A stretch of DNA of 64,000 bases from Alkalibacterium sp. (lineage in GTDB: Bacteria > Bacillota > Bacilli > Lactobacillales > Carnobacteriaceae_A). Positions 1 to 64,000 of the stretch are shown one piece after another; position 1 is the first letter of the stretch, and the number at the start of each line of letters is the position of its first letter. The notes under the pieces were generated by a model that ran no database searches, was not told the DNA's origin, and saw nothing but the letters and a program-made list of their open reading frames with translations. Made by a program: the position numbers and the translations under genes. The stretch lies in the NCBI GenBank assembly GCA_007692455.1, contig RECC01000060.1, positions 37,416 to 101,415 of the forward strand. The letters run 5' to 3'.

Positions 1-1466
1 ACCAGGCAATTGAAGCGAAAGAAAATGTAGAGATTCAAAAAGAATCAAAAACAATGGCAACAATCACTTTCCAGAACTACTTCCGTATGTACAAAAAGCT
101 GTCCGGTATGACGGGTACAGCTAAAACTGAAGAAGAAGAGTTCAGAGAAATCTATAACATGAACGTTGTCGCCATTCCAACTAACCGTCCGCTTATTCGT
201 GACGACCGTGATGACTTGCTTTACCCGACACTTGAGAGCAAGTTCAATGCTGTTGTAGACGACATCAAAGAGCGACATGAAAAAGGTCAGCCGATTCTTG
301 TGGGTACGGTTGCTGTTGAGACATCTGAAGTAATCAGCAGTCTGTTGAAAAAAGCAAATATCCCGCATGAAGTGCTGAATGCGAAGAACCACTTCAGAGA
401 AGCTGAAATCGTGGTTAACGCAGGACAGCCTGGCGTTGTCACTATTGCTACTAACATGGCCGGACGAGGAACCGATATTAAATTGGGACCTGGAGTGAAA
501 GAAGCCGGAGGACTGGCCGTTATCGGTACAGAACGTCATGAATCAAGACGTATTGACAACCAGCTGAGAGGACGTTCGGGGCGTCAGGGAGATCCTGGTG
601 TATCCCAGTTCTATCTTTCTCTGGAAGATGATTTGATGAAGCGTTTCGGCTCAGAACGTATTCGCATGGTTTTGGAACAGCTGAAGATTGCAGAAGATGA
701 TGCAGTTATTCAGAGCAGAATGATCAGTCGTCAAGTTGAATCTGCACAAAAACGTGTAGAAGGTAATAACTATGACACCAGACGAAATGTTTTAAAATAT
801 GATGACGTCATGAGAGAACAGCGTGAAGTTATTTACTCTCAACGTCAGGAAGTCATCATGGAAACAGAATCGCTTAATTACGTTACGATTCCAATGATTA
901 GACGTACAATTGAACGAACTGTTCAGATTAATACCCAGCAGGAAGATTCGTCTAAGTGGAATCTTTCCCTTATTGAAGAATTTGCGCATACAGTCCTTGT
1001 TCACCCAGATGATTTAAGTATTGATGACTTGAAAGGTAAATCATCTAAAGAGATTGAAAATATGCTGGTTGATTTGGCCAAGTCAAACTATGAAGAAAAA
1101 ACTGGACAGTTAAATGGTCTGGATCAGGTTCTAGAATTCGAAAAAGTTGTTATTCTTCGAGTGGTCGACCGTAAATGGACAGACCATATTGACCAGATGG
1201 ATCAGCTGAGACAAGGTATCGGATTGAGATCGTACGGTCAGTTTAACCCGCTGACTGAGTATCAGCAGGAAGGATTCACTTTATTCGAAGAAATGATAGG
1301 CGAAATCGAATACGAAGTGACTCGACTACTGATGAAATCTCAAATCAGACAAAACCTGCAGCGCGAGCAGACTACACCTAATGGTGGAAAGAAACAACAG
1401 GTGCGTCGCAAAAATGAAAAACCATCATACTCTCACGATGAAGAAACAACGACGAGAATGGGATAA
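1..1466 (+). CDS. secA: Preprotein translocase subunit SecA, C-terminal part (5' truncated by window edge)
   Basis: Frame is open from base 3 ([40 protein letters not shown]...); SecA motifs [13 protein letters not shown] and [14 protein letters not shown]-like; the ATG at 54 is internal. Confidence 0.97.
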
Positions 1467-1481
1467 TAAGCATAGCTTTCA

Positions 1482-1511
1482 GAAGGAACGGATTTTAAAT
1501 CTGTTCCTTTT
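1482..1511 (+). terminator. Hairpin after secA, possible terminator
   Basis: aaggaacgga-ttttaaa-tctgttcctttt inverted repeat followed by Ts. Confidence 0.5.
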
Positions 1512-1536
1512 GCTTAGCTAAAAATGGAGGAAAATA

Positions 1537-2638
1537 ATGGAAATAAGTGAAATAAACCAAAAATTATCATCAGCTAGAGAAAAACTTGAAGACTTCAGGG
1601 GGTCTCTTTGACTTAGAGACAATGGAAACAGATATTGCAGAATATGATCACATGATGGCCGATCCTGAGTTCTGGAATAATCAGGAAACGGCTCAGAAGA
1701 CAATAAAAGAAGCTAATGAAGTTAAAACTGTCTATCAGAATTTTCAATCCATTCAAAATAATATTGAAGAAATAGAGCTATTGCTTGAAATGCATCGTGA
1801 CGAACCGGATGATGCGATTAAAAGTGAAATGGTTGCAAACTTATCAGAGCTAACTGAACAGATAGAAACATTTGAACTGGAGATGCTGTTAAGTGACCCT
1901 TACGATAACAGTAACGCTATTCTGGAGCTTCACCCGGGTGCCGGCGGGACCGAGTCTCAGGACTGGGGAGAGATGCTGTACCGCATGTATACCAGGTGGT
2001 TTGATAAGAAAGGCTTCACTTATGAAGTACTGGACTATCAAAACGGAGACGAAGCAGGCATAAAAAGTGTGACCTTACTGGTTAAAGGACTTCATGCTTA
2101 TGGCATGCTTAAAGCTGAAAAGGGTGTTCACCGACTGGTTCGGATATCACCGTTTGATTCCAGTGGAAGACGTCATACCTCTTTCGTCTCAGTCGATGTA
2201 ATTCCTGAAATAGATGAGGACATTGACATTACAATCAATCCTGATGACATTCGTGTAGACACATTTCGGGCAAGCGGTGCCGGTGGACAGCATATTAACA
2301 AAACAGAATCTGCTGTCCGCATAACGCACAGGGAAACTGGCCTGGTGGCTTCCAGTCAGGCTGGCCGATCTCAGCTCGCTAACCGTGAGCAGGCGATGAA
2401 CATGCTGAAAGCCAAGCTATATCAGAAACAGGTGGAAGAGCAGCAGAAAGAAATGGCTGAAATAAGAGGCGAGCAGAAAGAAATTGGCTGGGGTTCACAA
2501 ATCCGCTCTTATGTTTTCCATCCCTACTCAATGGTTAAAGACCACAGAACTGATAAAGAAACTGGGAATACAGACGCTGTTATGGATGGAGACATTGATG
2601 AGTTTATAGAAGCCTATCTGCGACTGACCATGAGTTAA
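1537..2638 (+). CDS. prfB: Peptide chain release factor 2 with +1 programmed frameshift (join 1537..1608, 1610..2638)
   Basis: ATG at 1537 with upstream ggagg gives [24 protein letters not shown], then in-frame TGA at 1609 preceded by AGGGGG...CTT; +1 frame continues DLETMETD...; GGQ motif in [18 protein letters not shown]. Confidence 0.96.
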
Positions 2639-3210
2639 AAAGTGTAATTATGCAACTTAAGGATGAATATGCAAAAAAGAAACCGCTGAATTACTGGCTG
2701 TTTCTTTTTTTTAGAAATGAGAAAAATGTGCTGTGCATATTAGTAGATGTCAGAAAAAATGCTAACCAAAAAGAGACCTAAATTGCGAAGGCCTTTTGTT
2801 AATATTTATTAATATACCTAAATTAACCTTTCATATTCCAGTGTTAACCGCTTAATTAGCAAGATGTCAAATTTCAGACATAAATATCAGTTCAGGTTTA
2901 ATCAAAAGAGATAGACGTTTGCGTGGTTTTCTTTCCCAATAAATAGAGTTAATTACCAAGTAAAAGATATTCTATTCCCAAATATAACGGAAATATATAA
3001 CCTCTGTGGTTTTTAAAAACATTTTTTCGTTTTTTTTAGCCCGTCAGATATTATTTCTTTAGAAGGCGGTCTCGTTTGAAACAATATTGTAATTTGTTTA
3101 AAACAGACTTCTGTATTAGCAATGATATACTGTTTAAAGTAAGAAATACCTTAGAGTCATGCGTGTTCTGGCTTGAGAACGTAAATTTAAAACAGATAGG
3201 TGATTATTAA

Positions 3211-3897
3211 ATGATTGAAATGACTAATGTCTATAAAAAATATCCTAATGGCATTACTGCTATCAACGGGTTGGACGTAAGGATTGATCAGGGCGATTTT
3301 GTTTATGTAGTAGGCCCCAGTGGCGCAGGTAAATCTACATTCATCAAAATGATTTATAGAGAAGAAGTACCGACCAAAGGTACAGTAAAAGTAGGAGACT
3401 TTGATCTGGTTAATTTGAAAGCCAAGAAAGTGCCTTATTTAAGACGTTTTGTAGGAGTGGTTTACCAGGACTTCAAACTTCTGCCGCGACTGACTGTTTT
3501 TGAAAATGTCGCTTACGCTATGCAAGTGGTCGGAAAGAAACCTAAGCAGATTCAAAAGCGTGTCCTTGAAGTGCTTGAGCTTGTAGGCCTTAAACATAAA
3601 GTTCGCATGTTCCCGAATGAACTGTCAGGTGGAGAACAGCAGCGTGTGGCCATTGCTCGTGCGATAGCCAATATGCCGAGAGTCCTGATTGCCGATGAGC
3701 CGACGGGTAACCTTGATCCGGAAACTGCTTGGGGAATTATGGATGTACTGGAAGAAATTAACAATCAGGGAACGACAATTATTATGGCAACACATAACAG
3801 CGATATAGTAAACCGTGTGAGACACCGTGTATTGGCAGTAGAAAATGGCCGTATCGCTCGAGATCAAGAGGAGGGCCTATACGAATATGAAGGCTAG
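3211..3897 (+). CDS. ftsE: Cell division ATP-binding protein FtsE
   Basis: Walker [24 protein letters not shown] signature; followed by ftsX. Confidence 0.96.
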
Positions 3898-4774
3898 AAC
3901 AATCTGGAGACATATTAAAGAGTCTTTTAAAAGCATTAAACGAAATGGTTGGATGAGTCTGGCGGCAGTCAGTGCAGTTGCTGTGACTTTACTGCTGGTT
4001 GGTAGTTTTATAGCAATTTTACTGAACGTCAATAAACTGGCTTCAGACGTGGAAGAAGATGTCAGTGTACGTGTTTACATTGATTTGGCAGCCGAAGAAG
4101 AAGATCAGGAAGCACTTCAGGAAAATCTTGAAGAAATTGAAGATGTAGAATTAGTCGTTTATTCCAGTCGGGATGAAGAATTAAGCCAGGTAATCGGAAG
4201 CTACGGAGATGAATTTGGACTGTTTGATGGTGATGATAATCCCCTCCATGATGTCTTTATTCTTAATACCAGCGCTCCTGAGGCGACTGCAGAAGTAGCC
4301 GATCAGGCGGAAGACTTGAATTATGTAGCTGATGTCAATTACGGTGGAGCGACAGCGGATCGATTGTTCGAAGTTATGGAAACAGTCAGAAATGTTGGAG
4401 CAGTTATTATAGTTGCCCTGATTTTCACAGCTGTCTTCCTCATAGCTAACACAATCAGAATTACTATCTTTTCACGAAAAACTGAAATTGAGATTATGAA
4501 ACTTGTAGGGGCCACAAACTGGTTCATCAGATGGCCGTTCCTTATTGAAGGGGCTTTGATCGGATTTATAGGTGCTCTGATTCCAGTATCCATCATTTCC
4601 TATATTTATCTAAGCGGATTTGATACCATGATGAGTTACTTGTCTGGCACATATTTCGCCTTACTGCCACCTAATCCTTTCCTTATTCAAATTGTAGCGT
4701 TACTTCTTGCAATAGGAATTGGAATCGGCGGCTTCGGATCAGCATTATCCATTAGAAAGTTTTTAAAAGTATAA
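3845..4774 (+). CDS. ftsX: Cell division protein FtsX (true start probably the ATG at 3887, [24 protein letters not shown])
   Basis: FtsX-like N-terminus, four TM segments, directly downstream of ftsE; the upstream part of the ORF overlaps ftsE. Confidence 0.93.
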   Translation: MAVSLEIKRRAYTNMKARTIWRHIKESFKSIKRNGWMSLAAVSAVAVTLLLVGSFIAILLNVNKLASDVEEDVSVRVYIDLAAEEEDQEALQENLEEIEDVELVVYSSRDEELSQVIGSYGDEFGLFDGDDNPLHDVFILNTSAPEATAEVADQAEDLNYVADVNYGGATADRLFEVMETVRNVGAVIIVALIFTAVFLIANTIRITIFSRKTEIEIMKLVGATNWFIRWPFLIEGALIGFIGALIPVSIISYIYLSGFDTMMSYLSGTYFALLPPNPFLIQIVALLLAIGIGIGGFGSALSIRKFLKV

Positions 4775-4852
4775 CAAAGCTTAACACTGAAGAGAGGGTT
4801 CTCCCTCTCTTATACATATAAAAATAGAATAGCAGGAAGAAGGCAGACAGAC

Positions 4853-6007
4853 GTGGATTTCAAGAAAAGACTGATGATAATCACTGTAGTAAGCATAAGT
4901 GGACTTGCCGGTTTGACAGTAACTCCTTATCATTCAAGTGCAGCACCTTTAACAGAAGGCAGTCATTCAGAGAGAATGAGCAGTCTGACTGAAAAAGAAA
5001 GTGATGCAGAAGAGCAGATTGGTTTAATTGCAGAAATGATAAAAGAAACAGAAAATGAAGCTGATAAGCTTGTAATGAAACTTGAGCATACAACAGATGA
5101 ACTCGAAGACATTAGAACTGAAATCGAAACTGTTTCAGCTACAGTGACTAAAAGAGAATCAAAGTTACAGGCTCAAGCACGAGCTGTGCAGGTTGCTGGT
5201 CAGTCAAGCAACATACTTCGCTTTTTGATGGAATCTGAGTCCTTGAGTGATGTTCTGGGCAGAATCGATGTAGTTAGCACTCTGGTATCTGCGAATCAGA
5301 ATTTAATTACTATACAGTTAGAGGATATGGAGACCATTCAGCTTAGAGAACGCGATTTACTTGAGAAGCAGGAAGAACAATTTTTACTAGCCGCACAACT
5401 AGAAAATTCAAAAATGACCCTCGAAGAACAAATGGCGGTACAGGAATCACTAATTGCCTCAATTGCTTTAGAGAGGTCAGAACTAACTGAAGAACGAGAA
5501 AGCCTGTTAGCCCAGCAACAGGAACGCCAACGGATATCAGAAGAAATGCAATCAGCACGAACAGAAGCAGAATCTACTTCTAGCATAACTGTCTCGAGTG
5601 AATCGGAAGAGGAAAATAGTGTCAGCCTTTCTTCTTCTGAAAGTCAGACGCAAACGAGCGGGGTGGTTTCTGTGGCTCATGGGCTGACCGGTTCACCTTA
5701 TTCATTTTCTGGTACATCCCCAGTTGGGTTTGACTGCTCAGGGTATACACAGTTTGTATTTCAACGTTCAGGCCGTTCCATTCCACGTACAGCAGCAGCT
5801 CAGTTTGGAGCGAGCAGTCGACTGTCCCAATCTGAAGCAAGGCCTGGAGATTTAATTTTCTTCAATCAGTCTGGATCAATCGATCATGTTGGTATTTATC
5901 TGGGCGGAGGTCGCTTTATTGGATCACAGACTTCAACAGGGGTTGCGGTTGCATCTTTTACATCTGGATACTGGTCCAATTATGTAGCCGGCTTTGGCCG
6001 TCCTTAA
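4853..6007 (+). CDS. Secreted peptidoglycan hydrolase: coiled coil plus C-terminal NlpC/P60 domain (CwlO/PcsB-like)
   Basis: Signal-peptide-like N-terminus, long coiled coil, C-terminal GFDCSGYTQFVF / RPGDLIFF / DHVGIYLGGGRFIG motifs; adjacent to ftsEX. Confidence 0.9.
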   Translation: MDFKKRLMIITVVSISGLAGLTVTPYHSSAAPLTEGSHSERMSSLTEKESDAEEQIGLIAEMIKETENEADKLVMKLEHTTDELEDIRTEIETVSATVTKRESKLQAQARAVQVAGQSSNILRFLMESESLSDVLGRIDVVSTLVSANQNLITIQLEDMETIQLRERDLLEKQEEQFLLAAQLENSKMTLEEQMAVQESLIASIALERSELTEERESLLAQQQERQRISEEMQSARTEAESTSSITVSSESEEENSVSLSSSESQTQTSGVVSVAHGLTGSPYSFSGTSPVGFDCSGYTQFVFQRSGRSIPRTAAAQFGASSRLSQSEARPGDLIFFNQSGSIDHVGIYLGGGRFIGSQTSTGVAVASFTSGYWSNYVAGFGRP

Positions 6008-6021
6008 AAAAATAGCAAACC

Positions 6022-6060
6022 AAAAACTTACATGGCAGACTACTGACATGTAAGTTTTTT
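6022..6060 (+). terminator. Intrinsic terminator
   Basis: aaaaacttacatg ... catgtaagtttttt. Confidence 0.85.
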
Positions 6061-6249
6061 CTTTAAACGCTTAGTCATTTCTATTGCAACCGACAGGGAA
6101 GTAACAGAAAAATCTTCAGCAATATACCAATACGGTTTGGTATGAATGAACGGAAAGCTTCACAGTAACGAAAAAATGAAATGGGCTTATTTTTAAAGCT
6201 TTATTCTCCAGCAACTATGGTAAAATAATAAGGAAAGATATCGGAAAGG

Positions 6250-7461
6250 ATGACATTCATGACCATTGTTCAAAATGCTCTTCTCGCATTACTTTTATAC
6301 ATAGTACAGCCTACGTTTATTATTGGTGTGCTGCTTTTATTTTTATCAGTTAATAGACGCTTTGCCTATTCACGCCGACAATTAAGGACCAGTATCTATA
6401 AAGAGCGTTATGAATACAAACGCTTCTTTTTATGGGGAATTATTCCCGGACTGCTTCTGTCAATCGTTTCGGTTATTGCCGGCCTGCCGGTCACTATCGA
6501 CTGGCTGATTGCCTATCAGATTGTTACCCTGCTGCTGCTGGGATTTGGTTTTCGTTTTATCCATCCTATTTTTACTTTTTCATTGTCAGCGTTAGGTCTG
6601 CTTGCCTTAGGACAATTCATTTCTTATAGTGAACCCGTGACAACAGTTCTTAATATCTGGAATTCTCCCTTTGCCGGGGATGAACTTGTATCCTTCCAAG
6701 GTTTGCGTCCGATTTTTGTGTTAGCAGTACTCGTTTTACTGAGTACGATTTTGACTCTCCATTTAGGGAAAATGACTCAGTTCACCCCACGCTTTTTAAA
6801 GACAAAGAGAGGGAAATTAGTAGCCCGTTACCGTATGACGCCTTTTTGGCTGCTGCCGCTATTGGTCATTGTACCGGGAGAGACATTTACACAACTGTTT
6901 GACTGGTGGCCTGTTTTCACTATCGGCAGTCAAAGTTACTCATTCCTCCTTGTTCCTGTTTTATTAGGATTCAGGTACACTGTTCAGGCTCAAATGCCTA
7001 CTCAGGCTAAAAATATGATGCTGAAAGACTTTATTTATTTAGGTGCAATAAGTGTGTTGCTGTTTGCCTTAACCTTCTGGCAGATAGAATTTGCCGCAGC
7101 CGGATTATTTGTTCTGCTGGTTGGAGGGATTGCGGTGTTATACAGACACAGGCTTAGAGAAAGAAAATGGAATTTCCGATTTGGACCAGCTGAAGAAGGA
7201 CTGCGTGTAGTAGCGGTGAAACCTAATAGTCCGGCTGAAAAAATGTCTCTAGAAATTGGAGACGTTATTCTTGAAGCCAATCAGACACAGTTGACGTCAG
7301 TAGATGATTTAACTGAGTCCCTCTTTCTTAACCGTACTTACTGCAAATTAAAAATTAAACGCATTGACGGTGAACTGGTTATGACTGAAACAAGTATCTA
7401 TGAGGATGATGCGCATGATTTAGGCCTTGTGGTTCTGGAAGAAATAGAAGTCGTGAAATAA
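6250..7461 (+). CDS. Multi-TM membrane protein with C-terminal PDZ domain, MinJ-like
   Basis: Many hydrophobic segments then PDZ-like VVAVKPNSPAEKMSLEIGDVILEANQTQL; position downstream of ftsEX as in B. subtilis. Confidence 0.75.
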   Translation: MTFMTIVQNALLALLLYIVQPTFIIGVLLLFLSVNRRFAYSRRQLRTSIYKERYEYKRFFLWGIIPGLLLSIVSVIAGLPVTIDWLIAYQIVTLLLLGFGFRFIHPIFTFSLSALGLLALGQFISYSEPVTTVLNIWNSPFAGDELVSFQGLRPIFVLAVLVLLSTILTLHLGKMTQFTPRFLKTKRGKLVARYRMTPFWLLPLLVIVPGETFTQLFDWWPVFTIGSQSYSFLLVPVLLGFRYTVQAQMPTQAKNMMLKDFIYLGAISVLLFALTFWQIEFAAAGLFVLLVGGIAVLYRHRLRERKWNFRFGPAEEGLRVVAVKPNSPAEKMSLEIGDVILEANQTQLTSVDDLTESLFLNRTYCKLKIKRIDGELVMTETSIYEDDAHDLGLVVLEEIEVVK

Positions 7462-7494
7462 TATATGTAGTGACTATTTAATAGTTTTCTTATT

Positions 7495-7550
7495 AAAAGC
7501 ATGTTCTTGCTTCAGCAGTAGATTAAGCTGAAGCAAGAACGTGCTTTTTT
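7495..7550 (+). terminator. Strong intrinsic terminator
   Basis: aaaagcatgttcttgcttcagc ... gctgaagcaagaacgtgctttttt. Confidence 0.9.
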
Positions 7551-7670
7551 ACGTATCTGTTGTTACAAAAAGTAAAATCTCAAAGTGAAAAGTAGAATTA
7601 ACAGATAATAACATCATCTAGTCCCAGTTGCTTTCCCAGCTATTGACTTCGTGTTTATACATGATAATAT

Positions 7671-7682
7671 TTACATATGTAA
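7671..7682. promoter_or_regulatory. Palindrome TTACATATGTAA upstream of the ArsR-family gene, candidate autoregulatory operator
   Basis: Perfect 12-bp palindrome about 30 bp upstream of the arsR-like start, next to a TTGACT box. Confidence 0.4.
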
Positions 7683-7713
7683 GAAGTTCAATATATAGTA
7701 AAGGGTGAACTAT

Positions 7714-8016
7714 ATGGAAAGCCATGAAACATCTATCAAACAGGCAGCCGAATTGTTTAAAGCTATCAGTGATCCTGGCCGATTGGAAATAGTTACTGTC
7801 CTGGAAAAAGAGCCACTCAGCGTGACACGTTTATCAATAGTGCTGGGAAGAGAACAGTCAACTTTATCCCATCAACTGAGAATTTTAAAGAAGGCCAGAA
7901 TTGTTGTATCCAGAAAAGAAGGGAAGAAAAGAATTTATTCCCTTTCGGATAATCATATGCATTCTATTGTGAGACAAGTTCTTTCTCATGTAAATGAAAA
8001 GAGGGAAGACCTATGA
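7714..8016 (+). CDS. ArsR/SmtB-family transcriptional regulator
   Basis: wHTH: AISDPGRLEIVTVLEKEPLSVTRLSIVLGREQSTLSHQLRILKKARIVVSRKEGKKRIYSL; aaaggg SD before ATG 7714. Confidence 0.92.
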   Translation: MESHETSIKQAAELFKAISDPGRLEIVTVLEKEPLSVTRLSIVLGREQSTLSHQLRILKKARIVVSRKEGKKRIYSLSDNHMHSIVRQVLSHVNEKREDL

Positions 8017-9134
8017 TTGACTATTCAGTAAGAGGGATGCATTGCCTGGATTGTGCTGGAAATCTCGAAAAGAAACTGCAATCCAGCTACCCTGAGGGGA
8101 AGGTTTCAATTGATTACAAACATAAAAAGCTTATAATTGACAGCTCTATTTCTAACCTGCCTAAAATAAAAAAGATTCTTGAATTTGAAAAAATTGTAGT
8201 AGTCGAAGGCGAAACGGAGGATGAAAAATCTGAGGATGATTCAGAGCACCACCATGGTCTGTCTCGAACCGTTTTAGAGGGAGATACCACGAGAAAAATA
8301 GCTCTGGTCTTTTATTTGAATCTCTTCTTTGCGCTCATCGAATTTATTTTCGGCTTCCTGTTTAACAGTATGGCTATAGTCAGTGATGCTGTTCACGATT
8401 TGGGAGATGCTTTTTCAGTAGGGGCTGCAGGCTATTTCCACAAACTCTCCACTAAAGAAGCAAATGATCAGTACAGTTTTGGACATCAACGCTTTTCTCT
8501 GCTGGGAGCATTGCTGACGTCAGGTGTACTTTTCGGCGGGGCTGGTCTGGTTATTTTTCACTCCTTCTTCCGTGTTCTGAATCCGGAACCTGTTAATTAT
8601 CAGGGGATGCTCTGGTTGTCTTTGGCTGCTATAGCTGCCAACGGCTTTTCAGCTTGGTTAATGAGCAAAGGAAAATCTAAAACCGAAAACCTTTTAAATC
8701 TTCACATGCTGGAAGATTTGCTGGGATGGATAGGCGTACTCATCGTCAGTGGGATCCTCCATTTTACGGACTGGTATGTATTGGACCCGCTCCTCTCCAT
8801 AGCTGTAGCCATCTTTATCCTAGTCAGAACATGGCCGCTGTTTAAAGAAACGGTAGAAATATTTCTTGAAGCAACACCTCACTCGGTGTCCAGACAAGCT
8901 ATCGAAGATGAAATATGCTCATTGCCAGCAGTATCTAACCTATCTCATCTGCATATATGGTCTATTGATGGAAACGAACATGCGCTGACAGTGACAGTGA
9001 GTACAGATAATTCCGAAGTTATTGAACAGGAGAAGCTGAAGGAAGCGATTCGCAGAAAACTCATTGATCATTCAATTACACATTCAACCATTGAAATTGT
9101 ATACGATCCGGAGTACTTCCTTATAAATAATTGA
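8013..9134 (+). CDS. Cation diffusion facilitator family transporter with N-terminal HMA-like metal-binding domain
   Basis: N-term VRGMHCLDCAGNLEKKL (GMxCxxC); then CDF core with AIVSDAVHDLGDAFSVG; start overlaps the stop of the ArsR gene (ATGA). Confidence 0.9.
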   Translation: MIDYSVRGMHCLDCAGNLEKKLQSSYPEGKVSIDYKHKKLIIDSSISNLPKIKKILEFEKIVVVEGETEDEKSEDDSEHHHGLSRTVLEGDTTRKIALVFYLNLFFALIEFIFGFLFNSMAIVSDAVHDLGDAFSVGAAGYFHKLSTKEANDQYSFGHQRFSLLGALLTSGVLFGGAGLVIFHSFFRVLNPEPVNYQGMLWLSLAAIAANGFSAWLMSKGKSKTENLLNLHMLEDLLGWIGVLIVSGILHFTDWYVLDPLLSIAVAIFILVRTWPLFKETVEIFLEATPHSVSRQAIEDEICSLPAVSNLSHLHIWSIDGNEHALTVTVSTDNSEVIEQEKLKEAIRRKLIDHSITHSTIEIVYDPEYFLINN

Positions 9135-9194
9135 AAATATAGTGAATAATTGCTAGTATAAGGTAACTTTAGACATAAAAAGGGGGAAGTTAAA

Positions 9195-9860
9195 ATGGGG
9201 ATGCATGCCTATTTTAAAAGTTTAAGTGATTTGGAAAAGATTTACCGGTGTCCGGGAAAGTTCAAGTATGAAGAGCATTCAGTGGCTGAGCACTCATTTA
9301 AAGTCACTAAAATTGCTCAGTTCTTGGGCACAGTCGAAGAATTGAATGGGAATGAAGTAAATTGGAAAGCTTTGTACGAAAAAGCGCTGAACCATGACTA
9401 TTCAGAAATATTTATCGGTGATATTAAAACACCCGTAAAATATGCGGACCCGGATTTAAGAGAACGCTTGGCACATGTGGAGGAAACAATGACCCATCAC
9501 TTTATCGAAGAAGAAATACCTGAACAATTCCGGGCCATTTATTATGACCGACTAAAGGAAGGTAAAGATGGGACGTTGGAAGGGAAAATCTTATCTGTGG
9601 CCGATAAGGTCGATTTGCTCTATGAATCATTCGGGGAGATTCAAAAAGGTAACCCAGAACGTCTCTTTACAGAAATCTACCAGGAATCGCTGGATACGAT
9701 TCTGGAATTCAAGGAACTGGCATCTGTTCAGTACTTTTTAACTGAAATCCTGCCTGACTTATTGAGTGGAGAGTTCACCAATCAGGAAGAACTTGAGAAA
9801 TTATCGGAAAAAATTCTGAAGCGTCATAAGATAGAACAGACATTCGCTTTAGATGGGTAG
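9195..9860 (+). CDS. HD-domain protein, YfbR-like 5'-nucleotidase
   Basis: EHSVAEHSFKVTKIA ... ALNHDYSEIFIGDIKTPVKYA ... ADKVDLLYE. Confidence 0.85.
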   Translation: MGMHAYFKSLSDLEKIYRCPGKFKYEEHSVAEHSFKVTKIAQFLGTVEELNGNEVNWKALYEKALNHDYSEIFIGDIKTPVKYADPDLRERLAHVEETMTHHFIEEEIPEQFRAIYYDRLKEGKDGTLEGKILSVADKVDLLYESFGEIQKGNPERLFTEIYQESLDTILEFKELASVQYFLTEILPDLLSGEFTNQEELEKLSEKILKRHKIEQTFALDG

Positions 9861-9884
9861 TTGTGCTATAATTAAACATCGGTT

Positions 9885-9914
9885 AAAAGGAAAGAGTCTG
9901 ACTCTTTCCTTTTA
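9885..9914 (+). terminator. Intrinsic terminator
   Basis: aaaaggaaagagtc-t-gactctttcctttt near-perfect palindrome. Confidence 0.85.
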
Positions 9915-10022
9915 ATTTACCCTTGTTAAATGTGTTTAAGTCGAATAAATCAGCTAAAAAACGTACAATAAGAGTGACGAAGAATCATACTCACAAGAAA
10001 CTTTATAAAGGTAGGAATTATA

Positions 10023-12863
10023 ATGGCTAATGATAAGATTGAAGTAAGAGGAGCACGATCGCATAATTTGAAGAATATTAATGTCACTATTCCCAGAGAT
10101 AAACTAGTTGTTATGACAGGCCTTTCCGGATCCGGGAAAAGTTCTCTGGCATTCGACACGCTTTATGCTGAAGGACAGCGACGCTATGTTGAATCTCTTT
10201 CAGCATATGCAAGACAGTTTCTTGGACAAATGGACAAGCCGGATGTGGACAGTATTGAAGGGCTTAGTCCGGCCATCTCTATAGATCAGAAAACAACCAG
10301 CAATAACCCTCGGTCCACAGTGGGAACCGTAACGGAAATTAATGATTACATGCGTCTCATGTATGCGAGAATTGGGAAACCAATTTGTCCAAATGACGGG
10401 ACTGAAATCTCCAGTCAGTCGATTGAACAAATGGTTGACCGTGTCCTTGAATACCCTGAGCGTACTCGTCTGCAGATTTTAGCGCCCATAGTCAAAGAAA
10501 AAAAGGGCCAGCATAAAAAAGTACTGGAAAAAATTAAAAGTGAAGGTTATGTCCGTCTGAGAGTCGACAATGAGATTATGGACATTGGTGACGAAATAGA
10601 ACTGGATAAGAATAAAAAGCATTCCATTGAAGTAATTATTGACCGTATTGTTATTAAAGAAGGAATACGGTCACGCCTGTTTGACTCGCTCGAATCAGCC
10701 CTGTCACTAGCTGAAGGCTATGTACTAATCGATGTTATCGGAGAAGAGGAAGTACTCTTCAGCGAACACTATGCCTGCCCTAAATGCGGCTTTACACTGC
10801 CACCTCTGGAACCGAGACTATTTTCATTCAATGCCCCTTTTGGCGCCTGTTCAGAGTGTGATGGTCTGGGAACCAAACTGGAAGTGGATATAGATTTGGT
10901 CATTCCTGACCGAACCCTGTCTTTAGATGACGGAGCACTCCTTCCATGGCAGCCAATCAGTTCAAATTATTATCCTCAGATGCTGTCCCAAGCGTGTGAA
11001 GCGTTTGATATTGATACGACTGTGCCGTTTAACAAACTGACTAAAAAAAAGCAGGATATTATTTTAAACGGATCGAATGGCAAGAAATTTCACTTTCATT
11101 ATCAAAATGACTTTGGCAGTGTCCGTGATACGATGATCCCTTTTGAAGGTGTACTGAATAATATTTCGAGACGATACCATGAAACCAACAGTGATTTCAC
11201 TCGTAATCAGATGCAGCAGTATATGACTGAACTGGAGTGTCACGTCTGTCACGGGAAACGGCTCAGTAGAGAAGCGCTGTCTGTAAAAGTTGAAGGAATG
11301 GATATCGGAGAAATCAGTTTTCTCTCAGTGGAAAAATCCTATGCATTTATTGACTCACTTCATTTATCTGAAAAAGACCAGACAATTGCTCAGCCTATAA
11401 AAAAAGAAATCAAAGACCGTCTGTCTTTTCTGCAGAATGTCGGCTTGGATTACCTGACTCTCGGTAGAAAGGCAGGAACCTTGTCAGGGGGAGAAGCGCA
11501 GCGAATCAGACTTGCCACCCAGATAGGATCCAACCTGTCAGGAGTCTTGTATATTCTGGACGAACCATCGATTGGTCTGCATCAAAGAGATAACAATCGC
11601 TTAATCGAATCCTTAAAGAAAATGAGAGACCTTGGTAATACTCTCATTGTTGTGGAACATGATGAGGATACAATGAAAGCGGCGGATTACATTATTGACA
11701 TCGGCCCCGGTGCGGGAGAAGAAGGCGGAAACGTAGTCGCGCAGGGAACGCCCAAGGATATAATTGACCATCCATCCTCCATTACAGGAGCATACCTGTC
11801 TGGACGCAAATCCATTCCTGTTCCTGAACAGAGAAGAAATGAAGACAATGGCGAAATAGTTATAAAGGGTGCTCAGGAAAACAATTTAAAAAATGTCGAT
11901 GTTCGCTTTCCGCTGGGACGTTTTATATCAGTAACAGGCGTTTCGGGTTCCGGAAAAAGCTCTCTAGTCAATGAAATTTTGAGAAAAGCGCTGTCCAGAG
12001 AGGTCGGACGTTCAAAAGCCAGGCCGGGTAAGCACACATCCATTACCGGCTATGAGCAGCTCGAAAAAGTAATCGATATTGACCAGAGCCCTATCGGCAG
12101 AACGCCACGAAGTAATCCGGCGACATACACTAGTGTATTTGATGATATACGTGACATATTTGCCAAGACAAACGAGGCTAAAATGCGCGGCTACAAAAAA
12201 GGACGCTTCAGTTTTAATGTAAAAGGCGGACGGTGTGAAGCCTGTAAAGGAGACGGTATCCTAAAAATAGAAATGCACTTCCTTCCGGATGTCTATGTTC
12301 CTTGTGAAGTATGCAAGGGCACACGCTACAATTCAGAAACACTGGAAATTAAATACAAGGGTAAAAATATAGCAGATGTCCTTGCTATGACAATTGAAGA
12401 GGCAGTCGAATTCTTCTCGAATATTCCGAAAATCGAACGCAAATTGCAGACAATTATCGATGTAGGGCTAGGATATGTAACCCTAGGTCAGCCGGCAACG
12501 ACCTTGTCAGGTGGAGAAGCACAGCGTATGAAGCTGGCAAGCGAACTTCATAAGCGTCAGAATGGACATAATTTTTATATTCTTGACGAACCTACGACCG
12601 GCTTGCATGCAGACGATATCGCCCGACTTCTTAAAGTGTTGGATAGACTGGTGGAGGCTGGAAATACTGTGCTAGTTATTGAGCATAATCTGGACGTCAT
12701 TAAAGTGGCTGATTATATCATCGATCTGGGCCCTGAAGGCGGGGCAGGAGGCGGAAAAGTCATTGCTACTGGAACCCCGGAAAAGATTGCCGAGACAGAA
12801 GACAGCTACACCGGCTACTATCTGAAGCCGTTGCTTGATACAAAAAGTAAGGCATCCAGCTAG
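10023..12863 (+). CDS. uvrA: Excinuclease ABC subunit A
   Basis: 946 aa, two ABC domains ([29 protein letters not shown]), zinc-finger CxxC motifs. Confidence 0.98.
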
Positions 12864-12997
12864 AAAGGGATCAAAATCAGTCTCAAGGCCTATGACAAAA
12901 TGCCGTTAATCATTCATAATAGTTAATAGATAGTAAGGTGCCGTCGATGAACGCAGGCAATTATAGTGGTGTGTAAACATGACAAGGAGGCTACAAC

Positions 12998-14695
12998 ATG
13001 AATGAAAGAGATCGTATTTTAGAGCTGATGAAAAAAGGTGTCATATCTACGGAAGAAGGACTGGATTTACTGGAGTCAATTGCGAATAAAGAAGACAGAA
13101 AGCAGAACGAAGCAGAGTTCGACTCTTCTTTTGAGCAGGCTGACGAAGAAGAGCAAGCAGAACAGACTGCAGAAAGAAGTGCTGAGCAAAAAGAAGCCGA
13201 AGAAGCACTGGCAGAACTGGTTGCTGAAATTAATCAGTATTCGGTCGAGTTGGATGAAATCGATGAAGAGCTGGAATTGAAAAACAATCAACTGAATAGT
13301 AAGAAGGAAGAATTAAGTCAGGTACAAGCTCGTTCACATCAAGCATTGGAAGCTGAGAAACAAGAGATTGTTGAAAAAATCAAGGCAATTCAAAAAGAAC
13401 TTCAGCTAATTAAGCAGTTAGACGATGTAGACACGACCGATGAAATTGTGATGTTGAGAGAAGAAATAAATACACTGGATAAGCAGTTGCTTAATGTAGA
13501 GAAAAAAGAGCAGGATGTGAATCCGGAAGAAGAAACGGAGCTGCAGGCTGAAGTCGAAAACCTTGAAAGAGACGTGAAGCAGTTATCCGACAAAAAAGTC
13601 GAATTATCCAAACAATTGAATCGTTCGAAGATGAAACAGTGGACTTTGAAAGCAAAGCAGGCGACAACTCAATTTGAACTCCCTGAAGACTGGAAAAAAG
13701 ATGCAGAAGAAGAGTTGACAAAAGCCGGTCAGAGACTGGAAGCTGCTGGAAAAGATTGGTCCAAACGACTTAAAAAGAGTCTAGATGAAGCAGCCGAGAG
13801 TGATGTAACTAAGACAGTTAAGTCCAACCTGGAAAATGCTTTAGGACATTTTGACTGGAAAGATCTAAACCTCAAACTGCCGGTTCTCAGCTCTAAAGAA
13901 TTTAAGCGAGAATGGCGATTTGAAGACTCTACTGCTAGTATTTTGGATTTCAAACTTGCCAGTGGAAAAATCACGCTGAAAGCAGGCAAGGATGACACAG
14001 TTATCATTAAAGCCAGCGGAAAATTATATGGTAAAATGGATGAAGAAACACCTGAAGAATCATTTGATGTGAGAAGCACGGTGGCCATTGATGAAGATAA
14101 ACTGACTTGCCATATTCCTAACAAGCGTATCCATGCCGAACTGGAAGTTACACTCCCTGAACGAACTTATGACTACATTTCTCTGACACTGCTGAATGGC
14201 AAGGTTTCTGTTTCTGACTGCAATGCTAAAGATGTCTTTGTCAAATCAACTAACGGCTCTCTGACTTTTGAGAAACTGAAGGCAACTATGCTTGAAGCGA
14301 AAGGATCGAACGGTACCATTAGTATCGAAGAATCTGAGCTCAAAGATTTACTGGCAGGTTCAGTCAATGGAACAGTAGCATTTAGTGGTAGTGTGGAGAG
14401 TGCTGATGTATCGACTACCAACGGTGATATCAAATTGACATTTAAAGACGATAAAGTCATTCGTATCAATGCAAATACAGTTAACGGAAATGTTAAAATG
14501 GCTTTACCTAAAGAAAAGGCAATGGAAGGTAAAGCGAAAACAACATTTGGTAAAGTGAAGAGTCGTCTCTCTGGAATTGAACCGATCGAATCAACTGAAC
14601 AGTCATCGCAGATTAAGCGTGTCACTGGAGAAAAACCAATTGATTTCTTTGCAGGAACAACGACAGGAAACATTTTGTTAAAAGATGTAGACTAA
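12998..14695 (+). CDS. DUF4097-family beta-strand repeat protein with long N-terminal coiled coil (YvlB-like)
   Basis: N-term short HTH/SHOCT-like MNERDRILELMKKGVISTEEGLDLLE, acidic coiled coil, C-term NGKVSVSD/NGSLTFE/NGTISIEE/NGTVAFSG/NGDIKLTF repeats. Confidence 0.85.
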   Translation: MNERDRILELMKKGVISTEEGLDLLESIANKEDRKQNEAEFDSSFEQADEEEQAEQTAERSAEQKEAEEALAELVAEINQYSVELDEIDEELELKNNQLNSKKEELSQVQARSHQALEAEKQEIVEKIKAIQKELQLIKQLDDVDTTDEIVMLREEINTLDKQLLNVEKKEQDVNPEEETELQAEVENLERDVKQLSDKKVELSKQLNRSKMKQWTLKAKQATTQFELPEDWKKDAEEELTKAGQRLEAAGKDWSKRLKKSLDEAAESDVTKTVKSNLENALGHFDWKDLNLKLPVLSSKEFKREWRFEDSTASILDFKLASGKITLKAGKDDTVIIKASGKLYGKMDEETPEESFDVRSTVAIDEDKLTCHIPNKRIHAELEVTLPERTYDYISLTLLNGKVSVSDCNAKDVFVKSTNGSLTFEKLKATMLEAKGSNGTISIEESELKDLLAGSVNGTVAFSGSVESADVSTTNGDIKLTFKDDKVIRINANTVNGNVKMALPKEKAMEGKAKTTFGKVKSRLSGIEPIESTEQSSQIKRVTGEKPIDFFAGTTTGNILLKDVD

Positions 14696-14722
14696 AAATA
14701 ATGATGAAAAGAGGAGTGCATT

Positions 14723-15025
14723 ATGAAAAAACTAGCAAAATCCAAAGATAATGCAGTAATATTCGGAGTGTTGGGTGGATTGGGCGATTATTTCAATATC
14801 GATCCAGTATTACTGAGAGTTGTAGTGGTTGTGGCTACGTTCATAGGTGTGGGTTCAACTATTCCTATCTATCTACTCCTGGCATTAGTCATGCCTGATG
14901 GAGATGACAAGTCGTCTGATTCTTCTGCCCGATCAAAAAAATCTTCTCCTTTCGGAAGTGTTTCAGAAAAACCGAAAAGAAAAGAAGCTGAAAAAATAGA
15001 AGAGGAAGACTGGAGTGATTTTTAA
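14723..15025 (+). CDS. PspC domain protein (YvlC-like)
   Basis: KDNAVIFGVLGGLGDYFNIDPVLLRVVVVVATFIGVGSTIPIYLLLALVMPD. Confidence 0.9.
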   Translation: MKKLAKSKDNAVIFGVLGGLGDYFNIDPVLLRVVVVVATFIGVGSTIPIYLLLALVMPDGDDKSSDSSARSKKSSPFGSVSEKPKRKEAEKIEEEDWSDF

Positions 15026-15028
15026 AAA

Positions 15029-15361
15029 ATGAAATGGTGGCAGAGAATTTTAGCCAATACAATAATTTTTCTGGCATTAGCCGGTTTTTTAGAGGGGTTT
15101 ACTATCACTACATGGTCAACTGCCCTAATTGCTGCTGTTGTATTCGGGGTGCTGAATATCATAGTTAAGCCTATCTTAGTCATCTTATCCTTGCCGATAA
15201 CGCTTATGACATTAGGCCTATTCTATTTTATCATTAATGGACTGATGCTATGGTTGACTGCGGTCCTTGTGAGCGGTTTTGGATTCAGTTCCTTTGGTCT
15301 AGCCTTGTTAGTGGCATTGATTGTGTCCGCATTAAATGCGTTCTTCAATAGTAATCCCTAA
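15029..15361 (+). CDS. Phage holin family 4 membrane protein (YvlD-like)
   Basis: 110 aa, four TM; VLNIIVKPILVILSLPITLMTLGLFYFIINGLMLWLT. Confidence 0.9.
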   Translation: MKWWQRILANTIIFLALAGFLEGFTITTWSTALIAAVVFGVLNIIVKPILVILSLPITLMTLGLFYFIINGLMLWLTAVLVSGFGFSSFGLALLVALIVSALNAFFNSNP

Positions 15362-15371
15362 GGAATGAATG

Positions 15372-15403
15372 AAAGGTGTACGCAGAGGCGTGCACCTTTT
15401 TTT
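15372..15403 (+). terminator. Intrinsic terminator
   Basis: aaaggtgtacgc-agag-gcgtgcaccttttttt. Confidence 0.88.
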
Positions 15404-15589
15404 GTGTGCTGAGTGCCCATCGTAAAGTTCTCAGTATCTATTCATTCATACTAGCTATCCTGCCATCTAGTCCGTTTAAAAAGATTGAGGTTGTGTGTGT
15501 CTTGTATACTGCTGCGTTTCGTCTATAATGGAAGAGATAAATATGATATGATTAAAACGAGTTTGAATAAAAATTAAAGGAGTTTTCTA

Positions 15590-16528
15590 ATGACTGCTGC
15601 AGTAAAAATAGAAGAGTTAGTAAATGCAATGGACGATATAACTGTAGTCCTTGGAGAAGAAAATCTTGACAGAGAAATCAAGATAAGTGATTTATCCCGT
15701 CCCGCACTAGAGTTGACAGGGTATTTCAGTTTCTATCCGCAAGATCGTATTCAACTGCTAGGTAAAACCGAATTATCCTTTGCCGATAAAATGACCAGTG
15801 ACGAGCGTTATATTGTCATGAAACGGATGTGTCAGGCAGATACACCAGCCTTTCTGGTATCTCGCAGTCAGGAACCCCCAAAAGAACTTCTGAAAGCTGC
15901 TGAAGAGAAAGGAATACCTGTCTTAGTTTCGCAGCGTTCAACTACCCGTCTGTCTTCCAATGTCACAAACTTTCTGGAAGAACGTCTGGCTGAACGAATG
16001 TCTCAGCATGGTGTTCTTGTCGATATCTACGGTATGGGTGTGTTGATTATCGGAGATTCAGGCATAGGAAAATCAGAAACAGCTCTGGAGCTTATTCAGC
16101 GTGGACACCGTCTAGTCGCTGACGATCGAGTGGAGCTGTATATGATGGATGAAAGAAGAATTATTGGGGAACCACCAGAAATCCTTCGCCACCTCATAGA
16201 AATTAGAGGACTAGGAGTTATTGATGTCGTTAATTTATTTGGTGTCGGATCTATCCGTGCCAAAAAGACAGTGGATTTAGTTATAAATCTTGAACACTGG
16301 GATAAAAACCGCCAGTACGATCGTCTCGGTTACAACCTTGATAAAATGCGTTTCTTTAATGTGGAGATTCCTAAACTGTCCATCCCTGTTAAAGTAGGTC
16401 GTAATTTGTCTATTATTATAGAAATTGCAACTATGAACATTCGCGCGAAAGACATGGGATATGATGCCACTCAAACCTTTGAGAATAATCTGAGCAAACT
16501 CATCAATGAAAATTCCCAAAATAACTAA
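15590..16528 (+). CDS. hprK: HPr kinase/phosphorylase
   Basis: GDSGIGKSETALELIQRGHRLVADDRVEL and IEIRGLGVIDVVNLFG signatures. Confidence 0.98.
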   Translation: MTAAVKIEELVNAMDDITVVLGEENLDREIKISDLSRPALELTGYFSFYPQDRIQLLGKTELSFADKMTSDERYIVMKRMCQADTPAFLVSRSQEPPKELLKAAEEKGIPVLVSQRSTTRLSSNVTNFLEERLAERMSQHGVLVDIYGMGVLIIGDSGIGKSETALELIQRGHRLVADDRVELYMMDERRIIGEPPEILRHLIEIRGLGVIDVVNLFGVGSIRAKKTVDLVINLEHWDKNRQYDRLGYNLDKMRFFNVEIPKLSIPVKVGRNLSIIIEIATMNIRAKDMGYDATQTFENNLSKLINENSQNN

Positions 16529-16542
16529 TTGGAGGAACAGTA

Positions 16543-17415
16543 ATGAACGCAGCACTAGGAAGTATAGACCCGATAGCATTTAGACTAGGCCCTATTGAAG
16601 TGGCTTGGTACGGATTGATTATAGTCGTTGGAATGTTTGTCGCGGTATGGTTAAGTATGAAAGAAGCAAATAAACGTGGTATTGGTGAAGACTTTATTAT
16701 TGATCTGGCATTCTGGATTATACCGGCTGGAATTATTGGAGCACGGCTGTATTATGTGCTGTTTGAATTGCCGACCTATCTGGCTGATCCTCTCCGGATA
16801 TTTTATTTCTGGGAAGGCGGCTTGGCTATCTATGGCGGTCTGATACTCGGATTTATCACATTGTATATGTACAGTGAAAAAAGGAATGTGCCTGTCTGGC
16901 TGCTGGTGGATGTTCTTGCTCCTCACGTCATGATTGCTCAGGCAATTGGAAGATGGGGGAACTTCATCAATCAGGAAGCACATGGAACAGAAGTAACACG
17001 TGAGTTCCTTGAAGGCCTCCGCTTACCTGAATTTATTATAGAACAGATGAATATTGGTGGGGCATACTATCATCCCACTTTCCTTTACGAATCAGTCTGG
17101 AATGTTATTGGATTTACCATATTGATGATTGTAAGGGCACAGACCAGGTTATTGAGAAGGGGAGAAGCTTTCTTAGGCTATCTTGGCTGGTACGGTTTAG
17201 GTCGCTTCTTCATTGAAGGTCTGCGCACCGACAGTCTGTATATGGGTGGTTTCAGAGTTTCTCAGGTGTTGTCACTTCTTTTATTCGTAGGCAGTATCGG
17301 GTTAATAGTTTACAGACGATTCTACGAGTATCCTAAGCCGCCTTATTATACTGAAGGAACTAAACCTGAAATAGAATTTGAAGAAAAAAAGAAAAAGTAC
17401 GAAGCGAATAAATAA
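16543..17415 (+). CDS. lgt: Prolipoprotein diacylglyceryl transferase
   Basis: YGLIIVVGM, GRWGNFINQEAHG; downstream of hprK. Confidence 0.97.
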   Translation: MNAALGSIDPIAFRLGPIEVAWYGLIIVVGMFVAVWLSMKEANKRGIGEDFIIDLAFWIIPAGIIGARLYYVLFELPTYLADPLRIFYFWEGGLAIYGGLILGFITLYMYSEKRNVPVWLLVDVLAPHVMIAQAIGRWGNFINQEAHGTEVTREFLEGLRLPEFIIEQMNIGGAYYHPTFLYESVWNVIGFTILMIVRAQTRLLRRGEAFLGYLGWYGLGRFFIEGLRTDSLYMGGFRVSQVLSLLLFVGSIGLIVYRRFYEYPKPPYYTEGTKPEIEFEEKKKKYEANK

Positions 17416-17439
17416 TGCTGAGTTAAAGGAGAGGGAACA

Positions 17440-18441
17440 GTGAATAAAAAAATAGCTGTATTGGGTGCGGGTTCGTGGGGAAGTGCCTTAGCAAATGTAC
17501 TTTTTGAGAATGGTCATCAAGTTACACTCTGGACAAGGGATGAAAAACAGCGAGATGAAATTAATACCGAACATACCAATAAACACTATTTACCTGATTT
17601 TACTTTTCCTGATAATATCATTGCCACAAATCAGCTGGAAGAGGCTCTGAAAGAAGCAGAAGCGGTTGTTTTTGTCATACCGACTAAAGCTATTCGAGAT
17701 GTTTCCAGGCAAGTTAGTTCTGTTCTGGGCCATCCCATTACAGTTATACACGCATCCAAAGGTCTGGAAGAGAACAGTTACAAGCGAATTTCCACTATTT
17801 TATCAGAAGAATTACCTTCTGAGTATGTAAAAGGCATTGTAGCTTTGTCCGGGCCGAGTCATGCGGAAGAAGTGATTAAGAGAGATTTAACAACCATAAC
17901 AGCAGCTTCAGAAAATGAAGAGGCTGCTATACTAACTCAGGAACTGTTTATTAATGATTATTTCAGAGTCTACACTAATTCTGATATTACTGGTGTGGAA
18001 ATCGGAGCCGCATTAAAAAATATTATTGCTCTGGGTGCCGGTGTGATTGCCGGTTTGGGTTATGGAGATAATGCTAAAGCAGGTTTAGTCACAAGAGGCC
18101 TGGCTGAAATTAGCCGGCTGGGTGTTGAACTAGGTGCAGATCCATTGACGTTTATGGGACTCAGTGGCGTAGGGGATTTAATCGTCACGTGTACAAGTTC
18201 GCATTCGAGAAACTGGAGAGCAGGCTATCAGCTTGGCAAAGGTAAAGACGTTGAGACTGTCCTCGATGAAATGGGAATGGTTGTCGAAGGAATTTCAACA
18301 ACTAAAGCAACTCATGAACTGGCCAGACTGAACAACATTGACATGCCTATTACGGAAGCAATCTATAGTGTGGTTTACAACCAATTAGATGTTAAAGATG
18401 TTATACTGAATTTAATGCAGCGTGAGGGAAAGTCGGAATAG
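17440..18441 (+). CDS. gpsA: NAD(P)H-dependent glycerol-3-phosphate dehydrogenase
   Basis: GAGSWGSALANVL, ALSGPSHAEEV, KNIIALGAGVIAGLGYGDNAKAGLVTRGLAE. Confidence 0.97.
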   Translation: MNKKIAVLGAGSWGSALANVLFENGHQVTLWTRDEKQRDEINTEHTNKHYLPDFTFPDNIIATNQLEEALKEAEAVVFVIPTKAIRDVSRQVSSVLGHPITVIHASKGLEENSYKRISTILSEELPSEYVKGIVALSGPSHAEEVIKRDLTTITAASENEEAAILTQELFINDYFRVYTNSDITGVEIGAALKNIIALGAGVIAGLGYGDNAKAGLVTRGLAEISRLGVELGADPLTFMGLSGVGDLIVTCTSSHSRNWRAGYQLGKGKDVETVLDEMGMVVEGISTTKATHELARLNNIDMPITEAIYSVVYNQLDVKDVILNLMQREGKSE

Positions 18442-18478
18442 CGTCTTTCGCCTGACTGCTTATAAATAATTTGAGGAG

Positions 18479-19426
18479 TTGAGAGTGGTGCAGAAAGTAA
18501 GAAAGGCCATTATACCTGCAGCGGGTTATGGAACACGGTTCCTGCCGGCTACCAAAGCTATGCCTAAAGAAATGATACCTATAGTAGATAAACCGACTAT
18601 TCAGTTTATAGTAGAAGAAGCAATTGCTTCTGGGATTGAAGATATTTTAATTATTACTGGGAAACTGAAACGACCGATTGAAGATCATTTTGATTCAAAT
18701 CCTGAACTGGAAGAGAATCTTCGGGCAAAAGGTAAGCACGAACTACTGGAACTCGTTGAAGAAACGACCGGATTGAATCTTTATTTTGCCAGACAGGCTT
18801 ATCCTCTGGGATTGGGCCATGCTGTACTTCAGGCTAAAGCCTTTGTAGGGAATGAACCTTTTGTCATTATGCTAGGTGATGATGTCATGGTAGATGAAGA
18901 ACCCCTGACAAAACAGCTGATTGACAGCTACGAGAAAACACATGCGTCAAACATTGCCGTGATGAAGGTACCTCACGAAGAGACATCCAGTTACGGTATT
19001 ATAGACCCCGAAGCAGAAGCTGGTGAAGGGCTGTATAATGTCCGTAAGTTTGTAGAAAAGCCTGATCCTGAAGATGCACCGAGCGATTTGGCTATTATAG
19101 GACGGTACCTGCTGACACCTGAGATTTTTGATATTCTAGAGCACGTTGAGCCTGGAAAAGGCGGAGAAATTCAGCTGACCGATGCGATTGACATACTTAA
19201 TAAAACGCAGCGGGTCTTTGCTAAGGAATTTAAAGGTGAGCGTTATGATGTGGGAGATAAATTCGGCTTTCTAAAAACCACTATACAATACGGGCTGAAG
19301 CATCCACAGGTCAAGGACGATCTGAGAGCGTATATTCTCGAATTGTCGAAAGAACTTGAAAATGGTAACGTGGAGAATAAAATGCATCCGGAAGAACATG
19401 TCCTTGAAGATGCTAAAGAAAAATAA
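18479..19426 (+). CDS. galU: UTP-glucose-1-phosphate uridylyltransferase (start possibly GTG at about 18487)
   Basis: [34 protein letters not shown]. Confidence 0.96.
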
Positions 19427-19593
19427 ACTGTCATAAAATGATTCAGCTTCTTTTATAATAAACAGTAAATACCTGTTTGTTGTGAAAGAAGCTTTTGCTC
19501 TTGACATATTATCTCAGTTTAGTATACTGATAAAGGATTAAACAAAACTTACAAAAAGTAAGCATGTGAAACGAGTAATCAATCAGTATATAA

Positions 19594-20568
<975 letters not shown>

Positions 20569-20589
20569 CCTGCAGTCCAACAAAAAAAT

Positions 20590-20636
20590 GCTGCACGGGA
20601 ATTATACATTAAGTATAAAGCCTGTGCAGTCTTTTT
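20590..20636 (+). terminator. Intrinsic terminator after trxB
   Basis: ctgcacggg ... cctgtgcagtcttttt. Confidence 0.8.
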
Positions 20637-20784
20637 AATTAAGCATATATTCCTGCTCAGTGATGTTCAGATTAAGTGCACCACAGATCACGTGTATACT
20701 TTTTTCATGCAAGAAATAGCTAATAATGGTACAATAAGGGCAGAAACAGTAAGCGCTCTATACATAATTCAGAAAAGAGGGAAA

Positions 20785-22515
20785 ATGATGAATTGGAAAG
20801 AAACTTATGAAACGTGGCTAAAAAGTGAAAAACTGGATGCAGAACTGAAGAAGGAACTGGAAGAACACAAGGCAGACGAAGCTGTTCTAGAAGATGCATT
20901 TTATACGTCACTTGAATTTGGGACAGCAGGGATGCGTGGAATCATTGGAGCAGGAACGAATCGAATGAACGCCTACACTGTGAGACAGGCAACTGAAGGG
21001 CTAGCTTTATACTTAGAAAGTAAAGGCAGTGAATTTGCTGAACGGGGAGTGGCTATTGCATACGATTCTCGTCACAAGTCTCCGGAATTTGCAGTTGAGG
21101 CTGCAAAGACACTAGCTGCTCATGGCATCAAAGCTTTTGTCTTCGAAGAGCTGCGGGCAACGCCTGAACTTTCTTTTGCAGTCAGACATTTTAAAGCGGC
21201 AGCAGGTATAATGATTACCGCCAGCCATAACCCCCCTGAGTATAACGGGTATAAAGTTTACGGGGATGATGGTGCACAGCTTCCACCTGCAGAGGCAGAC
21301 GAATTAACTGAATACGTAAGAAGTGTTACAGATTTATTGTCAATCGCCACGGTTTCAGAAGACGAGGCGAAAGAAAAAGATCTGCTTAAGATTGTTGGTA
21401 AAGAAGTAGACCGCGTCTATCTTGACTACCTAAAAACGGTTACCATAGATCAGGATCTAATAGACCGTCAAGGCAGAAACTTGAAAATTATTTTTACGCC
21501 CCTTCATGGAACTGGGAAAATGATTGGAATGAAAGCTTTAAAACAGGCTGGTTTCAAAAATGTTTCTTTAGTTGAGCAGCAGGCAGAACCTGACCCGGAT
21601 TTTTCAACTGTCAAATCACCGAATCCTGAAGATCCGAAAGCGTTCGAAATGGCTATGAAACAGGCAGAAAAAGAAAATGCGGATATTCTTATTGCAACTG
21701 ACCCCGATGCAGACCGTCTTGGGATGGCAGTGAAGACCACAGAAGGCCACTATGAAGTATTATCCGGTAATCAGATTGCCAGTCTCTTGGTGGATTACAT
21801 TCTCAATGCGCACACAAAACTGGGCACGTTGCCGCAGGGCAGCATCATCCTTAAGTCAATTGTATCCAGTGAACTCCCAGCGGTTATAGCAGATAAGTAT
21901 GGCGTGCAGTCAATGGATGTACTGACTGGGTTCAAGTTTATCGCCCAAAAAATCAAGGAATTCGAAGAAACGCACGAGCATACGTTTATGTTCGGCTTTG
22001 AAGAAAGCTACGGCTATCTGATTCAGCCATTTGTCAGAGATAAAGACGCCATTCAGGCACTTGTGATGGTTGCAGAAATGGCAGCATTCCATAAGGAAGA
22101 AGAAAACAGCTGCTTTGATGCCTTGCATGATTTATATCATCAGCATGGTCATTACAGAGAGAAGACCATCTCCATTACCATGGAAGGGATGGAAGGTACT
22201 AAAAAAATCCAGTCACTAATGGAGGCTATGAGAAAAGAGTCGCCTAAGGAATTTGGAGGCATCAAAGTCTGTAAAGCAGAAGATTTCAGAGAACAGGTTA
22301 GAACAGTTAAATCTGTCGAAGAACCAATCAACTTGCCTAAAGCGAATGTGTTGAAATATACATTGGCTGATTCAAGTTGGATCGCAGCGCGTCCTTCCGG
22401 AACTGAACCGAAAATTAAATTCTATATGTCAGCAATGGATGATTCCGGTGTTGTTGTAGAAGAGAAATTGGAAGCTTTTGAAGCAGATATTCAGTCAATT
22501 ATAGACAACCACTAA
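20785..22515 (+). CDS. pgcA: Phospho-sugar mutase (alpha-phosphoglucomutase)
   Basis: TASHNPPEYNGYKVYGDDGAQ, ATDPDADRLG, RPSGTEPKIKFY; start taken at MNWKETYETWL (ATG 20785 or 20788) rather than the longer ORF at 20692. Confidence 0.93.
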   Translation: MMNWKETYETWLKSEKLDAELKKELEEHKADEAVLEDAFYTSLEFGTAGMRGIIGAGTNRMNAYTVRQATEGLALYLESKGSEFAERGVAIAYDSRHKSPEFAVEAAKTLAAHGIKAFVFEELRATPELSFAVRHFKAAAGIMITASHNPPEYNGYKVYGDDGAQLPPAEADELTEYVRSVTDLLSIATVSEDEAKEKDLLKIVGKEVDRVYLDYLKTVTIDQDLIDRQGRNLKIIFTPLHGTGKMIGMKALKQAGFKNVSLVEQQAEPDPDFSTVKSPNPEDPKAFEMAMKQAEKENADILIATDPDADRLGMAVKTTEGHYEVLSGNQIASLLVDYILNAHTKLGTLPQGSIILKSIVSSELPAVIADKYGVQSMDVLTGFKFIAQKIKEFEETHEHTFMFGFEESYGYLIQPFVRDKDAIQALVMVAEMAAFHKEEENSCFDALHDLYHQHGHYREKTISITMEGMEGTKKIQSLMEAMRKESPKEFGGIKVCKAEDFREQVRTVKSVEEPINLPKANVLKYTLADSSWIAARPSGTEPKIKFYMSAMDDSGVVVEEKLEAFEADIQSIIDNH

Positions 22516-22541
22516 GTATCGATCATCAGGAGGGTACTATT

Positions 22542-22739
22542 TTGGAAAAAAATGTCGGCAATAGTGATAAATGGCTACGACTAATAATGGCAGCATTAAT
22601 TTTCCCACTGCTTTTTGTTATTAAAGGCCCTGTAAAATGGGCTGGCTTAGTGTCCGTTCCATTACTAGGGACTGCATTAATGGGCAGATGTGGATTATAT
22701 GCCGCTCTAGGTATCAATACCTGTAAGCTTGAAAATTAA
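22542..22739 (+). CDS. DUF2892 / YgaP-like small membrane protein
   Basis: MEKNVGNSDKWLRLIMAALIFPLLF...LLGTALMGRCGLYAALGINTCK; gaggg SD and TTG start. Confidence 0.8.
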   Translation: MEKNVGNSDKWLRLIMAALIFPLLFVIKGPVKWAGLVSVPLLGTALMGRCGLYAALGINTCKLEN

Positions 22740-22746
22740 TCGGGAG

Positions 22747-22779
22747 AAGCTGTACAGCAATCGCTGTGCAGCTTTTTTA
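22747..22779 (+). terminator. Intrinsic terminator
   Basis: agctgtacagc-aatc-gctgtgcagctttttt. Confidence 0.88.
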
Positions 22780-22897
22780 TATGAACAGGATATGACTCTT
22801 TTAAAGTTGAGTGTACATGACACGCCAGGGATGTTATAATAATAAGAAGTCAGTAAACGATTATGAAAACGCTATTGACATTAAGGGAGTGGAGCCA

Positions 22898-23785
22898 ATG
22901 AATGAGAATTTAGAACTGGTTATTATCACGGGAATGAGTGGAGCCGGTAAGACGGTTGCCATGCAGAGTTTTGAAGATATGGGATATTACTGCATTGATA
23001 ATATGCCACCGAACCTCCTGCCTACATTTTGGAAATTAGTGAGAGAATCCGGACAGTTCAGTAAAATTGCACTGGTAATGGATTTACGCATGAAAGATTT
23101 CTTTGAGGAAATCAATGCGGCTATTACGACAATGGATAACACTCCTCATATTACAACACGAATTGTCTTTCTTGATGCGACTAACGAAGAACTGGTAACA
23201 CGCTATAAGGAAACGAGACGGGCGCATCCGTTGGCAAAAAATGAACGAACAATCGAAGGAATAAAAAAAGAAAGAGAACTGCTGCAGGACATTAGACGAA
23301 AAGCGCAGCTGGTTATCGACACGTCTAAATTGACTCCCAGAGAGTTGAGAGAACAATTAATTCAAAAATTTAAAACAAAAGAAAAAGAAATGTTTCGAGT
23401 GGAAATGGTATCCTTTGGATTTAAATACGGCATTCCAATTGATGCAGATATCGTAATGGATGTTAGATTTTTGCCAAATCCACACTACATTCCGGAACTA
23501 AAACCACAGACTGGTCTTGATGAGGAAGTATACGAATACGTCATGAGGCAGACGGAAACAGAGCAGTTCTACAGAAAATTTACAGATCTTCTAGATACTA
23601 CTCTACCTGGCTATAAAAAAGAAGGAAAAAGTAATCTGACGATAGCTATAGGCTGCACTGGAGGGAAGCATCGTTCTGTTGCTCTGGTCGAACGTATCGG
23701 AAAGAAAATCAAAGCCGATGGCTATCCGGTCAATATATCTCATCGAGATAAAGATAAAGTAAAGGAGTCCGTTGTGCGATCATGA
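22898..23785 (+). CDS. rapZ: RNase adapter protein RapZ (YvcJ)
   Basis: VIITGMSGAGKTVAMQSFEDMGYYCIDNMPPNLLP; GCTGGKHRSVALVE; start chosen at ATG 22898 (gggagtggagcc SD). Confidence 0.95.
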   Translation: MNENLELVIITGMSGAGKTVAMQSFEDMGYYCIDNMPPNLLPTFWKLVRESGQFSKIALVMDLRMKDFFEEINAAITTMDNTPHITTRIVFLDATNEELVTRYKETRRAHPLAKNERTIEGIKKERELLQDIRRKAQLVIDTSKLTPRELREQLIQKFKTKEKEMFRVEMVSFGFKYGIPIDADIVMDVRFLPNPHYIPELKPQTGLDEEVYEYVMRQTETEQFYRKFTDLLDTTLPGYKKEGKSNLTIAIGCTGGKHRSVALVERIGKKIKADGYPVNISHRDKDKVKESVVRS

Positions 23786-24798
23786 AGCAGATAATAACGA
23801 ACAAAAGAAGGCCTAAAATAGTCGTTATCGGCGGAGGAACGGGCTTGCCTGTCATTTTAAAAAGTTTAAAAGAAAAAGACGCCGACGTCACAGCCATAGT
23901 AACAGTGGCTGATGACGGCGGCAGTAGTGGAGAATTGAGAAAAAGTTTTAACGCTGTACCACCTGGAGACTTGAGAAATGTACTCATTGCGCTGTCGGAT
24001 ATTCCAGAATTACAGAAAGAAATTTTTCAGTACCGCTTTAAAATGTGTGACTCCTCTTTATCCGGTCATACAATCGGCAATCTCATTATCCAGGCCACAG
24101 CGGATATGAGAGGAAATATTTACGACGCCATTCAGTTGCTTGCAACTATGATGCACGTGAAAGGACACGTCTATCCAGCAGCAGAGGAACCACTGGTTCT
24201 TCATGCACGGTATATGGATGGAACAACGCAAGCAGGCGAATCACTCATACCGAAAAGTGGAAAAATGATTGATTATGTGGCCGTATCATGTGTTGAAGGC
24301 CGAAAACCAGTACATGCCAGCCGGAAAGTTATTTCGTCCATTATGGACGCAGATATGGTGGTGCTCGGACCCGGCAGCTTATTTACAAGCATCTTGCCAA
24401 ATATTATGATACCGGATATTGGTAAAGCCCTACTCGACACAGAAGCGAAAGTGGTGTATATCTCTAATATCATGACTCAACTGGGCGAAACGGAAGGTCT
24501 TTCCGACGCTGATCACGTTCGTGTTCTTCATAAGCACTTAGGTAAGAGATTCATTGATATTGCATTGACTAATAATGGTGTCGTACCGTCCGATTATATT
24601 TCTCAGGAATCCGGTAACGAATACTTACTGCAAGTGGAACACGATTTCAAGGGGTTACAAGAAGAAGTACCGTTAATCATTTCTGATGATTTTCTTAAGT
24701 TGTTGCCTCGCGGTGTATATCATGATGGTGAAAAAGCAGCAGAGGAAATATTCAGAACAGCATTCAACAGTCAGCGTAAAATAAATAATTATTTGTAA
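23782..24798 (+). CDS. yvcK: YvcK family protein (gluconeogenesis factor)
   Basis: VVIGGGTGLPVILKSLKEKDADVTAIVTVADDGGSSGELR; overlaps the rapZ stop. Confidence 0.96.
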   Translation: MKQIITNKRRPKIVVIGGGTGLPVILKSLKEKDADVTAIVTVADDGGSSGELRKSFNAVPPGDLRNVLIALSDIPELQKEIFQYRFKMCDSSLSGHTIGNLIIQATADMRGNIYDAIQLLATMMHVKGHVYPAAEEPLVLHARYMDGTTQAGESLIPKSGKMIDYVAVSCVEGRKPVHASRKVISSIMDADMVVLGPGSLFTSILPNIMIPDIGKALLDTEAKVVYISNIMTQLGETEGLSDADHVRVLHKHLGKRFIDIALTNNGVVPSDYISQESGNEYLLQVEHDFKGLQEEVPLIISDDFLKLLPRGVYHDGEKAAEEIFRTAFNSQRKINNYL

Positions 24799-24829
24799 AC
24801 GATGAGCAGATAAACAGGGAAGTGATAAA

Positions 24830-25768
24830 ATGTCGTTTGCGTTTGAAGTGAAAAAAGAATTGACCTTGCTTGAAGTCCATCCGGAACATGCCAAGGCAGA
24901 ATTGGCCGCATTGATTCGAATGAATGGGACGTTAAGCATAGTGGATCATACCTTCGTATTAAATGTTCAGACAGAAAATGCAGCCATCGCAAGAAGAATA
25001 TATTCCTTAATCAAGGATAATTTTGATGTGGAATCCGAGCTTCTTGTCCGAAAAAAAATGAAACTGAAAAAAAATAATGTCTATATTGTCCGATTAAAAA
25101 GCGGTACAGAAACGATTCTCAAAGAACTGGGGATAATGGACGGCATGCTTTACAGTGGTCATATTCCACAAGAGATACTGAATAATAAGCAAAAAGCAAA
25201 ATCCTATCTCAGAGGGGCTTTTCTAGCGAGCGGGTCAGTCAACAGTCCCGATACCAGTCGTTATCATCTGGAAATTTATTCAAATTATGAAGAGCATAAC
25301 GAAGATATCTGTCATATGATGCAGTTGTTTGATTTGAATGCCCGAATGCATGAAAGAAGAAATGGGTATATTGTCTATCTCAAAGAATCAGAAAAAATAG
25401 CTGATTTTCTATCTCTTATCGGTGCTACCGGTAGCATGTTCCGTTTTGAAGATGTCCGGATTGTCAGAGATATGCGCAATTCAGTTAATCGACTGGTAAA
25501 CTGTGAGAATGCCAACATGAACAAGACAATTGATGCTGCAACTAAACAGATAGAGAGCATCGAACTGATTGCCCGAACAAAAGGACTGGATACACTTCCT
25601 GAAAAATTAAGAGAAATTGCCAAGCTCAGATTAGATCATCCGGATATCAGCTTGAAGGAATTAGGCGAACTTGTTCCAAATGGAGGGGTTTCAAAATCAG
25701 GGGTTAATCATCGACTCAGGAAAATTAATAAAATCGCTGAAGAAATAGCGCAGTCACGTGCTGTTTAA
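24830..25768 (+). CDS. whiA: DNA-binding protein WhiA
   Basis: [11 protein letters not shown] ... [16 protein letters not shown]-type LAGLIDADG-like domain, C-terminal HTH; rapZ-yvcK-whiA synteny. Confidence 0.96.
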
Positions 25769-25806
25769 AACTGTTATCTCTAGATTACTGGAGATAGCAG
25801 TTTTTT
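25767..25806 (+). terminator. Intrinsic terminator after whiA
   Basis: actgttatctc ... ggagatagcagtttttt. Confidence 0.88.
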
Positions 25807-25965
25807 CACGTTTCAAGAAGTCGAGTTTTCATTTTAAACGACGGGTTTTCACGAGTAAGATAACACTTTTTCTGGATATGTCATTGTTTATATTCTCACT
25901 CCGCAATCTAAATGAGAATACAGGGGCTAATGTATAAACATTTTGTTTAAAAGGATGCAATATAA

Positions 25966-25980
25966 TTATAATCATTACAT
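25966..25980. promoter_or_regulatory. PerR-like box TTATAATCATTACAT
   Basis: 13/15 identity to the Per box TTATAATNATTATAA by eye; upstream of the first rnfC. Confidence 0.45.
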
Positions 25981-26059
25981 TTATACAGCAGTCAAATCCT
26001 GGAAGTAGCGCTTTGACATGTGTTTTTTTCACAAAAAAACTATAAATCGAAATGAAAAA

Positions 26060-26082
26060 GAGAATGATAATCATTATCATTT
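26060..26082. promoter_or_regulatory. Fur box upstream of the first rnfCD cassette
   Basis: gagaatgataatcattatcattt: contains perfect 7-1-7 TGATAATcATTATCA (26065-26079); 18/19 match to GATAATGATAATCATTATC. Confidence 0.8.
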
Positions 26083-26268
26083 GTGATATTTCTGTACATA
26101 ATTCCGGCTAAAAGCCTTTAAAATCTTTACTTTTGTATAATATTTCGTTATTCTTATTGTAGAGATTGTAACAGCTATAATTTAAATATATTTGTGAAAT
26201 TATTATTATGTTCTTCTTGTTGTTGCATAATCAGGGTTAGCTTTCATAGAATTTGAGGAGGTAAGGGA

Positions 26269-27582
26269 ATGCGTTTCAAAACAGTACAAAAAGCTGTATT
26301 TCCTAAACATAACAAATCTCGTACGCATAACAAAGCCATCGAGAGAGTTGATGCACCATCAATAATGGTTTATCCAATGTCCATGCACTTAGGGGCGCCG
26401 GCGAAGCCAGTGGTTGCAGTAGGAGATAAGGTTAAAGTAGGTACACTAATCGGTGAAGGTCAAGGATTTATATCAGCACATATCTTGTCCTCAGTTAGTG
26501 GAGAAGTTGTTTCGATTGAAGAGAGAGATGTTTTAAGTGGCGTCTACACCTGTGTGATTGTAAAAAATGATGGAGAGTATATCGAAGAACCTCCATTTCC
26601 TGAAGCAGGTGACAATGTAGCTCCTGACATGGTTCCAGAATTGATTAAACGCGCGGGAATAACAGGTATGGGTGGAGCAACCTTCCCGACCAACGTTAAA
26701 ATGATTCCGCCGAAAGATAAGAAAATCGATACAATTATTTTAAATGGTGCAGAATGCGAACCGTATTCAACTTCTGATTTGCGCACAATGATCGAATATG
26801 CCGATGAAATTATTGAAGGTGTACGAGTTATTGATGAAGGCTTTAATGTTGATAAGATTTATATCGGTATAGAAGATAATGCTAAAGAAGCTGGAGAAGC
26901 GCTGAAAAAAGCTGCAGAAGGCTACGACAAAGTTGAGGTTAAAGTATTAGAAGCGAAATATCCTCAAGGGTCTGAAAAACAGCTGATTGAAAACTGTACT
27001 GGAAGACAAGTGCCTTCAGGTGGGCTTCCTTCAGATATTGGCTGTATTGTATCCAATGTTGGAACATTCCAGATGATTTACCGCGCTGTTCGTTTGGGCA
27101 AACCAATGGTTGAGCGTGTCACAACTATATCTGGAACGCCAATTGCTGATCCGAAGAACTTGCTTGTGAGACTGGGCACACCTATCGATGATTTAATTGA
27201 TGTATGCGGTGGTTTCCAGGAAGTTCCTCGAAAAGTGCTTCACGGTGGACCGATGATGGGTAAAACGATTAAAGACGGAGCTATTCCGATTTCAAAAGGA
27301 ACCACTCATATTACATTTATGACGGCTGAAGAAGTAGATGAAGAAGAGCGTATCGATTGTATTCGCTGTTCAGAATGTCTGAATGTTTGTCCTGTAAGTC
27401 TGCAGCCTATTTTAATCAGCAACGCTTACGAGCGAGGCGATATTGAGAAGGCTGAAGAACTAGGAGCAATGGACTGTATTGAATGTGGGAACTGTTCATT
27501 TATCTGCCCATCCAAAATTCCATTACTTGATAATATTAGAAAATCTAAAGCTGCAATCAAGCAGAATGCAAAGGCGGTGTAA
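26269..27582 (+). CDS. RnfC-like electron transport subunit, copy 1
   Basis: ITGMGGATFPTNVK, NGAECEPYSTSD, two 4Fe-4S motifs CIRCSECLNVCP and CIECGNCSFICP. Confidence 0.93.
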   Translation: MRFKTVQKAVFPKHNKSRTHNKAIERVDAPSIMVYPMSMHLGAPAKPVVAVGDKVKVGTLIGEGQGFISAHILSSVSGEVVSIEERDVLSGVYTCVIVKNDGEYIEEPPFPEAGDNVAPDMVPELIKRAGITGMGGATFPTNVKMIPPKDKKIDTIILNGAECEPYSTSDLRTMIEYADEIIEGVRVIDEGFNVDKIYIGIEDNAKEAGEALKKAAEGYDKVEVKVLEAKYPQGSEKQLIENCTGRQVPSGGLPSDIGCIVSNVGTFQMIYRAVRLGKPMVERVTTISGTPIADPKNLLVRLGTPIDDLIDVCGGFQEVPRKVLHGGPMMGKTIKDGAIPISKGTTHITFMTAEEVDEEERIDCIRCSECLNVCPVSLQPILISNAYERGDIEKAEELGAMDCIECGNCSFICPSKIPLLDNIRKSKAAIKQNAKAV

Positions 27583-27585
27583 AGT

Positions 27586-28686
27586 ATGACAACAGATAAG
27601 AAAAAAACCACCTTAGCTGATTATGATTTGGTCCTTGATAATTCACCACACGTGTTTGAGAAATGGTCTTCACAGTGGATTATGCTTCAAGTTATTATTG
27701 CCATGCTTTTCCCTTTGGCAGCCGGAACCTATTTCTTCGGTTTTCAGACACTTTATCTGACAGTCCTGGCAGTTGTGACCTGTGTCATCAGTGAATATTT
27801 GTATGAAAAAATTGTTCGTAAGAGAGTAACCATTACAGATTTATCCGCAGTCGTAACAGGTATGCTGGTGGGTCTGAGTATGCCGAACGGTGTACAATGG
27901 TTCAGCGTTGTACTGGTGAGTTTATTTGCTATCATAGTGGTTAAAATGATTCCAGGAGGCATTGGTAAAAACAGATTCAACCCAGCTGTGGGAGGACGTG
28001 TTGTTTACTTGATGGCACCATGGATAGTCAATACATTTGTTCAGGGTGAAGATTTAATCACAACAGCCAGTCATGCAGAAGCGATTACTGGTGCCACTCC
28101 TTGGGATTTAGTATCTGAAGCAACACCTCTGTACTATATCGCAAGTGGAGCTCAGGAAGTACCTGAAGGAGCACAAACACTGTTCAATATGTTCCTTGGT
28201 GATCAAGGAGCATGGGGCGGCTCACTCGGTGAAACAAGTGCACTGGCTTTACTAGTTGCAATGGCCTTCTTAATTTTCCGTCGAATTATCAATCCTAAGC
28301 AACCGGCACTGTTTATTGGTACTGTAGCTGCTATCATGCTAGTGTATTCAGGATTCGACTTTGAATTCATGATGTATCACCTGTTCAGTGGCGCACTCAT
28401 GCTGGCTGCAACCTTTATGGTGACTGATTACGCATCCGGTGGTCTGACTCCACATGGTCGAACTATATTTGCCATAGGAGCCGGTATTTTAACGGCGGTA
28501 TTCAGAATCGGATGGTTTGCCCCAGAAGGAGTCGGTATTTCGATTCTAATCATGAATGCCATTATTCCGTTTGTGGATAAGATTGCTATGCCTAAAATTT
28601 ATGGACATAAAAAACGTCCAAAAGTGCATGCTGATTACGATTTGACAGAACCTTTAGCAAAAAGAGATGTTCTTACAGAAAGCTAA
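27586..28686 (+). CDS. RnfD-like membrane subunit, copy 1
   Basis: NQR2/RnfD-type polytopic protein: KMIPGGIGKNRFNPAVGGRVVYL, FDFEFMMYHLFSGALMLAATFMVTDYASGGLTPHGRTIFAIGAG; 4 nt after rnfC. Confidence 0.92.
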   Translation: MTTDKKKTTLADYDLVLDNSPHVFEKWSSQWIMLQVIIAMLFPLAAGTYFFGFQTLYLTVLAVVTCVISEYLYEKIVRKRVTITDLSAVVTGMLVGLSMPNGVQWFSVVLVSLFAIIVVKMIPGGIGKNRFNPAVGGRVVYLMAPWIVNTFVQGEDLITTASHAEAITGATPWDLVSEATPLYYIASGAQEVPEGAQTLFNMFLGDQGAWGGSLGETSALALLVAMAFLIFRRIINPKQPALFIGTVAAIMLVYSGFDFEFMMYHLFSGALMLAATFMVTDYASGGLTPHGRTIFAIGAGILTAVFRIGWFAPEGVGISILIMNAIIPFVDKIAMPKIYGHKKRPKVHADYDLTEPLAKRDVLTES

Positions 28687-28693
28687 TTAAACG

Positions 28694-28725
28694 AAACGGC
28701 TGAAATTATTTCAGCCGTTTTTTTT
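28694..28725 (+). terminator. Intrinsic terminator after rnfD copy 1
   Basis: aaacggctgaaattatttcagccgtttttttt. Confidence 0.92.
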
Positions 28726-28883
28726 GTGTATGAAAAAGGCTAGAAACAATTGAGTGCTCTTGAGAACAAGGGTAATTTATAGTGAGTCATCTGTCCGTTT
28801 AAAACTAGTAACAGAATAGTTCTATAAAGAGTGTGAATCTTTATCTTTCTAATAGAATTAAGGTATACTTAATATAGATTCAG

Positions 28884-29333
28884 TTGAAAGGTGGGAGACA
28901 CTTGACTAATATGTTAAAAGGGATGAGTGCATTACTATTTTCAGGCGTAATCCTGTCGGCTTGTGGAACATCAAAAGAAGCTTCTCCATTTGAAGAGGTG
29001 AATACATTGGATGGGGTAAATATACACTTAGATCAGGATACTTATGCTCAAGAAGGTGATAATTTTATGCTGACTGTAAGCAATGAATCTGATGAAGAAA
29101 TCTCTTATGGAATAGCTTTCACTGTAGAAGTCGAAGATGACGGTGATTGGTATATTGTAGAGCCGGAGGAAGAGATGGCCTTTATTTTAATAGCTCATAT
29201 GCTTGGCCCGGGTGAAGAAGCAGAAGAAGAGTTGAATATGGAGTATTACGAACCATTTGATGAAGGCACCTACCGTGTTGTCAGACAAATGGAAGGTGAA
29301 GTTCTGACTGCAGAATTTACAATTGAACAATAA
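28884..29333 (+). CDS. Lipoprotein with Ig-like fold candidate domain
   Basis: Signal peptide and lipobox LLFSGVILSACGTS; short acidic beta-rich mature region. Confidence 0.7.
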   Translation: MKGGRHLTNMLKGMSALLFSGVILSACGTSKEASPFEEVNTLDGVNIHLDQDTYAQEGDNFMLTVSNESDEEISYGIAFTVEVEDDGDWYIVEPEEEMAFILIAHMLGPGEEAEEELNMEYYEPFDEGTYRVVRQMEGEVLTAEFTIEQ

Positions 29334-29335
29334 TT

Positions 29336-29370
29336 AAAGACACACACTTCATAAGGGAGTGTGTGTCTTT
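29336..29370. terminator. Bidirectional terminator between convergent genes
   Basis: aaagacacacact ... agtgtgtgtcttt. Confidence 0.8.
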
Positions 29371-29375
29371 CGAGG

Positions 29376-30089
29376 TCAATTATCCAAGGTAGTTTTAATC
29401 GTGTTTATTTTCATTATATCGTCATGTTCCCCGACATCTGCAATAAAATGCATCATATTAAACTGATTGGGAAGGTGAAGGGTATATAAGTCTTCACAGA
29501 TAGAGGTGCCGTCTTCCAAGTAAGTGATGGCGTGATCAGTGGAAATAACTTGTATCTTGTTATCTGCAAAAACTTTTTCCAAATAGGTTAAAGTCTTATT
29601 TCTATTCTTATATTGAACTTCCAGTTGCTTTGTTCGATCAATTTTGAACATGCCTTTTACTACACGCAAAACAATCAGCATGATTAATGTACTGGTTAAC
29701 GCCATGGTATAATTGCCCATTCCAACAGCGATGCCTAGACTGGCTACAGCCCATATAGATGCAGCCGTTGTTAAACCTGTAACGGTACGTCTACTGACAA
29801 TGATGGTTCCGGCACCTAAAAATCCGATTCCGTTAACGACCTGAGCGGTTAGACGAGTAATATCTGAATTAAGAACATTTGAATATTCCGGGTTTTCCAT
29901 TGCAAAATTGAGCACCCATCTGCTGGCTTCTAATTGAGTCATGGTTATGATAGCGGCACCTAAACTGACGAGAGTATGTGTGCGTATACCCGCGTCACGC
30001 CCTTTTAGTTCACGTTCATATCCAATAACCCCACCAACTATAGCTGCCAGAAAAAGTCTTAAAAATAATTCAAGCTGTGAATAATCCAT
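29376..30089 (-). CDS. MgtC/SapB family membrane protein
   Basis: LFLRLFLAAIVGGVIGYERELKGRDAGIRTHTLVSLGAAIIT; start placed at MDYSQLELF with a strong SD. Confidence 0.93.
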   Translation of the reverse strand: MDYSQLELFLRLFLAAIVGGVIGYERELKGRDAGIRTHTLVSLGAAIITMTQLEASRWVLNFAMENPEYSNVLNSDITRLTAQVVNGIGFLGAGTIIVSRRTVTGLTTAASIWAVASLGIAVGMGNYTMALTSTLIMLIVLRVVKGMFKIDRTKQLEVQYKNRNKTLTYLEKVFADNKIQVISTDHAITYLEDGTSICEDLYTLHLPNQFNMMHFIADVGEHDDIMKINTIKTTLDN

Positions 30090-30298
30090 GAGTGTCCCCC
30101 TGATAGTCTTTGATACTATTATCATTAACTTTCTATGTAAAAACAAGAATGAATTTTATTTCGTCTGTATTTACTTTAATCTTTTGCGTTCATATTGTAT
30201 ACTGTATTTATTATAAATAAGAGCATTCATCTTCAATTTACATAATTATAGCACTATTTGTGAAAAGATGAATGAAAAAAATTGGAAATTGAGAGAGG

Positions 30299-31633
30299 AT
30301 GAGAGTGATGCATTTTTCATTCATGGGTAAGCAAGGTGGTTCCCACCCAGAAGAAAATAAATCACGAACGAGTAAACTGCCTATCGTTGATGCGTCAGTA
30401 CCTAAAATAATGGTATTTCCTGTAGCGATGCACATAGGTGCGCCTGCAAAACCCGTAGTTGAAATAGGAGACCAGGTGAAAGCAGGCCAAATTATTGCAG
30501 AAGAAGGCGGCTTCGTCTCTGCACATGTGTACTCTTCTGTTTCCGGAGAAGTAATTGGCCTTGAAAAGCGTCCGACAGTAGGAGGAGAAGCAGATAGTAT
30601 CATTATAAAAAATGATTATCAGTACACAAAAGCTGATCCTATCGTTGAACCAGGTCACTCTCATGAAATGTCGAAAGATGACATTTTGAGTACAGTGAGA
30701 AAAGCCGGAATTGTAGGTATGGGAGGAGCAACTTTCCCAACTGCCGTTAAGTTGAGTCCGCCACCAGGCATGACTATCGATACATTGATTATTAATGGAG
30801 CTGAATGTGAGCCGTATTCAACGTCCGATCATCGTGTAATGGTCGAGCACGCTGATGAAATCATAGATGGAATCAATCTTTCCAGAAAGCTTTTTCCTCA
30901 GTTGAAAAAAATCTACATCGGTATTGAAGACAACAAACCTGATGCGATTAAAAAGATGAAGGAGGCTGCTGCAGAATTCGATGATATTAGTGTACGTCCT
31001 CTAAAATCTATGTACCCTCAAGGTTCCGAAAAGAATTTGATTCAGAATCTTGCAGGACGAGAAGTTCCACCCGGTGGACTTCCTGCAGAAGTTCGCTGTG
31101 TTGTAGCTAATACATCGACAATTCGATCCGTTTACCGTGCATGTGAGTACGGTGAACCTTTAATCGAAAGAATTGTTTCCGTGTCAGGAACACCAGTCAA
31201 AGAGCCGAAAAATCTTCGCGTAAAAATAGGAACACCAATGGATTCCTTAATCGATGACTGTGGCGGTTTTGCAGAAGTACCAGGAAAAGTATTTGGTGGT
31301 GGTCCGATGATGGGTAAAACCGTCTCTGATCTTGGAGTGCCAATTATTAAAGGAACTACTGCAGTTACTGTTTTAACACCAGAAGAGGCACATATCGGCG
31401 AAGAACAAGATTGTATCATGTGTGCAGAATGTATACATGTTTGCCCAGTCAGCCTGCAGCCGATTCTAATCAGTGAAGCTTTTGAAAGAGGAAATATTGA
31501 AAAGGCTAAGGAGTTAGGAGCTATGGATTGTATTGAATGTGGAAACTGCTCATTCATCTGTCCATCGAAAATTCCGTTGCTTGAAAATATAAGATCTGCC
31601 AAAGCTGCCATTAAACAAAAGGAGGAGAAGTAA
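30299..31633 (+). CDS. RnfC-like electron transport subunit, copy 2
   Basis: Clear paralogue of the 26269 product: VGMGGATFPTAVK, CIMCAECIHVCP, CIECGNCSFICP. Confidence 0.93.
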   Translation: MRVMHFSFMGKQGGSHPEENKSRTSKLPIVDASVPKIMVFPVAMHIGAPAKPVVEIGDQVKAGQIIAEEGGFVSAHVYSSVSGEVIGLEKRPTVGGEADSIIIKNDYQYTKADPIVEPGHSHEMSKDDILSTVRKAGIVGMGGATFPTAVKLSPPPGMTIDTLIINGAECEPYSTSDHRVMVEHADEIIDGINLSRKLFPQLKKIYIGIEDNKPDAIKKMKEAAAEFDDISVRPLKSMYPQGSEKNLIQNLAGREVPPGGLPAEVRCVVANTSTIRSVYRACEYGEPLIERIVSVSGTPVKEPKNLRVKIGTPMDSLIDDCGGFAEVPGKVFGGGPMMGKTVSDLGVPIIKGTTAVTVLTPEEAHIGEEQDCIMCAECIHVCPVSLQPILISEAFERGNIEKAKELGAMDCIECGNCSFICPSKIPLLENIRSAKAAIKQKEEK

Positions 31634-31634
31634 T

Positions 31635-32672
31635 ATGGCACAAGCAATAGATGTGCAGGGTAAATTACGTGTGGGTCCTTCTCCACACATTCGAAGCAAG
31701 CGAACATCAGCCTGGGTAATGGATCAGGTAATTATCGCAATGATCCCGCCAGTTATAGCAGCGACCTACTTCTTTGGCTGGTGGGTTTTGGGTATGATTA
31801 TTATATCAACGACTACTGCTGTGGCTTCAGAATATCTTTATCAGAAATTAACTTATAAACCCACTACTATTCATGATCACAGTGCAGCCCTAACAGGCAT
31901 GCTGATAGGGTTAAGTTTACCGGTTACGGCACCTATTTGGATGATAGTGTTCGGTTCTGTATTTGCAATCGTCATTGTTAAGCAGTTGGGTGGGGGTATA
32001 GGACGTAATTACTTTAACCCCGCTGTTGCTGCACGAGTGGTGACAAAAGCATTCTTTACTCCGTGGTTAGCAAACTGGGTTCTACCTGGCGGCTTATTCG
32101 GCAGCGGGTATAGAGGGGTCGATGCAGTAGCGACAGCCACTCCTTTAGAATTTATTGGCGATGGAATGCGTGTAGTCCCAGAAGGAGCCGTTCCCGACTT
32201 CTTCGAGCTCTTTATGGGATTTAATCTAGGTGGTAACATAGGAGAAACATCAAAATTAGCTATTTTGATTGGGATGCTCTACCTGATATTTAGAAGAGTC
32301 ATCAATCCAAAAATACCAATTCTTTTCATAGTGACTACTTTTGTCACTATGGGGTTATGGTCAAGCTTTAATTTTGAATTCATGATGACACATGCGCTGA
32401 CAGGAACGTTGTTCTTTGGAGCAACCTACATGGCGACAGATTACAGTTCTGGGTCATTGACACCTGAAGGCAAAACGGTTTTCGCTATTGGCTGTGGTCT
32501 GCTAACAGCATTTTTCAGGATAACACTCGATCATCCTGGTGGAGTAGGTTATTCGATTCTTATTATGAATGCCTTGGCTCCGTTTATTGATAGCAAACTG
32601 ATGCCGAGAATTTATGGACATAAATCTAGACCACAAACAAAATTTAACCGCCAAAGTACAAATCACATTTAA
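31635..32672 (+). CDS. RnfD-like membrane subunit, copy 2
   Basis: Paralogue of the 27586 product: QLGGGIGRNYFNPAVAARVVT, FNFEFMMTHALTGTLFFGATYMATDYSSGSLTPEGKTVFAIGCG. Confidence 0.92.
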   Translation: MAQAIDVQGKLRVGPSPHIRSKRTSAWVMDQVIIAMIPPVIAATYFFGWWVLGMIIISTTTAVASEYLYQKLTYKPTTIHDHSAALTGMLIGLSLPVTAPIWMIVFGSVFAIVIVKQLGGGIGRNYFNPAVAARVVTKAFFTPWLANWVLPGGLFGSGYRGVDAVATATPLEFIGDGMRVVPEGAVPDFFELFMGFNLGGNIGETSKLAILIGMLYLIFRRVINPKIPILFIVTTFVTMGLWSSFNFEFMMTHALTGTLFFGATYMATDYSSGSLTPEGKTVFAIGCGLLTAFFRITLDHPGGVGYSILIMNALAPFIDSKLMPRIYGHKSRPQTKFNRQSTNHI

Positions 32673-32685
32673 AAGAAATAAAATT

Positions 32686-32730
32686 AAAAAATCGCAGAAT
32701 GACAATTTTATTGTCATTCTGCGATTTTTT
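32686..32730. terminator. Bidirectional terminator
   Basis: aaaaaatcgcagaatgacaa-ttttat-tgtcattctgcgatttttt perfect stem. Confidence 0.93.
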
Positions 32731-33293
32731 TAGATAAAACTGTAAATGATTCCACCTGCTACACCGGTTATCAGCATAACTTGAATGGGACTGGCTTTAT
32801 ATTTTCTCATCAGGAAAATAGCAACTGAAAAGAATACGATTGAAACCAAATTGATGTTAGCTATATCAACCGGCCAGTCACTGTGTCCAAACATGGCAGT
32901 CAGGAAAATGGTTAATCCAGCTGAAGCAATTAACGCGACTACCGCGGGTCTGAGCCCTTGGACTACCCCCTGTACAATAGTCAGATTTTGATACTTGAAG
33001 TAGAAGTAAGCCAAAATCTGCACAATAATAACTGAGGGTAGTGTTACACCTATTGTTGCAATAATGCCTCCTGCAATCCCTGCAATCTGGTTACCTGAAA
33101 AAGTAGCTGCATTGATAGCGATTGGGCCAGGTGTCATTTCCGATAATGTTAAAATATCAATAAACTGCTGGTTGGTAATCCAACCTTGTGCGTGAATTAG
33201 CTCCTGCTCAATAAGAGGCAAGGCAGCATAACCGCCACCAAAACTGAAGAGACCAATTTGGAAAAAGCTTAAAAAGAGTTCCAAGTAAATCAT
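32730..33293 (-). CDS. Chromate transporter (ChrA half)
   Basis: FQIGLFSFGGGYAALPLIEQEL, SEMTPGPIAINAATFSG. Confidence 0.92.
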   Translation of the reverse strand: MIYLELFLSFFQIGLFSFGGGYAALPLIEQELIHAQGWITNQQFIDILTLSEMTPGPIAINAATFSGNQIAGIAGGIIATIGVTLPSVIIVQILAYFYFKYQNLTIVQGVVQGLRPAVVALIASAGLTIFLTAMFGHSDWPVDIANINLVSIVFFSVAIFLMRKYKASPIQVMLITGVAGGIIYSFI

Positions 33294-33868
33294 TTGGCAT
33301 CCCCCTTATCTTTTTTTCCCACTATCTCTATCAAGGTAGTCAAAGCGCCAATTAAAGCGGACACGAGCAGCAGCCATAAAATATTGACTTGGAATACAAT
33401 ACCGGCAACCAAAGCAGCCACCATAACTATCATCGGCACTACCTTTTTTTGCTGGACAATTCTTTTGCCCATGTTATAAACCACATTGACAATAATAGCC
33501 GCCACACCAGCCTGCATACCTAAAAGAACATTATTGACAATTGCGTTATCACGAACAGCCATATAAATATAAGCTAAAACTGTCATAATTACCAGAGGTG
33601 GAAGGATGGTTCCCAATACAGTTACCAAAGCCCCTGGAACTCCAGCCATGCGGTAACCAACCAATAAGGACGTATTAACGGCAATAGGTCCAGGAGCAGA
33701 CTGGCCTACTGCAATCAAGTTCAACATTTCGTCCTCGTTAATCCAGCCGAGTTCTTTAACGAATTTCTTTTCCATTAAAGGAACAATGACGTACCCTCCT
33801 CCAAAGGTGAACATACTTAAGAAAAATGTCGAACGAAATAGTGTTGTATATAATTCTTTCTTCTCCAT
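33290..33868 (-). CDS. Chromate transporter (ChrA half)
   Basis: STFFLSMFTFGGGYVIVPLMEKKF, GQSAPGPIAVNTSLLVGYR; start set at MEKKELYTTLF (aagaagg SD). Confidence 0.92.
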   Translation of the reverse strand: MEKKELYTTLFRSTFFLSMFTFGGGYVIVPLMEKKFVKELGWINEDEMLNLIAVGQSAPGPIAVNTSLLVGYRMAGVPGALVTVLGTILPPLVIMTVLAYIYMAVRDNAIVNNVLLGMQAGVAAIIVNVVYNMGKRIVQQKKVVPMIVMVAALVAGIVFQVNILWLLLVSALIGALTTLIEIVGKKDKGDAK

Positions 33869-34030
33869 TAAAATCCTTCTTTCCAACTCATTTCTTCTAT
33901 TATATTGGAATTGGAAAGTGTTTAAAAGGAAAAGTAACAAAAGTGCTTTATGTGAGATTTTGTTCAAGAATAGGTATAATGAATGAAAGACGTCAAAGAG
34001 ATGGACATGACGGTTTTTGGAGGTTTTTAA

Positions 34031-34900
34031 ATGATCAATTTACTATTCTCGCTGAACGAAAATTATGTTTATCCATTAAAGGTGCTGATTCAGTCAATTA
34101 CGGATAATCATCCCCGTGATTCATTTTGTATGTACCTGCTGCATAATGGTATTTCAGATGATACAATAAATGGGCTAAAGGATTTTATTGAAAAAGAGGG
34201 GGATGTATTCAAACCGATTAAAAGTGACACATTCTTCAGACATTCTGATAAAATAGCTATAACCAGGTATTATGCTCTGGAAATGTATCTATGGATGTTC
34301 GCCCCGTATTTGTTGCCGGACGATGTAGACCGTGTATTGTATCTGGATCCGGACATAGTCTGCATCAACGATTTGAAATCCTTTTACAACAAGAGTTTTT
34401 ATGGATATTCCTTTGTAGCGACTAACTATAAATATAAGACAAAATGGGTTCAGCCTTTTAATAATTTAAGACTGAGAAATTTTGAGTCTGACAACTATTT
34501 TAATTCAGGAGTCGTATTGATGAACCTGGAGAAATTAAGAAAAACAGCCAACCCAAATGAAATTGTTCAGTCAATTCGTGAAAATAAGCCTTTTTTGATT
34601 TTGCCGGATCAGGATATTTTTAATCTGATTTTTGTAAATGATATTCTGGAAGAAGACTGGCGCCTTTATAATATGAATCCAAAAGTATATGAGAAACTTA
34701 AAATTTTGTTTCCACATAAATATAATTTATCTAATGTGGAGAATGAAGTAGTATTCGTCCATTATTCAGGAAAACACAAACCTTGGGATGAACGAGAGAA
34801 ATATAAGTATGTATTAGGTCAGTATTATTTTGATTTTGAAAAAAAAGTGTACCCAAATTTATTTGGAGCAGCACCTGAGAAGAAAGGAAGAAATATATGA
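34031..34900 (+). CDS. Glycosyltransferase family 8 protein
   Basis: [21 protein letters not shown] (DxD), [26 protein letters not shown]. Confidence 0.9.
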
Positions 34901-36258
34901 ATGAGCAGAAAGATTATGATTATTTAGTCATTGGAGGCGGAAGTGGGGGGATTGCTTCGGCCAATCGTGCAGGTATGCACGGAGCAAAAGTGGCCTTGAT
35001 AGAAGAAGGAAATCTGGGCGGTACGTGTGTTAATTTAGGCTGTGTGCCCAAAAAGGTCATGTGGTATGTAGCCGAAATGATGGATTCTTTGAATCATTAT
35101 GCGGAAGGTTATGGACTGGAGTTTTCAGATAAACCCTCCCTGAATTTTGAAAAATTGGCAACAAACAGAAAAAAATACATTGATTTTCTCCATAAAGCCT
35201 ATGAAAAAGGATTGGACAGTAACAATGTAGAGTTGATTAAAGGGAGAGCAAGATTTGTTGATGACTTTACCGTTGAAGTCAACGGTAAAAAAATTACAGC
35301 ACATCATATTCTTATTGCTACTGGGGGCAAGCCGAAAAGACTGGATATACCCGGGGGAGAGCTGGGTATGGTATCAGATGATGTATTTGAGTTAACAAAA
35401 CTTCCTGAAAGTATAGCCGTCATAGGAGGAGGCTATATAGGTGTAGAAATGAGCAATATTTTCCATGCCCTTGGAATTGACACGCATCTATTTGTAAGAA
35501 AACCGAGACCTCTGAATAATTTTGATTCAATTATATGCGAGGGATTTACAGCCATATCTGAAAATGAAGGAAGAAAAATATCAGCTAACAAGACTGTTAT
35601 AGAATTGAAAGAACTGGACAGCGGGTCGTATGAGCTGTATTTTGAAGACGGCACAACACACCGGACTGACATGGTACTCTGGGCTACTGGCCGTACGCCT
35701 AACACGTCAGGATTGAATCTGGAAGCTGCAGGAGTCAGTCTGTATCCGGGAGGCTATATTGAAATTGACAAGTATCAGAATACAACCGGTCAGCACATCT
35801 ACGCAGTAGGTGATGTAACAGGAAGAGTTGAATTGACTCCGGTAGCTATTGCAGCAGGAAGACGATTAGCTGAACGTTTGTTTAATGATAAAGAAAACGA
35901 ATACTTGCCATATGACAATATCCCGACTGTCATCTTTACTCACCCGCCAATTGGTACAATCGGTATGACTGAAGAAGAAGCCCATGATCGCTATCCGGAA
36001 GAAAAGGTGAAGATTTATACATCCACTTTTACTTCCATGCACAGTTCAATAACGGATAACAGGCAGAAAGCTTACATGAAACTGGTATGTGTCGGTAAAC
36101 GTGAGAAAATTGTCGGCTTGCACGGCATAGGTAAAGGAATGGATGAAATTCTACAAGGCTTTGCGGTAGCTGTACAGATGGGGGCAACAAAAAGGGATTT
36201 CGACCGGACAGTAGCTATTCATCCTACTGCATCAGAAGAATTTGTCACCATGAAATAA
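34897..36258 (+). CDS. gor: Glutathione-disulfide reductase
   Basis: [77 protein letters not shown]-like C-terminus. Confidence 0.93.
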
Positions 36259-36411
36259 GAACTGACGAACTATTAATGCTAGGCAGCAATTAAATGAAGC
36301 GTTTACATTACTAAACACGAACGTTATAGATTAAAATTCAATTAATTTTTCGTTTTGCATTGATTTTATGTACCAGATGTTTTAAGATAAAGCCATCTTA
36401 ATAAAAGAGTT

Positions 36412-36478
36412 ATCTAATATAACTTAGCGATATGGGCTAGAGTCTCTACCAATCCCCTTAAAGGATTGACTATTAGAT
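36412..36478 (+). ncRNA. Purine riboswitch aptamer, guanine/hypoxanthine type
   Basis: P1 atctaata/tattagat enclosing cgATATGGgctagaGTcTCTACCaatccccttaaaggattGACTAt; the GACTA (not GATTA) J3/1 indicates C74; upstream of an NCS2 permease. Confidence 0.92.
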
Positions 36479-36512
36479 TAAACAACAGAGTTTGTTTATG
36501 ATGTAGTTAATT

Positions 36513-36537
36513 AAAGGCGGTTATCCGTCTTTTTTTG
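36513..36537 (+). terminator. Riboswitch-associated terminator candidate
   Basis: aaaGGCGG-ttat-CCGTCttttttt. Confidence 0.7.
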
Positions 36538-36635
36538 CTTTCATAGACAGATTCTCCCACAATCCCGTTATTGGATAACCCTTTACTCATACACTCCGCC
36601 TGTCGGAGAAAACTAGTTGAAAGAGGGTTTTATCT

Positions 36636-38099
36636 TTGTTGGAAAAGTTTTTTAAATTGAAAGAAAATAACACAAACATCGGTACGGAGGTTACTGCAGG
36701 TTTAACGACGTTTTTCGCTATGTCTTATATCATTTTTGTTAATCCGCAAATCTTGTCTTTAACTGGTATGCCGACTCAAGCTGTTTTCTTGGCGACTGTT
36801 TTGTCTACTGCTATCGGAACGCTTATTCTTGCTTTATATGCAAACGTTCCTTATGCTCAGGCACCGGGAATGGGACTGAATGCCTTCTTTACCTATACAG
36901 TTGTTTTCGCACTAGGCTTCTCATGGCAGGAAGCACTGTTCATGGTATTTCTTACTGGTGTAGTGGGTATCTTAATCACTGTTACATCAATTAGAAAGAA
37001 AATTATCCATGCGATTCCTGAATCACTGCAGCACGCAATTGGTGGAGGAATTGGCGTATTTATCGCATACATCGGACTTAAAAATGCACAGCTACTCGAG
37101 TTTACTTCAGAAGGTCAAGACATTATTGCTATAAACAACGAACCGTATACTGCTGGGTCTGAAGTTTCCGGCACTATTAATACTGTTGTAACTGGCGGTG
37201 GAATTATTCCAGATATGGGAAGCTTAACGAACCCATACGCTTTGCTAGCGATTTTAGGACTTATTACAATGGTCGTTTTAATGATAGCAAAAGTTAAAGG
37301 AGCTATTCTAATCGGTATTGTTGTTACTACAATAGTTGGAATACCTATGGGAATCACCGATTTATCTGGTCTGACCAATCCCGCTAACACTTTCGGATCA
37401 GCCTTTAATGAGCTAGGAACTACTTTTGGAGCAGCTTTTGGTTCACAAGGTCTCGGCTCTCTGCTAGCAGATCCGTCCCGTTACGCATTAATCTTAATCA
37501 CAGTATTTGCCTTCACACTAACAGATGTCTTTGATACTATTGGAACGTTTATTGGAACCGGTAGAAAAGCTGGCATCTTCTCGCTTGAAGATGAAAAAGC
37601 AATGGACAAGGGTCGTGGGCTGAACACTAAAATGGAAAAAGCATTACTTGCTGATACAGTTGCAACTGCAGCTGGAGCTGTTCTAGGAACATCTCCGGTT
37701 ACTACATTTGTGGAAAGTGCGGCAGGTATTGGAGCTGGTGGGCGTACAGGTTTGACTAGTCTGACTACAGCATCAATGTTTCTGTTAACAGCCTTCTTTG
37801 CCCCAGTTATGTCTATTGTTCCCGGAGCAGCTACTGCACCGGCATTGATTCTTGTTGGTATTCTCATGATGTCAGCATTCGCTGAAATCGACTGGAACAA
37901 TTTGGAAGAAGCTGTCCCTGCATTTTTCGCTTCAATCTTTATGGGATTCACATATAGCATCTCATACGGTATCGCAGCGGGCTTCTTATTCTATATCATC
38001 ACTAAAGCCGCTAAAGGAAAAGTTTCTGTAGTCCACCCAGTACTATGGGCGACAACTGGCTTGTTCATTTTAAACTTTGTAGTCATGGGATTACTATAA
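36636..38099 (+). CDS. NCS2 family purine permease (PbuG/AzgA-like)
   Basis: EVTAGLTTFFAMSYIIFVNPQILS, APGMGLNAFFTYTVV, TDVFDTIGTFIGTGRKAG; under the purine riboswitch. Confidence 0.95.
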   Translation: MLEKFFKLKENNTNIGTEVTAGLTTFFAMSYIIFVNPQILSLTGMPTQAVFLATVLSTAIGTLILALYANVPYAQAPGMGLNAFFTYTVVFALGFSWQEALFMVFLTGVVGILITVTSIRKKIIHAIPESLQHAIGGGIGVFIAYIGLKNAQLLEFTSEGQDIIAINNEPYTAGSEVSGTINTVVTGGGIIPDMGSLTNPYALLAILGLITMVVLMIAKVKGAILIGIVVTTIVGIPMGITDLSGLTNPANTFGSAFNELGTTFGAAFGSQGLGSLLADPSRYALILITVFAFTLTDVFDTIGTFIGTGRKAGIFSLEDEKAMDKGRGLNTKMEKALLADTVATAAGAVLGTSPVTTFVESAAGIGAGGRTGLTSLTTASMFLLTAFFAPVMSIVPGAATAPALILVGILMMSAFAEIDWNNLEEAVPAFFASIFMGFTYSISYGIAAGFLFYIITKAAKGKVSVVHPVLWATTGLFILNFVVMGLL

Positions 38100-38128
38100 T
38101 AAACACTTCAAACTAATCATACAGTCAG

Positions 38129-38173
38129 CACCATTTGATGAGAGGATTTACTCTTTTATCAAATGGTGTTTTT
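38129..38173 (+). terminator. Intrinsic terminator
   Basis: caccatttgatgagag ... ctcttttatcaaatggtgttttt. Confidence 0.85.
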
Positions 38174-38413
38174 AGTATATGAATGGTATCAATTTCTTAA
38201 TGCAGCTGCCAGTAAACGGCTTTTAATAACTGATTTTCAATTAAAGTGGTAAACTAAGCGTATCAATAAGATCCTTCTACAATAAATTTTTTTCGAATAC
38301 ATAGAAAAAGTAATAGACACTTCTAGTCATATGTTAAACGTCTAGTTCGTGATTTCACATCGTTCGCAGTCGCTGAACCCCCATATGATTAACCTCTCGG
38401 GAGGAATATAATT

Positions 38414-39613
38414 ATGAAAAATGAAGGACGGCATCGCTTTATACTGTTGTTCAGTGCTCTGTTAGTGCTGATAGGATTGATCACTTTCGCAGGTGTGGTA
38501 TCCGCGAATACGCATTTCGGTCATAGGGGAAGTATGCAGAGGCTAGATGAAGGAGAAATCATAGACGGTCCCGCAGTATTTACAGGAACTAATATTTCGA
38601 TAGATGGAGCAATCGAAGGTACTGCTTTTGCCATAGGCGAGGATATCAGAGTAAATGGCGATATCAATGGGTCACTTTTTGCTCTAGGACAAAGATTATT
38701 TATTGCAGGAGAAGTAACTGGCAATATATATGGTGCGGCTGAAATAGTCGTCATGAACGGTCAGAATGAAAGCGAGGTTTTTCTAGCAGGAGAATCTGTC
38801 GTCATTGAGGAACAAGCAGAAATTGGACGCGACTTATTTGCAGCAGGAATAAACATCAGAGTAGAGGGAGAGGTCCCTCGCCATCTATATGCGGCAGGTG
38901 AATCCGTTCTATTAACTCATTCAATTGGTGGAGATGTTTTTGCAGCTATTGAACAACTGACGTTAACTGATGATGCAGTAATTGAGGGAAATCTATCTTA
39001 TGACAGTCCCAATGAAGCTCAAATACCGACGGGCGCAACTGTGGCCGGTCAAGCAGACTGGACGGAAACCGACTCCTGGAACGTGCGCAGAACCATGCAC
39101 AGAACGATGTCTACTCAGACTAGATGGTTACTGAGGTTTTTATGGGTGGTAGGAAACATACTGAGCGCACTATTAGTCTGGTTGATTTTCAAGTTAATCA
39201 GTAGGGATTTCTGGGTGGACACTATTTGGCCAATTGCTGATCAGCCGCTCAAAACTTTGGGGACGGGACTTCTGTTACTGCTTCTCACTCCTTTAGTTGC
39301 AGGACTGTTGATGATCACCCTAATAGGCATTCCGATTGGCGGTATACTGCTGCTTTTATATGGCATATCACTTTATTTATCCAAGATAATTCTTGCCTTG
39401 TTTATTGGAGCCTCACTATTCAGATTATTTAACCGAACGGAGGGAAACAATGAATTTCTCTTAGTCTTATCAGGGTTGATAATACTGGAGATACTGCTAG
39501 TAATAAGTGTGCTGAATGCCATCACAGCATTAGTTATAGCGGTAACCGGTTTGGGGGCTTTACTATTGTCCCGAAGAAACGGATTGCCAGAGACGAGTAA
39601 AGCTGTCCGCTAG
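38414..39613 (+). CDS. Bactofilin-like (polymer-forming) extracellular beta-repeat domain plus C-terminal TM protein
   Basis: Signal peptide then repeats ISIDGAIEGTAFAIGEDIRVNGDINGSLFALGQRLFIAGEVTGNIYGAAE; C-term TM segments. Confidence 0.75.
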   Translation: MKNEGRHRFILLFSALLVLIGLITFAGVVSANTHFGHRGSMQRLDEGEIIDGPAVFTGTNISIDGAIEGTAFAIGEDIRVNGDINGSLFALGQRLFIAGEVTGNIYGAAEIVVMNGQNESEVFLAGESVVIEEQAEIGRDLFAAGINIRVEGEVPRHLYAAGESVLLTHSIGGDVFAAIEQLTLTDDAVIEGNLSYDSPNEAQIPTGATVAGQADWTETDSWNVRRTMHRTMSTQTRWLLRFLWVVGNILSALLVWLIFKLISRDFWVDTIWPIADQPLKTLGTGLLLLLLTPLVAGLLMITLIGIPIGGILLLLYGISLYLSKIILALFIGASLFRLFNRTEGNNEFLLVLSGLIILEILLVISVLNAITALVIAVTGLGALLLSRRNGLPETSKAVR

Positions 39614-39652
39614 CAAGCCGGATGAAGCTGTATAGCCAGGGTTGATTTGAAT

Positions 39653-39710
39653 AAATTGACAAAAAGAGCCTCATTCATTATCCAATGAATGAGGCTCTTT
39701 TTGTCAATTT
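39653..39710. terminator. Perfect 27-bp stem hairpin, bidirectional terminator
   Basis: aaattgacaaaaagagcctcattcatt-atcc-aatgaatgaggctctttttgtcaattt. Confidence 0.9.
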
Positions 39711-39735
39711 TAATTAATGTTGATAAAGTATCGGA

Positions 39736-40956
39736 CTACTCAAACCTCAAAGCATCAATAGGGTTGAGATTGGCTGCTTTTCGAGCAGGGTAGATTCCAA
39801 AGAAGACACCGACTGCTGTAGAAAAGACCAGAACAAGAGCTACGCTTCCCATAGTGAATATAGGAACTATATTTAAAGCACCTGCTATTATATTTGATAG
39901 TATAATGCCTATCGTTAGTCCAATCATTCCTCCGATTAAACTTAAAATAATAGATTCCATTAGAAATTGGATCAAGATGGTTCGTGTTGTGGCACCTAAA
40001 GCTTTACGGGTTCCAATTTCTCGCGTCCGTTCGGTAACCGAGACAAGCATGATGTTCATGACACCGATCCCGCCGACTAGTAGAGCGATGGCTGCTACAG
40101 CCGCTATGAAGTTGATGAACAGACTCAGGACATTATTGACCTGGTCTAAAGCCTGCAGAAAGTTGGTTGCGTTATAAACATTGTCTCCCACAGAATTATG
40201 ACGCAGCTCGAGTAATCGAACGACTTGACTGGATACAGGATCAATTTGTTCAGTAGTTTCCACTTCGATAATGACAGAATCCATTCCGGCAAGCTGAGGA
40301 ACCTGATTGCTTAATGTAGAATGTGGCATGGCCACGAAAAGAGGGATTTGACTCGTGTCAAAAGCACCTTGCATGTCAGCGAATGACCCTTCAACGACAC
40401 CTACAATTCGAAGATTCATCTGACTTTGAGCAACGGAAACACGAATCATTTCGCCTACGACGTCCACTCTCCCGAATAGAGCATCGGCTCCGTCTTCGTC
40501 AATGACGGCAACATCCTGTGCTTCATCAAAGTCAACCTGGTTAAAATAGCGGCCTTCCACTAGAGTTGAGCTCATCATCTGACTGACAAACTGCAGGTCT
40601 GGCGTGCCGTAAGATACCACCGTCTGCCGGGCCTCATCTTCTGAAGAAACTGTTCCATTCATTTGTTCATTTGGAGAGATGTACCGGATTTCTTCAATGG
40701 AATCTTTTAATACATTTAAATCATCATTTGTGATTAAATCACCTGACTGATCCGGGTCATTGGCATTTAGACTAATTGTGGTCGCACCCAGTTCACTAAA
40801 GGTGGTTGTGATTTCATCTGCTGCGCCATTCCCGACTGCCAGTATGGCAATAACGGAAGCAATTCCGATAATTATGCCGAGCATGGTCAGAAATGAGCGC
40901 ATTTTATTAGCAAAAATACTGTCCAAAGCCATTTTGAAATTTTCTTTTATAAACAA
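39736..40956 (-). CDS. ABC transporter permease (MacB-like)
   Basis: KMRSFLTMLGIIIGIASVIAILAVGNG; LVGGIGVMNIMLVSVTERTREIGTRKALGA. Confidence 0.94.
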   Translation of the reverse strand: MFIKENFKMALDSIFANKMRSFLTMLGIIIGIASVIAILAVGNGAADEITTTFSELGATTISLNANDPDQSGDLITNDDLNVLKDSIEEIRYISPNEQMNGTVSSEDEARQTVVSYGTPDLQFVSQMMSSTLVEGRYFNQVDFDEAQDVAVIDEDGADALFGRVDVVGEMIRVSVAQSQMNLRIVGVVEGSFADMQGAFDTSQIPLFVAMPHSTLSNQVPQLAGMDSVIIEVETTEQIDPVSSQVVRLLELRHNSVGDNVYNATNFLQALDQVNNVLSLFINFIAAVAAIALLVGGIGVMNIMLVSVTERTREIGTRKALGATTRTILIQFLMESIILSLIGGMIGLTIGIILSNIIAGALNIVPIFTMGSVALVLVFSTAVGVFFGIYPARKAANLNPIDALRFE

Positions 40957-41664
40957 TCACTCCACCTCCCGTTCAGGAAGAAGTTCAGGCGTCAGCTCTT
41001 CATCTTTAATAATAACGCCGTCTCTGAAGTGAACAATACGCTTAGAATACTTGGCCATTTCCGGCTCGTGAGTAACCATGACGATAGTGGTTCCTTCGCT
41101 GTTAAGCTCCTGAAAAATACGCATGATGTCGAGTGTCGTTTTGGAATCAAGATTTCCGGTAGGTTCATCAGCCATCAAGACAGAAGGTCGGTTGACTATG
41201 GCACGGGCAATGGCAACACGCTGTTTCTGTCCTCCCGATATTTCATTAGTCAAATGCTCCAAACGGTCTCCAAGGCCTACTTTTTCAAGTGCCTCGATAG
41301 CCCGTTCTCTGCGTTCTTTATAGGGGACTTTTCCGTATACAAGGGGGAGCATGACGTTTTCCAAAACATTCATACGTGCCATCAAATTAAAAGACTGAAA
41401 AACAAAGCCAATTTCCTTGTTTCTGATTTTCGCCAGTTCCGAGTCGGATAAGCCGGATACATCCGTTCCATTCAGCATGTATCTGCCGCTGTCAAAACGG
41501 TCTAATAGACCCAGTATATTCATAAGCGTCGATTTTCCTGACCCACTGGGGCCCATTATAGAGGTGTATTCTCCTTCTTGAATAGAGAGCGAAACTTTAT
41601 TAAGAGCCTTGACAGTTTCTCCACCCATTTTATAAATTTTTTCAATGTCGGTTATTTCAATCAT
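40957..41664 (-). CDS. ABC transporter ATP-binding protein (MacB/LolD-like)
   Basis: [47 protein letters not shown]. Confidence 0.95.
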
Positions 41665-41679
41665 GAGAACACCTCCTTA

Positions 41680-42546
41680 CTAGTCTTCCACTTCAACTTG
41701 TTGACCTTCTTCAAAATTATCACCTGGAGATAAGACAATCTCATCACCTTCGTTTAGTCCTTCGGCAACTTCTATGCGCGCATCGGACTGAATGCCTGTC
41801 TCAATCATGACTTGTATCAGTTCATTATCGGCACCAACCGTGTAGACGTATGGATTATTATCTTCATCATGATTGAGTGCTTCAATCGGTATGACTAAGG
41901 CATCTTCCACTGAATCGACTATGATATCCACATCAATCTCAAAGCCGGCGATTAAACCATCTGTGTCGGAGTCAAATGATACAATGGCTCCCAGTAAAGC
42001 AGAAGATCCCATTTGAGTCTGCTGTTGAGTGGCTACAGGATCAATGGAACTGATGACACCTTCGTACAGTTCATCGGCGTAGTTCATTTCCACCTGCTGA
42101 TCGACTTCAATCAAGGATGCATCCGAGCGTGACAGCTGAAGGCTGACTTCCAGTTCATCCAAGTTAGCTATAACTATGGACGGTTGCCCCTGTTGCGCAT
42201 TCGTATCTGCTTCTTCTTCAGTAACATTAACTTCAGTGACGGTTCCGTCAAATTGAGCAGTGAAGCTGGTTCCATCAATATAAGTAACAAGAGTATCGCC
42301 TTCTTCAACTGTATCGCCTTTTGATACATTCAGTTCAGATACTACACCTTGTCCAACTATTTCCTGAGTTTCTGAAGGGTCAATCATCCCTGTAGTCATA
42401 ACCACTTCAGTGAGGGAGTCACTGGATACTTCTGTAGTTCGAACTGTGACCGTTTCATCCTCCTGTGATGATTGATAAACGCTGTAGCCTACAAAAGCGG
42501 CAAACAGAATGAATAAGATAATTCCAATCCACTTTTTTCCTTTCAT
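41680..42546 (-). CDS. Efflux periplasmic-adaptor-like protein (HlyD/MacA family)
   Basis: N-terminal TM, biotinyl/lipoyl-like halves GDTVEEGDTLVTYI...FDGTVTEVNV; upstream of the ABC genes. Confidence 0.88.
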   Translation of the reverse strand: MKGKKWIGIILFILFAAFVGYSVYQSSQEDETVTVRTTEVSSDSLTEVVMTTGMIDPSETQEIVGQGVVSELNVSKGDTVEEGDTLVTYIDGTSFTAQFDGTVTEVNVTEEEADTNAQQGQPSIVIANLDELEVSLQLSRSDASLIEVDQQVEMNYADELYEGVISSIDPVATQQQTQMGSSALLGAIVSFDSDTDGLIAGFEIDVDIIVDSVEDALVIPIEALNHDEDNNPYVYTVGADNELIQVMIETGIQSDARIEVAEGLNEGDEIVLSPGDNFEEGQQVEVED

Positions 42547-42762
42547 ATTTCGTCGTCCTCTCTATATAATGAATCTATATTTTTGACACATAATTAATTA
42601 TACAGGTAGGTATTTGCTATATCTATGAATATGAACGAAAATCACGGAATCTTCATGTTTATTACTAAATGTAAGCAATGCATGTATATCACCTGTTTCC
42701 TAATAAATGACAGACTATGGTAAACTATACCTAGAGATGTACAGATGAGATGATAGAAAGTT

Positions 42763-43506
42763 TTGAAAGGAGACAGCCTGATGAATAGCAGAGTTTTTGT
42801 AATTGGCGATGTCCATGGTCAAATTAATCAATTCAAACAGATATTGATGAACTGGAATGAAGAGGAAGAGCAGCTTGTTCTGCTGGGAGATTTAGGTGAT
42901 AGAGGAGAAAATCCGCGGGCCTGTTTTGAACTAGCTAAGGAACTCGTTGATAAAAAAGGGGCGGTGTGTCTTAAAGGGAATCATGAAGATATGCTACTGG
43001 ATTTTCTTGAACGCCCTCAACATGCTGCCAGCTTGTATGAAATGAACGGTGGGGCAGCAACCATACAGTCTTTTCTTGAAATAAAAGAAGGCAGTTTTGA
43101 TGCAGTCGAACTGTCTGCTGCCATACAGTCAAAATTCCCCTGGCTTAAACCCTTTATAGAGTCACGGCCTTTAACATACGAATGGGAAAACTATGTATTC
43201 GTTCATGCAGGAGTGGACTTAACTTTAAGCAATTGGAAAGAAACCGCTGACCGTGATTTTGTATGGATCAGAGAGGGATTCTATGATCAGCCTAACCACA
43301 CGGACAGAACGTTTATCTTTGGTCACACAGTAACTGCAATGCTGCATGAGAATCGCCATAATACAGATATATGGGATTCAGGGGACGGAAAGATAGGAAT
43401 AGATGGTGGAGCGGTTTACGGAGGCACGCTGCACGGAATTGTATTGGATAAAAATGGAATCGTCGAGCAGTACAAATCTGAAAACTCAGACATTTCATTT
43501 GGATAA
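42763..43506 (+). CDS. Metallophosphoesterase (Ser/Thr protein phosphatase-like)
   Basis: VIGDVHGQINQFKQIL, LLGDLGDRGENP, LKGNHEDMLLDFL, FGHTVT. Confidence 0.9.
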   Translation: MKGDSLMNSRVFVIGDVHGQINQFKQILMNWNEEEEQLVLLGDLGDRGENPRACFELAKELVDKKGAVCLKGNHEDMLLDFLERPQHAASLYEMNGGAATIQSFLEIKEGSFDAVELSAAIQSKFPWLKPFIESRPLTYEWENYVFVHAGVDLTLSNWKETADRDFVWIREGFYDQPNHTDRTFIFGHTVTAMLHENRHNTDIWDSGDGKIGIDGGAVYGGTLHGIVLDKNGIVEQYKSENSDISFG

Positions 43507-43529
43507 GAGAGTGGAAGGAACTTGGTTAA

Positions 43530-44351
43530 ATGAGGATTGGAACCGTTTCGGATTTACACATAGATAGAAACAGGGATTATACGGACAACGACTTAATTAG
43601 TACCTTTTCGGAAGTGATTCAGAATCAGGAGATTGATGTTCTCCTTATTGCAGGCGATGTATCCAATCACTATTTAAAGACAGATGACTTTCTGAAAAGA
43701 GTTCAGGACAGAAGCAGCACACCAATTGTATTTGTGCCGGGTAACCATGATTACTGGGCTAGAGATCACGAGGTGACTGATACCAATCAGATAAACAATT
43801 TTTTTAATCAACAGGAGTATTCTTTAGTAGGACAGCCTCGTTTGTTGAATTCCGAATGGGCAGTAGTGGGCTCGCCTGGCTGGTATGATTATGGATACGG
43901 GAACACAGTGCTATATGATGAAGAGGCTTTTTCAAGAAAGCAGTACGGCTTTGCTTCCTGGAATGACCGGCATTATGTGAACTGGGGAAAAAGTGATCAG
44001 AAGGTCAGCCACGAAATGCTCGTGCAGCTTTACAAGGATTTGGAAACCGTTAAAGATAAAAAAATAATACTGATGACTCATGTTGCGACACACCCTGAAT
44101 TTGTCATGCCGCTCCCGCACCGAGTCTATAATTATGCCAATGCTTTTTTAGGAGCAAAGGCTTATGAATCACTCTATGCTGATTTTCCTTCTATAGAGTA
44201 CAGTATTATGGGGCATGTTCACTTTCGGAAAGTTTTAAACGAACAGAAAAAGACGCTTATCTCTGCCTGTATCGGAAATCATAAGCACTGGAAGATAAAA
44301 GATTTCAAAGCACAGTTAGTCAAAAGTCTGGTGAGTTTTGATATAACTTAA
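43530..44351 (+). CDS. Metallophosphoesterase
   Basis: GTVSDLHIDRN, LLIAGDVSNHY, VPGNHDYWARDHEV, MGHVHFRK. Confidence 0.9.
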   Translation: MRIGTVSDLHIDRNRDYTDNDLISTFSEVIQNQEIDVLLIAGDVSNHYLKTDDFLKRVQDRSSTPIVFVPGNHDYWARDHEVTDTNQINNFFNQQEYSLVGQPRLLNSEWAVVGSPGWYDYGYGNTVLYDEEAFSRKQYGFASWNDRHYVNWGKSDQKVSHEMLVQLYKDLETVKDKKIILMTHVATHPEFVMPLPHRVYNYANAFLGAKAYESLYADFPSIEYSIMGHVHFRKVLNEQKKTLISACIGNHKHWKIKDFKAQLVKSLVSFDIT

Positions 44352-44401
44352 AGAACGAAACCTCAGCTGTAGATTATAGGCAGTCGGGTTCGTTCTTTTT
44401 G
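44349..44401 (+). terminator. Intrinsic terminator
   Basis: aaagaacgaaacc ... gggttcgttcttttt. Confidence 0.8.
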
Positions 44402-44440
44402 TTTTTGTGTTAAAATAGAAAAGATGATTTTATAGAGGAG

Positions 44441-46636
44441 ATGTTCTTTTTGACTGAAACACCAGATAACCAGATTTTGAATTTACTGAACAAGGAATTG
44501 ACTGATTACTCGAAGAAGCAAATTGTGTCTGTACTCGATTTGCTGAAGGACGGAAACACAGTCCCATTTATTGCCCGTTACAGAAAAGAAGTGACTGGTG
44601 CTTTAGACGAAGTTCAGATACGGGAAATTGAAGACCGTCATACCTATCTTACTAATTTGGAAAAGCGGAAATCAGATGTTCTGGTATCAATTGATGAACA
44701 GGGGAAACTGACGCCTGAGCTTGAAAAAGAAATTAAAGCTGCAAGTCAGATGCAAAGGGTAGAAGATTTATATCGACCATATAAACAGAAGCGTCGCACG
44801 AAAGCGACAATTGCCAAAGAAGCTGGCTTGGAACCACTGGCTGACTGGGTCCTGTCATTTCCACAAGGTTCACTGGAAGAGGAAGCGTCACAGTATCTAG
44901 ACGAAGAAAAGGGACTGGAATCAGTCGAAAATGTGCTGGCCGGGGTCCATGAGATTATTGCTGAAACAATCTCAGACAATCCAGTTTACCGAACATGGAT
45001 AAGGGAATTTGTTCAGAAAAATGGCATCTTGGAGTCTAAAGTTAAAGACAAGTCCGCCGACGAAAAAGGCGTCTATGAAATGTACTATGAGTATTCTGAA
45101 ACGCTTAAGACGCTTGTGCCGCACCGTGTGTTGGCAATGAACCGTGGTGAAAAAGAAGGCATTCTGTCATTGACAATTGACAGTGACGAAGACCGGATTC
45201 ACCGCTTCATCATGAAGCAGGAGCTCCCGGACGGAAAAACATCTCCGGCGATTGAAGCCGTTAAGGAAGCCATAACTGATGCCTATAAGCGTTTTATTTC
45301 TCCGGCTATTGAAAGAGAACTGAGAAATGAATTAACAGAAAAAGCGGAAGATCAGGCGATACAAGTCTTTGGTGAAAATTTAAATAATCTACTGCTTCAG
45401 GCACCTCTTAAAGATCAGACAATTCTGGGTCTTGATCCGGCATACCGTACAGGCTGTAAACTGGCCGTCATTGATGCCACTGGAAAAGTTCTGGGGATTG
45501 ATGTCATTTATCCGCATACCTCATCGGCTTCCGGCCAAAAAGGCAAGGAAGCAGTGAGCAAATTCTTAGATATGGTCAATAGATATGACGTCGATACCAT
45601 AGCCATTGGAAATGGGACGGCAAGCCGCGAATCGGAAACTTTTGTGGCAGAGCATTTAAAATCAGTCGATAAACAAGTTGCTTACGTTATTGTCAATGAA
45701 GCGGGTGCATCTGTTTACTCAGCGAGCGAAGAAGCGAGAAGAGAGTTTCCTGACTTGCAGGTAGAAGAGAGAAGCGCAGTCAGTATTGCCAGAAGACTTC
45801 AGGATCCGTTGGCGGAACTGGTCAAAATCGATCCACAGTCAATTGGGGTAGGTCAGTACCAGCATGATGTATCACAGAAAAAGCTGACCGAGCAGTTGGA
45901 TTTCGTTATAGAAACCACCGTCAATCAAGTGGGAGTAACAGTCAATACAGCTAGTGCAGCACTTCTAAAACACATTTCAGGGCTCACAAAAACGACGGCT
46001 GAAAATATTGTATTGTATAGAGAAGAAAACGGTAAATTCACAAGTCGAACTCAGCTTAAGAAAGTGAAGAGACTCGGACCGAAAGCCTTTGAACAGGCTG
46101 TAGGATTCCTGCGTATACCTGATGGAAAAGAACCGTTCGACAATACGGGGATTCATCCGGAAACTTACAAGCAGGCTGAAATGATTCTGTCTGCTGCAGG
46201 TATGAGAAAAACGGACATCGGATCCGATGACTTGAAAGCACGCATCAAACTCGTGGATGAAGAGAAACTCCTTGAAGAAACAGGTTTGGGTCAGGAAACC
46301 TATAAAGATATTGTCAAGGCGCTTCTGGCCCCCGGAAGAGACATGAGGGATGATATGCCGGCTCCTCTTCTACGGACAGATGTCTTGTCAATGGAAGATC
46401 TGAAAGAGGGAATGGAACTCGAAGGGACTGTCAGAAATGTGGTTGACTTTGGTGCATTCGTTGACATTGGTGTGAAGCAAGATGGACTTGTTCATATTTC
46501 TAAATTAAGTAATTCGTTTATTAAGCACCCTAAAGATGTGGTGTCTGTGGGTGACATAGTGAAAGTCTGGATTGATTCAGTTGATTTGAAAAAAGGACGA
46601 ATCGGTTTAAGTATGGTGTCAGACAAAAAAGGCTAA
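44441..46636 (+). CDS. tex: Tex family S1 RNA-binding protein
   Basis: VPFIARYRKEVTGALDEVQIR, ILGLDPAYRTGCKLAVID, C-term S1 domain VVDFGAFVDIGVKQDGLVHISKLS. Confidence 0.97.
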   Translation: MFFLTETPDNQILNLLNKELTDYSKKQIVSVLDLLKDGNTVPFIARYRKEVTGALDEVQIREIEDRHTYLTNLEKRKSDVLVSIDEQGKLTPELEKEIKAASQMQRVEDLYRPYKQKRRTKATIAKEAGLEPLADWVLSFPQGSLEEEASQYLDEEKGLESVENVLAGVHEIIAETISDNPVYRTWIREFVQKNGILESKVKDKSADEKGVYEMYYEYSETLKTLVPHRVLAMNRGEKEGILSLTIDSDEDRIHRFIMKQELPDGKTSPAIEAVKEAITDAYKRFISPAIERELRNELTEKAEDQAIQVFGENLNNLLLQAPLKDQTILGLDPAYRTGCKLAVIDATGKVLGIDVIYPHTSSASGQKGKEAVSKFLDMVNRYDVDTIAIGNGTASRESETFVAEHLKSVDKQVAYVIVNEAGASVYSASEEARREFPDLQVEERSAVSIARRLQDPLAELVKIDPQSIGVGQYQHDVSQKKLTEQLDFVIETTVNQVGVTVNTASAALLKHISGLTKTTAENIVLYREENGKFTSRTQLKKVKRLGPKAFEQAVGFLRIPDGKEPFDNTGIHPETYKQAEMILSAAGMRKTDIGSDDLKARIKLVDEEKLLEETGLGQETYKDIVKALLAPGRDMRDDMPAPLLRTDVLSMEDLKEGMELEGTVRNVVDFGAFVDIGVKQDGLVHISKLSNSFIKHPKDVVSVGDIVKVWIDSVDLKKGRIGLSMVSDKKG

Positions 46637-46672
46637 GTATCTGGCCTTGATTAGAGTAAATGGAGTGGTCAG

Positions 46673-47125
46673 ATGAACCAGGATACTTTGCAGAAGCTTG
46701 TGGAGAAGCTTTCTTTGGAGAAGTTCGATAGACGATTCAGTCACACAGCTTCTTTTAATAGACGGCTGAGAACGACTGGCGGACGGTACCACCTGAAGAG
46801 TCACGACTTGGATTTTAATCCGGAAGTGCTGAAAGTTCACGGCCAGGATATATTTGAAGGCATAATTCTTCACGAATTATGCCACTATCATCTTCACTTG
46901 GAGAAAAAGGGTTACCGTCATAAAGATAAGGCGTTCAAGGAGCTGCTGCGAGAGGTCGGCGGGCTGCGGTACACGCCGCCGTTACAACATCAAGTGGAAA
47001 AACCACAGTGGCAGTACCGTTGTACGGGTTGTTTGCTGACTATTCAGCGACAGAGACGTTTCAATGTGAATAAATTCCTCTGCGCTAAGTGCAGAAGCCG
47101 ATTTGAGTTAATCGAACAAGAGTAG
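46673..47125 (+). CDS. SprT family protein
   Basis: GIILHELCHYHLH (HExxH) and C-terminal CxxC...CxxC. Confidence 0.93.
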   Translation: MNQDTLQKLVEKLSLEKFDRRFSHTASFNRRLRTTGGRYHLKSHDLDFNPEVLKVHGQDIFEGIILHELCHYHLHLEKKGYRHKDKAFKELLREVGGLRYTPPLQHQVEKPQWQYRCTGCLLTIQRQRRFNVNKFLCAKCRSRFELIEQE

Positions 47126-47170
47126 AGATAAGCCGACAGTGGAACCCCTTCGCTGTCGGCTTATTTATCT
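47126..47170 (+). terminator. Intrinsic terminator after sprT-like gene
   Basis: agataagccgacag ... ctgtcggcttatttatct. Confidence 0.85.
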
Positions 47171-47204
47171 TATAAATAAATTGGAGAATTATTGTAAAGT
47201 TAAG

Positions 47205-47547
47205 CTGTTTATCATATTTTCGATTACGAATCTATGATAAACAGATATTGAGACAAGTTCATTGAATAATTCCGATAGAAGTTGTCGCTAAAACGATATT
47301 GTGACCGGTTCATAGGATGATTTCAGAGGAAGTAGTCACTAAACGACTTTAAAGACCAGTTCATGAGTGAATTCCAGTAGAAGGTGTCACTAAACGATTA
47401 TTGTGACTATTTCATAGAAAAATTTTTGTTGAAGTTGTCACTAAAACGATATAGCGACCAGTTCATGAGGGAATTATGATAGAAGTAGTCATTAAATGGA
47501 TATAGAGACCACTTCTCCGAATGAGTTAAAACGAAGTGGTCTCTATG
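47205..47547. repeat. Intergenic array of about six degenerate ~51 bp units, each potentially stem-loop forming, bounded by inverted repeats
   Basis: Units begin at 47244, 47295, 47345, 47396, 47448, 47499 (50-52 bp); shared core gatattgtgaccagttcat...gaagtngtcactaaac; left IR ctgtttatcata/tatgataaacag (47205-47216/47233-47244); last unit perfect 14-bp IR atagagaccacttc/gaagtggtctctat (47502-47515/47533-47546). Confidence 0.9.
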
Positions 47548-47551
47548 TCAG

Positions 47552-48163
47552 CTAGCTAATATTAATGTGTTCTTTTTTGAGATGCTCTTTTAGTTTGTCA
47601 ATGTCACCGTCGAAGACATGGCCTTTCATTCCAAGCTTTTCTGCACTCCTAATGTTCTGAGGTAAATCGTCAACGAAGAAACAGTCTTCTGGATTGAGAT
47701 TAAATTCAGCGAAAAACAATTTGTAAATTTCTGGATCCGGCTTAATCAGTTTCCAGTCAGATGACAGGAAAATACCCTCGAAATAATTCAGACCGGGGAT
47801 GATGTGCTTGAACTGATGAAAATCCTGGGATACATTAGACAGCAGGTACAAGTTGTATCCATTTTGATTAAGTTGGCTGATGATACTTTCCATTTCACTG
47901 ATGGGCGTCATACCGGTGTACCAGTCGCTAAGGATAGTCCGTGCTGTCTCGTGAAGGTTATCTGGGAGCTTGAGGAGTACACGGTCAATGAGCTCATTAT
48001 TGGTCAAGGTTCCTTTGTCGTACTCCTGCCACTCGCCGGCATAAAAGATTGCGTCAAGCAGCTCCTTCTGTTCAGCCGAGTCCAACGTATAGTTATTAAT
48101 AAACGTTTCAGGATTGTATCGAATCAGGACATTTCCCATATCAAATACGATCGATTGAATCAA
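47552..48163 (-). CDS. HAD family phosphatase
   Basis: IVFDMGNVLIRY, LLSNVSQDF, KPDPEIYKLF, FVDDLPQNIRSAEKLGMKG. Confidence 0.92.
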   Translation of the reverse strand: MIQSIVFDMGNVLIRYNPETFINNYTLDSAEQKELLDAIFYAGEWQEYDKGTLTNNELIDRVLLKLPDNLHETARTILSDWYTGMTPISEMESIISQLNQNGYNLYLLSNVSQDFHQFKHIIPGLNYFEGIFLSSDWKLIKPDPEIYKLFFAEFNLNPEDCFFVDDLPQNIRSAEKLGMKGHVFDGDIDKLKEHLKKEHINIS

Positions 48164-48258
48164 ACTAATTCACACCTTTTTGTTTGGATTTATGAATCTT
48201 GTCTTAACCATACATTTTATTAGGAAGAGTGTAAACTGTAAAAGATAGTTTCCAGATA

Positions 48259-48287
48259 TTGACATTGATACAAAACACTGGTATGAT
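48259..48287 (+). promoter_or_regulatory. Sigma-A promoter of tRNA-Leu
   Basis: TTGACA-N17-TATGAT. Confidence 0.8.
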
Positions 48288-48306
48288 AGCCTTTGTTGAG
48301 TATACA

Positions 48307-48390
48307 GCGCACGTGGCGGAATGGTAGACGCGCCAGCTTGAGGGGCTGGTGGGGCGATGCCCCGTGGAAGTTCGAGTCTTCTCGTGCGCA
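48307..48390 (+). tRNA. tRNA-Leu, anticodon GAG (CCA not encoded)
   Basis: Acceptor gcgcacg/cgtgcgc, anticodon arm ccagcttgaggggctgg, long variable arm, T-loop ttcgagt. Confidence 0.95.
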
Positions 48391-48407
48391 TAAAATTAAA
48401 GGTATTC

Positions 48408-48449
48408 AAAAAGCTATGACTGTTCCTTCCGGAGCGGCCATAGCTTTTT
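48408..48449 (+). terminator. Terminator after tRNA-Leu
   Basis: aaaaagctatg ... catagctttttc. Confidence 0.75.
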
Positions 48450-48512
48450 CTGTATATTTTGATTCAGTTTCTTTAAACTATAGTTAACTAACTTACATAA
48501 GGAGAGGATAGT

Positions 48513-48872
48513 GTGATTAAGGGAAGCTGTCTTTGTGGGAAGACTCAGGTCAATGCCGATTTCATGAAAAACCAGATAATTGTTTGTCACTGCAGTATGT
48601 GTCTTAAACAGGCTGCCGGACCGATATTTTACTCGTATGGACTCAGCTTAGACGACTATCGTTTTACTGAAACATCAGAAGTGGCTATCTTTGCATCATC
48701 GGAAAATGCAGAGAGAGGATTCTGCCAATCTTGTGGAACCTTCTTGTTTATGAGATATAAAAAAGACACAAGTACTTACTTTAATATTGAACTGTTTGAT
48801 GAAATCGACAAATCTCTTGCTAAAGAAATTCACCTGAAAGATAAGAAAGGCTACTACTCGCTAACGACTTGA
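48513..48872 (+). CDS. GFA-family (glutathione-dependent formaldehyde-activating enzyme-like) zinc protein
   Basis: GSCLCGKTQV, VCHCSMCLKQAAGP, GFCQSCGTFLFMRY. Confidence 0.85.
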   Translation: MIKGSCLCGKTQVNADFMKNQIIVCHCSMCLKQAAGPIFYSYGLSLDDYRFTETSEVAIFASSENAERGFCQSCGTFLFMRYKKDTSTYFNIELFDEIDKSLAKEIHLKDKKGYYSLTT

Positions 48873-48905
48873 ACAAAAGATATACCTTCAACTATAGAAA
48901 GAAGA

Positions 48906-49652
48906 CTACTTACTCTTGGCTTCCAGATTTTCTATTTTAACAAGAAGCTGGCCAATTTTCTGATTGAGCTCTTTTATTTCTGCATGTTGAGTGTCTTCAT
49001 TCTCGTCTTCAGAAATAATAAAAAAGGAAGTAATGGTGCTGGTCAGGGCACCGAACATTCCTATGCCAGTAAGCATGAGAACCATTGCGGTAATTCTGCC
49101 TACTGCTGAGACAGGAGAAATATCGCCATAGCCGACTGTCGTTGATGTCACAAAAGCCCACCATAGCGAGTCGATAAAGTTAACATTCTCTGCGATAGAA
49201 TAGACTGTAGCACCTAGAAGCAAGACAGTACCGCTGGCATAGACCATATAGGCAAAGCCGTTTGTATTGAAAAATTTTCGAATATGTTTAGTTGCTTTCC
49301 CTATCAGACCTACTACTCTTGTCAATCGAAACATCCGCATGGTCCTGCTTAATCGTGTCAGCCTCGCAATTCTAAATAATCTGGCCATTCGAAAGACAGC
49401 AAATACTGAGTGGAATGGGATGATAGCAATCAAGTCCATGATGTTATTCTTGAAGAAGTGGCCTTTCTGATCTGATTGAAACAGTCGATAAATGTAATCA
49501 GTCGTAAATAGCAATAAGATAAGTATGTCGATTTCTCTTACTGGGGATAAGGTTAGGTCAATCAGGGCCAAACTATCCAAGATAACTAAAGAGACAGAGA
49601 ATGTAGCCAAAATGATGATAATAGGATCATAGTATTTTTTTAGTGCAGTCAT
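48906..49652 (-). CDS. Voltage-gated potassium channel-like ion transporter
   Basis: S4-like RMARLFRIARLTRLSRTMRMFRLTRV and selectivity filter STTVGYGD. Confidence 0.9.
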   Translation of the reverse strand: MTALKKYYDPIIIILATFSVSLVILDSLALIDLTLSPVREIDILILLLFTTDYIYRLFQSDQKGHFFKNNIMDLIAIIPFHSVFAVFRMARLFRIARLTRLSRTMRMFRLTRVVGLIGKATKHIRKFFNTNGFAYMVYASGTVLLLGATVYSIAENVNFIDSLWWAFVTSTTVGYGDISPVSAVGRITAMVLMLTGIGMFGALTSTITSFFIISEDENEDTQHAEIKELNQKIGQLLVKIENLEAKSK

Positions 49653-49895
49653 TTTATTCCCACTTTCAAATATGTAATCTAGCGCAAGATAAGCTGTTCG
49701 TCGATTTTGACGAGCATTTTTTTATACCCTTTTGTATTCAAATCTAAATTAAAACTAGCCGCCAACTTTAAATTGATGATAATTCATAGCATATCATAAT
49801 CAAAAGTCTGGGTCTATTTGATTTCAATATACTATTAGTAATGCACACTTCTAGTTTTTATCGTAATTTTAAAACGAATTGCATCTCAGCCCATT

Positions 49896-49909
49896 TACCC
49901 TTATAGGTA
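49896..49909. promoter_or_regulatory. CsoR-family-like operator, TACC-N6-GGTA (site 1)
   Basis: tacc cttata ggta. Confidence 0.35.
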
Positions 49910-50113
49910 TAGGGGTTTTTTAATTTCTACATAAAGAAGCTTTATTTGCCTAAATAGATAGCAGGAATACTGTTCATTTGATGTTTTTCAATTAAGGGCG
50001 GTGGGGTATATGAATGTATACAATAAAAGGTTTTTTGATTTTAAAATCGAATTGACTCCTTTTCTCCCTTTTCTTTTTTGATAAAAACGAATAAAGTCGT
50101 TTTCTGTTTTTCC

Positions 50114-50128
50114 TGATAATGATTATCA
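50114..50128. promoter_or_regulatory. Fur box
   Basis: Perfect TGATAATgATTATCA. Confidence 0.75.
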
Positions 50129-50245
50129 TAGTTTAAAATTCACAAAGTACAAGGAATTAACACAACTTATTTTTAAAAAACATTAATATAACAACTTTTT
50201 TCGTTTGTTTCCAGCTGTTCAAAAGAACAAATTTAAATAACTTGC

Positions 50246-50273
50246 TTGACAAATATACCTCATAGGGTATATG
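50246..50273 (+). promoter_or_regulatory. Promoter with embedded CsoR/CstR-like operator (site 2)
   Basis: TTGACA followed by ATATACC-tcatag-GGTATAT (50253-50272) covering the spacer and -10 region. Confidence 0.65.
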
Positions 50274-50332
50274 CTGTTTACAGGTTGTTGAAATGAGAAT
50301 AACATTTTTAATCAAAATATTTCAACATTATA

Positions 50333-50350
50333 ATATACCTGTACGGGTAA
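50333..50350. promoter_or_regulatory. CsoR/CstR-like operator, TACC-N6-GGTA (site 3)
   Basis: atatacc tgtacg ggtaaa about 25 bp upstream of the DsrE-like start. Confidence 0.5.
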
Positions 50351-50371
50351 AAAACGAAAGAGGGATACGAT

Positions 50372-50851
50372 ATGAGCGAACAGAAAAAAACCAATATCAT
50401 TTTATTCAGTGGAGATTACGACAAGGCGATGGCTGCATACATTATTGCCAATGGAGCAGCTGCTTATGATCATGAGGTGACTATTTTTCATACTTTCTGG
50501 GGGCTAAATGCCCTGCGTAAGGATGAGCCGATTCAGGCTAAAAAGAATCTGCTGGAAAAGGCGTTTGGCAAAATCATGCCAAGAGGTCCGGAAAAGATGG
50601 GACTGTCCAACATGAACTTTATGGGCATTGGTCCGAAATTAATTAAAAAAGTCATGAAAAAACATAATGCCATGCCATTATCTGATTTAATCGAAATGGC
50701 TGAGGAACAGGATATCAATCTGGTTGCCTGCACGATGACCATGGATCTGCTTGGTCTGGATAAAGCTGAAATGAGAGAAACCAGTGAATATGCTGGAGTG
50801 GCAGCTTACTTGGCAGAAGCAGAAGACGGCGGCGTCAACATGTTCATTTAA
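50372..50851 (+). CDS. DsrE/DsrF-like (DsrE2 family) protein
   Basis: NIILFSGDYDKAMAAYIIANGAAAYDHEVTIFHTFWGLNALRK ... NLVACTMTMDLLGL. Confidence 0.88.
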   Translation: MSEQKKTNIILFSGDYDKAMAAYIIANGAAAYDHEVTIFHTFWGLNALRKDEPIQAKKNLLEKAFGKIMPRGPEKMGLSNMNFMGIGPKLIKKVMKKHNAMPLSDLIEMAEEQDINLVACTMTMDLLGLDKAEMRETSEYAGVAAYLAEAEDGGVNMFI

Positions 50852-50893
50852 AATAACAAAATCTATGACACAGGTTTAATTAATCCAAAGGAG

Positions 50894-52591
50894 ATGAAAC
50901 TAGTGAGAGAAATGGAACACGATATATTAGTCGATGCAAAAGGCCTGGCTTGTCCTATGCCAATCGTTCGAACAAAGAAGGCGTTAAAGGACGTTGCTTC
51001 CGGTTCAATCGTTGAAGTACAGGCAACGGACAAAGGCTCTACAGCTGATTTGACAGCCTGGGCAAATAAAGCCGGACACGATTATCTGGGAACGGTTGAA
51101 AACGACGGGGTACTGAAACACTATCTTCGTGCTGCAGGTGAAGAAAAAGAGACAACGCCGTATACAAATATTGTCCAGAATGACGAGTTGCAGAACCTGC
51201 TTAACAGCAATACTGAATTGACAGTTTTGGATGTGCGAGAAAAAGAAGAATTTGAAGAGTATCATATCCCGTCAGCGGTATCGATTCCGTTAGGCGAACT
51301 GGAAGAAAAAATGAATGAGCTGGATACTGATAAACCTGTATATGTTGTCTGCCGTACAGGAAACCGCAGTGACATGGCTGCCCACATGCTATCCGACAAT
51401 GGGTTCAGCAATGTAGTCAACGTCAAGCCGGGCATGAGTGAATGGAATGAGGAGGAAGCAAACGTGAGCGTAACAGCTATGACACCTAAGGAATTATCAC
51501 AAAGAGTAATTCAGAAAGATGAATTGTTTATCCTGGATGTTCGAAACGAAGATGCTTTTGAAGACTGGAAAGTGGACGGCGAAGGATTCGACTACTTGAA
51601 CATCCCGTATTTTGATCTCCTGGATGGAGTGGAAGATGTTCTTCCGCAGATTCCTTCAGACAAAGAACTGCTGGTAGTTTGCGCGAAGGAAGGGTCTTCT
51701 GTAATGGTAGCTGAAATGCTGGCCGAAGAAGGGGTCTCGTCTTCTTACTTGGAAGGTGGAATGAAAGCCTGGAGTGAATACCTGGAGCCTGTCAAGGTAG
51801 CTGATTTGAACGATGGTGGCGAACTGTTCCAGTTCGTCCGACTCGGAAAAGGCTGCCTGTCATACATGGTCGTTTCCGGAGATGAAGCGGTCGTTATCGA
51901 TTCAGCCCGAACAACGGATCCTTACTTGAAACTTGCAAAGGAAAAAGGTGTGTCAATTACAAACGTCCTGGACACTCACCTGCATGCGGATCACATTTCT
52001 GGAGGGCGAACCATCGCTCAGAATACAGGAGCAAGTTACTGGTTGCCGCCAAAAGATGCTGAAGAAGCGACTTTTGACTTTGAGCCACTCGAAGAAGGGG
52101 CACATCTGCAAGTTGGAGCAACTAAAATTGATGTGAAAGCATTATATACTCCAGGTCATACCATCGGCTCAACGTCTTTCATAGTCGATGATGCTTACCT
52201 GCTGTCAGGAGATATTCTGTTTGTTGATTCCATTGGCCGTCCGGATCTAGCTGGAAAAGCGGATGACTGGGTGAGTGATTTAAGAAGCTCTCTATATGAC
52301 ACGTACCAGAGTTTATCTGAAGACTTGACGGTTTTGCCTGCTCACTTCATGATTGTGGATGAACTAAATGAGGATGGAAGCGTAGCTGAAAAGCTGGGTG
52401 TCCTGTTCGAGAAAAATCACGGACTGAACATCGATGATGAAGAAGAATTCCGCTCTGCAGTTACGGATAATCTGCCGCCTCAGCCAAATGCTTATCAGGA
52501 TATCCGTCAGACGAATATGGGTAAAATAGCACCAGATGAAGAAGAGCAGCGCGAAATGGAAATTGGACCTAATCGCTGTGCGGTCCGTTAA
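50894..52591 (+). CDS. Four-domain sulfur protein: TusA - rhodanese - rhodanese - MBL-fold (persulfide dioxygenase-like); start may be the GTG or internal ATG (MEHDIL)
   Basis: [18 protein letters not shown] (TusA); [12 protein letters not shown] and [13 protein letters not shown] (rhodanese Cys loops); [27 protein letters not shown] (MBL). Confidence 0.93.
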
Positions 52592-52639
52592 TCAATTATT
52601 TAAATTAATAAAAAATAGATATTAAAAGGAGAATGTAAA

Positions 52640-52867
52640 ATGAACGCAGATAAAGTATTAGATGCCAAAGGGTTAGCTTGCCCAATGCCAATTGTTAAGA
52701 CAAGAAAAGAAATGAAGACAATGAACACAGGTGAAATTTTAGAAGTACAGGCAACCGATAAAGGGGCCTTGAAAGATTTCCAGGCCTGGGCAAAGTCTTC
52801 CGGCCACGAATTACTTGGAACAAATGAATCAGATGATGTTTTAACTTTCCACATTCAAAAAGGGTAA
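52640..52867 (+). CDS. Stand-alone TusA-family sulfurtransferase
   Basis: [60 protein letters not shown]. Confidence 0.93.
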   Translation: MNADKVLDAKGLACPMPIVKTRKEMKTMNTGEILEVQATDKGALKDFQAWAKSSGHELLGTNESDDVLTFHIQKG

Positions 52868-52933
52868 TAATCACGAGGCAAGGGGGGCGACTGTGCCCCT
52901 CTTTTCCTTAGTAAATGAGTTAGGAGGATTTTT

Positions 52934-53716
52934 ATGGAGATTTCTTACATTATTACGATTTTTCTCATCGGTTTTATTGGGTCATTTGTTTCCGGTATGG
53001 TCGGTGTGGGAGGGTCAATTATCAAATACCCGATGCTGCTGTTTATTCCCCCACTATTGGGATTCAGCGCACTGACAGCTCATGAAGTTTCCGGTATCAG
53101 TGCTGTCCAGGTATTCTTTGCAACCATTGCAGGGGTGTGGGCGTATAAGGGTACAGGTTATCTGCACCGTAAACTGGTTCTATTTATGGGAAGCAGCATT
53201 TTAGTAGGGAGCTTCATAGGGGCCTTTGCATCGGGCTTCTTCCAGGAGAACGCTGTTAATCTAGTCTATGCGATTTTAGCAACGATTGCGGTCGTCATGA
53301 TTTTAATGCCTAAAAAACAAATTCCAGATCAGCCGGCACACCTAATTTCTTTCAATAAACCACTCGCATCCAGTCTCTCTTTTGTCGTCGGAGTAGCGTC
53401 CGGTATCGTTGGTGCAGCTGGTTCATTCCTGCTGATTCCGATTATGCTGACTGTCTTGAAACTGCCGACTCGGGTGACCATTGCGACGTCACTAGCCGTC
53501 ACGTTTTTATCTTCCATAGGATCAACTGTTGGTAAAGTAGCTACGAATCAGGTATTGTTTGCTCCGGCAGCTGTCATGATTGTTGCCAGTCTGATTGCTT
53601 CTCCGATAGGTGCTAAAATTGGTCAACGCACGAATACTAAAGTACTTCAGTGGATTCTTGCCATGCTTATTTTGGGTACCTCTATCCAGATTTGGTATAA
53701 TCTTTTGTGGTCATAA
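52934..53716 (+). CDS. TauE/SafE family sulfite/sulfonate exporter
   Basis: GFIGSFVSGMVGVGGSIIKYPMLLFIPPLLG ... GVASGIVGAAGSFLLIPIMLTVLKLPTRVTIATSLAVTF. Confidence 0.93.
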   Translation: MEISYIITIFLIGFIGSFVSGMVGVGGSIIKYPMLLFIPPLLGFSALTAHEVSGISAVQVFFATIAGVWAYKGTGYLHRKLVLFMGSSILVGSFIGAFASGFFQENAVNLVYAILATIAVVMILMPKKQIPDQPAHLISFNKPLASSLSFVVGVASGIVGAAGSFLLIPIMLTVLKLPTRVTIATSLAVTFLSSIGSTVGKVATNQVLFAPAAVMIVASLIASPIGAKIGQRTNTKVLQWILAMLILGTSIQIWYNLLWS

Positions 53717-53804
53717 TCAATTTCAGCCACTCTGAAACTGAATAAGTAAATAGCTTTCTGGATTATCTACAAACTGAATAGCAAAATAGAAGTAAATATC
53801 TCAA

Positions 53805-53841
53805 AAATAACCCATTCACATTTGTCGTGAACGGGTTATTT
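53805..53841. terminator. Bidirectional terminator candidate
   Basis: aaataacccattcac-atttgtc-gtgaacgggttattt (one mismatch). Confidence 0.75.
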
Positions 53842-53855
53842 ACATTAGGATAACT

Positions 53856-54227
53856 TTATTTGCGCCAAAAAGTCGTATAGTCAGCTTTATCATCAATATT
53901 GAACTGGATAATGTCTTTCAGCAGCGTATAATCAACTGGCTGACTCCATTTAATTCGAAAAATCTCCTTTGTGGCTTCATAACCGCCAGCCGCAATTTCC
54001 GTTTCAAATTGATTTAATGCTGTTTTTTCCGGTGCCACTGCAATGTGTTTCTTTGATGCACTAAATCCGATTATATATGTCCCATGATTGGTGTACATAG
54101 GCTGATTCCAGCCGACTTTCTTATCAAGATTAGGAAATTCTTCATCTATCCATGCGAATAAGTCTGCCAGTCGCTGCTTGTGTTCTTCCGCTTCCAGTTT
54201 ATCAAGAAATTCAGTAAAGGATACCAT
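53856..54227 (-). CDS. DUF1801 / YdhG-like protein
   Basis: DLFAWIDEEFPNLDKKVGWNQPMYTNHGTYIIGFSASKKHIAVAPE; start set at MVSFTEF with ggaggcagagag SD. Confidence 0.85.
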   Translation of the reverse strand: MVSFTEFLDKLEAEEHKQRLADLFAWIDEEFPNLDKKVGWNQPMYTNHGTYIIGFSASKKHIAVAPEKTALNQFETEIAAGGYEATKEIFRIKWSQPVDYTLLKDIIQFNIDDKADYTTFWRK

Positions 54228-54401
54228 TCTCTCTGCCTCCATATAACTTTTCTGTACTCGTATAATTAGGTTCATTATAGCACAGTGTATGTATTGGCGC
54301 GGGTAAATGTAAAGAAGGCAGAAGATTAGACAACGATTTTCATTAGTGCTATAGTTGTCCATATTGTTGCGAGCGCAACCAAATGATACGGGAGTGATAA
54401 C

Positions 54402-54830
54402 ATGGAATATTTGATGAGATATATCAACCGGACGTCCAGATTGTCAGAGCTATACCGGAATGACAAGATGAAAGAGTATGATTTAAGAGGGATGCATCAC
54501 ACCTATATATTAAATATTTGTCGTAACCCAGGAGTTTCACAGGAGGATCTGGCACAACTGATTTTTGTCAATAAAAGCAATGTTGCTAGACAACTGTCAG
54601 TACTTGAGAAGAAAGGGTACATAATACGCAAGAAATGCCATCAGGATGCGAGACGGTTACTCGTTTATCCCACAGATAAGGCGAAGGATGTTTATCCGAA
54701 AGTTGTAGAGATTTTGAAAAAATGGAATGAAATTATAGTTGAAGGAATACCAGAAGAGGAACAAGCTGTACTGGAGAGACAGTTGAAATGTATGATGGAA
54801 AAAGCCAGAGCAGAAGTTCAGGACTTTTAA
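54402..54830 (+). CDS. MarR family transcriptional regulator
   Basis: NPGVSQEDLAQLIFVNKSNVARQLSVLEKKGYIIRKKCHQDARRLLVYPT. Confidence 0.92.
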   Translation: MEYLMRYINRTSRLSELYRNDKMKEYDLRGMHHTYILNICRNPGVSQEDLAQLIFVNKSNVARQLSVLEKKGYIIRKKCHQDARRLLVYPTDKAKDVYPKVVEILKKWNEIIVEGIPEEEQAVLERQLKCMMEKARAEVQDF

Positions 54831-54851
54831 TAAATAGAGAGGCCGTTTGTT

Positions 54852-56567
54852 ATGACATTATTGCTAGAGTATTTAAAACCCTTAAGAAAAAGAATGTTTT
54901 TTGGTTTTTCAGTTAAATTTACGGGAACTATTATGGATTTGTTTTTGCCATGGATTTTGGCTTACATGATAGATGTGATTGTTCCGACAGAGAATATAAA
55001 CCGCGTAATCATTTGGGGTGGAATTATGGTCATCTGCTCGATTATAGCAGTAGTGGCCAGTATCAAAGCGAACAGAATGGCATCAAGTGTGGCCAGAGAT
55101 GCTGTTGAGAAAATCAGACATGATTTGTATGAAAAGATATCCTATCTCTCGGCAAGTCAGGCCGATTATTTCAGTACGCCTTCGCTCATCTCTAGACTCA
55201 CTTCGGATACCTATAATATTCACAGGACCATAGGACTCATGCAGAGAATAGGTGTTCGGGCACCTATTCTGCTGCTTGGGGGTATTATTATGACGCTTAC
55301 CCTCGATCCTGTACTGACTCTAGTAATGCTGGGTGTCCTTCCATTTGCAACAGTGACGGTCTATACACTTTCTAAAAGAGGCATTCCACTTTTTGATAAA
55401 CTGCAGCAGGAAGTGGACCGTCTCGTGCGAACCGTCAGGGAAAATATTACCGGAGCACGCGTAATCAAAGCTCTATCCAAAACAGATTACGAAAAAGAAC
55501 GATTTGAAGGCGTCAATCAGCGTGTAGTGGCTGCTGAAACTAAGGCAAATAAAACAATGGCTGCAACCACGCCGTTAATGAATCTGTTTCTGAACATTGG
55601 TCTGGCACTGGTTATTCTGGCTAGCGCATACCGTGTAAATCAAGGATTGACCCAACCGGGTGTGGTTATAGCCTTCATGACTTACTTCACTATCATTTTG
55701 AATTCAATGCTGAGTATCACACGTATCTTTGTTCTGTTTTCTAGAGGGATTGCTTCAGCTGACCGCATTCAGGAAATTATTTCAACAGAACATGATTTAC
55801 AGGTGAAGCCATTGGATAAAAAAAGGGAAAGGGCTCATATTCAATTCGACCAAATCACTTTTGGCTACTACTCGGGCAAACCTATTCTGAAAAATATAGA
55901 TTTTAAAGTAGATAAAGGTGACACATTGGGGATTATTGGCGCAACAGGCAGCGGAAAGACATCAATTATTAAACTTCTGATGCGACTGTATGACCCGGAT
56001 GAGGGTAGTATTCGAATAGATGGAGTAAATGTGGACAGTATGGACTTGAGAGAGCTGCATACAAAATTTGGTGTAGCCTTCCAGCATGATTTTCTTTATG
56101 CAGATACCATTAAAGAAAATGTTGATTTCGGAAGAAATATTAATGATGAAATGATTTTGGAAGCTACCGAAGATGCTCAGGCGAAAGAGTTTATCGGCTC
56201 TTTAGATGAAGGCTTGGACCACCAGTTGAACGCAAAAGCGACTAACTTGAGTGGCGGGCAAAAACAGCGTGTGCTGCTGTCCAGAGCTTTGGCTGGCAAA
56301 CCTGAAATTTTGATTCTTGACGATTCGTCAAGTGCACTGGATTACAAAACGGATGCAAATCTTCGGAAGGTACTGACTGAAAAGTATGCTGAAACGACTA
56401 CTATAATGGTTGCTCAGCGAATCAGTTCCATTCAGCATGCCAATGCCATACTCATGATTGATAATGGAGAAATTATTGGGTACGGTACGCATGAAGAACT
56501 TCTGAAAAGCTGTCCACCATACAATTCCATTTACATTAATCAGTCAGGAGGAGAATCTATTGCCTAG
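54852..56567 (+). CDS. ABC exporter half-transporter (TM + ATPase)
   Basis: [46 protein letters not shown]. Confidence 0.95.
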   Translation: MTLLLEYLKPLRKRMFFGFSVKFTGTIMDLFLPWILAYMIDVIVPTENINRVIIWGGIMVICSIIAVVASIKANRMASSVARDAVEKIRHDLYEKISYLSASQADYFSTPSLISRLTSDTYNIHRTIGLMQRIGVRAPILLLGGIIMTLTLDPVLTLVMLGVLPFATVTVYTLSKRGIPLFDKLQQEVDRLVRTVRENITGARVIKALSKTDYEKERFEGVNQRVVAAETKANKTMAATTPLMNLFLNIGLALVILASAYRVNQGLTQPGVVIAFMTYFTIILNSMLSITRIFVLFSRGIASADRIQEIISTEHDLQVKPLDKKRERAHIQFDQITFGYYSGKPILKNIDFKVDKGDTLGIIGATGSGKTSIIKLLMRLYDPDEGSIRIDGVNVDSMDLRELHTKFGVAFQHDFLYADTIKENVDFGRNINDEMILEATEDAQAKEFIGSLDEGLDHQLNAKATNLSGGQKQRVLLSRALAGKPEILILDDSSSALDYKTDANLRKVLTEKYAETTTIMVAQRISSIQHANAILMIDNGEIIGYGTHEELLKSCPPYNSIYINQSGGESIA

Positions 56568-58359
56568 AGGTAGAAGGCGTATGCCAAGTTCAAGTAAACC
56601 AGGAAAATTGAAGACAAGTCGCTGGCATGTACTAAAACGCTTATGGGGTTACTTGTACAAGTATAAATGGCTGCTGCTTCTGGCGACAGTATTGACGATT
56701 ACAAGCAATCTCTTTTCTCTTGTAGGTCCGTTCCTGTCAGGATTGGCCATTGACTCCATACAGCCTGGACCAGGTAATGTCCTGTTTGATCAGGTGTTTT
56801 TCTATATCGGCTTAATGATAGGATTTTTTATCCTGTCTTCTCTACTGGAATACACGATGCAGCGAATGATGATCAGACTGACACAGAAAACCATTCACCG
56901 CATGCGAAAAGATGTCTTTAATAGAATGTCCGAGCTACCGGTGGGGTACTTTGACCAGCATCAGATTGGAGATATTATCAGTCGGGTGACGTATGATATT
57001 GATACGATTAATCAGTCTCTGTCCAACGACTTTATTCAAGTACTGACCAGTGCGATAACCATAGTGGTTTCACTGACTATGATGATTCTCATTTCGCCGA
57101 TACTGACCTTAGTTTTTCTTATCACCATTCCGGCTTCTGTCTTTTTGACGAAGTATATGGTCAGCCGTTTCCGACCGCTGTTTCGCAGACGATCTGAAAA
57201 GCTGGGTGAACTGAACGGCTATGTTGAAGAGATGATTTCAGGTCAGCAGACGATTAAGGCCTATAATCAGGAAGAAAATATGATTGGACGATTTGATGAA
57301 AAAAATACGGAAGCAGTCGAGGCTTATTATAATGCTGATTACTACGGAAGCATGGTAGGGCCGTCGATTAATTTTATCAACAACCTCTCGCTGTCTCTAG
57401 TCAGCGTAGTAGGAGCGCTTCTATTCTTGATGAATCTGCTGACACTTGGGGCCGTATCATCTTTTGTACTTTATTCCAGACGCTTCTCCGGACCAATCAA
57501 TGAACTGGCTAATATTATTAGTGAGCTGCAGTCGGCCTTTGCGGCAGCAGAGCGGGTCTTTCTCCTGATGGATGAACCGGCAGAAGCGGCAGATGTGGTA
57601 GGTGCTCATGTTTATGAAGATGTAAAAGGTGATGTTAGCATGAAACAGGTCTCGTTCGGCTATACACCGGACAAGATGACTATTCATGATCTGGATTTCA
57701 ATGCCCCGGAAGGGAATGTTATTGCGATAGTCGGTCCCACCGGAGCCGGAAAAACAACACTGGTTAATCTGCTTATGCGTTTTTACGACCCCAATGAAGG
57801 GGAAATCGAATTGGACGGTCTGGATACTACTCAAGCAACCCGGGAAAGTCTCCGGCTGTCATACGCAATGGTTCTCCAGGATACCTGGCTGTTTTCAGGA
57901 ACTATATTTGACAACCTTGCGTATGGAAAGGACAACGTGAGTTTAAAGACTGTCGAAGAAGCGGCGAAAGCAGCTCAGATTCATAACTTTATCATGACTC
58001 TGCCAAAGGGTTATGAGACAATCATCGATGAAGAGGGGCTCAATATTTCGCAAGGTCAGAAACAGCTGATGACGATTGCCCGGGCGATGGTTTTGGACGC
58101 AAACCTTTTGATACTGGACGAAGCAACTTCTAATGTTGATACCCAGACGGAGATGAAGATTCAGAAGGCAATGAAACGGCTGATGAAGAATAAAACCTCT
58201 TTTGTCATTGCTCATCGCCTGTCTACTATTAGAAATGCCGATTCGATTCTGGTCGTCAATGACGGAAGAATAGTTGAACAGGGCAATCATGAAGAGCTGC
58301 TGGAAGAAAGCGGCATGTATTCTGAACTATACTATTCACAGTTTGAGAGCTATGCTTAA
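56560..58359 (+). CDS. ABC exporter half-transporter (TM + ATPase)
   Basis: GPTGAGKTTLVNLLMRFYDP, ISQGQKQLMTIARAMVLDANLLILDEATSNVDT. Confidence 0.95.
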   Translation: MPRGRRRMPSSSKPGKLKTSRWHVLKRLWGYLYKYKWLLLLATVLTITSNLFSLVGPFLSGLAIDSIQPGPGNVLFDQVFFYIGLMIGFFILSSLLEYTMQRMMIRLTQKTIHRMRKDVFNRMSELPVGYFDQHQIGDIISRVTYDIDTINQSLSNDFIQVLTSAITIVVSLTMMILISPILTLVFLITIPASVFLTKYMVSRFRPLFRRRSEKLGELNGYVEEMISGQQTIKAYNQEENMIGRFDEKNTEAVEAYYNADYYGSMVGPSINFINNLSLSLVSVVGALLFLMNLLTLGAVSSFVLYSRRFSGPINELANIISELQSAFAAAERVFLLMDEPAEAADVVGAHVYEDVKGDVSMKQVSFGYTPDKMTIHDLDFNAPEGNVIAIVGPTGAGKTTLVNLLMRFYDPNEGEIELDGLDTTQATRESLRLSYAMVLQDTWLFSGTIFDNLAYGKDNVSLKTVEEAAKAAQIHNFIMTLPKGYETIIDEEGLNISQGQKQLMTIARAMVLDANLLILDEATSNVDTQTEMKIQKAMKRLMKNKTSFVIAHRLSTIRNADSILVVNDGRIVEQGNHEELLEESGMYSELYYSQFESYA

Positions 58360-58388
58360 CTGAATATCAGAGTTGTGTAGAGCAAAAG

Positions 58389-58434
58389 AAAGTAACGCCT
58401 CCGTTAATTTTAATTAAAGGAGGCGTTACTTTTT
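58389..58434. terminator. Bidirectional terminator
   Basis: aaagtaacgcctcc ... ggaggcgttactttt. Confidence 0.88.
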
Positions 58435-58456
58435 AAGTTTGTCATTCACGAGATAG

Positions 58457-59371
58457 TCATAACAAGTAGGTAGCCAGGCTGATCATCAATGGCATGGTAA
58501 CAATAGAAAAGAAGCTGGCCAGGATAATAATTCGCGCCCCATATTCATAATCTCCCCCGTATAATTGAGAGAATAGAGCGGTATTAACAGCGGTTGGCGT
58601 ACAGTTGGCTATGGCCAGAACGAGTAAAACTGACGGGTGGCTGATTGGAAGCAACCAGAGAAGGCCTAAAGCAACCAGTGGAGCAATAATCAGTCGAACA
58701 GCAACAGTCAGATAATTGCTTTTGACCAGGAAAATATCTTTTATGTTACTGCGAGCGAGGTAGCCTCCGAGCAACATCATTCCTAGAGGAGAGCTTAAAC
58801 TGCCAATCGTATCCAGACTATTGTATAAGACACCCGGAAGAGGAATGCGCGTAATATATAAGGTGAAACCGATGAAGGCTCCGATGCTTGCTGGGTTTGT
58901 CAGGATCGATTTAATGGTAATTGGTTGTTTCCCTTCAGATAACATCCATATGCCGTATGTAAACTGAAAAATGGCAGAAGTGACAATATACATGGAAAGG
59001 TAAAATATACCTTCGTATCCGAGAAGAGGGAGTACGATTGGAATACCCATAAAAGCTGTGTTTGAAAATACAACGGCATATCGATCGATTTTTGATCGAT
59101 TTCTAAGTAGGGTATGGGCAATGGCTATACGTGATAATGTTATTGCCAGCGCACCTATCATAGCGGACCAAAGCAGTTGAAGCTGGTTTGCTTCAAAGTC
59201 CTGTTGAAATGATATCAGCATGACAATGGGAATGACGAATTTAGTGACAATATTTGCAAGTTGCTGACTGCCGTTCATGTCAAGAAAATTAATTTTCACA
59301 AGAACAAATCCGAACATCATAATAAAAAACATCTGTAGCAACTGATTAATAATCACTGAAGAAATTTCCAT
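58457..59371 (-). CDS. AEC (auxin efflux carrier) family transporter
   Basis: 304 aa, polytopic; VVFSNTAFMGIPIVLPLLG, SSPLGMMLLGGYLA, ANCTPTAVNTALFSQLYGGD. Confidence 0.9.
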   Translation of the reverse strand: MEISSVIINQLLQMFFIMMFGFVLVKINFLDMNGSQQLANIVTKFVIPIVMLISFQQDFEANQLQLLWSAMIGALAITLSRIAIAHTLLRNRSKIDRYAVVFSNTAFMGIPIVLPLLGYEGIFYLSMYIVTSAIFQFTYGIWMLSEGKQPITIKSILTNPASIGAFIGFTLYITRIPLPGVLYNSLDTIGSLSSPLGMMLLGGYLARSNIKDIFLVKSNYLTVAVRLIIAPLVALGLLWLLPISHPSVLLVLAIANCTPTAVNTALFSQLYGGDYEYGARIIILASFFSIVTMPLMISLATYLL

Positions 59372-59488
59372 ATCTTTCGCCTTCTATTCATTTTGTAGTA
59401 AACTAAAGTAGATAAAATTAGTATCTTATTACTATACCTTCAAAACGGACTGAATGCAAAAACAGATTAACATATTGATGATAAGGAA

Positions 59489-59881
59489 GTGACGATAGTG
59501 CTGACAAATTTTATCCATCATGTGGCTATAATTGCGAGCGATTATGAAACATCAAAGCACTTTTATTCAGAAATACTGGGATTTGAAATTATACATGAGG
59601 CATATAGGGAAGAAAGGCAATCATATAAACTTGATTTAAAAGTAGGAGAGAGTCAAATTGAGTTGTTTTCTTTTCCTGATGTACCCGAGCGACAAAACAA
59701 GCCGGAAGCAGCCGGACTTAGGCATCTCTGCTTTGCAGTGGAAGATGTCAATGAAGCGGTTAAGGAGCTAACTGCTAAAGGAGTGGAAGTGGAAGATATT
59801 CGGTTGGATCCTTATACACATAAGACCTACACATTTTTCAAGGATCCGGATGGCTTGCCGCTGGAATTGTACGAAAAGTAG
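59489..59881 (+). CDS. VOC/glyoxalase family protein
   Basis: FIHHVAIIASDYETSKHFYSEILGFEIIHE ... TFFKDPDGLPLELYEK. Confidence 0.9.
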   Translation: MTIVLTNFIHHVAIIASDYETSKHFYSEILGFEIIHEAYREERQSYKLDLKVGESQIELFSFPDVPERQNKPEAAGLRHLCFAVEDVNEAVKELTAKGVEVEDIRLDPYTHKTYTFFKDPDGLPLELYEK

Positions 59882-59889
59882 AAGAGTGC

Positions 59890-59923
59890 AAAAAAGAACC
59901 CCTGTTTCCGCAGGGGTTCTTTT
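59890..59923 (+). terminator. Intrinsic terminator
   Basis: aaaaaagaacccctg-tttccg-caggggttctttt. Confidence 0.9.
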
Positions 59924-59943
59924 GCATAGAAAGGAGATGATTT

Positions 59944-60012
59944 ATGAAAAAGAAAACTAGTAGTACTGCTACTAACTATGTTTCTATACAAATGATAACG
60001 CATACATTATGA
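59944..60012 (+). CDS. Candidate 22-aa small ORF with strong Shine-Dalgarno
   Basis: aaAGGAGatgattt ATG: MKKKTSSTATNYVSIQMITHTL*. Confidence 0.3.
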   Translation: MKKKTSSTATNYVSIQMITHTL

Positions 60013-60155
60013 ATAGTCAACAATTATTTTAGTTTATTTTTAATTAATGTAAACGCTTGATTTGATAATATGTGTTATTTTTAAAAAGGAGGAAAGCTTG
60101 ACGAGTCAAGGAAAGTAAGGCAAAATGAAAGCATAATTACTGAGGGGGAAAATCG

Positions 60156-60542
60156 ATGAGAAAAAGAATGCTCCATACTTGTATACGGGTTAAAGATTTA
60201 GATAAATCTCTATTATTTTATAAAGATGTTCTAGGGCTTAAAGAAGTGCGTCGTCTGGACTATCCAGACTATAAATTCACTTTGGTATATTTAGCTTTAC
60301 CCGGCGACGAGGTTGAACTTGAGTTAACCTATAACTACGATCAGGAAGAACCGTACGATTTAGGTAATGGGTATGGCCATATTGCTATTGGTGTGGAAAA
60401 CCTGGAAACTACCCATGAAGAATACAACCAGTCGGGATACGATGTGACTGAGTTAAAGGGCTTGTCAGATGGTGCAGCGTCCTATTTCTTCATTAAGGAT
60501 CCGGATGGATACAAAATCGAAATGATTCAGTTAAAAGACTGA
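60156..60542 (+). CDS. gloA: Lactoylglutathione lyase (glyoxalase I)
   Basis: MLHTCIRVKDLDKSLLFYKDVLGLKEVRRLDYPDYKFTLVYL ... GYGHIAIGVEN ... FIKDPDGYKIEMIQ. Confidence 0.93.
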   Translation: MRKRMLHTCIRVKDLDKSLLFYKDVLGLKEVRRLDYPDYKFTLVYLALPGDEVELELTYNYDQEEPYDLGNGYGHIAIGVENLETTHEEYNQSGYDVTELKGLSDGAASYFFIKDPDGYKIEMIQLKD

Positions 60543-60604
60543 GTGTCAAAAACAGTTACCTCGAGAGTTGTTCTCGAGGCTACATACAAAGGGGATAAGC
60601 AATT

Positions 60605-62218
60605 ATGGGGGATTTGAATTTTAAAACGGACGCATTTCGTTATTCATCAAGACGTGAATGTGTCTATGGAAAGAACGGTATGGTGGCTACATCACATCCA
60701 GCAGCAGCACAGGTGGGACTGGAGCTGTTGAAAAAAGGTGGCAATGCAATAGACGCAGCGATAGGAACTGCTGCCGCTTTGACTGTAGTAGAGCCGGGTT
60801 CAAACGGCATCGGAGGTGACAGCTTCAGTATCATCTGGAAAGATAATAAGCTATCTGGATTGAATGCCAGTGGTCCGTCACCACAGAAAATGAATCCGGA
60901 TAAATATGTAAATAATGAAGAGGATTTTCCGACCTTTGGCATAAATACAGTGACAGTTCCTGGAGTTCCCGCCGGTTGGGTGGAGCTCAACAGGAAGCAC
61001 GGGAAACTGTCGCTCGAGGAAGTACTGGAGCCGGCTGCCAAACTCGCTGAAGAAGGTTTTGTAGTCACTGACGTGGTTGGCCAGTCTTTCCACAGATCAT
61101 TTAAACGATTTTCAAAAGAAAATAAAAAGCACCCTGAGCTTAAGTCCTGGTTTGAAGTGTTTGCACCTCAAGGTAAATCGATGAAAGCAATGGATGTCCT
61201 GAAATTAAAAGGGCATGCTAAAGGCTTGCGGTTGATTGCGCAATCTAAGGGCAAAGCCTTTTATTCAGGAGAAATAGCTCAAGCTATAGACGCTTTTTCA
61301 GTCAAGTATGAGGGGTGCATTAGATATGAAGATTTGGCTGCCTATAAGCCGGAATGGGTTGACCCGATTTCCATCGATTATAAAGGGTTTAAAATTTGGG
61401 AAATGCCGCCTAATGGCCAGGGCATAGTAGCTTTGATGGCTTTAAACAGCCTTAAATTTTTGGAGCTAGACGGAATTGATCATCCTCTGACGCTTCATAA
61501 ACAGATAGAAGCAGTTAAACTGGCTTTTTCAGATGGCAATTTAACGATTGCGGACAGTCGTCACATGACAGTTTCTAAAGAACGCCTGCTTTCAGAAGAA
61601 TATGCTCGAAATCGAGCTGGACTAATTGGAGATGAGGCAACAGAAGCTGTTCCCGGTATTAAGGATGATTCAGGAACGGTTTATCTGGCAACGGCTGATT
61701 CAGAAGGGAATATGGTATCCTATATTCAAAGTAACTATATGGGGTTCGGCTCTGGTGCGGTCATTCCAGAATATGGCATCAGTCTGAACAACCGGGCGGT
61801 CGGTTTTTCACGTGAGGAAGGTCATGTAAATTGTCTAGGACCTGGAAAACGGCCATTTAACACAATCATTCCGGGTTTTATTACTAAAGGTGACAAACCA
61901 GTCGGTCCTTTTGGAGTTATGGGTGGACAGATGCAGCCCCAAGGTCATGTCCAGGTAGTACAGTCACTGATTGACTTTAACCTAAACCCCCAGGATGCAT
62001 TGGATGCTCCGAGGTGGCAGTGGTTTAAAGGAAACAAAGTCATTGTCGAACCGGAAATGCCTGTATCAACCATGAATGCGCTGAAGAATATGGGACACGA
62101 AATATCCGTTGAATTAAACAAAGGTCAATTTGGTAGAGGCCAGATTATTATTAAAAATGGTGAGGCATTGGTAGGTGGAACGGAACCGCGAACGGATGGC
62201 TCCGTCGTTGCCTGGTAA
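60605..62218 (+). CDS. Gamma-glutamyltransferase family protein
   Basis: MVATSHPAAAQVGLELLKKGGNAIDAAIGTAAALTVVEPGSNGIGGDSF; DSGTVYLATADSEGNMVSYIQSNYMGFGSG (nucleophile Thr). Confidence 0.94.
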   Translation: MGDLNFKTDAFRYSSRRECVYGKNGMVATSHPAAAQVGLELLKKGGNAIDAAIGTAAALTVVEPGSNGIGGDSFSIIWKDNKLSGLNASGPSPQKMNPDKYVNNEEDFPTFGINTVTVPGVPAGWVELNRKHGKLSLEEVLEPAAKLAEEGFVVTDVVGQSFHRSFKRFSKENKKHPELKSWFEVFAPQGKSMKAMDVLKLKGHAKGLRLIAQSKGKAFYSGEIAQAIDAFSVKYEGCIRYEDLAAYKPEWVDPISIDYKGFKIWEMPPNGQGIVALMALNSLKFLELDGIDHPLTLHKQIEAVKLAFSDGNLTIADSRHMTVSKERLLSEEYARNRAGLIGDEATEAVPGIKDDSGTVYLATADSEGNMVSYIQSNYMGFGSGAVIPEYGISLNNRAVGFSREEGHVNCLGPGKRPFNTIIPGFITKGDKPVGPFGVMGGQMQPQGHVQVVQSLIDFNLNPQDALDAPRWQWFKGNKVIVEPEMPVSTMNALKNMGHEISVELNKGQFGRGQIIIKNGEALVGGTEPRTDGSVVAW

Positions 62219-62242
62219 AAAAAGAGTCTAAAGGAGAAATAG

Positions 62243-63127
62243 ATGGGATTGTTAGTGTTTGATATAGGAGGAACCAGTGTCAAGTATGGTTTCTGGGACG
62301 AAGAAGAAAAGATTAAAGATAAAGGGAGCTTTAAATCACCCGGAGATTGGAAGGAAATGAAACGCCTGCTAATAGAGGTAAAAAAGCAGTATGAAGAAAC
62401 ACACTCATTGAAGGGCGTTGCTATTTCTGCTCCCGGAGCAGTCAATCAGGTCGACCGGCAGATAGAAGGGTTCAGCGCTTTGAATTACCTGAACTATTTT
62501 CCGATTTATAGCGAACTTGAAGAGGCTTTCGGCTTGCCTGTTTCAATAGAAAACGATGCTAATTGTGCCGGTCTGGCGGAAGTCTGGCGCGGGGCTGCAA
62601 AACATAATGATAATGTGCTCTTTGTGGTCATAGGCTCTGGCGTGGGTGGAGCAGTTATAGTAAATCGGAAAGTTCATCACGGACATCATCTGCATGGAGG
62701 AGAGTTCGGCTTTATGCTGATGAACGACACGGAAGTCTTCAGTCAAGTTGGGACTGCAGTGGCGATGGCGAGGCGTTATGCCGTAAGGAAAGGACTCGCA
62801 TACGATGATATTGACGGCAAGGCAGTGTTTGAGCTGGCCGAGCAGGGAGATTCCATTGCGAAAGAAGAAGTCGATAGTTTCTTCAAATATCTAACCATCG
62901 GGCTGTACAACCTCTCGCTAGCTTTTGACCCTGAGAAAATAATTATTGGAGGCGGTGTCTCTAATCTAAACGGTCTGCTGGAACGCATTGAGCTGGAGCT
63001 TGACAGGCTGAAAGAAAGTATGACATTTTTCCCGTTCAGACCAATTATTGATACCTGTGCGTTCAAAAGCGATGCCAACCTGATTGGGGCAGTTTATAAT
63101 TTTAAACAGAAGCATGACAACAACTAA
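62243..63127 (+). CDS. ROK family protein (sugar kinase-like)
   Basis: LVFDIGGTSVKYG, IENDANCAGLAEVWRGAAKHNDNVLFVVIGSGVGGAVIV. Confidence 0.94.
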   Translation: MGLLVFDIGGTSVKYGFWDEEEKIKDKGSFKSPGDWKEMKRLLIEVKKQYEETHSLKGVAISAPGAVNQVDRQIEGFSALNYLNYFPIYSELEEAFGLPVSIENDANCAGLAEVWRGAAKHNDNVLFVVIGSGVGGAVIVNRKVHHGHHLHGGEFGFMLMNDTEVFSQVGTAVAMARRYAVRKGLAYDDIDGKAVFELAEQGDSIAKEEVDSFFKYLTIGLYNLSLAFDPEKIIIGGGVSNLNGLLERIELELDRLKESMTFFPFRPIIDTCAFKSDANLIGAVYNFKQKHDNN

Positions 63128-63148
63128 TGCCTTTTAGGAGGTTACAGG

Positions 63149-63796
63149 GTGAAAATTGATAATAATGATACGCTATTATTTATAGGCGACAGCATCACTG
63201 ATGCAGGACGAGACCGTATGGACGGTAAAAGTTTAGGTCAGGGCTTTCCTCTTTTGATAGCATCCTATCTTCAGACACATTTTCCAGAAAAAAGACTGAC
63301 GATATTGAACCGAGGCGTGGGAGGCGATCGGCTTAGTGATGTGAAAAGCAGATGGGAAGAAGACTGCCTCATCATCAATCCGGACATTGTGACTCTCTTA
63401 ATTGGTATTAATGATACCTGGAGTAACGTGGATGCCGATAAAAAAGTGACGGACAGTGAGCTGGTAGAATTTGAATCAAATTACCGTTTTTTACTTAAAT
63501 CACTTCATCAACGAACGGATGCAAGGGTAGTGCTTATGGAACCATATGTGCTGCCGTTCCCTAAAGACCGTGTGGACTGGAGAGCAGATTTGGATCCGAG
63601 GATTCAGATTGTCCGTAAAATGGCACGCGATTATCAGACTGAACTTATTCCTCTAGATGGCTTAATGAATGCTGAGGGAATAAGAAATGGTTTCAGTTAC
63701 TATACCGGGGATGATGGAGTCCATCCAACTGTTGCCGGACACGGGCTAATTGCTCAATCCTGGATAGAAAATGTAGTGAAAAAAAGGACCTATTGA
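63149..63796 (+). CDS. SGNH/GDSL hydrolase family protein
   Basis: LLFIGDSITDAGRD, NRGVGGDRLSDV, LIGINDTW, DGVHPTVAGHGLIA. Confidence 0.93.
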   Translation: MKIDNNDTLLFIGDSITDAGRDRMDGKSLGQGFPLLIASYLQTHFPEKRLTILNRGVGGDRLSDVKSRWEEDCLIINPDIVTLLIGINDTWSNVDADKKVTDSELVEFESNYRFLLKSLHQRTDARVVLMEPYVLPFPKDRVDWRADLDPRIQIVRKMARDYQTELIPLDGLMNAEGIRNGFSYYTGDDGVHPTVAGHGLIAQSWIENVVKKRTY

Positions 63797-63821
63797 TATT
63801 AACTTTTTAATATGGTATAGT
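63793..63821 (+). promoter_or_regulatory. Sigma-A promoter
   Basis: TTGATA-N17-TATAGT immediately upstream of a structured RNA. Confidence 0.75.
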
Positions 63822-63827
63822 TCTGTT

Positions 63828-63962
63828 TATGCGATGAGTCGAGGACTCCATTTTTATGGAGACTTCTGCGCAATACAAATGCTTAGGCATAACGACAGGA
63901 AGTCGGTATTGGAGAAGGATTGCTGTGAACATGAATTCTCGCTTGTAGCAATACAAGTCGCG
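63828..63962 (+). ncRNA. Unidentified multibranched structured RNA (riboswitch-like leader or sRNA)
   Basis: P1 gcgat(63831-63835)/gtcgc(63957-63961); hairpin gaggactccat/atggagacttc (63841-63851/63856-63866); stem caatac/gtattg (63871-63876/63906-63911) enclosing atgc-ttag-gcat and cgac-aggaa-gtcg; stem attgct/agcaat (63919-63924/63947-63952). Confidence 0.7.
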
Positions 63963-63997
63963 AAAAAAAGTGCGGACATTATGTCTGCACTTTTTTT
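63963..63997 (+). terminator. Intrinsic terminator of the structured RNA
   Basis: aaaaaaagtgcggacat-t-atgtctgcacttttttt. Confidence 0.92.
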
Positions 63998-64000
63998 ATT

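Follow-up and report, generated by a model that had tools for sequence, protein, structure and literature searches.

The window analyzed here is a 64,000-nucleotide stretch of an Alkalibacterium MAG (89.5% complete). The host is a salt- and alkali-loving lactic bacterium, from a genus with indigo-reducing species whose mechanism of extracellular reduction is not settled (PMC6153312). Two intact rnfC-rnfD pairs lie in the window, at 26269-28686 and 30299-32672; the coordinates and the TIGR01945 and TIGR01946 matches confirm what the initial annotation had described. The features of the locus are as follows:

26065..26079, no strand assigned: Fur-type box TGATAATCATTATCA, an exact 7-1-7 match 204 bp before rnfC1
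26126..26154, + strand: likely (inferred) rnfC1 promoter, TTTACT-17-TATTCT, with the -35/-10 spacing kept in nine orthologous upstream regions
26269..27582, + strand: rnfC1, 437 aa (TIGR01945 rnfC, E 3e-150)
27586..28686, + strand: rnfD1, 366 aa (PF03116, 278 bits; TIGR01946 rnfD above cut-off)
28693..28721, + strand: terminator 3' of rnfD1 (13-pair stem, loop of 3, T run)
28902..29333, + strand: Big_14 lipoprotein gene (PF20251, E 1e-27), with the terminator between it and rnfD1
29376..30092, - strand: mgtC-family gene (PF02308, E 2e-37), divergent from rnfC2 and convergent with the lipoprotein gene
30196..30203, + strand: likely extended -10 (TGTATACT) of rnfC2, invariant in nine orthologous upstream regions
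30299..31633, + strand: rnfC2, 444 aa (TIGR01945, E 1e-153), cofactor motifs intact
31635..32672, + strand: rnfD2, 345 aa (PF03116, 307 bits; TIGR01946 above cut-off)
32687..32730, no strand assigned: bidirectional terminator with a 20-pair stem, shared by rnfD2 and the chromate-transporter pair
32730..33874, - strand: two short CHR-domain (chromate-transporter family) genes (PF02417), convergent with rnfD2

Each pair thus ends in its own terminator, and the genes between the pairs are the lipoprotein gene and the convergent mgtC gene, both as first described. In a neighbourhood comparison, the synteny of the Big_14 lipoprotein gene (cluster c13) was kept in Alkalibacterium; its product is probably not a redox part. 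The mgtC gene adjoins rnfC2 in Alkalibacterium, Marinilactibacillus and G015, and the CHR-domain pair is the same convergent neighbour in several genera.

Missing Rnf subunits and retained cofactor residues

We take the canonical Rnf complex to be the product of rnfCDGEAB, with structures 9ERI and 7ZC6 (A. woodii, C. tetanomorphum). The initial annotation had seen no other Rnf subunit nearby, and this could be extended to the whole genome, where a PF02508 profile search found no RnfA/E, rnfD1 and rnfD2 were the only PF03116 matches, and a PF04060 search for RnfB gave nothing above cut-off in this 89.5% complete assembly (best E 0.3). No RnfG-type FMN_bind gene was found near either pair; the two FMN_bind proteins of the genome are both encoded on another contig, outside an rnf setting, and its one ApbE, a lipoprotein, is encoded away from the pairs. 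A complete Rnf elsewhere in the genome, with the pairs as mere paralogues, was rejected since the PF03116, PF02508 and PF04060 searches found none. A gap in the assembly does not explain the missing RnfA/E, because eight sister genomes (95-99% complete) also carry RnfD and lack RnfA/E. A weak PF02508 match in genome G010 sits in an LrgB/CidB-like protein and was discarded as chance, and a match in G007 was assumed to be alike.

RnfC and RnfD could be parts of a larger split complex, the other subunits being too divergent to recognize. In Enterococcaceae, a third operon gene encodes a divergent RnfA relative that escaped Pfam detection and has lost the cluster cysteine aligned with RnfA, a loss that fits the loss of a pumping arm, and Proteiniclasticum has Rnf operons whose RnfA/E lack the cluster cysteines. 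While the Pfam failure and the Proteiniclasticum operons favour a split complex, a divergent RnfA model gave no match in Alkalibacterium, and no conserved unknown membrane gene was seen to accompany the cassettes across genera in the neighbourhood comparison, so that we regard this explanation as unlikely.

Every electron-transfer residue checked is kept: those of the two [4Fe-4S] motifs and of the motifs at the flavin/NADH site in RnfC, and the Thr for flavinylation together with the riboflavin ligands in RnfD. RnfC1 has both [4Fe-4S] motifs and the GMGGATFP and NGAECEPY motifs intact. The Thr of SEATPL in RnfD1, which does not vary across the stand-alone set, aligns with T156, the flavinylated residue of A. 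woodii RnfD, and so does DAVATATPL of RnfD2; a TGAT motif of RnfD1 (AITGATPW) was rejected as the flavinylation site, as it is not conserved, unlike the Thr of SEATPL. The stand-alone clade as a whole conserves both [4Fe-4S] motifs as well as N123, D249 and the flavinylated T156.

The cofactors of A. woodii Rnf line up in one unbroken chain, NADH-FMN-2FeS-riboflavin-FMN, and in the solved Rnf the ion path is suggested to lie in RnfA/E and not in RnfD, which carries electrons only (PMC11889175). The path proposed in the initial annotation, from NADH through RnfC and RnfD to the outside, matches this cofactor order, with all checked residues kept. In the solved complex RnfC also contacts RnfB, which counts against assuming that C and D alone would be stable.

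Distribution and selection of the stand-alone pairs

RnfD was found in 21 of 81 Lactobacillales genomes, 20 of which lack RnfA/E, versus one of the 137 RnfD-positive genomes in the rest of the Bacillota-wide sample, where the other 136 have RnfA/E (Fisher 4e-23, an indicative figure as the genomes are related). The stand-alone RnfDs form one clade (support 98). In the RnfD tree the C1D1/C2D2 duplication is old, with a D1/D2 split that predates the genus, and both paralogues are kept in nine Alkalibacterium genomes and two further genera. The paralogy of the two pairs therefore stands, but as an ancient duplication with different promoters and not as a recent copy.

All four genes are intact and under purifying selection (pN/pS 0.10-0.18), and pseudogenization, which the initial annotation had named as a possible objection, is not observed. 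A degenerate leftover of a complete Rnf operon, retained by chance, would be in keeping with the absence of four of the six subunits and with an Enterococcaceae RnfA relative that lacks a cluster cysteine; it is nevertheless very improbable, given pN/pS values of about 0.1, conserved cofactor residues, conserved promoters and the joint retention of both paralogues. The earlier claim of a distinct C+D-only redox module gains support from the same selection and cofactor data and from its conservation across Lactobacillales. The module would be no degenerate Rnf and would not pump ions, since its RnfDs form one clade and it is under purifying selection and keeps its electron-transfer residues in the absence of RnfA/E.

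Iron control and the extracellular acceptor

All nine Alkalibacterium genomes that carry RnfCD have the Fur-type box before rnfC1, at positions between -175 and -226. Only two exact copies exist in the window's genome, the rnfC1 box being one, and four of seven copies with one mismatch precede iron-uptake genes, at three ferric-uptake loci: one copy before a FecCD operon, one before a pyridine nucleotide oxidoreductase and FecCD operon, and the remaining two within an operon laid out like a ferric-type binding-protein ABC transporter. The conserved box at rnfC1 is new here and, as a predicted site, suggests that rnfC1D1 is a Fur regulon candidate. No Fur-type box was found upstream of rnfC2, none that convinced at the FMN_bind and apbE genes, no exact Rex, CcpA, FNR or Per box in the window at rnfC1 or rnfC2, and no riboswitch upstream of the pairs. 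In C. difficile a full rnf operon is induced in low iron (PMC6311696), and iron control therefore need not mean ferric reduction.

Among the acceptors first guessed at, iron is strengthened by the rnfC1 box, and quinone is weakened because the demethylmenaquinone synthesis genes are missing from the Alkalibacterium export locus. Flavin-based extracellular electron transfer of the Listeria type uses Ndh2, DmkA/B, FmnB/ApbE and PplA. The export locus of 20 other Lactobacillales holds ndh2, pplA, apbE and, as a rule, dmkA/dmkB, and the same nusG-linked locus retains only apbE and an Hpre_diP_synt_I gene in all 12 Alkalibacterium (Ndh2 and dmkA/dmkB being judged at this syntenic locus only). RnfCD could act as an NADH:quinone oxidoreductase feeding membrane quinone as Nqr does, RnfD being homologous to NqrB, the site of quinone binding in Nqr (PMC11889175). 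However, NqrA has lost cofactors that RnfC retains (PMC11889175, PMC12174285), and with dmkA and dmkB absent at locus level this reading seems improbable.

It is possible, and we hold it tentatively, that RnfCD takes over from Ndh2 and demethylmenaquinone the membrane step that feeds flavinylated surface lipoproteins, with iron as one of several final acceptors. The reduced Alkalibacterium locus is consistent with this, as is that of the RnfCD-positive G015, where only pplA, apbE and the Hpre_diP_synt_I gene are left. So are an FMN lipoprotein of 345 aa, with VSGATGSS, encoded by the window's genome, and FMN_bind proteins in 7/9 RnfCD-positive vs 0/3 RnfCD-negative Alkalibacterium. Across Lactobacillales, co-occurrence of FMN_bind with RnfD is not significant (18/21 RnfD-positive vs 39/60 RnfD-negative, p 0.10). 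Counting against this reading, Marinilactibacillus and G027 retain Ndh2 as well as RnfCD, and the locus is already reduced in Alkalibacterium without RnfCD.

The interpretation that we favour, and consider reasonably probable, is that RnfC and RnfD form a minimal transmembrane NADH oxidoreductase, derived from Rnf and working one way, iron-controlled in pair 1 and serving general electron disposal in pair 2. It rests on the observed gene content, its conservation, the intact cofactor residues, the signs of selection and a conserved box whose motif also stands before iron-uptake loci; complex formation, flow direction, acceptor and sign of regulation are what we infer. Cytosolic NADH would reduce FMN on RnfC, and electrons would pass through its two [4Fe-4S] clusters to riboflavin in RnfD and cross the membrane to an FMN that RnfD would hold covalently close to the outer face, presumably attached by the ApbE encoded elsewhere. 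They would exit to an extracytosolic acceptor, either ferric iron or iron-siderophores (directly or via free flavin), flavinylated lipoproteins, or both. With RnfA/E/B gone, there would be neither a ferredoxin arm nor an ion pump. Pair 1, under a Fur-family regulator, may belong to the iron-starvation response and help the cell to obtain iron, while pair 2, with its different promoter, would have the more general role.

Several observations count against this interpretation: the box lies ~47 bp upstream of the likely -35, off the promoter; no acceptor-protein gene adjoins either pair; FMN_bind proteins are widespread in Lactobacillales with and without RnfD; three Alkalibacterium genomes that have neither RnfD nor FMN_bind still retain apbE; and two near-complete RnfCD-positive Alkalibacterium genomes lack any FMN_bind protein, which speaks against lipoprotein acceptors as well. 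We would best read the rnfCD module as that half of Rnf which leads from NADH to the outside, working on its own. More speculatively, it might represent a new class of assimilatory ferric (or flavin) reductase of Gram-positives that is Fur-controlled and haem-free, made of RnfC and RnfD only and evolved by discarding the ferredoxin arm and ion pump, with a paralogue that gives alkaliphilic lactic bacteria a quinone-free route of extracellular electron transfer. A natural C+D-only module would directly test transmembrane electron movement without pumping (cf. PMC11889175). It would also be a new transmembrane step in flavin-based electron export, tied to iron regulation, and rnfCD would be a concrete gene pair for tests in Alkalibacterium.

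Comparison with known electron-transfer systems

No paper on stand-alone rnfCD was found in the literature searched, and 'RnfC' is absent from the main text of PMC8238504 and PMC11334425. Like canonical Rnf, the pairs encode full-length homologues of RnfC (NADH/FMN site, two [4Fe-4S]) and RnfD with all checked cofactor residues; unlike it, they have no RnfA/E, no detectable RnfB and no rnfG beside them, and would lack the ferredoxin arm, the [2Fe-2S] centre and the Na+ path.

The NQR/RNF-like systems (Meheust et al. 2021, PMC8238504; PMC11334425) are similar in being partial Nqr/Rnf in which electrons flow one way, from NAD(P)H outward, and a link to iron has been suggested for some of them (PMC8238504; also PMC11334425). 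They consist of an NqrB/RnfD-NqrF fusion, whose RnfD part has no flavinylation Thr, and adjoin an FMN_bind gene (PMC8238504). In the present pairs, by contrast, the NADH subunit is RnfC, the flavinylation Thr is still present in RnfD, and neither an FMN_bind nor an apbE gene adjoins them; RnfD1 and RnfD2 match PF03116 only, with no fused NqrF-like NAD-binding domain (PF00175).

In Listeria-type export, as is predicted for the pairs, electrons from NADH reach acceptors outside a Gram-positive cell, and ApbE is common to both, but the Listeria system uses Ndh2 and demethylmenaquinone, and the ndh2-pplA-apbE-dmkA/B cluster is reduced in Alkalibacterium. Finally, the Fur-controlled assimilatory ferric reductases (for example PepSY-like proteins, PMC8238504) resemble rnfC1D1 in combining a membrane electron step with a Fur-type operator, although they belong to an unrelated protein family.

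Rnf subunits in the genome and across Lactobacillales

Two RnfC-RnfD pairs without the remaining subunits of the canonical Rnf (rnfCDGEAB) were observed, with very high confidence, in the Alkalibacterium genome that contains the window (2.05 Mb, 89.5% complete).

rnfC1-rnfD1 (pair 1): window 26269-28686
rnfC2-rnfD2 (pair 2): window 30299-32672

Both pairs are intact, with full-length genes. As the initial annotation had reported, a terminator follows each pair and the other subunits are missing nearby; a search of the whole genome, at that completeness, found no RnfA/E and no RnfB match above the cut-off. As RnfA/E is absent and RnfD is encoded nowhere else in the genome than by rnfD1 and rnfD2, the pairs are not paralogues of a complete Rnf encoded elsewhere. 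Outside the window's contig, the genome encodes one ApbE lipoprotein and two FMN_bind proteins.

RnfD was found in 21 of 81 Lactobacillales genomes, where a single carrier (G064) also encodes RnfA/E, whereas among 250 sampled genomes of Bacillota RnfD is encoded by 138 and RnfA/E by 136, the two RnfD-positive genomes lacking RnfA/E being that of the window and one with a weak RnfD match. This contrast is extreme, even allowing for genome relatedness, and RnfD without RnfA/E is a conserved state, not an assembly gap. Weak PF02508 matches, below the family cut-off, occur in three further Lactobacillales genomes; the weak match in genome G010 was rejected as RnfA/E, the protein being LrgB-like. 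Named carriers of the stand-alone RnfD are Alkalibacterium, Marinilactibacillus, Tetragenococcus halophilus, Enterococcus and, in Clostridia, Proteiniclasticum, in which a complete Rnf is also present.

Partial Rnf sets are of greater variety than described so far. Clostridial genomes that encode a full Rnf also hold cassettes in the order B-C-D or C-D-B, as well as isolated RnfD genes (L124 3813-6980, L128 4803-8070, L125, L126 and L131).

Conservation and history of the pairs

Orthologue comparison gave pN/pS values of 0.10-0.18 for all four genes, with silent sites near saturation; these low values indicate strong purifying selection and argue against the pairs being pseudogenised. RnfC keeps CxxCxxCxxxCP twice as well as GMGGATFP and NGAECEPY, and all aligned stand-alone RnfD members keep N123 and D249 (riboflavin in A. 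woodii) and T156 (covalent FMN), the A. woodii numbering being taken from sequence alignment and PMC11889175. In RnfD1 the invariant Thr sits in SEATPL; a nearby TGAT, considered as the flavinylation site, is a local oddity. Stand-alone RnfC and RnfD very probably form a conserved functional two-subunit module.

In a quick-search RnfD tree (no bootstrap, SH-aLRT support, root for drawing only), the stand-alone proteins form a single clade (SH-aLRT 98). One group holds Alkalibacterium D1 and one copy each from genomes G016 and G018, another holds Alkalibacterium D2 with Marinilactibacillus, Tetragenococcus, Proteiniclasticum and others, and Enterococcus RnfD lies outside both. The duplication is thus older than the genus Alkalibacterium. 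A separate Enterococcaceae lineage (G020, G028, G064) carries a third gene 3' of rnfD.

Divergent RnfA relative after rnfD in Enterococcaceae (locus coordinates)
L055: 8319-8900
L056: 9025-9591
L057: 8524-9099

Its product resembles RnfA by pairwise blastp (E 3e-8 and 4e-9), and its profile recovers the canonical RnfA of G064 (E 1.4e-5); Pfam does not recognize it, and the aligned cluster cysteine of the RnfA TTNCAVLG stretch is lost. It looks like an intermediate in the loss of the pumping arm, and a profile search found no counterpart in Alkalibacterium.

Proteiniclasticum also carries a second rnf-like operon, C-D-G-E-A without RnfB (L137 6246-11271, L138 2630-7700), with a C-terminal FMN_bind-like part (VSGAT) in RnfD, a double-FMN RnfG and RnfA/E without the [2Fe-2S] cysteines. 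It is a cluster-less Rnf relative beside the complete Rnf.

At window 32730-33874, two short genes of the chromate-transporter family (CHR domain) converge with rnfCD, and the same convergent arrangement with stand-alone rnfCD recurs across several genera from two families.

CHR-domain pair convergent to stand-alone rnfCD: loci L057, L059, L061, L062, L064-L067, L069, L070, L073

A Fur-type box upstream of pair 1

A Fur-type box precedes rnfC1, and some 47 bp separate it from the probable -35 element downstream; a conserved putative promoter (TTTACT-17-TATTCT) follows it in nine Alkalibacterium genomes.

Fur-type boxes
TGATAATCATTATCA, perfect 7-1-7 match: 204 bp upstream of rnfC1
One mismatch: 44 bp before a FecCD operon
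One mismatch: 22 bp before a pyridine nucleotide oxidoreductase and FecCD operon
One mismatch, two copies: in an operon laid out like that of a ferric-type binding-protein ABC transporter

A matching inverted repeat lies at -175 to -226 before rnfC1 in all nine RnfCD-carrying Alkalibacterium genomes, the upstream region outside it being weakly conserved. The exact motif occurs twice in the genome (~0.04 copies expected by base composition; none for the reversed-pattern control) and one-mismatch copies seven times (~1.3 expected), four of them upstream of iron-uptake genes, two inside genes and one without a clear target. Upstream of rnfC2 there is no Fur-type box, and pair 2 has its own conserved promoter instead. 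Fur-family control of pair 1 is likely and, with the box this far upstream of the -35, could be of either sign. Iron acquisition as the main role of this pair is a more tentative proposal. Iron control alone is no proof of ferric reduction: C. difficile also induces its full rnf under low iron (PMC6311696).

The second exact box (window 50114-50128) lies 258 bp upstream of a sulfur operon (DsrE-family / rhodanese-metallo-beta-lactamase / TauE-like). Before rnfC1 (window 25990-26190), nearly all of the nine genomes also keep TTTCACAA and TGTGAAATTATTAT stretches, and before rnfC2 (window 30200-30275) they keep a TTGTGAAA stretch.

Proposed electron route and comparison with known systems

RnfCD might pass its electrons to ferric iron, free flavins or FMN lipoproteins. 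In 20 other Lactobacillales examined, the flavin-based extracellular electron transfer locus encodes ndh2, apbE and pplA, and usually dmkA and dmkB too. The same nusG-L1-linked locus retains only two genes in 12 of 12 Alkalibacterium genomes.

Reduced Alkalibacterium export locus (apbE and Hpre_diP_synt_I gene): L072 9254-11060; L176-L186

At this locus, where Ndh2 was judged and is missing in all 12 genomes, RnfCD could replace Ndh2 and pass electrons to FMN lipoproteins at the outside. However, the locus is equally reduced in three Alkalibacterium genomes without RnfCD, Ndh2 is retained in some genera that carry RnfCD, and within Lactobacillales the occurrence of FMN_bind proteins does not follow that of RnfD; the lipoprotein route is therefore a rival, not an answer. 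Three Alkalibacterium genomes (G001, G002, G008) have two apbE genes each without an FMN_bind protein or RnfD. At locus L007 (5936-15400), two flavodoxin-like genes cluster with genes for an amine-oxidase-like flavoprotein, an FMN_bind lipoprotein, a rhodanese-like lipoprotein and a small FMN_bind membrane protein with a TGST motif.

In A. woodii, electrons take a U-shaped route through Rnf, ferredoxin-RnfB-RnfA/E-RnfG-RnfD-RnfC-NAD+; in simulations the Na+ path runs through RnfA/E and not through RnfD (PMC11889175). The part of this route that links NAD(H) with the outer side belongs to RnfC and RnfD (PMC11889175), so the two alone are exactly one leg of Rnf, and stand-alone rnfCD would work like it. 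Run from NADH outward, a direction that we infer, RnfCD would be a one-way reductase, and NADH-to-outside reduction is the function that we somewhat favor. A literature search, covering papers outside subscription, found no description of stand-alone rnfCD. Tested against known systems, rnfCD lacks the core subunits and is not an Rnf complex, and it lacks the fusion and is not an NQR/RNF-like fusion; the proteins differ from those fusions, but the one-way principle proposed for them (PMC8238504) would be the same.
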